Origin: Liolophura sinensis
Taxonomy: Eukaryota > Mollusca > Polyplacophora > Chitonida > Chitonidae
Reading direction: 5' to 3'
Assembly (NCBI RefSeq): GCF_032854445.1
Contig: NC_088304.1
Span: 31,377,732-31,441,731 of the forward strand
Length of the DNA: 64,000 nt
In this document: positions 1 through 64,000 of the stretch, one piece after another
How the letters are laid out: the number at the start of each line of letters is the position of its first letter
Numbering within the stretch: the stretch's first letter is position 1
The notes under the pieces: model-generated
Database searches by the model: none
The model's input: the letters and a program-made list of their open reading frames with translations, nothing else
Told to the model about the DNA's origin: nothing
Program-made: the position numbers and the translations under genes

Positions 1-129
1 ACATGTATCGCCCCAGTCACAAGGATTTGTGAAATGTCCAGTTGTACATGTAAGTGAAAAATACTAATTTTTAAAATTACTATTGCTGGATGTACCTTTT
101 AATGGTTCTCTTTGTCGTTTTTTTAACAG

Positions 130-201
130 AACAAGGAGTTTAAATGGCTGATAGAAGAGGAGGTACACCATGTGTTGGAGGAGATACATAGTGTCATGAT
201 A
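130..201 (+). CDS. ROGDI: Rogdi, first visible exon
   Basis: This exon follows a TTTTTTTAACAG acceptor and ends at a GTAAGT donor at 202. Its 24 codons read NKEFKWLIEEEVHHVLEEIH and then SVMI. This is the conserved N-terminal helix of Rogdi (KEF.WL..EVH.VL). Both ends are phase 0. The exon with the start codon lies left of the window. Confidence 0.9.
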
Positions 202-3200
202 GTAAGTACTGGCTCACTAATAACTGTATTCAAAATCAAAACTAGCTCATTTCTTTTTTATTTCATCCTATCTAATAATAATATGGACATGCTATCTTAA
301 CACTGGTCAGTAATGTAAGAAAGGGCTTGAATGCAAGATATTCTTGCCTTGTTTTGAGTGTCGTAAAATACCAATGAAATAAATTAATAAAATAAATAAA
401 TCCAATGCAAGAGGTAGACAAGAAGTTCTATATGTTGGTATGTGGCAGCTTTTTGTAAATTTTCTCTTTTGTTGAATTTGATGTTGGACTTCAAAATATT
501 CTTCACCAAGGTGTAAATCCCCAGAGAATTATTAAAAAAAAAAAACAATAAAAAACAGTGCAAATAATCATATAAACATGTCATGAATGTCTTGGGAGGG
601 AGCGGGGGTGGGGGGATTTGACATGTCTCTCCATATTTTTTGTTACATCACAGCAGATTCTGTGGATTGTTATACTTCCATTGTACATACAGTGTAGACT
701 ACAATGTTTCACTCAGAAGTTTGGTATGTAAAAACTCGCTCTCAGAAGCACACAAAAGCCTTGTAATGATACTTTTGGTGCCAACACTCAATTTTTTCTG
801 TTAAGAAATTAAGCAACTTTATGCACAAAAAATCCCTCAAATGCTTTATAAGATGGATGAATCAATCGGAACCAAGCAGAGTGAAGTGTGCCATTTGAAA
901 AATGGTGAAATACAGTATATGTCATTATACATATTATAGTGAGTTATTTTTAATAGGTGGCAATCTGAATGTTGCATTCTGGTTGGAATTGAGTTACAGG
1001 TGTATATAAGCAAACTGCAATGCACATCTGTGTGGCCTCGCTTCCTCAAGGGTGTTCAAGCTACAATACATACGTACAATCTCCTGTTTGCATCTTTAGA
1101 CATACCTGTGACAGATCCCCTTATACTTTTCAGTGAGTAAAAATAACAGTCTTTGTTGATCTAATGGTTAGTCATACAGGTTTATCAAACACCAGTTAGG
1201 TTAGGAGTTATAGCCTCATTTTCAGTACCTGGGGGAGATTCCACAAAAACATTTCTAATATAATAATTCACAATTTAGAACGTTACCACAGTGTTTATTT
1301 TTCCGTAATGGGAGATGAAATTTTGACACATTTGTTTTAAGACCATATTGATGAGGTGATCAAAATTTTAATTTACAGGGCTCAAGAATAAGCTCTAAAA
1401 TCAAATTTCAAATTTTGACTTCAGTCAAAACAGGCTTTGTGGAATTGTCCCCTAAAACAATTCATTGCTGTCAAACACAATTAGGATGTACATCTAGTGA
1501 AGGATCTGCAGTACAGTATTAGATCTCTGCCTGGCCATATAGCTGGAACCTGTCCACTTTGAAGCTTTTGAATTATAGTCAGATAGCTGTGTCCGTGACA
1601 TTTTGGTGGTCATTTGGCCTGTATTTTGGCCAGTAAATGTGAAGAGAACATGTGTGTCGCATGAATATCAACATGACTGCCAGCCTCTGCTTTTGCCCGA
1701 AGGTCCTGTTTGCAATTTTCCACTTCAGTTCTCTGCTCTCTTTTGGACATTTCATGCAGTCAGTTCATGGCGCATAAGAAAGATGTGGGGGAGAACAGAC
1801 GAGGGAGTGAAGGGTAGAGTGTTGGAGGGAGGCTGTGAGTGGAACATGAACTCTAAGGAGAGTTTACTTTGGGATGACGGCTCCTTATACCTTCCCCTGA
1901 GGACTCTTACCGCTCTGCTGTTTAAACAAGCGGAAAACAATCAATATTCTCCTGTTAACAGGTTTATGAAATTGTTTATCAGCAAATCACTCCGCCGTAA
2001 AGCTTATCAGCATCTAGATGACAGGACTGAATCCCAATGTTGATGATTTGTGTGCACACATATGTCGATTGCATTAATGACTACTAGGCTACTGCAATCG
2101 TTTTCTTTTCATGTTGGAATGCTTGAATTACTCTTATGAGTGATCATTCATTCATTTTATAGATATCACAAATTCTGTGTCAGGTGAACTCTGGCCATAT
2201 TTAATGACAGTGGGGTACCGGCAGATTTTCCTGTCACAAAAGGTGACGTGAAACATTTGGAGGTCTGCGGTTTCATTTGTAACATATTTGGTCTACCCAC
2301 AGGGATGTCGCGCTCTTGAGGCTGCAGTGAAATGTCCAGCGTCACTGAAATGGCATGATACGTCCCACTTCAGAGTTCAGACTTGTGCTATTATCTTTTT
2401 CAGACCTTTAGATCGTATGTAATAAATAGGGTGATTGAGAAACCTCGAGACTGAGATAAATTAAAAATTGGACTACAGCTAGTATTGCATGCATATAAAT
2501 ACACAGATTTGAATATACATGTGAGCATGTCTATCATGCTTTGCCTACTTTGATTCATTGTGTTCTTGTTTAAAATCAAACTACATTGATTGGTCTGACT
2601 AATGTACCCTAATTCTTAAAACACTGCAACCAATTTTTGTCATCATTTTTAGCTCACTGTTACGAAGTAAAGCGAGGTATTGTGAGTTGGGGGGGAGGGG
2701 GGGTAAGCTTTTTTGTTTGGGTCAGTTGATGAAGGTTTTATGTTTGGGTCTGCTAATCCCACAGTTTTCACATGACCTTTATGAAACTTGGTGGGATTGA
2801 TGAACATGGTTTGGACATTTACTCGTTTTGATTAGGGATGTTTGCATTTTTATTCAAATTATCACTTAGCCATTTTATCTTAGCCAGTACTATTCAGTTT
2901 TGTTTGCCAGGGTAAGGTTTTATGTTTGGGTCAGATATTCCAACAGTTTTCACAACATCTTTGTGAAACTTGGTGGGAATGATGAACATGCCTTGATGAT
3001 GTACACACAATAATTTTGATATTATATTGGATATTTTAGCTACTGTGGTGACCTAATGACTACAGTGCTGGTTGCCGTAGTAGTTACGTGCTCTTAACAT
3101 TAAGCTTGTTTTGTTTTTTTTTAGCACCTTATAATGGCAATCAGCACCTATATAATAGCAATCAGCACCAATTAGCACCTGTATAATGGCAATCAGCACC

Positions 3201-6200
3201 TGTATAATGGCAATCAGCTCCTGTATAATGGCAATCATACGTGGATCTCCAACATGCAGCGATAGAAAGTTGTGTTTTGTTTGTGTTTATTTTTTATATT
3301 TCTTTTCGCCTGTGAACATCTACCAAGGCCCTACAGATGGAATGTTAAGCTGTTGAATTGTTTTTAGTTTTATAGGCTTTGTGAATGTTTTTAATTATTT
3401 TAATTGATAGATTTGAATTCGAAAATTTAGAAGTTATATAATCTTCACTTTGATTTGTGTTGTAAACACGTTCTCAAGAAATTTAGCCTGCATGCAGGGC
3501 AATAATTTTTTGTATACAGAATTCCTGTGACTTCATTGCGTATGAGGTTTATGGACTTTCCTAGATCTACCATTTTTGTAATCAAGAAAAATTTCATGTA
3601 GGGCTTCCATTTTTTATGCACATGCCTACCTACATGTAGGATAACGAAGGGTATTGGATTCTCCGGCCATTTTACCATTCTCCTGTTTTGTGGACACACA
3701 TTCAGTCATTTTTCTAGATAAGCTTTTTGTCTCTCTAGCTATCCTATAGGTGGTTGGCCATAACAGCCATCTTTGAGGTAAGATTGAGCCTTGCCCACTG
3801 AGTGTCTATTGTTAGAGGTGTCATAAGCTGGACAGAGGCCCATGGCTGGTAAGGGTATGTATTTGGGACACCTGGTCTGCTCATTTTAGCCAATATATAT
3901 GTAATTCTAACAGTAATATTGAGTCCTTTTTTTTTTCTCACATGGTTACACCATCTATTGAACAACATGCTCATAACTTTACTTTTTCAAAAGGCTGAAA
4001 AAGAAATATAATATTCTACTTTCAACACAACTAATATCTGTCCCAAATTTGCAAAGAATTAGGCTGCTCTACCAGATTTGTAGAGTGTAAGAATTGACAT
4101 ACCAGTTTATACCAGTTTATCTGGTGTACACATTATCTGTAGAAAGCTTTCCACATTTGCATTAGTACTAGGAAGTACAGAAGATGCCTGAAATTGAAAA
4201 ACTCTGCCTTTTTTTGTTGATGGGTATGTTAATTCAGATGTGAGGCTTTTACTTCAGACGGACGTTGACATTGTCCAGAGCACTCTGCTGTGCTGTTTAA
4301 TCAGGTGGACATTAATAAATACATGTAGGCTTCTGCCAACAGACAGGTAAAGATGTCTGTTACTATAATACTGTTACTAAGGCTGTTATTGTGCAAACAG
4401 GTTCATGAAAATAGGCAACTCCAAATCTCATCACTGTAACAGCTCAAGAGCTTGTCATGGTCATCAGGTGTGAGTGTAATGTTATCAACTGGTGATGCCA
4501 TAGCTGGTATGCCTATTTCTGGCTGTGACGTGCATATATCTGGCTGGCTGTGCATATGTCCGGCTGTGGTGTGCATATTTCTGACTGCGGTGTGCATGTG
4601 TCTGGCTGTGGTGTGCATATGTCTGGCCGTGGCGTGCCTATTTCTGGCTGTGACGTGCATATATCTGGCTGTGCTGTGCAAATGTCCGGCTGTGGTGTGC
4701 ATATTTCTGACTGTTGTGTGCATATGTCTGGCTGTGGTGTGCATATGTCTGGCTGTGGTGTGCATATGTCTGGCTGTGGTGTGCATATTTCTGGCTGTGG
4801 TGTGCATATTTCGGGCTGTGACGTGCATATATCTGGCTGTGATGTGCATGTATCTGGCTGTGCTGTAAATATTTCTGGCTGTGGTGTGCATGTGTCTGGC
4901 TGTGGTGTAAATATTTCTGGCTGTGGTTTGAATATTTCTGGCTGTGGTTTGAATATTTCTGGCTGTGCTGTACATATTTCTGGCTGCGGTTTGAATATTT
5001 CTGGCTGTGGTTTGAATATTTCTGGCTGTGCTGTACATATTTCTGGCTGTACAAAACTATGCTTATTTCCAGTGGTGTTGCTGATAATTCTGGCAATGCT
5101 GTTTTTAGCAATTGTCCTCATTTCTGGCACCAGGCAGTGCAGTACATATGCTTGGAAGTGCTATACATATGTCTGGCCAATCTGTACATTTATATCTGGT
5201 AGTGGTGTACACTTATATGTGGAAGTGCTGTACATATGTCTGGCAGTGCTGTACTCTTATATCTGGCAGTGCTGTACATTTATATCTGGCAATGCTGCAC
5301 ATTTATATCTGGCAGTGCTGTACATTTGTCTAGCAGTGCTGTACACTTATATCTGGCAGTGCTATACACTCATATCTGTCAGTGCTGTAAATATATGTTT
5401 CCCAGTGCTGTAGCTATTGGCCGTCCCACCCTTGCACATACCCTGTAGCTCTGTGTGCTGATAAACGTGTTGTAAATTCATACCATTAGGCATTCATGAC
5501 ACTATTAACTACCTTAGCTGATAACATTAATGACGGGCATTCAAAGCCAAACCATACATGTCACTATAATATTGGTGCATTTATTCAGCGATGTCAGTTT
5601 TCATACATGTATGAACACTTAATCCTTGTCTCAAGTATAGAACATTTGCTTTACCGTACTAACTTTATTTTTGCTGTGGTCAAAACCAATGTTTTAATGT
5701 TGCAAATTCTGTTGAGAACTAACACAGCATGTTGACTGTATTCTGTTGAGCACTAACACAGCATTTTGACTGTATTCTGTTGAGAACAAACGCAGCATGT
5801 AGACTGTATTCTGTTGAGAACTAACACAGCATGTTGACTGTATTCTGTTGAGCACTAACACAGCATGTTGACTGTATTCTGTCAAGAACAAACGCAGCAT
5901 GTAGACTGTATTCTGTTGAGAACTAACACAGCATGTTGACTGTATTCTGTTGAGAACTAACGCAGCATGTTGACTGTATTCTGTTGAGAACTAACACAGC
6001 ATGTTGGCTGTATTCTGTTGAGAACTAACACAGCATGTTGACTGTATTCTGTTGAGCACTAACACAGCATGTTGACTGTATTCTGTTGAGAACTAAGACA
6101 GCATGTTGACTGTATTCTGTTGAGAACTAAGACAGCATGTTGACTTTATTCTCAACAATGTTGACTGTATTCTGTTGAGAACTAACACAGCATGTTGACT

Positions 6201-9200
6201 GTATTCTGTTGAGCACTAACACAGCATTTGACTGTATCCTGCTGAGAACTAACACAGCATGTTGACTGTATTCTGTGAGAACTAAGACAGCATGTTGACT
6301 GTATTCTGTTGAGAACTAAGACAGCATGTTGACTTTATTCTCAACAATGTTGACTGTATTCTGTTGAGAACTAACACAGCATGTTGACTGTATTCTGTTG
6401 AGCACTAACACAGCATTTTGACTGTATCCTGCTGAGAACTAACACAGCATTTTGACTGTATTCTGTTGAGAACTAACACAGCATGTTGACTGTATTCTGT
6501 TGAGAACTAACACAACATCTTGACTGTATTCTGTTGAGAACTAACACAGCTTGTTGACTGTATTCTGTTGAGAACTAACACAACATGTTGACTGTATTCT
6601 GTTGAGAACTAACACAGCATGTTGACTGTATTCTGTTGAGCACTAACACAGCATGTTGACTGTATTCTGTCAAGAACAAACGCAGCATGTAGACTGTATT
6701 CTGTTGAGAACTAACACAGCATGTTGACTGTATTCTGTTGAGAACTAACGCAGCATGTTGACTGTATTCTGTTGAGAACTAACACAGCATGTTGGCTGTA
6801 TTCTGTTGAGAACTAACGCAGCATGTTGACTGTATTCTGTTGAGCACTAACACAGCATGTTGACTGTATTCTGTTGAGAACTAAGACAGCATGTTGACTG
6901 TATTCTGTTGAGAACTAAGACAGCATGTTGACTTTATTCTCAACAATGTTGACTGTATTCTGTTGAGAACTAACACAGCATGTTGACTGTATTCTGTTGA
7001 GCACTAACACAGCATTTTGACTGTATCCTGCTGAGAACTAACACAGCATTTTGACTGTATTCTGTTGAGAACTAACACAGCATGTTGACTGTATTCTGTT
7101 GAGAACTAACACAACATGTTGACTGTATTCTGTTGAGAACTAACACAGCATGTTGACTGTATTCTGTTGAGAACTAACACAACATGTTGACTGTATTCTG
7201 TTGAGAACTAACACAGCATGTTGACTGTATTCTGTTGAGAACTAACACAACATGTTGACTGTATTCTGTTGAGAACTAACACAGCATGTTGACTGTATTC
7301 TGTTGAGCACTAACACAGCATGTTGACTGTATTCTGTCAAGAACTAACACAGCATGTTGACTGTATTCTGTTGAGAACTAACACAGCATGTTGATTGTAT
7401 TCTGTTGAGAACTAACGCAGCATGTTGACTGTAGTGTTTATAATGAAGCAGCAGCGTGATTAATGGATTTTAATGGATTATCACTTATGTTCTAGACACA
7501 TGTATCAATGTTCCAATATCCTCTACTGATATCCATCTAGTTGTATGCTCACATGTACACATACAATGTAGGTATCCAAAGGGCTGAGCCCCTGGGTATG
7601 AGGAAGGCGAGGTCATATGAAATGTGGTCACGGGGCCAGTTGGTGATGGTTTTTTTTTACCCCCGATAAGTCATTGGCATGATTGGAGGTTACAGGACCT
7701 CAGAGGCTAGATACATGTGTACATCTGATACAAGATGTTCCTTGGCCCTTCCTTGGCCCTACCAATTGAGGAGTATAATACATAAATATAACCTGATGTC
7801 CCTGTATCTTATGTGATTCCTAATTTTCATTGGCTGATCAGGCACGTTAAAATGTTGACATACATTTATTAGAGCTGCAGGCCATGCCCACAAGGGGTGT
7901 GTGGGATTTAAACTCTGCGCAGCTGAATTACAGCTTACTGGATGGACTTACAATGTATGTCATTTTTCTTTGTGACATCAAGCACTATACCAGCACTGTT
8001 CGCAGTCGATGTAGCTAGCATGATTTTTGTTAGCTTAGCTTTACATATATGCCAGACTGGACTGCGGGTCAGGGTTACAGTTCATACCCAGATTTTAAAT
8101 CCGCACATACCCTTCTTAACACGCAGATAACTTATAAATTTCATAATGGTGGCAATGCTCATACAGTAAGATATATCTATTTCTCTGTCAGTGGTAAGAT
8201 AATGGAGTCACTCCTTCCCACGAACCACACCTGTCACTCCTTCTGGTTATGTCATGAATTAAATGGAATGTTTGTTGTTTAATCGAACTGTGGAGGTTCC
8301 CCACCAGTGGTCCTTTGGTTGAAATAAACAGATTTTTTTCTGAAATGCAAAAAATTCCAAGGCTCTCGGAGGTTGGTCCCTCGACAACAACTTTTGCTGT
8401 AAATGTTATAAAAGCAGAGAGGTTGGTCAGGTACATTTGCTTAGAGTCTGAAAAAGTACTCTGTTTTGTAGCTTTGCTGCTCCATCCAGTTTCACCCAAT
8501 CATAAATCTGATCTGAACGTCACTGTTACTGGTGAAAAATTCAGAGTATGGCATTAAACAGCCAGTAAATTGCGGAATATGTCAGTGGAAATTTGTGTAA
8601 AACAGAGTACTGGAGAATTCATTGAATTCCCATGATGAGTAATTACTGAGACAATTTAAACTGACAGCTATGATGTTTTGCTTTAGGTGCCCCTCTTGAT
8701 TCGGATCAGCGTGTTACCTTGGCTAATGCATGAGAGATATCAGGTGCCTTTGTCTACTTTATATGAAAACTGAAAATTCATGTCAAGGTTGAGCCTCGTG
8801 AGTTTTGATTTGTCCAGCTCACGGCCTGGCTTCGAGGTTCTGTCAGTTGTTCAGAAATGGACGAAGGGACTTCAGTTTTGATCCAGTCTGCATGCATGTA
8901 GGTTTGCAAAATGTGGATTATGTTTGAGTCCACAATGTGGCTGTTGAAAAGATTGCCATATTGTATCAAGACAAACAGTTTTCAGTGGAGCTGTACCTGT
9001 AATTCTGGTGAACAAAAGGGGATTTGGACGATGACTTGATACAGGCAGCACCAGATAAAAACCTGCTTCTCACAGGTCCTCTCTGTGATTTAAATCAATG
9101 AAGTTTTTTTGTGAGCTGCCAAAGAGTCCATGGATTTTTTTAAAGAGGGGTTTGAAGGAGAGTGTATTGATTGGCTGGCACTCAAGCATTGGGTTCTACG

Positions 9201-12200
9201 CGCTATGCTTCAGGCAACATTGTACTTTTTTTTCTGTTCCGAATCAGCTGAAGTGGCTACCAGCATTAAGAGCTGTTCACGTTCAGGCACTCCTCCTTCG
9301 ACAACTCCGGAAAGATACTTATCTCCTGGTGGACAGAAATGGCAGCGAAAATGTGGTGTAGCAGAAGACATAAGCTGGATAATATGACATTCTGCCTGCA
9401 CGTTTCCTGTGAGTTTCAAAATCTGAAGATTTCTCACCTCGTCTGGGTCACTGTCACCTACATACACTATAATTTCCTCTTCCTCAACCTGTCCCATCCC
9501 CCCCCCCACCTCCACTCCAACACACACACAATGACAAAATGACAAATTTAATTAAACCGCTTACAAGTTGTACATGAATGTGGGTATTGCGTAAAAGCAA
9601 AATAGATGGCCAGAAAATTATTTAGTTTCTAAAATTCTTAAAATGAGTCTCTTTCTTGCAACAAAATATGCAGCAATTTTTTTTATGTCTATAAAGATTC
9701 CAGAATGCTGTTTGATTCCTGCTAGCTCTTCAAAAAATTGACATATTTAACAAAATCTTAAAACATTATCACTTACAGGTACATACATGTATGTCTGTTA
9801 TTGGTTTTTTTTATTTGCTTTTCTTTTCAGGAATTGATCCAGTGTAAATTATGACACATCAGTAAAATGTTCAGAAACACATTGTTAATTTTTCCAATCA
9901 GGTATTCAGTACCTTTTGTAGTGAAGAAAATGGCTTAGATGATGTAGTTGATGGATGGTGAGATGGCTAGATGATGTAGTTGATGGATGGTCAGATGGCT
10001 AGATGATGTAGTTGATGGATGGTGAGATGGCTAGATGATTGTAGTTGATGGGATGGTGAGATGGCTAGATGATGTAGTTGATGGGATGGTGAGATGGCTA
10101 GCTGATGTAGTTGATGGGATGGTGAGATGGCTAGATGATGTAGTTGATGGGATGGTGAGATGGCTAGGTGGTGGAGTTGAGGGATGGTGAGATGGCTAGA
10201 TGATGTAGTTGATGGGATGGTGAGATGGCTAGATGATGTAGTTGATGGGATGGTGAGATGCTAAATGATGTAGTTGATGGGATGGTGAGATGGCTAGATG
10301 ATGTAGTTGATGGGATGGTGAGATGGCTAGATGATGTAGTTGATGGGATGGTGAGATGGCTAGATGATGTAGTTGATGAATGGTGAGATGGCTAGATGAT
10401 GTAGTTGACAGATGGTGAGATGGCTAGATGATGTAGTTGATGCATGGTAAGATGGCTAGATGGTGTAGTTGATGCATGGTGAGATGGCTAGTGATGTAGT
10501 TGATGCATGGTGAGATGGCTAGATGATGTAGTTGATGGATGGTGAGATGGTTAGATGATGTAGTTGATGCATGGTAAGATGGCTAGATGATGTAGTTGAT
10601 GAATGGTGAGATGGCTAGATGGTGGAGTTGAGGGATGGTGAGATGGCTAGATGATGTAGTTGATGCATGGTGAGATGGCTAGATGATGTAGTTGATGGGA
10701 TGGTGAGATGGCTAGATGATGTAGTTGATGCATGGTAAGATGGCTAGATGATGGAGTTGATGGATGGTGAGATGGCTAGATGATGTAGTTGATGGGATGG
10801 TGAGATGGCTAGATGATGTAGTTGATGCATGGTGAGATGGCTAGATGATGTAGTTGATGCATGGTGAGATGGCTAGATGATGTAGTTGATGCATGGTGAG
10901 ATCTTTTCTAGTTCTAGTTTCATTACCATATGCAGTGTATATGTGTGTAATGTATTTTGCCTAAAAATGGTTGGAAAAAAACAACAGGAAACAAATATTA
11001 CTTTCTGGTGTTGAAACTTTTCTCTAGTAGAATCTCTTCCTACTTGTAGCTGTATATGTATGTACATTCCAGACAAATCCAGAAACAGCTGTCGATTATG
11101 TCACTAGAACTCTCAGAATCAGGGGAAATGACTATCTTAGTCATGAAGTAATAAGTTTACTGTCTCTGACTCCCTTCGTCGACTGTGTCTAGCCCTGTGT
11201 GTGTACCCCCACCCCCTACCCTCACCCTTTACCATCTCCCTGTAAAAGCTGTTCTAGCTGGCTAGACATCAGATAAGCCCCCCTGTAGCAATATAACTCT
11301 CTGGCGGAAACTGTGGACGGCGTTCCTGTAATAATATTGACAGACAATTTCCTAATGTAGGTTGGCTCTTGCTAAGATGCAGTTCACCGTGAGAGCGAAC
11401 AGGGTGAAAATCTTCTCCTTCCCTGGTCACTACAAGTTATCTGTCTGTTTGTAGAGGAAGCTTGATAGAAAGATGCCTTTGGACATTTCGGAAGTCGTTA
11501 TGCCCTTTTCTATAGACTACAGGTTACGAATAAACAGAAATACATGTAGACTTAAAGGATTGACCAGTATGTTCATGTGTTCTTCCAGTCATAATATGTC
11601 TCAAGGCCTGTCTTGATCTACCTGATCTGTTTGGTACATTTTTTGTTTTTTTTCTTCCTTGTCATAAATGTATATGATTTTGCTGGTCGCAAAATCTGTA
11701 TTTGTCACATTTTTTTACTCGGGGCATTTTTTGTTCAGTGTGACAGAATTTTATTTTAGTCATAATTTCAGTGTGGCTCTATGGTGTCTTTTCTGGTGTC
11801 ACTGCGTTGAGGTATGGTGGAGTGTTGTGTCCAGTGTTACTGTGCCGTGGTAGATGGTGTCACTCTCCTGTGGAAGGGTGTCGTGTCTGGCATTTCGACT
11901 TTGTTATATGTGTAGGTGAGGTGTGTCTGGTGTCAGTACGCCATGGTAGGGTGTCATGTCTGGTGTCAGTATACCACGGGAGGGTGTCATGTCTGGCATC
12001 ACTACACAGTGGTACAAGTAAGGGGAGCTGTTGGGTCTGGTGGCAGTACATTGTGGTTGTGTGGGATATCATATCTGGTGTCAGTACACCATGGTAAAGT
12101 GTCATGTCTGCTGTCAGTATACTGTGATAGGGTGTCATCTCTGGCATCACTACACTGTGGTACATGTAGGTGAGGTTTTGGGTCTGTTGTCAGTACACCG

Positions 12201-15200
12201 TGGTAGGGTGTCGTGCCTGCTGTCAGTACACCGTGGTAGGGTGTCATTTCTGCTTTCAGTACACCGTGGTAGTGTGGGGTGTCGTGTCTGGTGTCAGTAC
12301 ACTGTGGGAGGGTGTCATATCTGCTGTCAGTACACAGTGGTAGGGTGTCATGTCTGCTGTCAGTACACCGTGGTAGTGTACGGCGTCGTGTCTGGCATCA
12401 CTACACTGTGGTACATGTAGGTGAGGTGTTGGGTCTGTTGTCAGTACACCATGGTGGTGTGAGGTGTTGTGCCTGCTGNNNNNNNNNNNNNNNNNNNNNN
12501 NNNNNNNNNNNNNNNNNNNNNNNNNNNNNNNNNNNNNNNNNNNNNNNNNNNNNNNNNNNNNNNNNNNNNNNNNNNNNNNNNNNNNNNNNNNNNNNNNNNN
12601 NNNNNNNNNNNNNNNNNNNNNNNNNNNNNNNNNNNNNNNNNNNNNNNNNNNNNNNNNNNNNNNNNNNNNNNNNNNNNNCAATCAGGTATTCCGTACCTTT
12701 TGTAGTGAAGAAAATGGCTTAGATGATGTAGTTGATGGATGTTGAGATAGCTAGATGATGTAGTTGACGGATGGTGAGATGGCTAGATGATGTAGTTGAT
12801 GCATGGTGAGATGGCTAGATGATGTAGTTGATGGGATGGTGAGATGGCTAGATGATGTAGTTGATGCATGGTGAGATGGCTAGATGGTGGAGTTGAGGGA
12901 TGGTGAGATGGCTAGATGATGTAGTTGATGCATGGTGAGATGGCTAGATGATGTAGTTGATGCATGGTGAGATGGCTAGATGGTGGAGTTGAGGGATGGT
13001 GAGATGGCTAGATGATGTAGTTGATGCATGGTAAGATGGCTAGATGATGTAGTTGATGAATGGTGAGATGGCTAGATGATGTAGTTGATGCATGGTGAGA
13101 TGGTTAGATGATGTAGTTGATGCATGGTGAGATGGCTAGATGATGTAGTTGATGCATGGTGAGATGGCTAGATGATGTAGTTGATGGGATGGTGAGATGG
13201 CTAGATGATGTAGTTGATGCATGGTGAGATGGCTAGATGATGTAGTTGATGCATGGTGAGATGGCTAGATGATGTAGTTGATGCATGGTGAGATGGCTAG
13301 ATGGTGGAGTTGAGGGATGGGGAGATGGCTAGATGATGTAGTTGATGCATGGTGAGATGGCTAGATGATGTAGTTGATGGATGGTGAGATGGCTAGATGA
13401 TGTAGTTGATGGGATGGTGAGATGGCTAGATGATGTAGTTGATGCATGGTGAGATGGCTAGATGATGTAGTTGATGGGATGGTGAGATGGCTAGATGATG
13501 TAGTTGATGCATGGTGAGATGGCTAGATGATGTAGTTGATGGGATGGTGAGATGGCCAGATGATGTAGTTGATGCATGGTGAGATCTTTTCTAGTTCTAG
13601 TTTCATTACCATATGCAGTGTATATGTGTGTAATGTATTTTGCCTAAAAATGGTTGGAAAAAAACAACAGGAAACCAATATTACTTTCTGGTGTTGAAAC
13701 TTTTTCTCTAGTAGAATCTCTTCCTACTTGTAGCTGTATATGTATGTACATTCCAGACAAATCCAGAAACAGCTGTCGATTATGTCACTAGAACTCTCAG
13801 AATCAGGGGAAATGACTATCTTAGTCCTAAAGTAATAAGTTTACTGTCTCCCTTCGTCGACTGTGTCTAGCCCTGTGTGTACCCCCACCCCCTACCCTCA
13901 CCCTTTACCATCTCCCTGTAAAAGCTGTTCTAGCTGGCTAGACATCAGATAAGCCCCCCTGTAGCAATATAACTCTCTGGCGGAAACTGTGGACGGCGTT
14001 CCTGTAATAATATTGACAGACAATTTCCTTAATGTAGGTTGGCTCTTGCTAAGATGCAGTTCACCGTGAGAGCGAACAGGGTGAAAATCTTCTCCTTCCC
14101 TGGTCACTACAAGTTATCTGTCTGTTTGTAGAGGAGGCTTGATAGAAAGATGCCTTTGGAACATTTCGGAAGTCGTTATGCCCTTTTCTGTTGACTTTTC
14201 CTATTTCAAAACTACAGGTTACGATATAAACAGAAATACATGTAGACTTAAAGGATTGACCAGTATGTTCATGTGTTCTTCCAGTCATAATATGTCTCAA
14301 GGCCTGTCTTGATCTACCTGATCTGTTTGGTACATTTTTTGTTTTTTTTCTTCCTTGTCATACATGTATATGATTTTGCTGGTCGCAAAATCTGTATTTG
14401 TCACATTTTTTTACTCGGGGCATTTTTTGTTCAGTGTGACAGAATTTTATTTTAGTTATAATTTCAGTGTGGCTCTATGGTGTCTTTTCTGGTGTCACTG
14501 TGTTGAGGTATGGTGGAGTGTTGTGTCCAGTGTTACTGTGCCGTGGTAGATGGTGTCACTCTCCTGTGGAAGGGTGTCGTGTCTGGCATTTCGACATTGT
14601 GATATGTGTACGGTGAGGTGTGTCTGGTGTCAGTACACCATGGTAGGGTGTTATGTCTGGTGTCAGTATACCACGGGAGGGTGTCACGTCTGGCATCACT
14701 ACACAGTGGTACAAGTAAGGGGAGCTGTTGGGTCTGGTGGCAGTACATTGTGGTTGTGTGGGATATCATATCTGGTGTCAGTACACCATGGTAAAGTGTC
14801 ATGTCTGCTGTCAGTATACTGTGATAGGGTGTCATCTCTGGCATCACTACACTGTGGTACATGTAAGGTGAGGTGTTGGGCCTGTTGTCAGTACACCGTG
14901 GTGGTGTGAGGTGTTGTGCCTGCTGTCAGTACACAGTGGTAGGGTGTCATTTCTGCTGTCAGTACACCGTGGTAGTGTACGGCGTCGCGTCTGGCATCAC
15001 TACACTGTGGAACATGTACATGTCAGGTGAGGTGTTGTGCCTGGGGTAACTATGCTGTAGTAAGGTGAGGTGTCGTGTCTGGTGTCAGTACACTGTGGTA
15101 GTGTTGTTTGTCATGTATGCATGGTGTCACTAGACGGTGATAGTGTGGGGTGTTGTGTCTCGTGTCAGTACACCATGGTAGTTTGGGGTGTGTCAGGTGT

Positions 15201-18200
15201 GACAATACTACGGAAGAGTTTTGTTTATCATGTTTGGTAAGCAGAAAGTTAGAAGAAAAAAATTTGAAAAAAAAAAAAAAAATGTTTTACAGGTACATGC
15301 ATTGTAGGCCTTCGTCTGAAGTCTGAAGTCAATTTCCTCAAGAATATTATTGGTGAACAACAAGGATCAGATTCCAAACTACATGTATCATGGACGCAGA
15401 CAAAAATTGATACCATTTTGTCTTCAGGCTGCTGCTAGCACTTTAACTTCTGTTCTGTATAAGCATTGATTCCCCACCCCCCACAGTCCTCCCGCCCCCA
15501 AACACAGGAAAGTCAGGATTGATGGCTGGAGTAGGTGGTGTAATTAATTATTGGGGTATTCTCATCTGTGGGATACTTCATACCATTGTCCTCATCTCTA
15601 GGATACTTCTGCCAGTCTGCATGTACATAAAACAGCTCATTCTTCTTCACGTAGATTGTAAGGGTACGCATGTACTCATGCCGACTGTATGAGTAATTAT
15701 ACAGGGTAGTTTCATTGTCGGCTTTGGTTAACAGTTTTATGATGTTCACAGTGTCAACGTGTAAATCTCTGTACTCTGCATCTCCTCCCTAATTATTTCT
15801 GGTTGTCATGATGATGTGGATTAAGGCTATATCTGTTCTTCTGGTTGTTGCTGAAGGCTGAATTTCGTTATTGTGTCTGCACGATTTACTCAGTTCAGCA
15901 TTCGTCTTGGTGTAATGATTTATGGCAGTGGTCATTATTAAGTGCTCATTATTAAGTGCTCATTATTAAGTGAAAGGATGAAAAATGAGCTGGTAGATTG
16001 TTTGGCAGCAGTTGAGTCTCATGGGTTGAATAACCTCTTTCAGTCCTAACATTGTATAAACTGTAATTCTTGAACTTTTTCGCATGTATGCAAGGTGTTT
16101 ATTCAAGCATATTCTGAAAGCAATATTCTGTGTTGATTGATAAAATTATACTTTTTGCGATGCCCTGTAATTGGCCAAGTACATGTAGCTTTGCCTCCAA
16201 AATCACATTAAAAATGTCCATAAATTGCACCGAAAGTTGATTTTTCACATGCAAAAAGGTGGACGAATAAGGGTACAACCAGAAACTTGTGTAAAGACTG
16301 GTTGAAATTTGTCTTACTGACCACACCTACTGCAGTTCCCACTGAATAGTTTAACCTAGGCTAGTAGACAAAACATCTAAAAGCCTTCAAACACTTCTGA
16401 AGATGATTCAATAAAGCCGGATATATAAATATACCATGCATTTTTTTGGTCTACAACATGTCCACCTTCATTCCTCTTACTGTGTGCCCTTCTTCTTCTC
16501 TCTCCTCCCTTCCAATAGATTTAGCCAGAATTTGTAATCAGTCCTGTTTCCAATTTTCTCCTATTTTCCCTATCTGTCCCTTGTTATTTTTGTCAGGATA
16601 GGGTGTCTCAAAGATACTGAGACACCCCACTGGCTAAACATATGCCCTTTCCCTTCCTCCGTCCCCAACTGTACACCCCCGCCCCCCCTTGATATATACA
16701 TATAGTATAGTCACACCATCCTGCTGGCCTTGCTATTGTTATATGTTGGAGAGCTGCAGCAGTAGGTATACACCAGTGTAGCAGAAATAGCAATAAAGCT
16801 ATGTCAGATGATTAATATCAGAAAGGTTAAGTCAAGAAATTGTTGAACTAAATTACTTGTCAAGTTGTCAGTTTCCCACGACATTCACCCTGTAAACTGT
16901 GATGTCCATTTCATTCTTTTGTCACCTCACCTGTTTAATATCCCTCATTGATGATTGGTAACCAGGAGTAAACTGCTTTGATTGGTACTGTGTCAATTTC
17001 ACATTGGAATATCCCAAGCTGTGGGTCAGTTGATTAAAAATGGTATTGGAGATGCATGTACTTGTGGTCAGTGCGTAATATACGCATGCCAGTCAGTATC
17101 TGGAATGTCGATTTCACACTACTTGTAATATATTGCCATGGACACTACATACTCTAAATTTACTCATAAAGTTTGTAAATGATTAACCTGCCCATTTTTC
17201 CTGAATCTCTGATGTCTGTTGATTTTAGAAAGGGGTTTTGAGGTTTGTTTGGAACATGGGATGACATTCTGCTGGAAAGTTGTATGTTTCATCACCATAA
17301 ATAATGTTTGGTGACATTTAATCGCCTCTAAAAATGCACTTTTGTGAGTCATTTAGGCTACATGTATGCGCACATGTGTATAGCAGGTGTCAGGGTGTCT
17401 CCAAGCAGCCTGCGTGTTGTTGTACTGTAGGTTTCTCCTTGGGCTCTGCTCAGTTTCCTCCAATCATGATAAATCTCAGAAATGTTCTTGAGCCAAAAAA
17501 CACCAAAATAAATAAATAAATGAATAAAAAAATCCAATTTTGTGACATTTTTGTGAAGTTGTTAGATCTGGTTTGATATTTGCATTCATGATGCACAACA
17601 GGGTATCATAACTGGCATGATGTAGTGCACAAATAGAACAGGGTAGGGAGCATTATGCCACCTCATACTCATAGGACATCAGTGTCACACAGTGGGGTTT
17701 ACAGGCATGAGTCTAACACAGTGGGGTTTGCAGGCATCAGTCTAACACAGTGGGGTTTACAGGCATCAGTCTAACACAGTGGGGTTTTACAGGCATCAGT
17801 CTAACACAGTGGGGTTTACAGGCATCAGTCTAACACAGTGGGGTTTACAGGCATCAGTCTAACACAGTGGGGTTTACAGGCATCAGTCTAACACATTGGG
17901 GTTTACAGGCATCAGTCTAACACAGTTGGGGTTTGCGGGCATCAGTGTAACACAGTGGGGTTTACAGGCATCAGTCTAACACAGTTGGGGTTTGCGGGCA
18001 TCAGTGTAACACAGTGGGATTTACAGGCATGAGTCTAACACAGTGGGGGTTTGCGGGCATCAGTGTGAGACAGTGGGGGTTTACAGGCATTGGTCTAACA
18101 CAGTGGGGGTTTGCGGGCATCAATCTAACACATTGGGGTTTACAGGCATCGGTCTAACACAGTGGGGTTTGCGGGCATCAGTCTAACACAGTGGGGTTTA

Positions 18201-21200
18201 CAGGCATGAGTCTAACACAGTGAGGTTTACCAGCATCAGTGTAACACAGTGAGGTTTACAGGCATCAGTGTAACCTAGTGGGGTTTACAGTCATCAGTCT
18301 AACACAGTGGGGTTTACAGGCATGAGTCTAACACAGTGGGGTTTACAGGCATGATTCTAACACAGTGGGGTTTTCAGGCATTGGTCTAACCCATGGGGGT
18401 CTACAGGCATGAGTCTAACACAGTGGGGTTTGAGGTCATCAGTCTAGCACAGTGGGGTTTGTGGGTATCAGTGTAACACAGTGGGGTTTATAGGCATCAG
18501 TCTAACACAGTGGGGTTTGCGGGCATCAGTCTAACACATTGGGGTTTTCAGGCATCAGTGTAACACAGTGGGGTTTACGTTCATCAGTCTAACACAGTGG
18601 GGTTTGCGGGCATCAGTGTAACATAGTGGGGTTTACAGGCATCAGTCAGACACAGTGGGGTTTACAGGCATCAGTGTAACACAGTGGGGTTTACAGGTAT
18701 CAGTCTAACACAGTGGGATTTACAGGCATCAGTCTAACACAGTGGGGTTTACTTAAAAAAGATGTTTTAGTTCAGACCATATAAGAAAGGACTTTTATAC
18801 ATGTAAGTGCAGGAAAATGATATTTACTTGGGGTATATACATTTTACTTTTTTCTTTTATGAAGGAGAATGTTGGATTATTAAGGTATGTTCATCATACC
18901 TGTACATGCACAGTGTGATATTTCAGCAATGTGTTCAAGAATGCATGTTCACAGGTATGAAGTGGTATTGATTACATTTTATTGATATTGGTGCATTGTC
19001 CGTTTCCGTGTCAGCCTTGTTCAGTGCCATGACCCTGGTCCCAAGGACCAGTCCACCAATAAAACCTTGTCAAGTACGTGGATATTCCATTGATTATTCT
19101 ATAATTTGCTTTCCACACAGTTACAAATTCAAGTTAGTACCTTTATTATTATTAGGGAATTGGCATGAAACACATTACAATATATTTATGCATTCTCCTC
19201 GCACACCATCTGGCCTGAAATTAAATATACATGTAGGTGGGCTATTTTTACCTGTTTTACATTATAATTAAGCTCAAATATTGCCCAAATATAGAGGTGC
19301 AAATCACATTGATCATGGTTCACATAGCAGGAAGGGGCATGATAAGCACAAAATATCTCATTACGAAGAAATAGATTTTTACAGCTTTAGATGAGCAGTT
19401 GATGTTAATGTTCTGAAGATCTCTTCCAAGTATAGCCCTGGGGCCGGTTTCATGAAGCTCACTTAGCTAAGTTTGCCCTTAACTATCATGACGACATATG
19501 TTGTAGAGATATAAAGTGCACTTAGCTAAGGGCAACTTAACACTAAGTAAGCTTCATGAAACCGGCCCCTGGGACTTTGTGGATCATGTTAACTTTGCTC
19601 CAATGTGCTTGCAGTACATTATCATGGGTCTGCCATGTTTTGTTTCCTTTTAGAGTTGCATTCTCCATAAGGCGGATGTTTGCGTATTAAAATCTGCTCT
19701 TGAGCCTCATTGTCCTGGGCCTGGTTGTTCAAAACTGGTTTAAGACTTAATACCAGATTTAACTTTCTTCAATTTGGTACTTAGCCTAAAAAAATTGTGT
19801 AAGATTATATTAAATATAAACTAAAACTGGTAGTGTTATACTTTGACATTGGACATCTGCATTGGCTGCTGAGTTTGGCTGAGAATTTAAATATAAAATA
19901 TGACTTAATATTAACTAATACCCTTTCGATCGAATGGGCCCAGAGGGTTGGGGTTCCTGGTTAATCTGAGCCTGACGAATGCAAGTGCTTACATTGTGAA
20001 AACCCTGGAACCGGAATTGCCCAATTTGCGAAATGCCACATGGTTTCCCAAGGCTGCACACACGACAGCTAACTACGCGTCGCAAAATCCAACTTTTGAA
20101 GTGAGAGGTGATGTTGTGTCATCATTTTTGCGTGTTTGCGAGATGTTTTTTCACGCATATTTTGAGGGCATTATTTTGTGCAGTTTGATTAAATCATTCA
20201 TTTTCTGAAGCTTGAAATAAGATGAAAAAGCGTCATACAGTTTGTTAAAGTCGCTCTTTCACATGCGAAAAGGTTGAGGAATTCGTTTACAATATGCCAC
20301 TGAAAACAGCACGGTGTGATTGTTTAATTTGTGCTTCATATGTTCAGTTTTCCAGCCTAAAAAACGTACGAGTTTAACTAGTGATTGTTGCTCATTTTAC
20401 CCCAGTAAATGCGCAAGAGTTGAAATTTTAGAACACTGACTCCTGTAGTGTATTTAAGAATGAAGAACAATGACTAGACTAGAGCTGAGTCGTTATTTCA
20501 TGTATTTGTCAGCTTCATAAACCACGTCACATTTGATGTTTTGATTTGTGGACCAGCTGTATGTCTGTGTACGTGCACAGTATGGCAACATGCGCACTAA
20601 ACAAATACCGTAATGATATTTGGGGAAAAAAAACCTAGTGGGAAGAATGCTACTGGATTCCTTCAGCTTTGTGTGCTTTGATTAGTTTGGATACGTTCCA
20701 TATCCTGGTTAATTACCTCCGGAGAGAATATTTGTGACTTTGTCTCAACTAACATACTTGGAATGTAGTAGAGGCTTGTCATTTTGTGAACGACAAAATA
20801 GGAAATTTTTTTTTTGTTCTCTTTGTCACATGCTGTAGATGATTTGTACAGGTACTCGCTGCAGCCATGTTGGATCTCTAAACAAAAAATTTCGTGGTCT
20901 CTTTTGGGATGTGTCTATCGATGACTGTGCACCGGACCACAAAATTCTTTTGTCAGATATCCAACATGGCTGGGCAAGTCACCTATAGCAGAGGATAACT
21001 GCTATTCAGTGGATTTGACAACAAAATTGTCACAATTAAGTCATTGTTTCTGCGGATTGAGTGAAACAAAATGGTTTTTGTGTACAAACAAGCATTTATT
21101 CTGTTATTTTCAAACCACTTATTATTTGTCTTCTAAATTGGTGATTTCAGTATTCAAATAAAATATCTAGTTTAATTGAGAGCCTATTAAATTGTATAAC

Positions 21201-24200
21201 AGTTTGAAGTTAAAGGAACAGGAAAGAAATAGTTTGAAGTTAAAGGAACAGGAAAGAAAAAGTTTGAAGTTAAAGGAACAGGAAAGAAAAAGTTTGAAGT
21301 TAAAGGAACAGGAAAGAAAGAGTTCGGCTGTACGTTTAGGTCTGTAGCAAAAATTTCTGTTCATAAAATAAGGTTGATGTTCGCAATCAAAAACCAACAT
21401 AAATCACTCGTTGGATAAACGAGGTCTGAACGAGCAGGTTTTGAAACATAATGGGAGAGTCCATTGTGTAAGCGGGATATCACTGATGGCACGGAACTTT
21501 ACAATGTTCCAGGTAAATCAAATGTGCAGCTCTATAGTGTTTTAAATAGCCCTTCTACACCGAACGGAAACTGATGTCTGGAAGATGGATAATTGGAGCA
21601 GTATGATTGGCCAAAATAAGACACCAACTGAAACATTACTCTCGGCATATAGTACTCTCCTATCTATGCATATGTATTCCAAAATGTGATCGCAATTTTA
21701 TTACTGGAAACCTGTTTGCTAACAACAAGCAAAATGTTATTTTAATGACAATAATATATTGGCAAAGTCCTGCATGTAGTTGAGCACCTTTAATAGCAAA
21801 GTCTGGTACCCGCGTCCTTAAAAGTAAATGTACTTAGACATGCTCATGACATGCAACTGTTTATGGAAGGAGTCTTGTTCATTGAATGATTAACTTCACT
21901 GAAGCAAATTGCCCAATTACACCTGACCTACCTGATCGCATTTTAGTTCCGTTGCCCTGATTCTGTCAGCACTCAAAGTGAGGCTCTGTACATGGGGTAC
22001 TCACATACGAGAATTAGGGGCCTGTTTCACATGCACAGACGTGTATTTCCATGGCAACCGGTAGTACAAGTATATTTATTGCGTGCATGTATAACTCCAG
22101 GGTAGAAGTCAGGAGACCCTGTTATCAAACCTGCGTCGGGTCATAACAAATTCTTTAAAAATCGTACCTGCTGCTGTCTTGGTTGGTACTCAGCACTGAG
22201 AGGTTAGAGCAAGGAAACATGACTGGTTGGCCTGCTGTCAGTATATTGTGACTCGGTTAGGTGTCATGCTTGGTGTCTTTGGCATGATACTTCAGTGGGG
22301 ACAGCACCTTGGTGGCATGGACTTGCCCTGCCACAAGAAGACACAATATATGTACACTCATCTAATAACTCCTAGTGGTCATGCAACCGAAAACCACAAG
22401 CATACATACCTACTTACAGTACATATGTAGCATGTAGCACTGCATTAACTCTGTGAAATTTGCCCTAGGGAATTTTGCTTGCTCTAATAGTGATCTTGAT
22501 CAAGGAGTCTTATGTCATTTGAAAAACTTGACTGACATTTGACTGACAAGGATTGATATGTAATGGAGCAGAGTGCTATTCTTGGGTCTCTTAATTGACA
22601 CTATAATGGACACTGTAACAGACACTATAATGAACACCGTAGTATTCAAAAGAGCCCCCATTTTTAATACAAAACCAGGCAACATGGAATATTTCAAAAT
22701 AGGCAGATATGATATCTGGTACTGCAGTATCTGATGCAAAATTGCTTTTGCTTGACATTTAGAGTTAAGAGATGAGCCAAGTACTGGGGCTGTTTTCACA
22801 AAGCCATTTCTGACTAACCCTAATTCCTCAACCTTTTTGCATATGAAAGAGCAACTTTCAGTGCAATGTATGCACACTTTTACTTTGATTTTGGAGACAA
22901 CACTACATTGGTTGGATTGGCTAGTTTCAGGACTTCACAAAAAGTATAATTTTATCAGTCAACATAGAATAATGCCATCAGAATATACTTGAGTAAACAC
23001 CTTGCAAACATTCAAAAAAGTTGAAGAATTACAGTAAATTTGAAAAATTCAGTTTTAAAGCTCTTTTTTGGGACCCAGTGAATAAAAATTGTCACCACTA
23101 CAGAAACGTTATCTAAAGACAGTTGTTTCAAATTTCATCTTCCAGTATCAAAACATTAGGCATTGTGACAAGGTTTTAAATTTTGGCGTAAGTCAGAATT
23201 GTCTCTGTTATGTGAAATTGGCACTTGGTCACTCAGTCTCAGTGATGTCTGCTAATTAGCCGACCAAGATTGGTGGTAACATGTGGGGATTCTCGTATTA
23301 AAACCACCACTTCAGGTAAAAAATCGATGTCTTTAACTATTGAAGGTACCATGCTAACAAAAAAACAGGCGATAAAAGATCGGATGATGTCAGAAGTTTG
23401 ACTGATTGACAGACCAATTAGCCAATAGACAGGCCGATAGACAAAAGCAACTTGTGAAATCGAAGTGGGGATTTGTGTAAAGAGCTCTATAAAGTGTAGC
23501 CAAAAAATAGCTGGCTTCTTCCCTCATTTCTTAATCCTAAACAACAATCAAATAAATAAATAAACGTCTTAATTAATGTTCATTTGTGACAACGGTACAG
23601 AAGTGTTTCTCCATACCCCACCCCTCTTGACCCTCCCAGCCTCATCAAGCACTTCCCATTATAGACTATTGACAGAATATTAGATTTTGATGGTGTTTGC
23701 AGTGTGGATCATATTGAGGGCTGTATCAGAGTGATATCGGCCTATCGTGCCAAACTTTGGGACAGTACTCATTGCTCACTCATCCCCTGTCTGTATTACT
23801 GATGTCCAGTTGAATTAGGCTACTGCACCATTATCGGACAATTTCAAATAGGTCCTGTAATCAGGTTTTAGGGTTCAAAACCAGGTTTGTACCTTGATCT
23901 ACCCTGAAGTCAGTTTAGCTGTGTAGATGGTTGGATCGTGACTTCAGGCAGCTGATAATCAATTGTTGGTTTCTTATCACCCACTCTCATGTATAATTTT
24001 GTGGCCATCAATTTTAGCTTGAATGTAAATTATTGACCTTTTTTAGGAGAAAAAATGGAAACAAAGTTTTGTTTTATCAGCAAGAGACAGCCGCCGTAAA
24101 TTTTTAAGAAATATTATAATTTTTTAATTTCTACTGGTAGAATATTTTCTCATTTTGCTTTATCAACAAAATAAAGCCGCCGTAAATTTTAAGAAATATT

Positions 24201-27200
24201 ATTAATTAATTAACTTTTAATCTTTAACTACAGCTGTAGTAGTATATTTTCTCATTTTGTTTTATCAGAAAGAGACAGCCGCCGTAAATTTTTAAGACAT
24301 ATTATAAACTTTTAATCTTCTACGTGTAGTATATTTTCTCATTGTTAATCCATATGACATGAACCTTGTTACTGGTCAACAAAACAAAAAATTATTTTGG
24401 GCAAGACTTTCATAATTTATAGGTAATAATAACTGTGTGTAGCATCTGAGATTTTGAGAAAAATATCCTGAGAAACAGATAATTAACCTTGCCTTTATCA
24501 GGTTATGGACACGTTCATGGTTCTAAAATGGATCCATAGAACTACATGTACAGGCTGATTTAAATTCTTCCAGCTCTCTCTAAGATACTTGAAAAGCATG
24601 TGGCAAACCAGATAAATGAATTCTTATCAACAAATGAGCTGTTGCATGAACTACAGTTGTGATCCCATCAATCATTCCAAACTGCACTCACACAAACACT
24701 GCTGATAACCGGCTTTCACGGATGGATAAAGGTCAGCGGGACAGGTATGTTGGATATTGATCTTATAAAGGCATTTGACCTTGTCAGCCACCAACTATTG
24801 CTACAGAAATTGACTTGCTATCAATTTAGTAACAAATGTCTTTCGTGGTTTCAAAGTTACCTATCACACAGAAAACAAAAAGTCTCTTTAGGAAGTGTTC
24901 AATCTGAACTACATGAAATAATGTGCGTAGTCCCCCAGGGCTCTATACCTGGGCCTCCACTGTTCCTTATTTTCATAAATGATCTCCCCCTACAATTATT
25001 GATCTGTTTGTGGATGACACAACGGTATCAACATCAGCCAAAAAAATGGAAAGTGTAGAGACAGCACCAGGAAACAAAAGCAAAAGAATACTGCAGTGGT
25101 GCAACGATAATGACATGGCAATCAACCGTGATAACACAACGTGCATCACAGGTGGTTCATGGCAGTGTATAGCTAATTGGGAGAGAAAACTTCACTTAGA
25201 AATTGATGGACAAGAAGTTGAAAATGTCAAGTATACAAGGCTTCTAGGTGTAACAAATTAATGATAGGTTGTCCTGAGAGAAACAAACTGAGAATCAGTG
25301 TAAATCTACATCATCCAAGCTCACATTGTTACAAAAGATTAAAAAGTATCTACCACACCATGCCAGAATTTTGTTGTATGATGCTTATGTACAATCATTG
25401 TTGGATTACTTTCACACAATATGGTGCAGTGGTTCTAAAGAGTCAATTCAATGTATGTTACTCCTTCAGAAATGTGCAGCACGGATTAATTTTAAATGTA
25501 CAATATACGACACCAAGTCAAAACTGTTCAGAATCTTGAAATGGATGACGATGTATGAAACACTCATGCTGCACAAAGACGTACTAAGGTTAAACACCTA
25601 AACGGACTAACCGCAAGCTACCCCTATCAGCCTGTTTATCTACACTGCAACTTTCTATCAAACTAACCTTCGATTTACCACCTCCATGAACCTCATCCCC
25701 CCCAAAACCTACAACCAGTGCCATTAAAAATTCTTTCAGATATTCTGGGGTGACATTGTGGAGCCGACTGCCTATACACGTTAAAAAAATCACAGAATGT
25801 CAGTGTGTAGTCTTTGATCATCTTACATCAGGTTCATCCGTATTTTATATATACTGTATAGACTTTGTAAATAACCTTTTGTGTCAATCTCTGTATGCAC
25901 GCGGGACTTATTGATCTCCTTCAAAAAATAACGTATTATTATTATTATTATCGTTATTATGTGATCAGTGGTTTCTATGGTGAACCCTGATTGGCCAAGT
26001 GAATAAAGTTGTTTGTATGGGAGGAAACCAGGCAGAGCCCTGGAGAAACCTACAACCATGGGCTTGTTGCTGGCAGACCTTTCCATGTACGTCAGGAGAG
26101 GAAGCCAGCCTCGAACTGGACTTGAACTCACAGCGGTCGCATTGTTGAGAGGCTCCTGGGTCATAATAGTGCAACACTAGCATTCTAACCACTAGGCCAC
26201 AGAGCCACTAAAAGTTAAAAAGCATTTCCACTGTTAGTATGTATGCATGTACATGTAGCGTGTCTGTGTTTTTTTGTTGTTTTTTTTTATATTTATACTG
26301 CAGGTTACTACCCTTTTGGTTCCCTTTAGTTTAAACACGGTTTAGTCTACACCTGAGAAAGTTTTGGATTTCAGGTATCTGTATGTCACGTCTCAGGTTC
26401 TGAGTATTGCAACTCTCAGCTTATGTCAGCTAAGTGTTGTCATAGCAACTAGAATTCAATCTGGATGGCTTTCAGCAAAATAACCATGCCTGATTAAATA
26501 ATTCTGTTATCAAAAGGAATATTGATAAAGGATTATGTGGTCATATGAAATAAGTATCTGGCTGGCGTAATGCAAAATCGATTGAAGCATTTCTCTGTTT
26601 TTTTGTCTGTTTTTACCTCATTAGGATTGCAGCCGACGGTTTCCCTTGCGCTCAGTTCCAAGTAAGTTTAATCAATACCCTTGTTTATATTCAATTCTCA
26701 AGAATTAGCAGATTTGTTTTCTTATGTACAATAAATGTATCTTCAATCTATAAAATGAGAGCTGGAATATTCTGGAGCATGTTAAGTGAAAAGGAAATTA
26801 AATGAATTGTGGCTGAATCCATCCTAAAAAATAACATTTACTGCTGGGCAATAAATTTGCCGGTGTCCAAGTAGAGGTAACTGTGATTAAACCTGTCATC
26901 GTGCACCATATCCAAGAAAGATGCCCCAAGCTGTCACCTACCCAGTTTGCCTCTCCATCTGCAGGCGCCAGTGATTCAGACTGCTATTGTTTTTTCTCCC
27001 ACCACTGTGCATGAAACTGTTAACATATTAGCAGGCCTCCATCATCAGTCCTGTACAGGGGCCAGAATGTTTGGGTATTCACTGGTTTTTGATTGTTTAG
27101 TTCTTTATTTGATTGGTGTTTTATGCCATACTCAAGACTACATTTATTTCACTTATGCAGGAAATGGCCAGCATAAAAAATATGATGTTTGGAAACTGGG

Positions 27201-30200
27201 AAGAGCTTCACGTCAGGATAAATATGATGACCTCAAATTGATCCCAGGTCATCACAAATATAACTTGCATATGTAGATAATTCACATAATAATAATATCT
27301 GAACGAATATTTGTACTACAGGTCTGCCAACAACCTGCGGAAGGTCGTAGGTTTCCACCCACCATAATATTGTCTGCAGTCGTATAAGTGAAATATTCTT
27401 GAGTACGGCGTAAAACACCAATCAAATAAATCAATATTTGTGGTACATGTATATACACTTCCATATTGTTTTCCAGTGATATAATTGGTATCTAATGCAT
27501 TTGACACCTTTAAATTGTATTGGATGGTCTGAGTTTGTGTTGAGGTTGTCACTATGAAGAGCTCAAAATCTCAAACCTTTTCACCGCTACTATATTGATT
27601 TATTTATTTGTTTGGTGTTTTACGCCGTACTCAAGATTATTCCATTTATACGACAACGACCAGCATTATGGTGGGAGGAAACCATGCTCTGCCCAGAGGA
27701 AACCCACGGCCTTCCATAGGTTGACCTCTATTGTAGGCGTGATAATAATAACGTTGTGATCATTATGTGTGAACAACATGAGTGAAGTAAAATCTGAATA
27801 GATTATGTGTGAACAGCATGTGTGAAGTAAAATCTGAATAGATTATGTGTGAACAGCATGTGTGAAGTAAAATCTGAATAAATTATTTGTGAACAGCATG
27901 AGTGAAGTAAAATCTGAATAGATTATGTGTGAACAGCATGAGTGAAGTAAAATCTGAATAGATTATGTGTGAACAACATGAGTGAAGTAAAATCTGAATA
28001 GATTATGTGTGAACAACATGAGTGAAGTAAAATCTGAATAGGTTATGTGTGAACAACATGAGTGAAGTAAAATCTGAATAGGTTATTTGTGAACAACATG
28101 AGTGAAGTAAAATCTGAATAGATTATGTGTGAACAGCATGAGTGAAGTAAAATCTGAATAGATTATGTGTGAACAGCAGGAGTGAAGTAAAATCTGAATA
28201 GATTATGTGTGATCAACATGAGTGAAGTAAAATCTGAATAGATTATGTGTGAACAACATGAGTGAAGTAAAATCTGAATAGATTATGTGTGAACAGCATG
28301 AGTGAAGTAAAATCTGAATAGGTTATTTGTGAACAACATGAGTGAAGTAAAATCTGAATAGATTATGTGTGAACAACATGAGTGAAGTAAAATCTGAATA
28401 GATTATGCGTGAACAACATGAGTGAAGTAAAATCTGAATAGATTATATGTGAACAGCATGAGTGAAGTAAAATCTGAATAGATTATGTGTGAACAACATG
28501 AGTGAAGTAAAATCTGAATAGATTATATGTGAACAGCATGAGTGAAGTAAAATCTGAATAGATTATGTGTGAACAACATGAGTGAAGTAAAATCTGAATA
28601 GATTGTGTGAACAGCATGAGTGAAGTAAAATCTGAATAGATTGTGTGAACAGCATGAGTCAGACATGATTTTTTTCCACTTTTTAGCGGAAAATGCTGAA
28701 AATGACCTGTACACTACTAACAATGTCTGAACCAGAAAAAATCTGTTACATGTATTAAATTTTGGCTTGGGTACAAAAATGCATTCTTCTCTCTGTCCAG
28801 AAGATTAGAGTTCTGTGGGGACAAAGCAGATGGGAAAATCTGTAAGTCAGAAAACAGTGTTGGTTTTCTTCATATTTTACAGGATTCTAGTTTGATTTTA
28901 ATAGCCAAAAACGTCCCAGAATCCATTTTCAGCCACGCAGATTTTTCCAGCTTACGGGGCCTAGGCGGCCCCTGGACCCCGGCCTTTTTGGGCTATGATA
29001 GTAAATTTCAGCTATTTTCTTCGTTCCCCACAATCATGTCTGATGAGTGAAGTAAAATCTGAATAGATTATGCGTGAACAACATGAGTGAAGTAAAATCT
29101 GAATAGATTATTTGTGAACAGCATGAGTGAAGTAAAATCTGAATAGATTATGTGTGAACAACATGAGTGAAGTAAATCTGAATAGATTATTTGTGAACAG
29201 CATGAGTGAAGTAAAACCTGAATAGATTATGTGTGAACAACATGAGTGAAGTAAAATCTGAATAGATTATGCGTGAACAGCATGAGTGAAGTAAAATCTG
29301 AATAGGTTATGTGTGAACAACATGAGTGAAGTAAAATCTGAATAGGTTATGTGTGAACAACATGAGTGAAGTATAATCTGAATAAATTATTTGAGGAACT
29401 ATTTTTTGACTCTCTGACTTTTTCAGATGAAGACACATTACTCAGACCACAGAGGATATTACTGGCAAGTCCTAAGTAAGTATTTGACCGAACGGATGAG
29501 TTCCACTAGGGGAGATGTGATTCTGAAATCCTATGTGATACAGTCAGCAGTTTGATACAGTCAGCAGTGCGATACAGTCAACAGTGTGATGTAGTCAGCA
29601 GTGTGGTACAGTCAGCTGTGCCATACAGTCAGCGGTGCGATACAGTCAGCAGTGCGATACAGTCAGCTGTGCGATACAGTCAGCATTGCGATACAGTCAG
29701 CTGTGCGATACAGTCAGCAGTGCGATACAGTAAATGATGTCTTACTGTAAACGGGCTTGCCACAGTCATGAAAAAACTTCGAACAGTGATAAATGAATTT
29801 TCCAGTCATCAAGTATCATGAAAAAGTGATGAATGTTGAAAATCTAAGAGAAAGTCATGTATTTTTTTGTTTCTGAATGTAAACATATATACTTGTGTGT
29901 TCTATTAAAACTTAGCATGATATATTTCCCCGCCTTTTCCCCAGTGTTGTGAAGAAAAATCTGCCCTTCTGTAGCAACCATCTACTATATATACTATCTT
30001 TTAAATAAAGTTTTGCATGTACAGAATACACATTCAGAAGAACATAAAGGCCTCAAGATGAAACTTTTGTGCCAACACTAAAGCTTTTCTGATATGAAAT
30101 TAATCGAAGTTTACAAAAAATTCTTATCCTATTTTATAGTTGAAATACATTCATTGCTTGTGTATGGTATGGACCTATAATGGTATCATGCATTCCTTCA

Positions 30201-33200
30201 AATATGGTATTAGTGGTCATGTGACTGAAAAATTGTTAAGTGCGATGTAAAACCCCAAGCATTCGTTCATTCATGGTAAGGTTTTGTTGTTGCTGTGTTT
30301 ACAGTGGCTCGTCAGGGAGTGTGAAATGTGTGGTCACAATGCTAGGAGACATGCTCTGTGAGGCCGTAAGTATGTGTGCTCCGCTTCAAATCTGACAAAT
30401 TTTATACATAACTATAATGATGCATACATAGGTGGGAAGATCAGGCAGCAACCTGCCAATGGTCGTGGGTTTCCCCCTGGCTGTGTATGGTTTCCTCCCA
30501 CCATAATGCTGGCCGGCGGCGTAAAGGTGAAATATCCTTGAGTACGACGTAAACCACAATCAAATAAATAAATAAATACGCACATTTTGCCTAATACTGA
30601 TTATATCGATGTTAGAAAGGTGTTTTGAGCTGTGCTGGGAAGGTATGGTGATATCCAGGTAACAGCGCTTAAGTTTTTCTCATAAAATATTAATCAAACT
30701 TCACAAAAAGCTCTTAAGTTCTCCCTTAAGGAGAGAAAATGAGACAGAATCAAACAAAATGTGTCACTTGAAAAATGCTAAACTTTAGATGAAAATACAG
30801 CATAGCAAATTTGCCCCTGTTCCACAAAGACAACTTGAAGGTAAGTTGTACATGTTATTAAATATATAAACTACATTTGCCGACGTGGCCAGTTTCAGGG
30901 CCTAAGTAAACTAATCTATTGAAACAGGAGACTGTGGCCATTTTTTTTTTGTTGGGCTCTCAGACATAGCCCTTTACCAAAGTCAGTATTAATCTGAGTT
31001 TCATTGGTTGGTTGTTTTTTTCTCGTCACCAGGATGTAAACTTCAAACACAAGCAGGGTAACAGCAGTCAGCATTTCAGGACTTCCATCAAACCAGATGT
31101 ACCCTGGAGGCTTCAACAGGTATGGTCATAAAGACGCTGAGACGATTCTTCCCACGGTACGGGCAGTATAGGGATAATTACCTTATACTCACCTAATCAC
31201 CGCTGCTCCAAAAAGTCTTTAAATCTCGAAATACTTCAAATATAGCATCAGATCATTTTGCACAAAGTAACTTGTTGAATGTGTTCTATAGTATTGAAAT
31301 GGAATGATATTTGCTGACCCAATAAACCATTTCTGTGCCAGGGTCAGTGGTTCTGTAGGTGCACCTGATAATGTGAAGCAATAAAAACATGATTCTATTT
31401 ACCTCCCTTGTTTGCTGGGACCCTTTAGGTTCAGGATGCTGGGAATCACCTATGTAGAGCCATCAGGTCTCTGGAGGATAGAGACAAGAACCAGTGTTTC
31501 CAGTCCGCCACAGAAGTTATCATGGTATGACATTTCACTCCCTTCAGCACATGTGCGACTCTCTCTGCTAGCTTTATATTACTGCCGCCTGTGGACAAGT
31601 TTGGCCTTTGAACTCTGATTAGAATCATGTTGTACATACTTTACATAGAGAGAATTTGTATGTATCTAGCAATAATAGAAATAGTCTTTGTGTTTTCTGA
31701 CATTATTTCCTGCCTCATTTAGTACAGTGACCCCAGTGACCTTGATGGTGGTCAATTTTTTACCTCCAAAATTTGCTAGTGGTGGCAGTGATGTTAAGTG
31801 AACGCACGGACTGTAAGGGTATCGTTATGACATAACCATAGTTATTTCACAACAGACGTGGAAACAAACCTAAACGACAACAACCTCTGGCCAAGCCTGA
31901 AAACCAGCTCAGTATATTAACTGTCATAAATGTAGTCCTAGTTTGATTAAAATTTTGTTTGCATATTCCTATCCTGATGGGGAAGCTCTGTGACTGAGGG
32001 TGTTAGCACGCCAGCATGGAGACTCTCACCAATGTGCACGATGTGAGTTCAAGTCCAGCTCATGCTGGCTTCCTGTCCAGCCAAACACAGTCTGGCAACA
32101 TCTGTCAATAGCCAGCAGATGGTCAGGGGTTTCCCCAGGGCTCTGCTTGGTTACCTCCCCCAATATTGCTTGCCCCTGTCATATAAGTGAAACATTCATG
32201 AGTACGGCATAGAACACTAATCAATGAAATAAATAAATCCTATCCTTACTTTTCAGATGCTTGCTTTATTATTCTGCATATTTAGCCTGGGATATAATTT
32301 TCTGAAGTTGTTTGTTTCAGTTACTAGACATGCTGATGGAGAGCTTAAACAGAGCACGAGGTAGTCTGGCCTTGCCTAAGCGCAAATCCTTGGAAGAGTT
32401 AATTTCCAATAGAAATATGGTGAGCTGAAAAGAAAGTTTAAGTCTACCCATTGAATAAGCTTGTACATGAATCACTGATAGATTGATTGGTGTTCCGTGC
32501 TCCAGACTGTTGGACTTATATTATACATGGTGAAGTTCAGTTTCATGCCTGTAGGATATTGGAGTGCTTGGAGGTATTAAACCACCAACCTCTGGCATAT
32601 AACTGAACTGAACGCTCAGTGTTAGCGTGTGAGCCGGCTCACCTGTTCGGATAGAAGGCTAAGTGATTACCAACAAACATTTTATAATGATGACCTAAAC
32701 AGATCTGCTTTTTCACCAGCATGTCTTCACTGAATTCAGAATATTCTCAAAAATAATCCTTCCGAAGCTGGGATTGAACCGACACCTCAAGTGTCCAGCG
32801 ATTCATAGACGAGAACACAGTTTAGATTGGTGAAATCATAAACTTGTACTTATGTGCACATGATAACCTTTTTAATCTCAGAACTGGGTATTTTTCAGAG
32901 TACACTACAATCTCTTGGAAACTTAAGTGTTTCTTAACCAATATTGACCAAGAAACGTAAATTCACAGTGGCTGTGAGATATTGCTGAAAGTTGACTGCG
33001 TAGATTTCATGTCTTCAAACATTCAGGTTCCTCTTTGTAAGTGGATGTCCATCCAGTGTATGAAAAGTAATAGGCTTTCCTGCAGTCTGTGAAACATCCT
33101 CAAATAATCTGACGGATTTGGCAAGATTTCTGTAGAAATTGAATACTGCCTATAGAAGACATTCATACCTTTCTGATATGAAATACTGGTAGTGTTGAGA

Positions 33201-36200
33201 GCTGTGGAAATGTCAAATCAAACAATACAATGTGCTGCAAAAATTAGACAATATTGCAGTTGATAATTCTGAAACTGAGGAAGGCTGTTAAGCAGTCTTG
33301 TTAATCCCTAAAATACAACGATAAATGTGCTTTGCAGGTGCTGTGCTCGACTTGCTTTTGAATCTGATTTGGGTGCATTTCTAAATTTGCTCTCAGACTT
33401 GTCAAATAGATTGAAAATAGTTGACGCATTACTCACATATTTTACATAAAATTTTGTCTGTGATTAATTTCACCTGTTTTTTTTTTTAGGTTTTAATATA
33501 AGAAAGGTTTCATGATTTGATGTCCTTGTGAAAAAATGTAATTTTCAGCACCAAATGTAATATCATATGACCTTTAACTATTTTTTTTTTTTTCAAATCA
33601 AGTCATTTTTAAGTCAAATGAGGTATTTCCCGTAGGAAGTATGAGTAACATGGCAGGTGACCCTGTTTGTAGTAATCCATGTGGTTGTCTCCCCTTACAG
33701 CAATCTTTTAACCCATCAGTCCCTAAAGATGTGGCCTTAAGTTTCTACATACATTCCCACAAGCTTATCCTGGCTCTCTACAATCTTCATCCGAACCAAC
33801 ACCAGAGACTGGAAATATCCTCACGATTACAGGTAAGGCAACTACCAACATCAGAGGCTGGAAATATCCACACCATTACAGGTAAGACAAATACCAACAC
33901 CAGAGACTGGAAATATCCTCACGATTACAGGTAAGGCAACTACCAACATCAGAGGCTGGAAATATCCACACCATTACAGGTAAGACAAATACCAACATCA
34001 GAGGCTGGAAATATCCTCATGATTACAGGTAAGACAAATACCATCATCAGAGGCTGGAAATATCCACACCATTACAGGTAAGGCAAATACCAACATCAGA
34101 GGCTGGAAATATCTTCACGATTACAGGTAAGGCAACTACCAACATCAGAGGCTGGAAATATCCACACCATTACAGGTAAGACAAATACCAACATCAGAGG
34201 CTGGAAATATCTTCACGATTACAGGTAAGACAAATACCAACATCACAGACTGGAAATATCCTCATGATTACAGGTAAGACAAATACCAACACCAGAGACT
34301 GGAAATACCCTCACGATTACAGGTAAGACAAATACCAACATCAGAGGCTGGAAATATCCACACCATTACAGGTAAGACAAATACCAACATCAGAGGCTGG
34401 AAATATCCTCATGATTACAGGTAAGACAAATACCAACATCAGAGGCTGGAAATATCCACACCATTACAGGTAAGGCAAATACCAACATCAGAGGCTGGAA
34501 ATATCTTCACGATTACAGGTAAGGCAACTACCAACATCAGAGGCTGGAAATATCCACACCATTACAGGTAAAGCAAATACCAACATCAGAGGCTGGAAAT
34601 ATCCACACCATTACAGGTAAGGCAACTACCAACATCAGAGGCTGGAAATATCCTCATGATTACAGGTAAGACAAATACCAACATCAGAGGCTGGAAATAT
34701 CCTCACGATTACAGGTAAGACAAATACCAACATCAGAGGCTGGAAATATCCTCACGATTACAGGTAAGACAAATACCATCATCAGAGGCTGGAAATATCC
34801 ACACCATTACAGGTAAGACAAATACCAACATCAGAGGCTGGAAATATCCTCATGATTACAGGTAAGACAAATACCATCATCAGAGGCTGGAAATATCCAC
34901 ACCATTACAGGTAAGGCAAATACCAACATCAGAGGCTGGAAATATCCACACCATTACAGGTAAGACAAATACCAACATCAGAGGCTGGAAATATCCACAC
35001 CGTTACAGGTAAGAAATACCAACATCAGAGGCTGGAAATATTCACACAATTCACGAATCCATCGTGATTGATTTTTTTGTCAATCTGTGTAATTATCATG
35101 AATTTCCAGGCCGTCACACCTTTCTGTTTAAGCAAATACTGATATTGACTATTTGTGTATAAAAACAGATTGGTGGGAAGCCTGTCAGCTACTGGGCTAC
35201 TTTTTTCCTGAAAACCCTTACATCCGATGTACAAATTGATCTTACAAAATGACGAGTCATGTCACTGGGATTATTTGCCCCTCCAACCACCAGCTGGAAC
35301 TGGTGTTTTAAATTGCATTTTCTATTTTTATAACCACTATTCCCCAAATCACCCCCCCCCCCCCCACCACCCCCACCCCACCACCATCCCCACCCCCACC
35401 CCTCTCTCTCTCTCCCCTTTTTCCCACCCCTGGTAATAGGAGGGGCAAACAAGTCAGGTGATGCCACTTGTTAATAGGCTCAGACACACAGTCCAGCAAC
35501 AAGAAGACACGTACTGTCTGGACTGAAACACTATTGAAAACAATGTTAAACACATAATCAAGTGAACAAATGATGTGTTTTTAATTTTGAATTTTTTTAC
35601 ATGAATAATTTGCAGTATATTATGTGTATATATTTTTTGGGAACAGTGTGTATCTATTTAAGTGTGTATCAATTTGTTATTTTTGTTTTCAGATAGAAAG
35701 CTCGGTTCAGTGGTTAAACGAGGTACTAATTCTTCTGACGGTGGCACTACAACAGTGCCAACAATTTAAAGATAAAGTAAGTCTTACATTCGCCAATACT
35801 CTGTCAGCTAATAGGTCTATCCCTCGGGTCGGGTCATACCAATGACTTTAAAAAATGGTATATTTTTCTGCCTCGCTTGGTGCTCACCACTGAGAGATTA
35901 CAGCAAGTACCAGTAGAATGTGACTGGGTGGGGTGTCATGTCTGGTGTCTTCGGCATGATACTTCAGCGTCAGCAACACTTTGGTGGCATGGACACAAGA
36001 AGACACATCATATGTACACACACCACATGACTCCTTGTTGTGATGTGACTGACATATTGTTAAGGATTATGTTAAACCACAAGCCTACATATATGTATAC
36101 ATAGATGCATCCTAAAGACATTTCACATGTACGGCTCTGCATACACTGGATCTTTAGTCGTGACTCAACTCAACTAGTCCTACAGAGTTGCTCTCAGTCG

Positions 36201-37747
36201 CTGATGGCCAAACAACTTTGGATTGAACCCGTATACCTGTGATGACTAGAGTACAACTCCAGTTGAGTGGTATCAGTACCCTTATTCTTCAACCTTTTTA
36301 ACAAACCACCAATATTTTGGACCGCTTTGAGAGAACTATGGGGTATCTTTGAGAAATAAGTTTTAGGAAGCTTGCATCTTTAGTGAGGCAGACAAACCAT
36401 TTCTGTCATTTTTGTAATAATTGTATGCATAAATTCCACTGAATTAGGTTGAAGATTTACAGTAGATTGAGGTGGGTCTTGAGTCCCAGTGTATACAGAG
36501 CATAATATAAGATGATTACTGGGTGAGGTGTCTAATTTTAGTGTTGAGTCTAGAAACCTAATAGGATGTGGAAACCTAATAGGATGTGGAAACCTAATAG
36601 AATGTGGAAACCTAATAGGATGTGGAAACCTAATAGGATGTGGAAACCTAATAGGATATGGGAACCTAATAGGATGTGTGATAGAACTCAATTCCTATTG
36701 ACTTAACCTAATTCTTCAAACTTTTCAACCACCACCAGTATTTTGAAAAAAACATTGAGAGAACTATGGGATGTGGAGAAATAATTCGCACAGTTTTGTG
36801 AAGCTTGCATTTTAAGTGACACAAACAAATCATTTTTAACATCATTTTCATAATAATTGCATGCATAAATTCCACTTAAGAAAGTGCTTTAGCGGTTGAA
36901 TAGTTTGACGATTTACATCACTGGTTTCACATCAGGTTTCAGAGTTAAGTTTACCAGGCATTATGCAGTTTCCTCCACACTTAAATCTTACTGTTGTCAT
37001 GTTGTAATCGAGTACATGTTGCTGAGTATAGTGTTGAACACCAACCAAATTTCATTTATTAATGAAGTCCCCAAAAACAGAGAAAATACATCTGCATGTA
37101 TGGGAGAAAACTGATACATGCGCTGCTGTAATTCTTCAACCGTTTGGAAGGTTTGCAAGGTGTTTATTTAAGCACATTCTGAAGACATCATTCTTTGTAG
37201 ACTGATAAAATTATGGTTTTTGTGATGATGTGTAATTATAGTTTTGTCTCCAAAATCAGACTTAAAATGTGCATAAATTATGCTGAAAGTTGCTGTTTTA
37301 TATGCGAAAAAATTGAGTGATCAGGATATGTTTATATCCTTGGGTAATATCCTGATGATGTAATTAATTATTGACAAAAACAAATGTTGTATTTATCATG
37401 TTTTCAGAGTGCTTATAAAACACTGTTTATTAAAATTATGCTGTTTGTTTTGGTTTTTTTGGGGGGGGGGGGGTTAAATGAGGCTACCACTTTTATCTTA
37501 TCCTTGTTGTATGTTGGTGATGTATATAGAGAGAAGTGTTATCATTATGCAAATCTTACATGAATTGTTCATCTTCATTGGTTTTTGTGGATTTCAGTTC
37601 TTGCAAGAAATCGTATAATTGTATAGCATATGTATGGCATGTGTAGTGCTTGTGGTTAATTTGGTTCATTTTTCCTGTTTTCAGATAGAGACATTGAAGA
37701 GTTTTGAAGACCTAGGCCTCAACCACTGGTTCAAATATCTTGAGTAA
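130..37747 (+). CDS. ROGDI: Rogdi homologue (Rav2-like V-ATPase assembly factor), 5'-partial, ten exons
   Basis: Ten exons (130-201, 26625-26661, 29427-29475, 30305-30365, 31033-31119, 31429-31524, 32321-32419, 33701-33832, 35693-35776, 37685-37747) with AG/GT borders join in one frame to 259 residues plus a stop. Family landmarks seen: KEFKWLIEEEVHHVLEEI, a CVVTMLGDMLCEADVNFKHK strand segment, WRLQQVQDAGNHL, LLDMLMESLNRARG, DVALSFYIHSHKLILALYNL and VQWLNEVLILLTVALQQCQQ. In the family, Rogdi is the metazoan relative of yeast Rav2 and works with rabconnectin-3 proteins (DMXL/WDR7) in V-ATPase assembly and vesicle acidification; it is a cytosolic, mostly helical protein. Human Rogdi is about 287 residues, so only a short N-terminus is missing, upstream of the window. 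Intron 1 is 26.4 kb. The C-terminal 20 residues look divergent (see exon 10). Identity is recognised from memory of the family, not from a search. Confidence 0.93.
335..402 (+). repeat. Degraded SINE tail
   Basis: The stretch ATTCTTG...GTCGTAAAATACCAATGAAATAAA resembles the 3' tail of the main SINE family of the window (ATTCTTGAGTACGGCGTAAA, then ACACCAATCAAATAAA). Only the tail remains. Confidence 0.6.
1231..1453. mobile_element. MITE-like element, family GGGGCCAATTCC
   Basis: The ends are inverted: GGGGGAGATTCCACAAA on the left and TTTGTGGAATTGTCCCC on the right. On the minus strand, the interior (TGACTGAAGTCAAAATTTG, AGAGCTTATT, CACCTCATCAATATGG) matches the elements at 45791 and 46719. 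It is about 220 bp with no coding capacity, so it is a non-autonomous element. Confidence 0.65.
2645..3030. repeat. Dispersed repeat present as two adjacent divergent copies
   Basis: GGTTTTATGTTTGGGTC followed by CACAGTTTTCACA... and GAAACTTGGTGGGA.TGATG occurs twice, starting near 2733 and 2910. The sequence TACGAAGTAAAGCGAGGTAT at 2660 resembles a motif I associate with common molluscan interspersed repeats; that association is from memory. Confidence 0.5.
3125..3238. repeat. 21-bp minisatellite, about five copies
   Basis: The unit is GCAATCAGCACCTGTATAATG, tandemly repeated with small deletions. A short open frame on the minus strand is only the repeat read through. Confidence 0.8.
4500..5060. 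repeat. 21-bp minisatellite, about 27 copies
   Basis: The unit is GGCTGTGGTGTGCATATTTCT with variants (GCTGTGACGTGCATATATCTG, GCTGTGGTTTGAATATTTCTG). The unit is a multiple of three and lacks stops, so several frames on both strands stay open for 140-290 codons. These are repeat artefacts rather than genes. Confidence 0.9.
5130..5420. repeat. 23-bp minisatellite related to the preceding array
   Basis: The unit is GGCAGTGCTGTACATTTATATCT, about twelve imperfect copies. It looks like a diverged form of the neighbouring 21-bp unit with a 2-bp insertion, because both keep a TCTGGC...GCTGTRCAT core. Confidence 0.8.
5704..7437. repeat. 34-bp minisatellite, about 51 copies with higher-order structure
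   Basis: The unit is TTGACTGTATTCTGTTGAGA plus ACTAACACAGCATG. Marker variants recur at fixed spacing: CTGTCAAGAACAAACGCAGC near 5880 and 6668, and ACTTTATTCTCAACAATG near 6142, 6332 and 6930. That implies a block of about 788 bp was duplicated within the array. Confidence 0.95.
9934..10905. repeat. 33-bp minisatellite, copy A, about 30 units
   Basis: The unit is GATGGCTAGATGATGTAGTT plus GATG(G/C)ATGGTGA, 32-33 bp. Variants carry GGTGGAGTTGAGGGATGG. The array ends at GAGATCTTTTCTAGTTC. Confidence 0.95.
11790..12478. repeat. 33-bp CAGTACACC minisatellite, copy A, cut by the gap
   Basis: The unit is GTGTCATGTCTGCTGTCAGT plus ACACCGTGGTAGG. It runs directly into the N run. The repeat core GTGTCATGTCTGGTGTC also occurs inside the second SINE-like family at 35934, so the array may have arisen from such an element; this is inference. 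Confidence 0.85.
12479..12678. other. Assembly gap, 200 N
   Basis: There are exactly 200 unknown bases between the two copies of the duplicated block. A round 200 usually denotes a gap of unknown or estimated size. Confidence 0.98.
12716..13587. repeat. 33-bp minisatellite, copy B, about 27 units
   Basis: Same unit as 9934-10905, with a different order of GGGATGG, GCATGG and GAGGGATGG variants. Confidence 0.95.
14480..15230. repeat. 33-bp CAGTACACC minisatellite, copy B
   Basis: Same unit as 11790-12478, decaying to irregular units after about 15010. Confidence 0.85.
15932..15972. repeat. 14-bp tandem repeat, three copies
   Basis: ATTATTAAGTGCTC occurs three times in a row, the last partial. 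Confidence 0.8.
16061..16273. mobile_element. MITE-like element, family CTGTAATTCTTCAACC
   Basis: It starts CTGTAATTCTTGAACTTTTT and ends GCAAAAAGGTGGACGAAT, an imperfect inverted repeat. The interior (CAAGGTGTTTATTCAAGCAT, GATAAAATTATACTTTTTG, CCGAAAGTTGATTTTTCACA) matches the copies at 22820-23034 (reverse strand) and 37136-37325. It is about 210 bp and non-coding. Confidence 0.7.
17389..17521 (+). mobile_element. Degraded SINE, 3' half
   Basis: GGTTTCTCCTTGGGCTCTGC, then CAGTTTCCTCCAATCATGAT, then TTCTTGAGC and (AAATA)n follow the order of the main SINE. The 5' tRNA-like part is missing. Confidence 0.6.
17676..18754. repeat. 29-bp minisatellite, about 37 copies
   Basis: The unit is GTCTAACACAGTGGGGTTTA plus CAGGCATCA. 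Recurrent variants are GGGTTTGCGGGCATCAG and CATTGGGG. Confidence 0.95.
19440..19569. mobile_element. 130-bp palindromic element, family GGGCCGGTTTCA
   Basis: Perfect 19-bp terminal arms are visible: GGGGCCGGTTTCATGAAGC at 19440-19458 and its reverse complement at 19551-19569. Internal arms CACTTAGCTAAG also pair. A central ATCATGACGAC is shared, in inverse orientation, with the element at 57447. It is non-coding and could fold almost end to end. Confidence 0.85.
19717..19942. mobile_element. MITE-like element, family GGGCCCAGTTTTTCAAAACT
   Basis: It starts GGGCCTGGTTGTTCAAAACT and ends CGATCGAATGGGCCCA. It aligns along its whole length with the reverse complement of 41716-41960 (TAATACCAGATTTAA, ACTTTGAC, CTGCATTGGCTG, ATTTAAATATAAA). 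It is about 225 bp with no coding capacity. Confidence 0.7.
20250..20284. mobile_element. Terminal fragment of the CTGTAATTCTTCAACC MITE family
   Basis: CTCTTTCACATGCGAAAAGG followed by TTGAGGAATTCG matches the 3' end of the copies at 22820 and 16061. The 5' part is not recognisable. Confidence 0.5.
21201..21320. repeat. 30-bp tandem repeat, four copies
   Basis: AGTTTGAAGTTAAAGGAACA plus GGAAAGAAAA is repeated exactly four times with one or two changes, so the array looks recent. Confidence 0.95.
22165..22415 (+). mobile_element. Second SINE-like family, copy 1
   Basis: It shares with 35815-36095 the order TGGTGTCTT.GGCATGATACT, TTGGTGGCATGGAC, CACAAGAAGACACA, ATATGTACAC, GACTCCT/AACTCCT, then ACCACAAGC and CATACATA. 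The order resembles molluscan SINEs that end with a GTTAAACCCCAAGC tail; that resemblance is from memory. Confidence 0.6.
22786..23224. mobile_element. MITE-like element, family GGGGCCAATTCC, interrupted
   Basis: The left end GGGGCTGTTTTCACAAAGCC, then ATTTCTGACTA, pairs with the right end TAAGTCAGAATTGTCTC...GTGAAATTGGCAC. The interior after 23034 (TTTGAAAAATTCAGTTTTAA, AGCTCTTTTTTGGGA) matches the element at 46719. A second MITE sits inside it at 22820-23034. Confidence 0.65.
22820..23034 (-). mobile_element. CTGTAATTCTTCAACC MITE nested inside another MITE
   Basis: On the minus strand it reads CTGTAATTCTTCAACTTTTT...TTTGCAAGGTGTTTACTCAA...GTTGCTCTTTCATATGCAAA...AGGTTGAGGAATTA. This is a full copy of the family at 16061. 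Confidence 0.7.
24060..24345. repeat. Three tandem copies of an approximately 100-bp unit
   Basis: GACAGCCGCCGTAAATTTTT plus AAGAAATATTAT, an AT stretch, and TATTTTCTCATTTTGTTTTA recur at about 24088, 24175 and 24278. The copies are diverged. Confidence 0.8.
24563..25960 (+). pseudogene. Decayed non-LTR retrotransposon reverse transcriptase with ATT-rich 3' end
   Basis: Frames at 24563-24660, 24747-25058, 25010-25261 and 25326-25601 give consecutive pieces of a non-LTR reverse transcriptase: LSKILEKHVANQINEFL, DLIKAFDLVSHQLLLQKL, VVPQGSIPGPPLFLIFINDL, then VDDTT (the catalytic DD motif) after a frameshift, VENVKYTRLLGV, and the C-terminal thumb region ARILLYDAYVQSLLDYFHTI. Stops and frameshifts break it, so it cannot be active. 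No endonuclease domain is visible upstream, so it is 5'-truncated as is usual for LINEs. The element appears to end at the (ATT)n tract at 25930-25957. It resembles the RNA-directed DNA polymerases of jockey/CR1-like elements, but I cannot assign the clade. Confidence 0.88.
25975..26212 (-). mobile_element. tRNA-derived SINE with alternative 3' end
   Basis: On the minus strand it starts GTGGCTCTGTGGCCTAGTGG, with A box TGGCCTAGTGG and B-box-like GAGTTCAAGTCC, then GGCTGGCTTCCTCTCC and GGTTTCTCCAGGGCTCTGCC, as in the main SINE. The 3' part (ACAAACAACTTTATTCACTT) differs from the usual tail. Confidence 0.75.
26625..26661 (+). CDS. ROGDI: Rogdi exon 2 of those visible
   Basis: Acceptor ACCTCATTAG and donor GTAAGT at 26662 bound DCSRRFPLRSVP plus one base. 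It enters in phase 0 and leaves in phase 1, which fits exon 3 (29427) exactly. The position matches the loop after the first Rogdi helix. Confidence 0.88.
27105..27180 (-). mobile_element. SINE 3' tail fragment, reverse orientation
   Basis: TTTATTTGATTGGTGTTTTA then TGCCATACTCAAGA is the reverse complement of the SINE tail, followed by a degraded CCAGCATAA segment. Confidence 0.65.
27297..27433 (+). mobile_element. 5'-truncated SINE
   Basis: GGTCTGCCAACAACCTGCGG, GGTCGTAGGTTTC, CCACCATAATATTGTCTG and TATAAGTGAAATATTCTTGA, then GTACGGCGTAAAACACCAAT and AAATAAAT, follow the main SINE body. Confidence 0.85.
27590..27725 (-). mobile_element. 5'-truncated SINE, reverse orientation
   Basis: TTTGTTTGGTGTTTTACGCC, GTACTCAAGATTATTCCA, CGACCAGCATTATGGTGGGA and GGAAACC read as the reverse complement of the SINE body. 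Confidence 0.85.
27765..28658. repeat. 40-bp minisatellite, left part, about 22 copies
   Basis: The unit is TGTGAACAACATGAGTGAAG plus TAAAATCTGAATAGATTATG, with CAGCATG/CAACATG and TTTGTG/TATGTG variants. It lies in Rogdi intron 2 and is continued at 29044-29392 beyond an inserted element. Confidence 0.97.
28659..29043. mobile_element. 385-bp TIR transposon inserted in the 40-bp minisatellite
   Basis: Terminal inverted repeats are TCAGACATGATT at the left and AATCATGTCTGA at the right. The flanks TGAG (28655-28658) and TGAG (29044-29047) form a 4-bp target duplication. Removing the insert plus one TGAG restores an intact 40-bp unit. The interior holds GGGGCCTAGGCGGCCCCTGG, and no open frame of note, so it is non-autonomous. 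Confidence 0.85.
29044..29392. repeat. 40-bp minisatellite, right part, about nine copies
   Basis: Same unit as 27765-28658. It ends 35 bp before exon 3 of the visible Rogdi exons, close to where its branch point should be. Confidence 0.95.
29427..29475 (+). CDS. ROGDI: Rogdi exon 3 of those visible
   Basis: Acceptor GACTTTTTCAG and donor GTAAGT at 29476 bound a split Asn codon and EDTLLRPQRILLASP plus two bases (phase 1 in, phase 2 out). The ILLAS segment fits the strand after the variable loop in Rogdi. Confidence 0.9.
29537..29731. repeat. 17-bp minisatellite, about twelve copies
   Basis: The unit is GATACAGTCAGCAGTGC. It starts 61 bp after the exon 3 donor. Confidence 0.93.
30208..30276 (+). 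mobile_element. Tail of the second SINE-like family
   Basis: TGGTCATGTGACTGAAAAAT, TGTTAAGTGCGATGTAAAAC, then CCCAAGCATTCGTTCATTCA is the tail I associate with molluscan SINEs. Only the last 70 bp are recognisable. Confidence 0.65.
30305..30365 (+). CDS. ROGDI: Rogdi exon 4 of those visible
   Basis: Acceptor GTGTTTACAG and donor GTAAGT at 30366 bound NGSSGSVKCVVTMLGDMLCE A, completing the split Asn. The VTMLGDMLCEA motif is the conserved V.GVLTL.GD.L..A strand of Rogdi. It leaves in phase 0. Confidence 0.93.
30434..30579 (+). mobile_element. 5'-truncated SINE
   Basis: GTGGGAAGATCAGGCAGCAA, GGTCGTGGGTTTCCCCC, CCACCATAATGCTGGCCGG and the AAATAAATAAATA tail are intact. Confidence 0.85.
31033..31119 (+). 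CDS. ROGDI: Rogdi exon 5 of those visible
   Basis: Acceptor TTCTCGTCACCAG and donor GTATGG at 31120 bound 29 codons: DVNFKHKQGNSSQHFRTSIK and PDVPWRLQQ. ADVNFK..., H..R and W.LQQ are family landmarks. Phase 0 on both sides. Confidence 0.93.
31429..31524 (+). CDS. ROGDI: Rogdi exon 6 of those visible
   Basis: I place the acceptor at CCCTTTAG (31421-31428) rather than the second AG six bases later, because QQVQDAGNHL then matches the conserved LQQ.QDA.NH stretch. The exon has 32 codons, ending CFQSATEVIM before donor GTATGA at 31525. Confidence 0.9.
31976..32237 (+). mobile_element. Full-length but diverged tRNA-derived SINE
   Basis: A degenerate tRNA-like head (GTGTTAGCACGCCAGCATGG, GTGAGTTCAAGTCCAGCTCA) is followed by GGCTTCCTGTCC, GGTTTCCCCAGGGCTCTGC and the TAAGTGAAACATTCATGAGT tail with AAATAAATAAA. 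Confidence 0.85.
32321..32419 (+). CDS. ROGDI: Rogdi exon 7 of those visible
   Basis: Acceptor TTGTTTGTTTCAG and donor GTGAGC at 32420 bound 33 codons: LLDMLMESLNRARGSLALPK, then RKSLEELISNRNM. This is the long helix with the leucine-zipper-like spacing for which the family was named, followed by the TLPE/SLEEL linker. Confidence 0.93.
32470..32660 (-). repeat. Possible degraded SINE, reverse orientation
   Basis: ATTGATTGGTGTTCCGTGCT then CCAGACTGTTGG resembles the reversed SINE tail (TGATTGGTGTTTTACGCCGT). The rest is not clearly related. Confidence 0.35.
33701..33832 (+). CDS. ROGDI: Rogdi exon 8 of those visible, ending in a tandemly copied splice site
   Basis: Acceptor CTCCCCTTACAG and donor GTAAGG at 33833 bound 44 codons, beginning QSFNPSVPKDVALSFYIHSH and ending NQHQRLEISSRLQ. 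Family landmarks are P.D..V.FYI...KL.L.LY.LH. The last about 35 bases, with the donor, are the founder unit of the 49-bp array that follows. In-frame read-through past the donor meets a stop at 33932-33934. Confidence 0.92.
33795..35050 (+). repeat. 49-bp minisatellite built from an exon end plus 5' splice site, 25 intact units
   Basis: The unit is CATCAGAGGCTGGAAATATC, then CACACCATTACAG|GTAAGAC AAATACCAA. Unit 1 is the real end of exon 8 and its donor; TTACAGGTAA recurs every 49 bp from 33828 to about 35010, 25 times counting the true donor. Two unit types (CTCACGATTACAG and CACACCATTACAG) alternate over much of the array, suggesting a 98-bp dimer. The last unit loses the donor (TTCACACAATTCACG). 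Confidence 0.97.
35348..35424. repeat. Polypyrimidine tract in Rogdi intron 8
   Basis: About 75 bases are almost only C and T on + (C16, CCACC repeats, CTCTCTCT), with a few A. The complementary strand is G-rich enough for G-quadruplex or triplex structure. Confidence 0.85.
35693..35776 (+). CDS. ROGDI: Rogdi exon 9 of those visible
   Basis: Acceptor TTTTTGTTTTCAG and donor GTAAGT at 35777 bound 28 codons: IESSVQWLNEVLILLTVALQ and QCQQFKDK. This is the most diagnostic Rogdi segment (PWLND.L...TV.LQ.CQQLKDK). Confidence 0.95.
35815..36095 (+). mobile_element. Second SINE-like family, copy 2
   Basis: TATCCCTCGGGTCGGGTCAT, GTGTCATGTCTGGTGTCTTC, GGCATGATACTTCAGCGTCA, then ACACAAGAAGACACATCATA, GTGACTGACATATTGTTAAG and ACCACAAGCCTACATA. 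Aligns with 22165-22415. Confidence 0.65.
36290..36462. mobile_element. CTGTAATTCTTCAACC-type MITE, variant 1
   Basis: ATTCTTCAACCTTTTTAACA at the left and TTAGGTTGAAGATTTACAG at the right are inverted. The interior (GAGAGAACTATGGG, AAGCTTGCAT, AATAATTG.ATGCATAAATT) matches 36705-36917 more closely than the 16061 subgroup. Confidence 0.6.
36549..36680. repeat. 18-bp minisatellite, seven copies
   Basis: The unit is GGAAACCTAATAGGATGT. It lies between two related MITE copies. Confidence 0.93.
36705..36917. mobile_element. CTGTAATTCTTCAACC-type MITE, variant 2
   Basis: CTAATTCTTCAAACTTTTCA at the left and GCGGTTGAATAGTTTGACGA at the right are inverted. The interior matches 36290-36462. Confidence 0.6.
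37136..37325. mobile_element. CTGTAATTCTTCAACC MITE, full copy
   Basis: CTGTAATTCTTCAACCGTTT...TTGCAAGGTGTTTATTTAAG...ACTGATAAAATTATGGTTTT...GCTGAAAGTTGCTGTTTTAT...GCGAAAAAATTGAGTGA follows the same order as 16061-16273. Confidence 0.7.
37685..37747 (+). CDS. ROGDI: Rogdi last exon
   Basis: Acceptor TTTTCCTGTTTTCAG and 20 codons, IETLKSFEDLGLNHWFKYLE, then TAA at 37745. The exon joins in phase 0 after QQFKDK. Known Rogdi proteins as I recall them continue KDKISVF..., so the start of this exon fits (KDKIETL) but the rest is divergent. Another C-terminal exon cannot be excluded. Confidence 0.75.
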   Translation: METLKSFEDLGLNHWFKYLE

Positions 37748-37877
37748 AGTTGAAGTTAATAGATGTATATTATAAAAAAAAAAATTGTTATAAAATTATA
37801 AACTAATCATGTGTATGTTATAAGTGTACACAGAATGTACTTGGACTGCCACAAAATCATCAAATTAAATATGGAAA

Positions 37878-37883
37878 AATAAA
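37878..37883 (+). terminator. Candidate Rogdi polyadenylation signal
   Basis: AATAAA lies 131 bases after the stop codon, followed by GTATCAATATGT. It is the nearest canonical hexamer. Confidence 0.5.
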
Positions 37884-38654
37884 TATGTATCAATATGTAA
37901 ATAGGTGAACCAGCCATCCATTCAGAGGCCTTTCTCTAATTGGAGAGAGTTTCAAACTGATTAGTAAAACAGTTTCTGAATGGTCAATATTATTGAATTG
38001 TGGTTAGGTCATGATTAATGTTATTCAAGGGTCATGAACTTAAAAGAAAAAGTGCATGTATGTATTCTTTGTCTTGGAAATATTGGACTGTTAAGAGCAA
38101 CTTCAGAGATAAAAGTGGCTTTTGTAAGACATACCTTATGCATTTTAATTGCTTTTTCTGCCAAAACAATCTGTTGAAACCTCATATTATTGCATCTAGT
38201 GGTGGCTGTTTACAGCACGAACTGTTATAAGGTATAAATCAAAATACAGCAACAACATGCAGAATTTCAAAGCCATAATGGTGGTGAATTCTGATTTGCA
38301 TCTTTTGCCCTTTAAATTAAAATTGGTCATAAATAAATAGTGGAAAGGAAAATGTCTACAGGTTATTTGGCAGCAAGCCAACAAGAATTCATTAATATCC
38401 TCACATTGACGTTCTACATGTTGTATTAATAAACCCTTTAGGATTGGATTGTGATAGGACATTGTCCGTCCGTCTATAAATTTTTGGCTTTGTAACCACT
38501 AAATCTACTGCACTTCACTTAGAGCTGTAAAATTTTATCTCAATTCGTCTCTTTCACCAGGGCAGAATGCTGTTGAAAATGGGTCACTTAACCATTAACT
38601 TTATGCCAGTTTTTGTGATTTCACATTTCACTTACGGGTGTATGTGTTTTAGTG

Positions 38655-38878
38655 GTAACTGTGTAACAAATTTATCCTGCTGAAGACCGATCAATTGAGG
38701 GCTGAAGACCCATGAACAGGCGAATTCACAGCCTAGCAAAGGGAGATAACCTAGTCAGCAGAAGCATGTGTTATCTGATGCAAGATAAAGGAGTGTACAC
38801 ATCCATCATATGACCGTTGCTCTCCAGTGAAAAATTAGAGTATCTAGTCTGATGTGTAATAAGGTAAAATTGTCACAG
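38655..38878 (+). repeat. 220-bp dispersed repeat, copy 1
   Basis: GGTAACTGTGTAACAAATTT, then CTGAAGACC, GGGAGATAACCTAGTCAGCA, GTGTACAC, TCCAGTGAAAA and GAGTAT.TAGTCTGATG align in order with 54393-54615. No coding capacity. Confidence 0.75.
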
Positions 38879-41147
38879 TTTTTATGAAAGTTTTAGTGTT
38901 ATGCTTTTCACAGTAATTAAGACACTGCTGTTTTATAATGGCACCTTGTAATATGTGATAAAAAAAAAAATGTTACATGTAAATGTGTATAATAGAAATA
39001 TTTGTGAGAAATATTGGGAAAAACTGTAATTTACTTGTAATATATATTTATATATGAATTGTGTTGAGGCCAGCATTATAGATTTATCATAGTGTCCTAA
39101 TTTTATTATGAATGTTAATTATTAGAGAAAACATCAAACAACCTTTGTAGTATTTCTGTTCCAAGAGGTCAGAGCTCTATGAAGGGGAATTTTGAGTTCA
39201 GACTCTTTTATCTCTAAAGGTAGAAAAAGTCTGACTATATCATGTGACCTGTCAGAAATGTTAGGCAACTATTTTTGATCACATTTACCGAGTGATGGAT
39301 AAAATTGAGAATCTAAATATTCTTGAATCTGAGAAGTTCCTAAAGGAAAGAGATGTCATTTGTGCCTCAGGAAAAGGATGAGACAGATAAGTGGTAGATA
39401 ATAAATTAACATCAGAGAAGGTTGCCTAACATTTTTCACATGGCACATGGCACAGTTGGACTGTCTTTACCTACCTAAAGAGTTCCAACCTGAAACTCCC
39501 CTGGATCATGAAATTTTGTCTCAAGGATACTTTGTTTGAATAAACTAAAATATCTCTCACTCAACATAGGTAACATTTCTGTCTTATTTGCTGAATGCTA
39601 TGTTCAACGCATGGTTACTTTTGGAAAAGTCACTATAATTCGTTGATTTAGTGAATAGATTAGCATAATCATTTTGATGTACTCATCAACTGAGAAAAAA
39701 ATGTTGAATTATCAAATCATAATGAGTCATAGTATGTGAGTTAAATGACGTACATTTTGAATATTTTGCCAAATTCGGAGAGTTCTATTGATCTTAGAAA
39801 TGTTTGTTGCTTAGGTCAGATAATGTCCTGCTGGAAAAATGTAACTTTCAGCACCACAAGTAATATTTTGTAGTATTTATTTACCTCAGAAATTATACAT
39901 TGTTTGGCAAAATTTTAGGTCATTAATATTTTTTTTTTTTTTGAGTGAACTTCTGTAATCAAACAACTTTTCTTCAACAATTGTAAAATGTGTTATATCT
40001 CCATCCAGTGAAAATTTTCTGTCTAAGATTGAAAAGCATACTTTTTGCAAAACCCTAAAGTGGCATATTGTGGATATTCGTTTCAGAAATCAAAATGTTC
40101 GGAGTGCATGTTAGTATGCCTTAACAAGTCACAAACAACCAAAATCATCTAATTATACAGCTAAAATTTATTGTCTTCATTCGCAGTTATGATTTAAAAT
40201 ATCTTCAAACAGTATTATGTGTATTCGTAATGTGTTTGTGAAAGGAGCCATTTGCTCTGACTGTTGAGCAAATGTGTACATTATTTGTTACAAGCACAGT
40301 GTGTACAGTTGACCACTCACTGTTGTGTACATTAAACTCCAATCTGACATAACCTGATTTGTGTACGGTTGTCTGATACTTGTATGGGGCACATTAATGC
40401 CATTAATGAAGACAATGTGCGTCAGTTCCAAAGTATGAATTGCATTACATTAATGTCCTAGTCAGATGGTTGCATCCATTTGTATTGTACACATTTCTCT
40501 TGTATTTATTCAAATGTACTCATGCCTACATTAATGTATGGGGAACTTTTTGTCTGGGGTAAACATTTGACCAATTCAAATATACGTATAGATAGATATA
40601 TTGATGAACCGTATTCTATAAAAGATGAACGTTTTGTCTTGGATGAATGGTGAACATTTGTCTAACATTGTCATTGAACAACCGCTGAGCCGCCTTTTTT
40701 TATGAAAACACAATCTCACGTCGAAATGTGAACGTTTTGCCCTGAGTCATGCATGTGGTTTACACCTCAGTGTGAAATTTCCTAACTGTAAAAGTAAAAA
40801 ATTTGCGAGGCAGACAATGAGTCACATCGTCCATTGTTTATCAGGCAATTTCTTTGGTAGCAAAAGTTAATCTGTGATAGAAATGGAAGAAACAGATGTC
40901 CAGCACTCATGATGAACTACCGACATTTTATATCCGCACAAAACAGATCTTTTGAGTTTGACATTCAAAATAGGCTGAAGACCTTTGACATATGCTAGAG
41001 ACAACAGATCTTTGACACTCTTGGTGGACCTAAACATCTCTGACATTCGCGGTGAACTACTGTCTATACAGATTTGGTACTCGCAATGAACTACAGGTTG
41101 TTTACATTCAAAATAACTACAAAGATGTGATATTCACATGAAGTGAA

Positions 41148-41256
41148 GACATTTTTACATTCATAATGAAGTATAGACATTTTTACATTCACAATGAAGT
41201 ATAGACATTTTTACATTCACAATGAAGTATAGACATTTTTACATTCACCATGCACT
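41148..41256. repeat. 28-bp tandem repeat, four copies
   Basis: The unit is ACATTTTTACATTCACAATG plus AAGTATAG. Confidence 0.9.
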
Positions 41257-41715
41257 ACTTGTGCATGCAGACATTTGATGTTCATAATAAAACTCTCAGC
41301 GTTGTCTGATTTTAAAAACCCATTTCAGTCTCCAGTGGATAGGACTTGGTGTACTTGAAGATTGTTATGAATTATCAATGTGTTTGAGATAAGTCACCTG
41401 ATCTTTGACAGTTTTTTTTTTTTCCAGTCAGCACGCTTACAGAATAAATTTTGATTGACTAGTGTGTGAGAGATAAGCACGACCAGGTTATGCTTGGCCT
41501 AAGCTGAATATTTAGGTTGGCAGATTAATTCAAGGGTGACCAAGGGCTGTATGATTTACCCCAGAAAACCCTGTGTACACTGTTAGCCAATCCGCACTGA
41601 TTCTGTATCCCTTCAGTATGGTAGGATAACAGAGAAGAGATTTCCTGATCAGATTGGTCTCTGATGACGTAATGTCTGGACAGGACCACTTCCACATGTG
41701 TCCAGGTAATCCCCA

Positions 41716-41960
41716 GGGTCCAGTAGCTCGAAAGTCTATTAGCTAATATTGGTAGTAAGTCATATATTTATATTTAAATCTTTAGTCAAACTTAACAGCC
41801 AATGCAGTTCCCCAAAGTCAAAGTATATCAGCAGCAAGTTTTTTTTTCATATTTGATATAATGTTGCACAAGTTTTTTAAAGGCTAGAGCAAAAATAAAA
41901 ACTTGACTTATAATTAAATCTGGTATCTAGTCTTAAAACTAGTTTTGAAAAACTGGGCCC
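41716..41960 (-). mobile_element. MITE-like element, family GGGCCCAGTTTTTCAAAACT, second copy
   Basis: On the minus strand it starts GGGCCCAGTTTTTCAAAACT and then AGTTTTAAGACTAGATACCA. It aligns over its full length with 19717-19942 in the opposite orientation. Confidence 0.7.
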
Positions 41961-44022
41961 AGAAGGATAGTGTTCCTGAAAATTCTTAATTGTATTGAAG
42001 CTTTTATGTAACAGTTTTGTCCAAAAATCTATTATATAAATTAGAAAAAAAAATTATAAGTTAAATTTTGAAAAGTAAATTTTGAATAATCAAATATTAT
42101 ACACATACATGAGTCCCAACATCCCAGAACAGTTCATGTTAGGAGTAAATCCCGCACAAGTCGTAAGATTATTTTGCTATTTTAAGAAGGCTGTACCTTT
42201 GGTCAAAAAAATCTGTATTTGCTGGTCAGATAAAAATTTTAACCATTTAGCCTACCAAGTATAGCTTAAATTATTGCCTTTGAGAAAGTATCAGGCTCGT
42301 ATTTGAAACGTTATAATATTAAAATGATTCTAAATTCTTAAATTTGATAAAGCGACCCGTAGTATAAGTTTGTGCAAATATTGTAACAGATTTTGATCAG
42401 TATGTTCATGGATAAGGCTGATATTTTGTGAAAGGTAATAAATTGGGCTATTGTAAGACGATAGCACAAATATAATTGAATTAGCATTAATTGATTTAAT
42501 TTTTCATAAATATCTGGTATAACATTTTTAAACAGATCTGTTAATTGCAAGTTTTCTTGCCTTTTCTTTCATTACAGGGATAACAAATGTTGACCAGTAC
42601 TGACCAGCTTTGTAACCAATCTTTTAACATAATTATAAAATGGAACATTTATCAGGTCATGCGTTGTTATTGAGACTTATTTTAAATTAGCAAATGTTTT
42701 GCCCGGCTTTATTGTTTATTTTTTATGTGAAATTATGTTTATATTTTTGTTATTTGTTTTTGCTTGTTGACTTTGGACAGTTTTCTTCGGTTAACCAAAA
42801 AGTGACCGAAAACAGTTCATGTGATACATCTTGTGGCGTTGAAACCCAAAGTAATCAAAGAAAAAAAAAGTTACTGTTAAAATGAAATTGAGAAATATGT
42901 GTAGAAGTTGCCCAGTGACCGCTGTCCATTAGGAGATACTAATTCTATTTTCTGTTGTACTGGTGAGCTAACAAAAACACACACAAAAAATCCAAAAACA
43001 AAATAAAAATAAAATTGAAATTTGACATTTATATTTATTCGATCTTCCATTTTTTTTTTTTAACATGATTTCCCTATTTTTGAGATTTTCAGATTACCAA
43101 AGTATGTCTAGCAGGTACAGTTGCTGTGACATTCCACATTTCCCGCAAACTCAGTTTATATTTATAGCCTCTGATGACCAGGAAAAAGGATCCAATCTGC
43201 CCGTAAAACAAAAGTTTTTTAATTAATGACTTAGTCTGCTTTATAAGAAATTTATGTACAGTTTTTCTGGTAGGACTGTCTGCCTTCTAATGTTCTGAAT
43301 TAAGGCTTAACCATTTTTTTGTTAGGTATAGTACTTTACCCATAATTGTTCACTAAAATCCTGGTACAAGGAGCATAAGTCTTACATAAAGTACCTATCA
43401 GTCAAATAAACAAATTTTTGTTTTATTTTATTTTTATTTTTAAATTGTGGAAAATAAATTTTTTATCTTTGTCTCTGGCAGGAGCCTGTAAAATTCACCA
43501 CTGTACACCAAATGTATTATCATGCGACATTTCATTTAGTGCTTCCACAGATATGAATTTATGTATGAAAATGTTGGAAGGGTTTATTATTTATATCTTG
43601 AAATCAATTCCTGTATGTGACATTTTAAATGGGACTGTAAGGTTTGTATATAAATCAAAGGAAGCCATATGTCCCAACTGCTTTTGTACTCCAGAATGTA
43701 GCTGTTTGTATTAGGGACACCATACATGTATTTGTACCGTTCTGTCAAAGGAGTTTTAAGACTGTGTGAAAGAAAAGCAATATATTTGGTATCGATGCGT
43801 TAGTAATAAAACATTTTCCTGTGGTATGTATGTTAGTCCTTCATCTTATCTTTCTTCTTTTCTTTTTTTTTTTCTATTCAACATTAATTGTGAATTTACT
43901 GAATCAGCCAGACTTGGTCAAAAGTTGTAGATAATGTACGTATTTCACCTAAATTTTGGCATTTTCCAAGTGTCACATTTCACTGGATTCTGATTGAGCA
44001 CCATTTAGAGTTTTTGAATTTT

Positions 44023-44283
44023 TGGGCGCCTCGAGCAGTCGTTAGCACGCTAGCGCAGCGTACTGACCCACGAGTCTCTCACCAATGCAAGTCGCTGTGA
44101 GTTAAAGTCCAGCTCATGCTGGCTTCCTCTCCGTCATACGTGGGAAGGTCTGTCAGCAAACCTGCGGATGGTCGTGTGTTTCCCCCGGGCTCTGCCCGGT
44201 TTCCACCCACCATAATGCTGGCCGCCTTCGTATAAGTGAAATATTCTTGAGCGTAAAACACCAATCAAATAAATAAATAAATA
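44023..44283 (+). mobile_element. Full-length tRNA-derived SINE
   Basis: The head GCGCCTCGAGCAGTCGTTAG, then CACGCTAGCGCAGCG and GCTGTGAGTTAAAGTCCAGC (B-box-like), leads to GGGAAGGTCTGTCAGCAAAC, TTTCCCCCGGGCTCTGCCCG, CCACCATAATGCTGGCCGCC and the tail with (AAATA)n. Confidence 0.9.
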
Positions 44284-44870
44284 ACTTTTGAATTTTGAAA
44301 AAACTTGATTGATTTCTTAAGTTATGGCATAAAATTAAAGTAGGTCTATCATTCAGGGCCTTTATGTTCTTCTGAAAGTGCATTTGTACATACCAGTACC
44401 CAAGTTTAGATGAAATACATTACCTTAAAACCAGTCACGCTTGATTCCTTGTTTCTTAGCGCCCTCCCACTAGCTATTCTAATATAAAAATCCAGAGAAC
44501 TATTAATTCAGTGATCTGCCCGCACTGTCCAAGATCTAAGAGCATTTTCCTCTTGGGGGAGGACCTAGGTTCAATCCTGAACTTGGTCAGGAATATGACT
44601 TCAAAATTTAAAGTCTTGATGCTTTCTTCACCTTTTGACTGGGCTGAAGAGGATAGACCGAGCACTTTTCATTCCAATGACTTTGACATCCCATTAGTAT
44701 CAAGGCTGGTTTTTCTGTTGATAGTGTGGCTGTCAAGTCCTCTGGCCATATGTAAAGTGAGGGAAAAGGGAATACAAACTCAACAATTCAAGGGAAAAAC
44801 ACTCTGTTCGCGAAATAGAAGTGTCGCTGTATCAACGAGTTAAGTCCCATTCTAGCCGGGCTATTTCAAT

Positions 44871-45114
44871 ATGGCTGCGGCCATGAATGAGCGTGAGCCC
44901 GCGATGGACACTAAAATCGACACAACACCGCCTCTGCGGCCAGAAGATGTACAGGATTTTAATTTGATCATAGACTGTGTTATTGGAGAAAAACGACAGC
45001 GTAACAATGTCATGATTCCTTTCATAGGAGGGGCCACAAAAGCCCCGAGAAGAAGTGATCATTGCATCGTTATTCGAAAGTTGTGCTTTCAAGTCTACAG
45101 CCAGCTGTGTTTAG
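44871..45114 (+). CDS. TIMM22: TIMM22 exon 1
   Basis: Starts MAAAMNEREPAMDTKIDTTP and ends RKLCFQVYSQLCL plus one base, donor GTGGGA at 45115 (phase 1). I chose this donor because it joins SQLCL-GFGVGAAFG, the expected first membrane segment. Reading past it would end at a TAG near 45158. No TATA box is visible upstream; AATATGGCTGCGG around the ATG resembles a YY1-type promoter element, which is inference. Confidence 0.93.
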
Positions 45115-48100
45115 GTGGGATTACAGAGGAAAATGAGAAAGAAAGTGATTTGATATAGCTCCTGGGTAGGCCCGCCTGAAGCTGTGTTGACAGTGAGATA
45201 ATAGATGATCTAAAACATCAGTGATCTATACAAGCATTGCATTATTTTTTTGCCATTCTGTCACAAGAGTTACCTCCCTCTTCGAAAATGACAGATGTAG
45301 TTCAGCGAGCTAAATGATCTCCTCATTCAACATTCTGACATTTACCTATTCTGCCGACCGAATGAACGTCAGAAATATTAATATGGAGTTAGTACATTTA
45401 ACGTTGTTGAAACATTTATTTATTAGCTCATCAGGCAGGGAAACGTAGTAAGCAATGCTGAACGTCGATCATAAGACCTCTAGCTCTATACGTGGACAGT
45501 TTCACTGAAAATAACTCAAACCCTACATTAACTTTGCCAAAAATTTGTGGAGTTCCATCAAAGTGAACAAAGCGGTTTTAACACATGTATGTGTACAAAA
45601 AGGTGGCATTCTAGAATAGTTATTGAGGGAGATCATATATCACTAGCTTATTCAAAAGTGGAAAGTACATGTACCATTGGGAAACTTCAGCCAGCTCAGT
45701 GAACTTACCCCGAGTGATTCGTTCAGTTGTCCATCTGGCTAAACTCTACTAATATTAGTCCCAGTTAATATGTAGATCCAGCACACTGGTGGGCCAATTC
45801 CCCAAAGCCGTTTCTGGCTTTATAGACTGAAGTCTAAATTTGAAATACGATCTTAAAGCTTATTTTGGACTTTAAAACTTTACATTGTCTCCACTTCATC
45901 AATGTTATCTTAGACAAATGTGTCCAAATTTCAACTTCGTGTACCAAAAAATAATTTACAACTCTGAATCCAGAAGTCTTCAAGACTGTAAAAGTATCAA
46001 AACCTTAAGTTGTAAACCATCCTTCAACAGTAATCCAGCCATTAAAACTTATGATTTGATAATATCGCTATTTAGTTTATTAAAACTGACCCTACTATTC
46101 TACTACATTAGCAGAAGTTATTCCCCTTTGTTTATGAGTATATATTTCACCATAAACAATTTCGCCTGTTTCACCCATTCTTACTATGGCAAATCTAACC
46201 AATCCAATAGAGGAGTTTCAACATGGATCTCTTTTGTCTTCAAAGGTAAAAACAGTCGTACTGTGGCTTTGTGAATGGTGAGAAATGTTTGGCAACCTTG
46301 TTGAAATTGATTTACTAATCACCTGCTTCACCCTTTTCCAGAGGAATTACCCCTTTCCTTTAGAAACTACTCCAAGTTTCACAAAAAAATTTCTCTTCTG
46401 TCTATTCTAAATTATTTTTTATGACACCTATTATAGAAGCCCATGTTATAGTGAATGTGATGAAAAACAGTCTCAACAGCCCATTGCTCTACAATACCAA
46501 ACTCCACTGTTTCTTACCGTCTAGGTTTTGGGGTTGGTGCAGCATTCGGCTTGTTCACAGCAGGTATTGACCCCATGTCAACCATAACCACGGAAACCCC
46601 GACCACAAAAATTGTGCTGCGCGAGATGAAAAATAGAGCACTCTCATATGGAAAGAACTTTGCGGTGGTGGGATGTATGTTTGCAGGGACAGAGTGCTTG
46701 TTAGAAAGTGTAAGTTCTGGGGCCGATTCCAAAAAGCCATTTCTGACTTAAGTCAAAATTTGAAATACGATCTTAGAGCTTATTTTTACACATTACCATT
46801 TTGTCCACTTCATCAATGTTAGAATTTAAATTTTGACTTAAAGGAGAAGAAAACTTAAAACAATGACACTGTAGGCTGAAAAGAGCACATTTTTTTCTAT
46901 CTGGTTGTGCCTGCTGCATAATTTTGCGGTTTTTCCTTGCCATGCACGTAATGCTTAAAAACGACAAAGCTGGCATAAATCGCTGAGTCCTACGCATGCT
47001 CCATCTTTAAAACCCTGTAATTTATGCTGGGGGTATGTTGCCTCTCAGCCAATGTGAGTCGTTAAAACTGCCGGCTTGTTCCTGTAACTCGGAACCCACG
47101 TCAACATTCTAGTTTCCCGATCGTCAAGCGGAAAACGAACTGTACTGTTCGCTACCTTCTGGGAAGAAGAGTTCTACCGGAATTGTACGAACTGCACTTT
47201 GGCGGTTTCTGGCGGCAATTCTCCCCCTAACACAGAAGACTAGTTCCTATGCAAAATGGAGTTGCCCACAGCGCATTTTGGTGCTGACTTTATTTATAAT
47301 TTATCAACTTGAGGTACATATTAGAATTTTTTTATGGCATGCACCTGCGAGGAAATGCATACTCTTTTCAATGGTATTTGTTTGATATTTAAATTTTCTT
47401 CTCCTATAAGTCAGAAAAAGCTTTGTTGATTTGAACATTTTGAGGAGAGTTGTGACGTTAATAGTAGGCTTTATTTGTTGATGGTAATCACTTAAAAGTC
47501 GAGAAACGGGGGTGAAATTTGATTTTAAAAGAATTTGATGGAAATATTCCAAACATTGGTGCTATGCAAGGGGAATTAAGGAGCGGATCGTGGCCGAGAT
47601 GCTCAACTTTCACACTTTGAAAGTGGAGCACTTTTAACTTTGTGGATCACCTTGGTCTCACTGTCGATGGGTAAGGGTTCAATCCAGGCCTTTAGCTTTG
47701 TGGATCACCTCGTTCTCACTGTCGATGGGTAAGGGATTAATCCGGGCCTTTAATTTTGTGCATCACCTTGGTCTCACTGTCGATGGGTAAGGGTTCAATC
47801 CAGGCCTGTAACTTTGTGGATCACCTTGGTCTCACTGTCGATGGGTAAGGGTGCAGTCCAGGCCTTTAACTTTGTGGATCACCTTGGTCTCACTGTCGAT
47901 GGGTAAGGGTTCAATCCCGGACTTTAACTTTGTGGATCACCTTGGTCTCACTGTCGATGGGTAAGGGTTGAGTCCAGGCCTTTAACTTTGTGGATCACCT
48001 CGTTCTCACTGTCGATGGGTAAGGGTTCAATCCGGGCCTTTAACTTTATGCATCACCTTGGTCTCACTGTCGATGGGTAAGGGTTCAATCCGGACTTTAA

Positions 48101-51100
48101 CTTTGTGGATCACCTTGGTCTCACTGTCGATGGGTAAGGGTTGAGTCCAGGCCTTTAACTTTGTGGATCACCTCGTTCTCACTGTCGATGGGTAAGGGAT
48201 TAATCCGGGCCTTTAATTTTGTGCATCACCTTGGTCTCACTGTCGATGGGTAAGGGTTTAATCCGGGCCATCAACTTTGTGGATCACCTTGGTCTCATTG
48301 TCGATAGGTAAGGGTTCAATCCGGGCCTTTAACTTTGTGCATCACCTTGGTCTCACTGTTGATGGGTAAGGGTTCAGTCCAGGCCTTTAACTGTGTGGAT
48401 CACCTCGTTCTCACTGTCGATGGGTAAGGGTTCAATCCGGGCCTTTAACTTTATGGATCACCTTGGTCTCACTGTCGATGGATAAGGGTTCAGTCCAGCC
48501 TGTAACTTTGTGGATCACCTTGGTCTCACTGTCGATGGGTAAGGGTTGAGTCCAGGCCTTTAACTTTGTGGATCACCTTGGTCTCACTGTCGATGGATAA
48601 GGGTTCAGTCCAGGCCTGTAACTTTGTGGATCACCTCGTTCTCACTGTCGATGGGTAAGGGATTAATCCGGGGCCTTTAATTTTGTGCATCACCTTGGTC
48701 TCACTGTCGATGGGTAAAGGTTGAGTCCAGGCCTTTAACTTTGTGGATCACCTCGTTCTCACTGTCGATGGGTAAGGGTTTAATCTGGGCCATCAACTTT
48801 GTGGATCACCTTGGTCTCACTGTTGTTGGGTAAGGGTTCAGTCCATGCCTTTAACTGTGTGGATCACCTCGTTCTCACTGTCGATGGGTAAGGGTTCAAT
48901 CCGGGCCTTTAACTTTGTGGATCACCTTGGTCTCACTGTCGATGGGTAAGGGTTTAATCCAGGCCTTTAACTTTGTGGATCGCCTCGTTCTTACTGTCGA
49001 TGGGTAAGGGTGCAGTCCAGGCCTTTAACTTTGTGGATCACCTCGTTCTCACTGTCGATGGGTAAGGGTTTAATCCAGGCCTTTAACTTTGTGGATCACC
49101 TTGGTCTCACTGTCGATGGGTAAGGGTGCAGTCCAGGCCTTTAACTTTGTGGATCGCCTCGTTCTCACTGTCGATGGGTAAGGGTTCAATCCAGGCCTTT
49201 AACTTTGTGGATCACCTTGGTCTCACTGTCGATGGGTAAGGGTTGAGTCCAGGCCTTTAACTTTGTGGATCGCCTCGTTCTTACTGTCAATGGGTAAGGG
49301 TTCAATCCAGGCCTTTAACTTTGTGGATCACCTTGGTCTCACTGTCGATGGGTAAGGGTTCAGTCCAGGCCTTTAACTTTGTGGATCACCTAGGATTAAA
49401 CCCTATCGATGGGTAAGGGTTCAGTCCAGGCCTTTTTGGATCACCTTGGTCTCACTGTCGATGGATCACCTCGTTCTTACTGTCGATGGGTAAGGGTTGA
49501 GTCCAGGCCTTTAACTTTGTGGATCAGCTTGGTCTCACTGTTGATGGGTAAGGGTTGAGTCCAGGCCTGTAACTGTGTGGATCACCTTGGTCTCACTGTT
49601 GATGGGTAAGGGTTGAGTCCAGGCCTGAAACTGTGTGGATCACCTTGGTCTCACTGTCGATGGGTAAGGGTTTAATCCGGGCCTTGGTCTCACTGTCGAT
49701 GGGTAAGTGTTCAATCCGGGCCTTTAACTTTGTGGATCGCCTCGGTCTCACCCACGATGGGTAAGGGTTCAATCCAGGCCTTTGTGCATCACCTCGGTCT
49801 CACTGTTGATGTATAACTGACAGTAAGTGTTGATGATCCTTGTGTGGGCGTTTGCACAGCTTAAAGACCACATGACTTCCAACAGTATTGTGTGCATATA
49901 TTTATGTTACATGAGGGAAAGTCAGTAAGTTTAATACCAAAGGTTGATGGTTTACCACAGACACTCCAGTTTCTTCCACTTACTCAACCATTGTGTGAGT
50001 AAAAAATTCTTGAATATGGCTTAAACCAATAATTAAATAAATTAATAAATCAATAAAGTAAATGGTGTATAAAGATATTCATTTATATCTGGCCAGGAAG
50101 CTGAGCAGAGCCCACAGGAAATGTGCCCGTCTGTTAACCTTTTGACGTGAGATATCAACTGAGCTAGTGGTACTGGATTTGGCATGTGTTTGCGGTTTCG
50201 CGCTAAAGATGCCTTAAATCACACATGACCAGAGCTTTTGGGAATCCCGTTTTTTCCAGGGAGTAGCCATTTTTCATAACGGGTAGCTCGTGGACTGTGA
50301 CCTAATTTGTTACTTAGCAGCTGCACTCCCAGTGTGAAAGTGGTTCTGCAGATGCTGACACCTTATCCAGTTATGATTTGATATCCATTGTTCATAATGC
50401 AACTGAGCTGATATCTGCTTTTGTTATGTTGTAGTATCGCGGGAAGACAGAGTTACTGAACGGGACCTTGTCAGGAGCCATTGTTGGAGGAGTGCTTGGT
50501 GTCAGAGGTGGGATCTTATACAATCTAATTTAATAAAATTCGGACGCAGGCTCAAACCTGGTCTTGGACATGGAATTTGTAGCTTTCACTGCATGCTTGA
50601 TGACAATAAGCAGTCAGCGATGCCTCTATCATTTGTCAGGGTTTTCTCCCAAGTACGGTTTACTTCACCCATAAAACAGGGCAACGGCATATAGGGCAAA
50701 AAATTCTTCAATACCCATACAGAATAAAGCAACAGTCCGATAAATAAATACCAGTAAATATGTCAGGAGATTTGTGAAATACCAGTATCATTTTTTTCAC
50801 TGTATTCTGCCTGATCCGAAATCTGAATGCCATAGTGAAACTTTTTTGAGTGGGATGGAACATCACTTCCATGTAAATTAGTAAATAAATATATAGATGC
50901 CCTCATCATTCCTCAGAGTTGAGCCAAGACTGTGGATTGTAAACGAACCCAGCAACCTGTGGATGGTCGTGGGTTTCTCCCAGGCTCTGCCAGGTTTCCT
51001 CCCACCATAATGCTGGCTGTCGTCGTATGAGTGAAATATTCTTAAGTACACCAATCAAATAAATAAATAAACGAATTGTGACATTAACTGATTTCGTCTA

Positions 51101-51195
51101 TTCTCTTCATTTCAGCTGGACTGAAGGCGGGTGTGTTAGGTGCAGCTGGCTTCGCCTTGTTTTCCACAGCTATAGATTACTACTTGAGACACTGA
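44871..51195 (+). CDS. TIMM22: TIMM22, mitochondrial carrier translocase channel subunit, four exons
   Basis: Exons 44871-45114, 46525-46709, 50435-50507 and 51116-51195 join to 193 residues plus TGA, matching the family length of about 194. Tim22 is the channel of the inner-membrane TIM22 complex that inserts carrier proteins and Tim17/22/23-type proteins. Landmarks: GEKRQ near residue 40, GVGAAFGLFTAGID (84-97), KNRALSYGKNFAVVGCMFAG (117-136), TECLLESYRGK, NGTLSGAIVGGVLGVRAGLK and IDYYLR at the C-terminus. Four hydrophobic segments lie at about 72-95, 124-141, 153-170 and 171-188. Cys72 and Cys139 sit where the conserved disulfide pair of Tim22 is expected. Start: first ATG at 44871 in ATGGCTGCGGCCATG; Met5 is an alternative. 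Intron 2 is 3.7 kb and carries nested MITEs and a minisatellite. Recognised from memory, not searched. Confidence 0.95.
45791..45945. mobile_element. MITE-like element, family GGGGCCAATTCC, half copy in TIMM22 intron 1
   Basis: GGGCCAATTCCCCAAAGCCG, GTCTAAATTTGAAATACGAT, CTTAAAGCTTATTTTGGACT and CCACTTCATCAATGTTA match 46719. I do not find the matching right end. Confidence 0.6.
46525..46709 (+). CDS. TIMM22: TIMM22 exon 2
   Basis: Acceptor CTTACCGTCTAG and donor GTAAGT at 46710 bound GFGVGAAFGLFTAGIDPMST through MFAGTECLLES. Phase 1 in, phase 0 out. The exon holds the end of the first membrane segment, the intermembrane-space loop and the second membrane segment. Confidence 0.95.
46719..47435. 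mobile_element. MITE-like element, family GGGGCCAATTCC, interrupted by another element
   Basis: The left arm GGGGCCGATTCCAAAAAGCC, ATTTCTGACTTAAGTCAAAA pairs with the right arm AATTTTGACTTA (46829-46840) continued by TAAGTCAGAAAAAGCTTTGT (from 47407). The break in the right arm is the nested element at 46841-47406. It starts nine bases after the TIMM22 exon 2 donor. Confidence 0.75.
46841..47406. mobile_element. 566-bp TIR element nested in a MITE
   Basis: The ends are AAGGAGAAGAAAACTTAAA and TTTAAATTTTCTTCTCCTA, inverted with few mismatches. Flanks GACT-TA and TA-AGTC give a TA target duplication at a GACTTAAGTC site; TTAA is possible with one mismatch. No open frame of note. TA suggests a Tc1/mariner-type mover and TTAA a piggyBac-type mover; I cannot decide. 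Confidence 0.8.
47633..49812. repeat. 58-bp minisatellite in TIMM22 intron 2, about 37 copies
   Basis: The unit is TTTAACTTTGTGGATCACCT, TGGTCTCACTGTCGATGGGT, AAGGGTTCAATCCAGGCC. Variants are CTCGTTCTCAC, GATTAATCCGGGC and GAGTCC. Each unit has GGGTAAGGG (5'-splice-site-like) and GGTTCAATCC (like a tRNA T-arm/B box). Just upstream, TGGCCGAGATG (47591-47601) fits an A box, so the founder may have been a tRNA-like sequence; this is inference. Confidence 0.95.
49935..50060 (+). mobile_element. Degraded SINE, 3' part
   Basis: GAGTAAAAAATTCTTGAATA, TGGCTTAAACCAATAATTAA and AAATTAATAAATCAATAAA follow the SINE tail with many changes. Confidence 0.55.
50435..50507 (+). CDS. TIMM22: TIMM22 exon 3
   Basis: Acceptor TGTTATGTTGTAG and donor GTGGGA at 50508 bound YRGKTELLNGTLSGAIVGGV then LGVR plus one base. 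This is the third, glycine-rich membrane segment. Confidence 0.95.
50640..50755 (+). mobile_element. Degraded SINE tail
   Basis: GGTTTTCTCCCAAGTACGGT...AAAAAATTCTTCAATACC...CCGATAAATAAATA resembles a decayed SINE 3' half. Confidence 0.4.
50935..51073 (+). mobile_element. 5'-truncated SINE in TIMM22 intron 3
   Basis: CAGCAACCTGTGGATGGTCG, GGGTTTCTCCCAGGCTCTGC, CCACCATAATGCTGGCTGTC and CACCAATCAAATAAATAAAT. It ends about 40 bp before exon 4. Confidence 0.85.
51116..51195 (+). CDS. TIMM22: TIMM22 exon 4
   Basis: Acceptor TTCTCTTCATTTCAG, then a split Ala and GLKAGVLGAAGFALFSTAID, YYLRH and TGA at 51193. AGLKAG and AIDYYL are signatures of the Tim22 C-terminus. Confidence 0.96.
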
Positions 51196-51659
51196 GATAG
51201 ACGTGCGTGTTTTGAGGTGACATATGATTACCTGTATAAATGTTGGGGTTGTACCCCATATCCCGTCATTGTTCTCATCCACTTGTGATGAATGTTGAGA
51301 ACAAACTGTGATAAGCAGTGGAGTACAGTATGTTTTCCTGACGAAAGCAATGCAGCCGTTTTCTAAGATGTCCAAGCTGAAGTATTCGTACACGTTGAAA
51401 TGGATACCAACATGGCCAGCAATAGTTACTGTAACTCTTTAGGTATTTACATGTGTACTCAGGATTAAGTTAAGTGTGTTTTAAAGTTGTTTGAACCTGG
51501 TCTGTTTGCATGTTGAAATTCAACGGTCACTGCATTCGCAGAAGCTGTAGATTTTTGAGGATTTTTGTCCAGTCCTTGTTCAGTTATACTGTGGTTTTTC
51601 ATTGCCCAGCTTCATTCATGTATTTATCCCACATCAGATAAAATGTTGCACTTTTCATT

Positions 51660-51892
51660 GGAATGAATGAATGCTTAGAGTTTAACGTGCTTGCACAGCA
51701 TGATGACCCAGTAGCCTGTCGCCAATGTGCTCGCTGTGAGTTCAAGTCCAATTCATGCTGGCTTCCTAGAGGGCCATAGGTGGGAAGGTCTGACAGCAAC
51801 CTGCGGATGGTCGTGGGTTTTCCCCCGTGCTCTGTCTGGTTTCCTGCGACCATAATGCTGGCCATCGTCGTATAAGTGAAATATTCTTAACG
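51660..51892 (+). mobile_element. SINE lacking its tail
   Basis: TAACGTGCTTGCACAGCATG, GCTCGCTGTGAGTTCAAGTC (B-box-like), ATAGGTGGGAAGGTCTGACA, GGTCGTGGGTTTTCCCCCGT, CGTATAAGTGAAATATTCTT then stops before the GTACGGCG tail. Confidence 0.85.
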
Positions 51893-52690
51893 TCGTTGCT
51901 TTTCCTTGGACAACAGCGGTCACATGGAAGACCTGTCAAGACAGCGACTACAGCAGGGATTTTTGTTTCATACTGCACTTGAGATTATTTTACTTTCATA
52001 TACCGTATATCACGTAGAGTTTAGCCGAAAATTTCTGGCTGTAAAGTGTACCCGATATGAGTTGATATGAGATGACATGGGGAGTGATCAGCCCCTAGCT
52101 GTGCAGTAATCCGCAGTGACGGTCTGGCCAGCTGCTGGCCCTCGCCACATGGGGCAAACTCCTCAGGCATGGACTGAGAGAAGGGGGATTCTGCACCCAC
52201 TAGTCCATGTAGACCCTCACTGAAACGTTGTTGGTTGCGCGTAACAAGTCATTGGCCTTTTTTTTTTTGGTTTTGGACCCATGAAATGATCGAAAATTTA
52301 CCGCGTCGGCTACTTCCTCACGGTCTGAGGTTTAAAGATCTCTCAACCAGTCACACCTTCATGTTTACTCATGAATTAAAGTGAATAAAGTATCAAGCGA
52401 CAATTGCAACATACTTGTATATTCCTAAAATGTCCATGCTAAACAGGCTACTTCACGTGTTACTTCTCAGGTTTACAGGCTAAATTTGCAGGTTACACTT
52501 GTTGGCGTCAATTAAATCGGCAAGTGATTAATTGCTCAGGTGACATGGAGGTCGCCCGATGATTATCCAATGATTATGTCTTGTCCGTTCACAGCCCCGT
52601 AAACAAATTTAACAAATCGGCATACAAAGGTATTTCGGCAATACAGATCTGATTGGTAAGTATCCAATAATTTACATACAGCCACGTCCT

Positions 52691-52984
52691 CAGTGAAATG
52701 GGGGCCTCTGTGGCTCAGTCGGTTAGCGCGCTAGCGCAGCGTAGTGACCCAGAAGCCTCTCACCAATGCGGTCGCTGTGAGCTCAAGACCAGCTCATGCT
52801 GGCTTCCTCTCCGGCCGTACGTGGTAAGGTCTGCCAGAAACCTGCGGATGGTCGTGGGTTTTCCCCGGGCTGTGCCTGGTTTCCACCCACCATAATGCTG
52901 GCCGCCGTCGTATAAGTGAAATATTCTTGAGTACGGCGTAAAACACCAATAATCAAAAAAAAAAAAAAAAAATTCAGTGAAATG
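52691..52984 (+). mobile_element. Full-length SINE with 10-bp target-site duplication
   Basis: The element runs 52701-52974. It starts GGGGCCTCTGTGGCTCAGTC with A box TGGCTCAGTCGG and a B-box-like GAGCTCAAGACC, and ends GTACGGCGTAAAACACCAAT plus poly(A). The flanks CAGTGAAATG at 52691-52700 and 52975-52984 are an exact target duplication. The head looks like a tRNA; the usual acceptor and anticodon arms are degraded. Confidence 0.93.
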
Positions 52985-53980
52985 CATTTACACTAATTTT
53001 CGTGAGACCACTATGGACTTTGCTACTGAACAATTTCAGTAAAGTCATGTAGTCATGTATTTCAGTGGTTTACGCAACACACGGAATTCATTTACAGTGA
53101 GTAGAATTAAAAACAACTGACAAAAAAACAGGTGGTCAAATCGGGTCTCTGTTGTGATCAACGGGCCTCCTAAACTGTATTGCAACTTCAGACTGTACCC
53201 AGCTGTGGGAAAGGCTGGGAATAGCCATGATATCAATACAACTCAGCTGTTTATATCTGAATATTCAAAAGGTTATACTGTAGTTTGGCACCTCCCCCTC
53301 CCTGATACCCATATTATGAATGCTAGTGTTGGGTCATCAAGGCCCACACTGGTAAGGTGTGACCACGAGTTCTGATTCAAGTAACTTGAGTGAAAATGGA
53401 TTTTCTTACTTCAACAAGGGCAAACCTGTAAAGCTGGACCTAATCGCGTGCAAGTCGGAACTGTGAAGTGTTGTATTTATATTTGTAATTTAGCTTCTAA
53501 AATGCACATGAGTATATATTTACTTTCGACACATATTCGTCTTATGGTGATGTTTTGAAAGACCTGCGCTCTTATCAATGTGTCGGCCTATTTGTTACTG
53601 ACCTTAATCCGCCTGTTTTGGCACGACATACTCTTGCAGAACATACGTGGAATATGCATTCTGGTAGAAAATATGCAGAGATGGTACTTGTGCTAACATT
53701 TCGTTGCTCACTGAAACGTGTTGGCACGACTCGCCCAGCACACCATAGGGCCTACGTGAGATGTGCTACTAGAGCTAACAGTTGCATGTTCAGTGAAGCC
53801 TGAGCGTTTTTATTGGTTTTTTCACATGTATGTATAATCTTGTTAACACTGCTCAGATCCCCACTGCCCTCCAGCTGTTTCCAATTACCAGGAATCACAA
53901 GGGGAATTATAGGACAAACTTTTAAAAATCATCGGCTAAACTCTACGTGAATTATGGTCAATAACGACAGTCTTTCAGAT

Positions 53981-54399
53981 TCTATTAGTAACCGGGGGCC
54001 TCCGTGGCTCAGTTGGTTAGCGCGCTAGCGCAGCGCAATGGCCCAGGAGTCTCTCACCATTGCGGTCACTGTGAGTTCAAGTCCACCTCATGCTGGCTTC
54101 CTCTCCGGCCGTACGTGGGAAGGTCTTCCAGCAACTTGCGGATGATCGTGGGTTTTCCCCCGGGCTGTGCCCGGTTTCCTCCCACCATAATACTGGCCGC
54201 CGTCGTATAAGTGAAATATTCTTGAGTACGGCGTAAAACACCAATCAAAAAAAAAAAAAAAAAATTCAGTGAAATGCATTTACACTAATTTTCGTGAGAC
54301 CACTATGGACTTTGCTACTGAACAATTTCAGTAAAGTCATGTAGTGAAATAGTCTTAGTGTTTTACGGCGTAAAACACCAATCAAATCTATTGGTAACC
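53981..54399 (+). mobile_element. SINE carrying an 81-bp transduced 3' flank
   Basis: The SINE (53994-54264) is followed by 81 bases (54265-54345) identical to the flank of the SINE at 52701, then a second SINE tail (TTTTACGGCGTAAAACACCA, ATCAAA). Target duplications TCTATTAGTAACC (53981-53993) and TCTATTGGTAACC (54387-54399) enclose the whole composite. Confidence 0.85.
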
Positions 54400-54615
54400 G
54401 TGTAACCAATTTACCCTGCGAAAGACCCATCCAAATTCAGTGCTGAAGACCGATGGATAGGTTAATCGCTTCAGCGATGTGACGTCTCCAACAAGGGAGG
54501 TAACCTAATCAGCAGACACATTTGGCGTCATCTGCAGGACGAGAAAGTATGTGTACACCGTTATTGTCCAGTGAAAAGTGGAGTATTCTGTCTGATGCGC
54601 TATAATTGTTTTCTG
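54393..54615 (+). repeat. 220-bp dispersed repeat, copy 2
   Basis: GGTAACCGTGTAACCAATTT, CTGAAGACCGATGGATAGGT, GGGAGGTAACCTAATCAGCA, GTGTACACCGTTATTGTCCA and GTATTCTGTCTGATG align with 38655-38878. The SINE composite inserted at its 5' edge. Confidence 0.75.
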
Positions 54616-54912
54616 CTTCTGGTGAAGATTGGAGGACAAATCATTTATGCACAGAAGATAATTTTACACGTGATGTTTGTAGTTTACGGTACACACATGT
54701 AAGACTTGGCAAATGGGTATTAATATCATCGGCATCATAAAAATTCAGTTCACTGCACTTTTCTTTTCCCACCAGAACGAATATAATTGTACATTTTGTA
54801 CATAGTTCTTTGTTTGAATAGATTGTTGTTTGTATGAATATTATCACATATGTGTTGTATAGAAATATAGACCTTTAATCAGGAACCGGATAAGTGAACT
54901 GGAATCTGTTAA

Positions 54913-55078
54913 ATATTTATTTTATTTATTTGATTGGTGTTTTTCGCCATACTCAAGAATATTTCACGTATACGACGGAGACCAGCATTGTGGAGGGAGG
55001 AAACGGCAGAGCCCGGGGCAACCTACGACCTTCCGCAAATTGCTGACAGACCTTCCCAAGTACGGTTGGAGAGGACAT
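54913..55078 (-). mobile_element. 5'-truncated SINE, reverse orientation
   Basis: TTTATTTGATTGGTGTTTTT, CGCCATACTCAAGAATATTT, CACGTATACGACGG, CCAGCATTGTGGAGGGAGGA and GGCAGAGCCCGGGG are the SINE body reversed. Confidence 0.85.
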
Positions 55079-55179
55079 ATATTTGAAGCAATACAGTAAG
55101 AGATATAGCTAAGGCATCAGGTAATGTTTGCCCATAAATCACTTAAATACCTGGACTTATGTTGATAACCCCCCTCCCA

Positions 55180-55280
55180 TCCCTGCCCGGTGTCCTCCCA
55201 CCATAATGCTGGTCGCCATCGTAAAAGTGAAATATTGTTGATTACGGCGTAAAACACCAATTAAATAAATAAATAAATAT
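55180..55280 (+). mobile_element. 5'-truncated SINE
   Basis: CCCTGCCCGGTGTCCTCCCA, CCATAATGCTGGTCGCCATC, GTAAAAGTGAAATATTGTTG, ATTACGGCGTAAAACACCAA and (AAATA)n. Confidence 0.88.
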
Positions 55281-55649
55281 GTTGACAAATTGGAGTTCAA
55301 ATCCACGTTCTGCTTTGGGAGTGGCATTTTTTTCACTTGGGTTTTTTTATGTGTCCTTCAACAAATTAATGCTGTTCAGAACATGTTTAATAAGGCAAGG
55401 AAACATGATGCCCTGTTAAAAAAAGGAGGGAAACAAAACAAACTAGATAAATACAATAAATTATGTTTTAATAATGACAGCCAATAACACAACCATTTTG
55501 ACAACAAAGGGACAATGATAGACCGTCAGGATGAGGGAACAATGTACGAATCTCGTCGTGATGTATGCGTGGAGATTTTTAAAAAATTTTTTCAGTAGCC
55601 TCAATTTCCGAAGGAAATAATAAACGTTATGTTCGTATATTTTTTAACC

Positions 55650-55655
55650 TTTATT
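55650..55655 (-). terminator. Polyadenylation signal of the neuropeptide gene
   Basis: AATAAA on the minus strand lies about 120 bases after the stop at 55774 and is followed by a T-rich stretch. Confidence 0.65.
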
Positions 55656-55773
55656 TGGAAAATCTCACAGAAGCTTTTATCATCTTAAGTAGTAAATGGT
55701 AAATATCACACAAGTGTTTGAAAATCGTTAGCTCCGCCTTTTAAATTGCTTGAAAGAAATCGCTTGAAATTGT

Positions 55774-56597
55774 TCAACCCAATTTGTAACCTCCACCCAG
55801 TACATTGCCGAAGAGTCGCTTAGCCATTGATATAGCACCCTTCATCACACGTCCGTCATCTTGGAATCCGGCCTTGTTTCTACCATTGCCCAAATTGCTG
55901 GATAGAATTGCCCGGTAGATAGTGCTGAGGGCGTTCGCGGAATTATCCCTTTTGCCAAAATTAAACCCTTTGTTGAAGAGATTTCCCCAGGGGCGTTTTG
56001 CCATTTCCAGACCCTCATTTCTGGCAGAGATGGGCTCCGCTTGTTCTCTCTCGTCACTGCGTTTGCCGAACTTGTATCCCCCGCCCAACACTCCTCCGAA
56101 CCCGCGTTTGCCGAACTTGTATCCACCTCCCAAGACTCCTCCGAACCCGCGTTTACCGAACTTGTATCCTCCGCCGAGGACGCCACCGTATCCTCTTTTC
56201 CCGAATTTATACCCGCCTCCTAAGATATTTCCATACTGCCTCTTTTCCTCCTTGCTTATTTCATCCTCGTACTCTCGCTCGTCGACATCGGCGCGATGGC
56301 CGAACAGGGGTTCATAGTTCTCCTTGTGTCCGAGTTTAAATCCGTCGTCAAAAATATTCTGATAAATATTGGACGGAAGGGCGCTATCCTCTTCTGGGAT
56401 GATTTCACTCTCTTCTTCTTGCAGTTCGCTTCGTTTTCCCAGCCCCTTCATGTTAAACAAGCTTCCGAAAGGGCGTTTGTCTAATGGCGCAAATCGGCCA
56501 CCGTATTCTTGGTCTCCGGGAAATCCCACAGCGGGCGCCAGGACGTTTCTTACGGAACGCCTAGGACGGGGATCTGTCAACCGACCTGCTCTGATAC
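55774..56597 (-). CDS. Neuropeptide precursor with seven amidated GGGYKF-type peptides (3' coding exon)
   Basis: An 824-base terminal exon starts at a strong acceptor (CTTTTTTTCTCCCTTTTCAG, then GTATCAGAG) and ends at TGA. There is no ATG at its start; the first base pair completes a codon split in phase 1, so the signal peptide lies in an upstream exon. Products between KR sites with C-terminal Gly amide donors: PFGSLFNMKGL, QYGNILGGGYKF (pyroGlu possible), GYGGVLGGGYKF, GFGGVLGGGYKF twice, PWGNLFNKGFNF and the C-terminal LFGNVLGGGYKL, whose Gly is directly followed by the stop. An eighth, degenerate copy (QNIFDDGFKLGHK) has lost its dibasic site. Spacers are acidic (ELQEEESEIIPEE, REYEDEISKEEK), as in secreted prohormones. 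I do not recognise the peptide family; KF-amide endings are not those of FMRFamide or allatostatin A. Secretory granule processing by PC2/PAM is inferred. Confidence 0.92.
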
Positions 56598-57326
56598 CTG
56601 AAAAGGGAGAAAAAAAGACGGAAATGTATTCACAGTTTCGAGCACCCGGGTTCCTGGCAAGGAGCGGGGGGTGATAAAAAACATGGAGCGAAAGGCTGAT
56701 TTTTTGCTATTCTTGAAGTTTAAAGCACTAAAGAACACTGAAACAATGTGCTGATGATTGTCTCAGAGCAGCCGTGACATCGCAGCAAAACTGTGAATTA
56801 CTTGCATCGAAGATTCAAAAGACTTTGTGTGCCACGTGAAAGGTAGGGGTTTTCAGTAATCCGTAAAAATATTTCATACTGTCGTATAACAGACCTATAG
56901 ATATGTGGTGAAAGAGGCTGTGTTTGCGGAACCGTTCGAAAGTTTATCTTTGGGCATATAAACGTCGCGTGTGCCAGAAATACCAGCGGCTCACGTGGAC
57001 AGGCAAGTAACAAAACGAAGATTTTCTTAATAAATCACACTTGAAATCTGATACACATGTTCAGGGAAACAAACACCGGCCTGTATACAGAATTGTACTT
57101 TGAGCAATATGATTGTAAAATGGCGTCACTCCCTGTACCGTGCTCTCCATGTTCGTGCATGCAATAGGGCAATAAGCGGCCAAAGACCCTTGTGTGAACT
57201 ATTGCGCAGTCTAACGTACGTTGAAAACCACCTGTCTTCCACCAGTATGGGGTACAAATCCACACACGTCACTGGTGGGAAAATTAGTCATGTGCCAAAG
57301 GTGGTAGGGGCGTGTAAATTGCTACT

Positions 57327-57610
57327 ACTTATGCATTTACCTTAACAGTTAGAAAAAAAACCCTGACTGAGGTAAATTGACAAGAGGCTGTATTTCACCG
57401 GTTATGTGTGACCATTTGCCAGCTATCACACTGTCGTCGCAGCTCGGGGCCCGGTTTCACCAAGCACTCTTAACGTTACGTTCACCTAACTACCAGGGCA
57501 ACCAGTAGGCTACTGCAGGCATTACGTCGTCATGAGGTTAAGAGGAGGTAAGGTTAAGAGAGCTTCGTGAAACTGAACCCTGGCCTTACTATCTGTGCTG
57601 TAAGTCTTAA
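57327..57610 (+). repeat. Duplicated segment, unexpanded copy
   Basis: CTACTACTTATGCATTTACC, AACAGTTAGAA, CTGACTGAGGTAAATTGACA, AGAGGCTGTATTTCACCGGT, CCATTTGCCAGCTATCACAC and TGTCGTCGC match 61451-61575. One 48-bp monomer follows, split by the palindromic element at 57447; its second half TGGCCTTACTATCTGTGCTG resumes at 57581. Confidence 0.85.
57447..57580. mobile_element. 134-bp palindromic element inserted in a 48-bp monomer
   Basis: Arms GGGCCCGGTTTCACCAAGCA, CTCTTAAC and GTTAAGAGAGCTTCGTGAAA, CTGAACCC are inverted with five or so mismatches. The core GTCGTCATGAGGTTAAG is the inverse of the core at 19480. Flanks CGG and TGG may be a 3-bp target duplication with one change. Confidence 0.8.
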
Positions 57611-59249
57611 AGTATAATTATCTAGCATGTTAATATATAGAATAGATTGATTCCTGTAGTTAAACAGCGATTTGCCCTTATATCAAGGGGGCCAACCTCA
57701 CCAGTTATTTGCCATCTAAATTACGCTGACAGGTAGATTGATATTACCTTAGCATCGGTGTCTGAATTAAATTTGGAAGTCTAAGCATTGATGATGAGTT
57801 ACTTATACGCTGATATAATTAAGCATCAATGTTAACATCCCCGTCTTTAGTGATAAAACTGCCGTTTTTGTTACCGGTGGGGAGAGGGATAGACAAAACA
57901 GGAGCGGATTTTCCTTAATAAACATTGTCAAGGTAATTATTTCGTCCAGCTAAGAAACTTGATCTTGTCCGGGGCGTGTAAATGCTGCCATTTACAGAAA
58001 ACATTGCTTACATGTTTTACATGAAACCACATCGGTAATAGTTTGTATACCCATGCGTTTTCTTGCGACTCATTTGACAAGTGACATCGCTCGGGTTACA
58101 CATTTAGATCGACCACAGAGGGAAAACCCCCAAAAAGCGACATAAAAAGGACCTGTGTATTATCAGGAATGATTAATCGAATCTAAACCAAAATGTAAAC
58201 ACACAGAAAGAGTGTATTCACCTCTAACTATATATGACTACAGTCAAAAAATGAATCTACTAAGTTTATTCAGATGTCCGCGTGATGCTAGGATGTATTC
58301 TGTTATTACAGCATAACACTGGATCATATTCAACATAATATCCTGTTAGTCTAATGGAATCTTTATGCTGAATTAATACGATTATTATATTTAACACAAT
58401 AATCTACTGCAATAGCAGAATATATTCTAGCATCACCCAGACAACGAACTTACTGTTAAATTTAACTGATTACTTGTTTGAGGGTATAGGAACGGCAATG
58501 CTCATAAAGGATCACAACAGGTGACTTTACAAAGTTGTAAAACGATAAAAGAAAGTTCAACAAAATACCAGTTCAGGTGTAATGCGTGGTCTTTTCAAGG
58601 CAAGGTACAATTTGCTGTGTGGTTATACGTTTAGTGCCGCCATTTCACGTTTAATCCTAACAATTAAAGACTTGTTTTATCCGATTTTCTGGACGAGAAT
58701 AAAAGATATGTGCAATTCATGGGATATTGTTTGCCCATCGTCTCGTACACACGTTCTTGTCCCTACTCACTTTGTATACATGTAACACTATTGATTTAGC
58801 TGTTGCTGTTTAAAGCGAACACTGAGCAATTCCGCCCAGTCTGTGATTAGGAAAACGTGATAGGGGGGTTAAATATTCATCGAGTTGGACTAGCGACAGC
58901 TTACACACGCTTGTCCCGCGGTAAAATGCGGGAGTTGGCCCGGATTTAACATGGACAACCGAAATTCCCTCGAAATGATGAGAGCAGACAAAAGCTGTAA
59001 CAGGCTTAATGGACATTTACGCGTTAAGGCGTCGACGAGAAAAACAGATTTTACGAGAACCGTCAATCGGGTCCATCTGAGAAATGTGCCAAGATGACAA
59101 AAGGCGTTCCAAGTGCTCATCATACATCTTATTTAACTATTCGGGCATTAAAACCACGATGTGCTGAAGAACCAATACGATTTTTACATTGCTACCCTGT
59201 TTCCCCATGTTTATAAAGAGCTCTCACGTACAAGAGTTCCCTGCCCTCA

Positions 59250-59277
59250 ATGGGGGGTGGGGGGGGGGGGGGGGTAG
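59250..59277 (+). repeat. G-rich tract
   Basis: GGGGGGTGGGGGG... is about 27 bases of G with one T, then TAGGG. It can form a G-quadruplex and is prone to length error. Confidence 0.9.
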
Positions 59278-59389
59278 GGCGGCATCGGTACCGATCTTAA
59301 TTCGATCAGTAAGATGTTCATATCTGTACGTCACATGTCAGAAAGTTCTTCATTGACTTTTCAAACATCGGTGGTTTTTACCAGGCACT

Positions 59390-59436
59390 TTGATTTCCTC
59401 CACCCATAGTGCGCAGAACAATCAAATAAATAAATA
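59390..59436 (+). mobile_element. SINE tail remnant
   Basis: GATTTCCTCCACCCATAGTG then CAGAACAATCAAATAAATAA keeps only pieces of the SINE 3' end. Confidence 0.5.
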
Positions 59437-60076
59437 ATGTAATATAAGGCCATGCTGAATATACTGAGACCTGTATCGATGATCCAAGTATTGGATGGTT
59501 AGGTCTGAACACAAGTTATCCAATGAATAAGACGCTATGAATAGAAGCGGAACTTTAAGATCGTCTAGCTATAAAAGAAAGCGATTTCGATAAGGCTGAC
59601 CGACTCTAAAATTATGCTGAAAGCGATGTTTAACATGTGCGGAGGAAACGAAAAGTAAATTTTGGGTAATATATTCAAAAACATTGACAACCGCTAGTTA
59701 CACGTGACGGGTGTTGTAAGGTGGCACGTTTCGAAACAAAACCGGAGTTGCTTTTTGAATCAAGCTGACTTCAAGTTTAGGGACATTTTTTGAAAACTTG
59801 CCCGGTACACTTAAGCTAAACATTGAGTTATTGGCCTTTAGGGAAGCATGCTTATGTCGGCTTACACGTTTCTCTTTCTCAGACACGTAAACAAATAAGC
59901 TTTAACAGCACAATGTTGGGTATTTGTTCTTTTTTTTTCTTTTAAGGTCGAATCTGTGATGGCAAACCAGGTACTTGATCGTGAAACTACTACAACTGTT
60001 TTCATAACGTCGTTTGCACTCGCGAAGACGTTTTATGTAAACGCTAAACTCGTACAACTCATTTAAATAATTATCT

Positions 60077-60141
60077 GGGCCCAGTTTCACAAAGATGTCG
60101 CACACGTGCGATATCGCACGACGCTTTGTGAAACTTGACCC
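60077..60141. mobile_element. 65-bp hairpin element, family GGGCCGGTTTCA
   Basis: GGGCCCAGTTTCACAAAG and CTTTGTGAAACTTGACCC form the arms, with an inner GTGCGATATCGCAC palindrome. The termini match the larger elements at 19440 and 57447. Confidence 0.75.
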
Positions 60142-60796
60142 TGATGCATGCGTGTTTAAATGTTTAATGTGAATATTATCTTGTTTAAATATATCCAATA
60201 CAGATTGATGAAATTAAACTTTTACTTTACGGATAGAACTGAAACATCTTTTATTCAAATCTTAAAGATCTATGTACGGGTTTACATGTGAGATAACTTT
60301 ATATGCAGGGTGATGTCACTTCTCGCCTAATGCTGTGGTCACCTGGCGAACTGTCAGTCTAATGGCGGATGTCCCGACCACAAAACCAAGGCTTCAAAAT
60401 CCATGCATGCCGTGCATAAAATTGATTCATCAGATAGGCATGCTGGTACAGAAGAGAATAAGACTCTCCTCTTGTGTTGATCTTGCTCATTTCTGCCCAG
60501 GTGATAAGAGAGAAATTGACATTTCACTGCTTTTTCGTCTTTGGCAAATTGCCAGATAATTTCCTACCCGAGCCCTACTTGCTGGCTTGTAGTCTTCCGC
60601 GTGATCGGTTCCGGTAATTCCACGAATTCCACTCAATGTTTCCGAAACAAACATGTGGAAATCTGATTGCCTGAACTCGGCTTTGCGAACAAAGCTTGCA
60701 TTTGATAGAAATATTTTGTCTCGACATGTGATCAGCGCCTATGCAAAGAGAGCCATGGGGTCCTGATGATCGTTAAGATATAGGCCAATAGCGGTC

Positions 60797-60835
60797 GACG
60801 AATCCACATAATAATAATAATGATAATAATAGCGC
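60797..60835. repeat. ATA/ATT microsatellite
   Basis: ATAATAATAATAATGATAAT...; read on the minus strand it encodes a run of Leu/Ile that mimics a signal peptide. Confidence 0.85.
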
Positions 60836-61450
60836 GCCTAACAAAAGTAACAAAAGTAACAAAATAATAATGACAGGGAGCCGTGACATGGCGAAGTGCG
60901 TCTGAAACTTGCGGTTGGTGTCGGGTATATATACGGTTGTGCATTCGAATGTTTTTTGAAAACTGAAAGGACTGGTCAGAGAAAACAAGAAAAATGGGGG
61001 AATCTTGATATCGTGGTAATACACAATCCTAATGTAGCTGCAAAACCAGGGATAAACTCACAACAACCTCTACGAGCCTGTGGAATGCTTTACAGTCCAA
61101 AATGGCTGACAGTTCATAGCCTAACATTTTTACTTGGGAGGGATATCTACGTAGATAAGAAACCATCTTCATAATTCCACACAACCTTCGTGTTCATGAG
61201 GCGTTGACAATACACAGGGACCAGTGAGGCAAGTTAAGTCTCAGTTTTCCTTATTTCTTTCGTTCCAGTGTAATAAATAAGCATAAAATAATGTGTTGTG
61301 TACCTTCACGAAGAATGAAATTACAAAAGTTGACCGGAAATTTCACTGACTGGCTATAAAGCTTATCGATTGATAGCCAATGAAAACTGATATTTGAAGC
61401 TATCTCGAACAAACACGTCTTTTGGCATAATGAAAGCGTCTGGATAATTG

Positions 61451-62085
61451 CTACTACAATTTACGCATTTACATAAACAGTTAGAATAAAAGCCTGAGTG
61501 AGGTAAACTGACAAGAGGCCGTATTTCATCGGTTGCGTGTTGCCATTTGCCAGCTATCACACTGTCGTCGCTGCTCTGGTCTTACTCTCTGTGCTGTACG
61601 TCTATCACACTGTCGTCGCTGCTCTGGTCTTACTCTCTGTGCTGTACGTCTATCACACTGTCGTCGCTGCGCTGGTCTTACTCTCTGTGCTGTACGTCTA
61701 TCACACTGTCGTCGCTGCGCTGGTCTTACTCTCTGTGCTGTACGTCTATCACACTGTCGTCGCTGCGCTGGTCTTACTCTCTGTGCTGTACGTCTATCAC
61801 ACTGTCGTCGCTGCTCTGGTCTTACTCTCTGTGCTGTACGTCTATCACACTGTCGTCGCTGCTCTGGTCTTACTCTCTGTGCTGTACGTCTATCACACTG
61901 TCGTCACTGCGCTGGTCTTACTCTCTGTGCTGTACGTTTATCACACTGTCGTCGCTACGCTGGTCTTACTCTCTGTGCTGTACGTCTATCACACTGTCGT
62001 CGCTGCTCTGGTCTTACTCTCTGTGCTGTACGTCTATCACACTGTCGTCGCTGCGCTGGTCTTACTCTCTGTGCTGTAGTCGTAT
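61451..62085 (+). repeat. Duplicated segment with 48-bp minisatellite, eleven copies
   Basis: The segment to 61575 matches 57327-57440. The 48-bp unit CTATCACACTGTCGTCGCTG, CTCTGGTCTTACTCTCTGTG, CTGTACGT is then repeated about eleven times with very few changes. Because 48 is a multiple of three, all three + frames stay open for 180-195 codons. One reads YHTVVAALVLLSVLYV repeatedly but has no ATG. Confidence 0.95.
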
Positions 62086-63126
62086 TATGAACAATCATAC
62101 AAGGGCCTTATTTATCCAAATTCCAAAGTGTTAAGCAGAATCGTATTAATTCTCACGCGTATCTCTGACTTATTTACACTTTCCACATTATCACGTTAGC
62201 TCGATGGTTTTCAGGTGTGGCCCACCTGTTCACTTCACAAAAATCCATTATCACTCAACATTAACAGCTCGAGACTTGTTAATATCTAGCAAACCTAAGC
62301 ACTCCAATCTGTTAATTTTATTGTTTCGACATTGGAAATGTGCGGGGTACTCGGCAGGACACGCGCGCTTTGGTGTCGCTCTGCCTGTGAGGGAAGCACA
62401 CCTGCTGGGATGCAGGTGTAGACATTTGTCAAGTTTAGAGCAACCCTATCAATATTAAGTGCGGTTCGAGTAAAACCAGTCATGAGCGAATTCCGTAATG
62501 GTTTTATAATCCTGCACGCGTTTTACTTATTAACATCTTGCTAATTAATGATTAACGAGCGTTAATTGTAAAATCTTCTCATTAAACAACGATAGAATTA
62601 TGGATGTTGCTGAATGAATGGCAGCCATTTTGAGTTCCGCTGAAACATCCGTTTGGATATACGTGTAAAAGAATATATACTGCACGTGGACAAAGTACGA
62701 GTTCGCAAAAGGGTGACTGCAATATATTATATTATATTTTCTCTGCATAAACCAGTCGAATCAGAAAGGCATTAAATGATAATGATCAGTACAAGTCTGA
62801 AACATATATTCAAACTATTTCCATTATTTTCGCTTTCTTTTCATAAGAAAAGGATATTGCACAGTGAATTATTTCTACCTTTCACGAGAACAATATTTAT
62901 GCTATTCAAGCTTCACTGTGCAATATTCTATTTATTATTTATATCCTGACATTTTCCCTACATGTATATAAATGTGTATCAGTTTGTCTGTTGCATTTTG
63001 CAATTTCGTTCACATCCGCGCTGACAAAACCTTTTTACACTTTTAAACGCTGTCTGTAAGTAATTATACATTCTACAAAGGTACTTAATGCTAATGCAAT
63101 ATAGGTATGTACGTAAATTAAGCACA

Positions 63127-63240
63127 TGAAGAATTTCCACCTCTTTTTTTGGCGAACTATATATATTGCGCGGAAGTGCACGGCCTTGTGATGCGTGACG
63201 TAGGAATGTTAAAGTCAGCTTGCTGAGCTCGGATTGGAAC
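63127..63240 (-). promoter_or_regulatory. Candidate promoter: CCAAT, CRE-like site, TATA box
   Basis: On the minus strand in order: CCAAT (63237-63233), TACGTCA (63202-63196, a cAMP-response half site and more), and TATATATA (63166-63159). The expected start site is near 63133. The first ATG downstream is at 63127. The spacing is that of an ordinary RNA polymerase II promoter facing the neuropeptide exon 6.5 kb away. Whether it drives that gene is inference. Confidence 0.45.
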
Positions 63241-63829
63241 GTCATAAATCAAAGTAGAGACCTGTATTTGGAAGTTCAACTTGTAACTTGCAACTTCAAA
63301 CTAGAATAGATAAACTAATTCAGATTTGAGCTCAGAAGTTCGGAGTTACAACTTGTAACCTCTATCTAAAGGTCTCTCTAATGTTTCTTCTTTGACGTGA
63401 TGGCGTCTGGGTGTGCAATAACAAAAGTGATATCTGACTGAGCCAGTGAGATATCACTTTTATCTGTGAAGGAAATCCTAACATTTCATCTTTATATAAA
63501 TAATAAATGCATGTATATCTGATGTCCGCGAAGAGCTCACAATCGTAATGCATGGTAGTGTATCTGTATACGAAAAGAAATTTTTTCCATGCAGAATTAA
63601 GATAAAAACAATGCCCATGGTAAAGACAAATCTATACAGGGCGTGATTTATTCATTGAAAATGTCGTCTCCATGGACAACAGCAATAGATCAGTTTCACA
63701 TTCTCCACGCGGCATGCGTGCTACTGAAGTTAAATTGCGACTTGACTTTGTCAAGTGCGTGTTATACAGGCCAAGTTCGGTGGGTTACATTTTTGTCAAA
63801 ACGCAAACATGACTGTATAGTCATATAAT

Positions 63830-63872
63830 TGAAGGATTCTCAGTACAGAGTTAAATACCAATCAAATACAGC
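63830..63872 (+). mobile_element. SINE tail remnant
   Basis: GGATTCTCAGTACAGAGTTA then AATACCAATCAAATACA is a decayed SINE 3' end. Confidence 0.45.
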
Positions 63873-64000
63873 GCATTAAAAATTAAGTTAAGGCTCAAAC
63901 CCTAGAATGCATCGCATCTAAATACAGAGCAAATGGAATTGTAATGGCTTCAAAATAGGCTAAAGTTAGTTCTGGACATGTTTATAACTTGAAAAATACG

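Follow-up and report, generated by a model that had tools for sequence, protein, structure and literature searches.

The chiton Liolophura sinensis very probably possesses a gene for a multi-copy amidated neuropeptide precursor, a judgement which leaves its family link aside. The last coding exon lies at 56597..55774 on the minus strand of the window, that is, the whole stretch of 64,000 nucleotides which was analysed (C10:31377732-31441731). By its sequence the gene is real, and together with a signal-peptide exon just beyond the window this exon is predicted to give a complete precursor. The precursor is probably a member of a little-studied family of molluscan neuropeptides which includes the ILGGGYKFamide of Lymnaea, and possibly the oyster PFGx8amide as well. 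An amidated multi-copy neuropeptide precursor had already been proposed in a preliminary description of this DNA, and it is well supported by the KR/GKR-bounded, Gly-terminated peptides and the predicted signal exon.

The precursor exon and its peptides

The open frame listed for the minus strand spans 56706..55774. In the span given in the preliminary description the plus-strand frame contains stops. The features of the exon and its surroundings are:

55774..56597, minus: final coding exon of the precursor, with the acceptor TTTTCAG/GT of a phase-1 intron at 56598/56597 and the stop TGA at 55776-55774
56440..56472, minus: PFGSLFNMKGL-amide, KR before and GKR after, fitting the oyster name pattern PFGx8amide
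56332..56373, minus: decayed-looking copy SNIYQNIFDDGFKL, GHK after, without a dibasic site
56203..56238, minus: QYGNILGGGYKF-amide, last 8 residues as in Lymnaea ILGGGYKFamide
56158..56193, minus: GYGGVLGGGYKF-amide, KR/GKR-bounded
56113..56148, minus: GFGGVLGGGYKF-amide, copy 1, KR/GKR-bounded
56068..56103, minus: GFGGVLGGGYKF-amide, copy 2, KR/GKR-bounded
55957..55992, minus: PWGNLFNKGFNF-amide, KR/GKR-bounded, divergent member
55780..55815, minus: LFGNVLGGGYKL, followed by Gly and stop (KLG-stop), hence no KR after
55650..55655, minus: candidate polyadenylation signal AATAAA, 118 bases between it and the stop codon

Seven amidatable peptides are encoded, all preceded by KR, six followed by GKR and one by Gly and the stop codon. 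The last one, LFGNVLGGGYKL, would be amidatable without carboxypeptidase trimming, and the N-terminal Gln of QYGNILGGGYKF-amide is possibly present as pyroglutamate. The spacers between the peptides are acidic. Positions 1-6 follow the pattern x-[FYW]-G-[NSG]-[ILV]-[LF] throughout (7/7), the end LGGGYKF is found in four peptides and LGGGYKL in a fifth, and the exact string ILGGGYKF occurs in one of the seven. The earlier count of seven GGGYKF copies plus two divergent members has to be replaced by five GGGYK[FL] copies and two divergent members, which make seven in all. GN at positions 3-4, formerly taken as a shared motif, is present in two of the five GGGYK copies, and GG in three; the single decayed copy which had been described can be retained, as SNIYQNIFDDGFKL-GHK at 56373..56332 does look decayed.

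Six GKR signals are found in the 274 codons of the exon. When the bases of the exon were shuffled 20,000 times, six or more never occurred and the maximum was three, so that the count lies far beyond chance. The precursor gave no match at E up to 1 to Pfam, in a scan of seven proteins of which two were matched, and none at E up to 1 to the PDB sequences.

The predicted signal-peptide exon

For the N-terminal part of the precursor 49,768 bases were added upstream in five pieces, and the minus-strand scan covered 57,171 bases. The predicted features are:

64644..64554 in extended numbering (C10:31442375..31442285), minus: signal-peptide exon, donor ATG/GTAAGT, phase 1
56598..64000, minus: predicted intron as far as it lies within the window, its full length being 7,956 bases, with the signal-peptide exon beyond the window

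The exon at 64644..64554 begins 644 bases beyond the window end and encodes MMILPLSILLLTAILSVSATSHGAQTQQRY. It is hydrophobic, opening with MMILPLSILLLTAILSVSA, and its phase 1 matches the acceptor at 56598/56597. Judged on hydrophobicity it would encode a signal peptide, and the in-phase splice, with its predicted joint, yields a precursor of 304 residues. Its donor score of 10.6 is the highest of the phase-1 candidates in the 57,171 upstream bases, and a phase-1 match with a donor score of at least 10 and a hydrophobicity of at least 2.8 appeared in 1 in 20 local shuffles of the upstream region. With the thresholds relaxed to donor 9 and hydrophobicity 2.6, two further candidates appeared on the same strand, one in phase 1 (donor 9.2, hydrophobicity 2.61) and one in phase 2; on the complement strand there was none in phase 1 and one in phase 2. 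Within the window the phase-1 scan yielded three rows, which fall at two places and have poor donors throughout. The preliminary description would have taken the lack of a signal-peptide exon spliced to 56597 as a refutation; a fitting exon is found, by prediction, just outside the window.

The ATG of this exon is preceded, two bases off, by a pyrimidine tract and CAG, which would be an acceptor of its own, and a non-coding 5' exon therefore probably precedes it. An additional exon may also lie within the 7,956-base predicted intron.

Selection and age of the copies

Among the five GGGYK copies the ten pairs gave a pooled pS of 0.83 vs a pN of 0.156, figures which are descriptive, as the pairs share ancestry and the sites are few, and pS exceeds 1 in two of the ten pairs as a small-sample counting effect. 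For the LGGGYKxG core the ten pairs add up to 52.0 synonymous differences at 59.3 sites, against 7.0 non-synonymous differences at 180.7 sites. Two GFGG copies are close to each other (pS 0.30, pN 0), with three synonymous differences in 13 codons and no others. As pS is far above pN, the copies, the GFGG pair aside, appear to be old and the peptide to be held alike by selection. The recent tandem duplication of near-identical copies which had been suggested earlier therefore fits the GFGG pair alone. A functional peptide is supported by the purifying selection under which the copies stand.

Uniqueness in the genome and look-alike genes

The species, first named Liolophura japonica, has since been renamed Liolophura sinensis (PMC12441733). 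The genome searched is 609,464,459 bases long and is assembled in 632 contigs. Protein and pattern searches found no second locus in it, a missing match being no proof of absence, and the gene is apparently single. The precursor search at E up to 10 gave four matches, two of them at its own locus; the weak matches on C11 (E 0.046) and C13 (E 2.56) were read as tandem-repeat frames and rejected as paralogues.

The searches for look-alike genes were limited to the CCK/sulfakinin and LASGLVamide types. A CCK/sulfakinin-type gene was located at C4:19689116 (within C4:19687616-19690638), encoding KRQGGWDYDYGLGGGRFGKRTPGDYGIGGGRFGRD and also RQGGWDYDYGLGGGRFGKRTPGDYGIGGGRFGRD. Its precursor carries DYDYGLGGGRFamide and DYGIGGGRFamide in a two-peptide layout as in bivalves. 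The pattern search for this family gave two matches in the genome vs three for the reversed control, and the C4 gene is therefore recognised by its context and not by the count; a match of the same search on C11 was discarded as a short G-run frame. The LASGLVamide gene was found at C12:25446243-25446931 (within C12:25444743-25447768), with 17 pattern matches against none in the control, mostly FVDPLASGLVGKR.

Other features of the window and the genome

At 46464-46748 on the plus strand the window contains an open frame matching the Tim17/Tim22/Tim23 family (PF02466, E 7.5e-14), presumably most like TIMM22; it could usefully mark synteny around the peptide gene. A reverse-transcriptase fragment (RVT_1, E 2.2e-11) at 24663-25055, plus strand, is probably a retroelement remnant. 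Long tandem arrays are frequent, with 21 rows at a score of at least 300, for example at 4505-5050, 47633-49684 and 61554-62078; those at 4.5 and 61.5 kb, where several frames of either strand are open, are unlikely to be genes. Between tandem arrays, at 12479-12678, stand 200 consecutive N, an assembly gap or a withheld stretch.

Read with the invertebrate code, a mitochondrial locus elsewhere in the assembly showed three long frames, including cytochrome oxidase I. Seven of the eight COX1 matches in the genome lie on C99 (108,685 bases), about 15.5 kb apart, and the eighth on C632; C99 consists of head-to-tail copies of the mitochondrial genome and is probably an assembly artefact.

Reports of related peptides

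Allatostatin A/buccalin peptides end in FGL or GGL amides, FMRFamide peptides in RF, myomodulins in LRL, luqins in RY and SCPs in PRM. None of the seven chiton peptides has any of these endings.

A peptide ILGGGYKFamide with m/z 853.4535 is among six identified peptides localised in the central nervous system of Lymnaea stagnalis, and mass imaging gave a higher abundance in specific ganglia (PMC8172996); most of the 98 Lymnaea peptides of that study are grouped by prohormone in its Supplementary Table 1, where a prohormone of ILGGGYKFamide may be named. The mass computed for ILGGGYKF-amide is 853.493, so that the printed value is 46.3 ppm lower. For the five other named Lymnaea peptides the agreement is to 6.6-7.9 ppm in four cases and to 15.4 ppm in one. 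A Gln form, ILGGGYQF, would fit the printed mass at -3.7 ppm. Due to this mismatch the identification of the Lymnaea peptide may be tentative.

In the oysters Pinctada fucata and Crassostrea gigas PFGx8amide was introduced as a new family, maybe a molluscan or lophotrochozoan innovation (PMC4200219). PFVx7amide is named as its scallop counterpart (PMC5996578), and PMC6282093 repeats the oyster names. In the main texts of the literature searched, no named family, precursor or function was found for GGGYKF peptides. Such a peptide did not occur in the main texts of PMC8557429 (searched by word starts, and for PFG/PFV), PMC6425005, PMC5996578, PMC4200219, PMC5455113 and PMC8735849, nor in those of PMC4408573, PMC6523705, PMC8398477, PMC8270824 and PMC10036341, precursor sequences being usually placed in supplements. 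The preliminary description had called the family unassigned. This holds in so far as no named family was found for GGGYKF, but ILGGGYKFamide is on record from the central nervous system of Lymnaea and the PFGx8amide pattern is fitted by one of the peptides.

Alternative explanations

That the gene represents the CCK/sulfakinin family in the chiton is extremely improbable. Both share LGGG before an aromatic amide end (bivalve peptides in PMC5996578 and PMC4200219), but the chiton genome has the separate two-peptide gene on C4, and the motif DY..GG(G)RF is present in none of the seven peptides. A divergent precursor of the LASGLVamide or pedal-peptide type is improbable as well: PFGSLFNMKGL does resemble the scallop peptide PFGQLANGLIamide, which is included in LASGLVamide (PMC5996578), at PFGxL.N, but the core LAxGL is found in 0/7 peptides and the gene on C12 is a clear and separate LASGLVamide gene. 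Glycine-rich repeats behind a predicted signal peptide would also be expected from a secreted structural or antimicrobial protein which is not a neuropeptide precursor; KR ahead of every peptide, GKR or a terminal Gly-stop behind it, the acidic spacers and the missing Pfam match argue against such a protein and make it very improbable.

More weight is due to the idea that the precursor is specific to chitons and without relatives, the likeness to Lymnaea and oyster peptides being chance or mistaken identification, although this too is rather unlikely. The deviating Lymnaea mass fits it, and among the literature searched LGGGYKF was found in print only in PMC8172996. De Oliveira et al. (2019; PMC6425005) included chitons, and YKF, GGY and PFG gave no match in the main text of their paper, but they call their own neuropeptide list a minimum. 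Against a chiton-specific precursor stand the eight identical amidated residues reported from the central nervous system of another mollusc (PMC8172996) and the x-[FYW]-G frame shared by all seven peptides, one of which meets PFGx8. 

A broader reading, a real possibility though somewhat less likely than not, joins the chiton gene to the ILGGGYKFamide of Lymnaea, the PFGx8amide of oysters and the PFVx7amide of scallop in one family, which would predate the split of chitons and shelled molluscs and have an undescribed receptor.

Proposed function and significance

Secretion, cleavage at KR, trimming and amidation are established steps of neuropeptide biosynthesis. The chiton precursor would be led by its signal peptide into secretory granules and cut at KR by a prohormone convertase, a carboxypeptidase would trim the products, and the amidating enzyme would convert the Gly to a C-terminal amide. 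Neurons would then release the peptides, a G-protein-coupled receptor would read their conserved part, and purifying selection would keep the copies alike. A modulatory role is suggested by the localisation of the Lymnaea peptide to specific ganglia, and purifying selection, in holding the copies alike, speaks for a real receptor.

A complete predicted chiton precursor is now available for a peptide reported from the ganglia of Lymnaea, from which chitons are separated by a deep split within the molluscs. If the orthology is true, a family would be added to the ancestral molluscan set and differently named peptides would be joined. If all of them are one family, the names would be brought together by the chiton precursor, in which a PFGx8 peptide stands beside GGGYKF peptides.

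Comparison with known systems

The closest likeness is to the Lymnaea ILGGGYKFamide, which is identical to the last eight residues of QYGNILGGGYKF-amide and is likewise amidated; it differs in the printed mass, and the comparison is one of the peptide alone (PMC8172996). The bivalve PFGx8amide and PFVx7amide are multi-copy amidated peptides of a length similar to the chiton peptides. PFGSLFNMKGL-amide fits the oyster name letter for letter, in a comparison by name pattern alone, but the start PFG is seen in one of the seven chiton peptides, the looser x[FYW]G in all of them. The molluscan CCK/sulfakinin peptides, ending in DYGLGGGRFamide in bivalves (PMC5996578, PMC4200219), resemble the chiton peptides in LGGG ahead of a Phe-amide end and differ in the RFamide, the DY core, the number of two peptides and, in the chiton genome, the separate gene. 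LASGLVamide shares with the chiton peptides the short multi-copy amidated form bounded by GKR, but it has another core and a chiton gene of its own.
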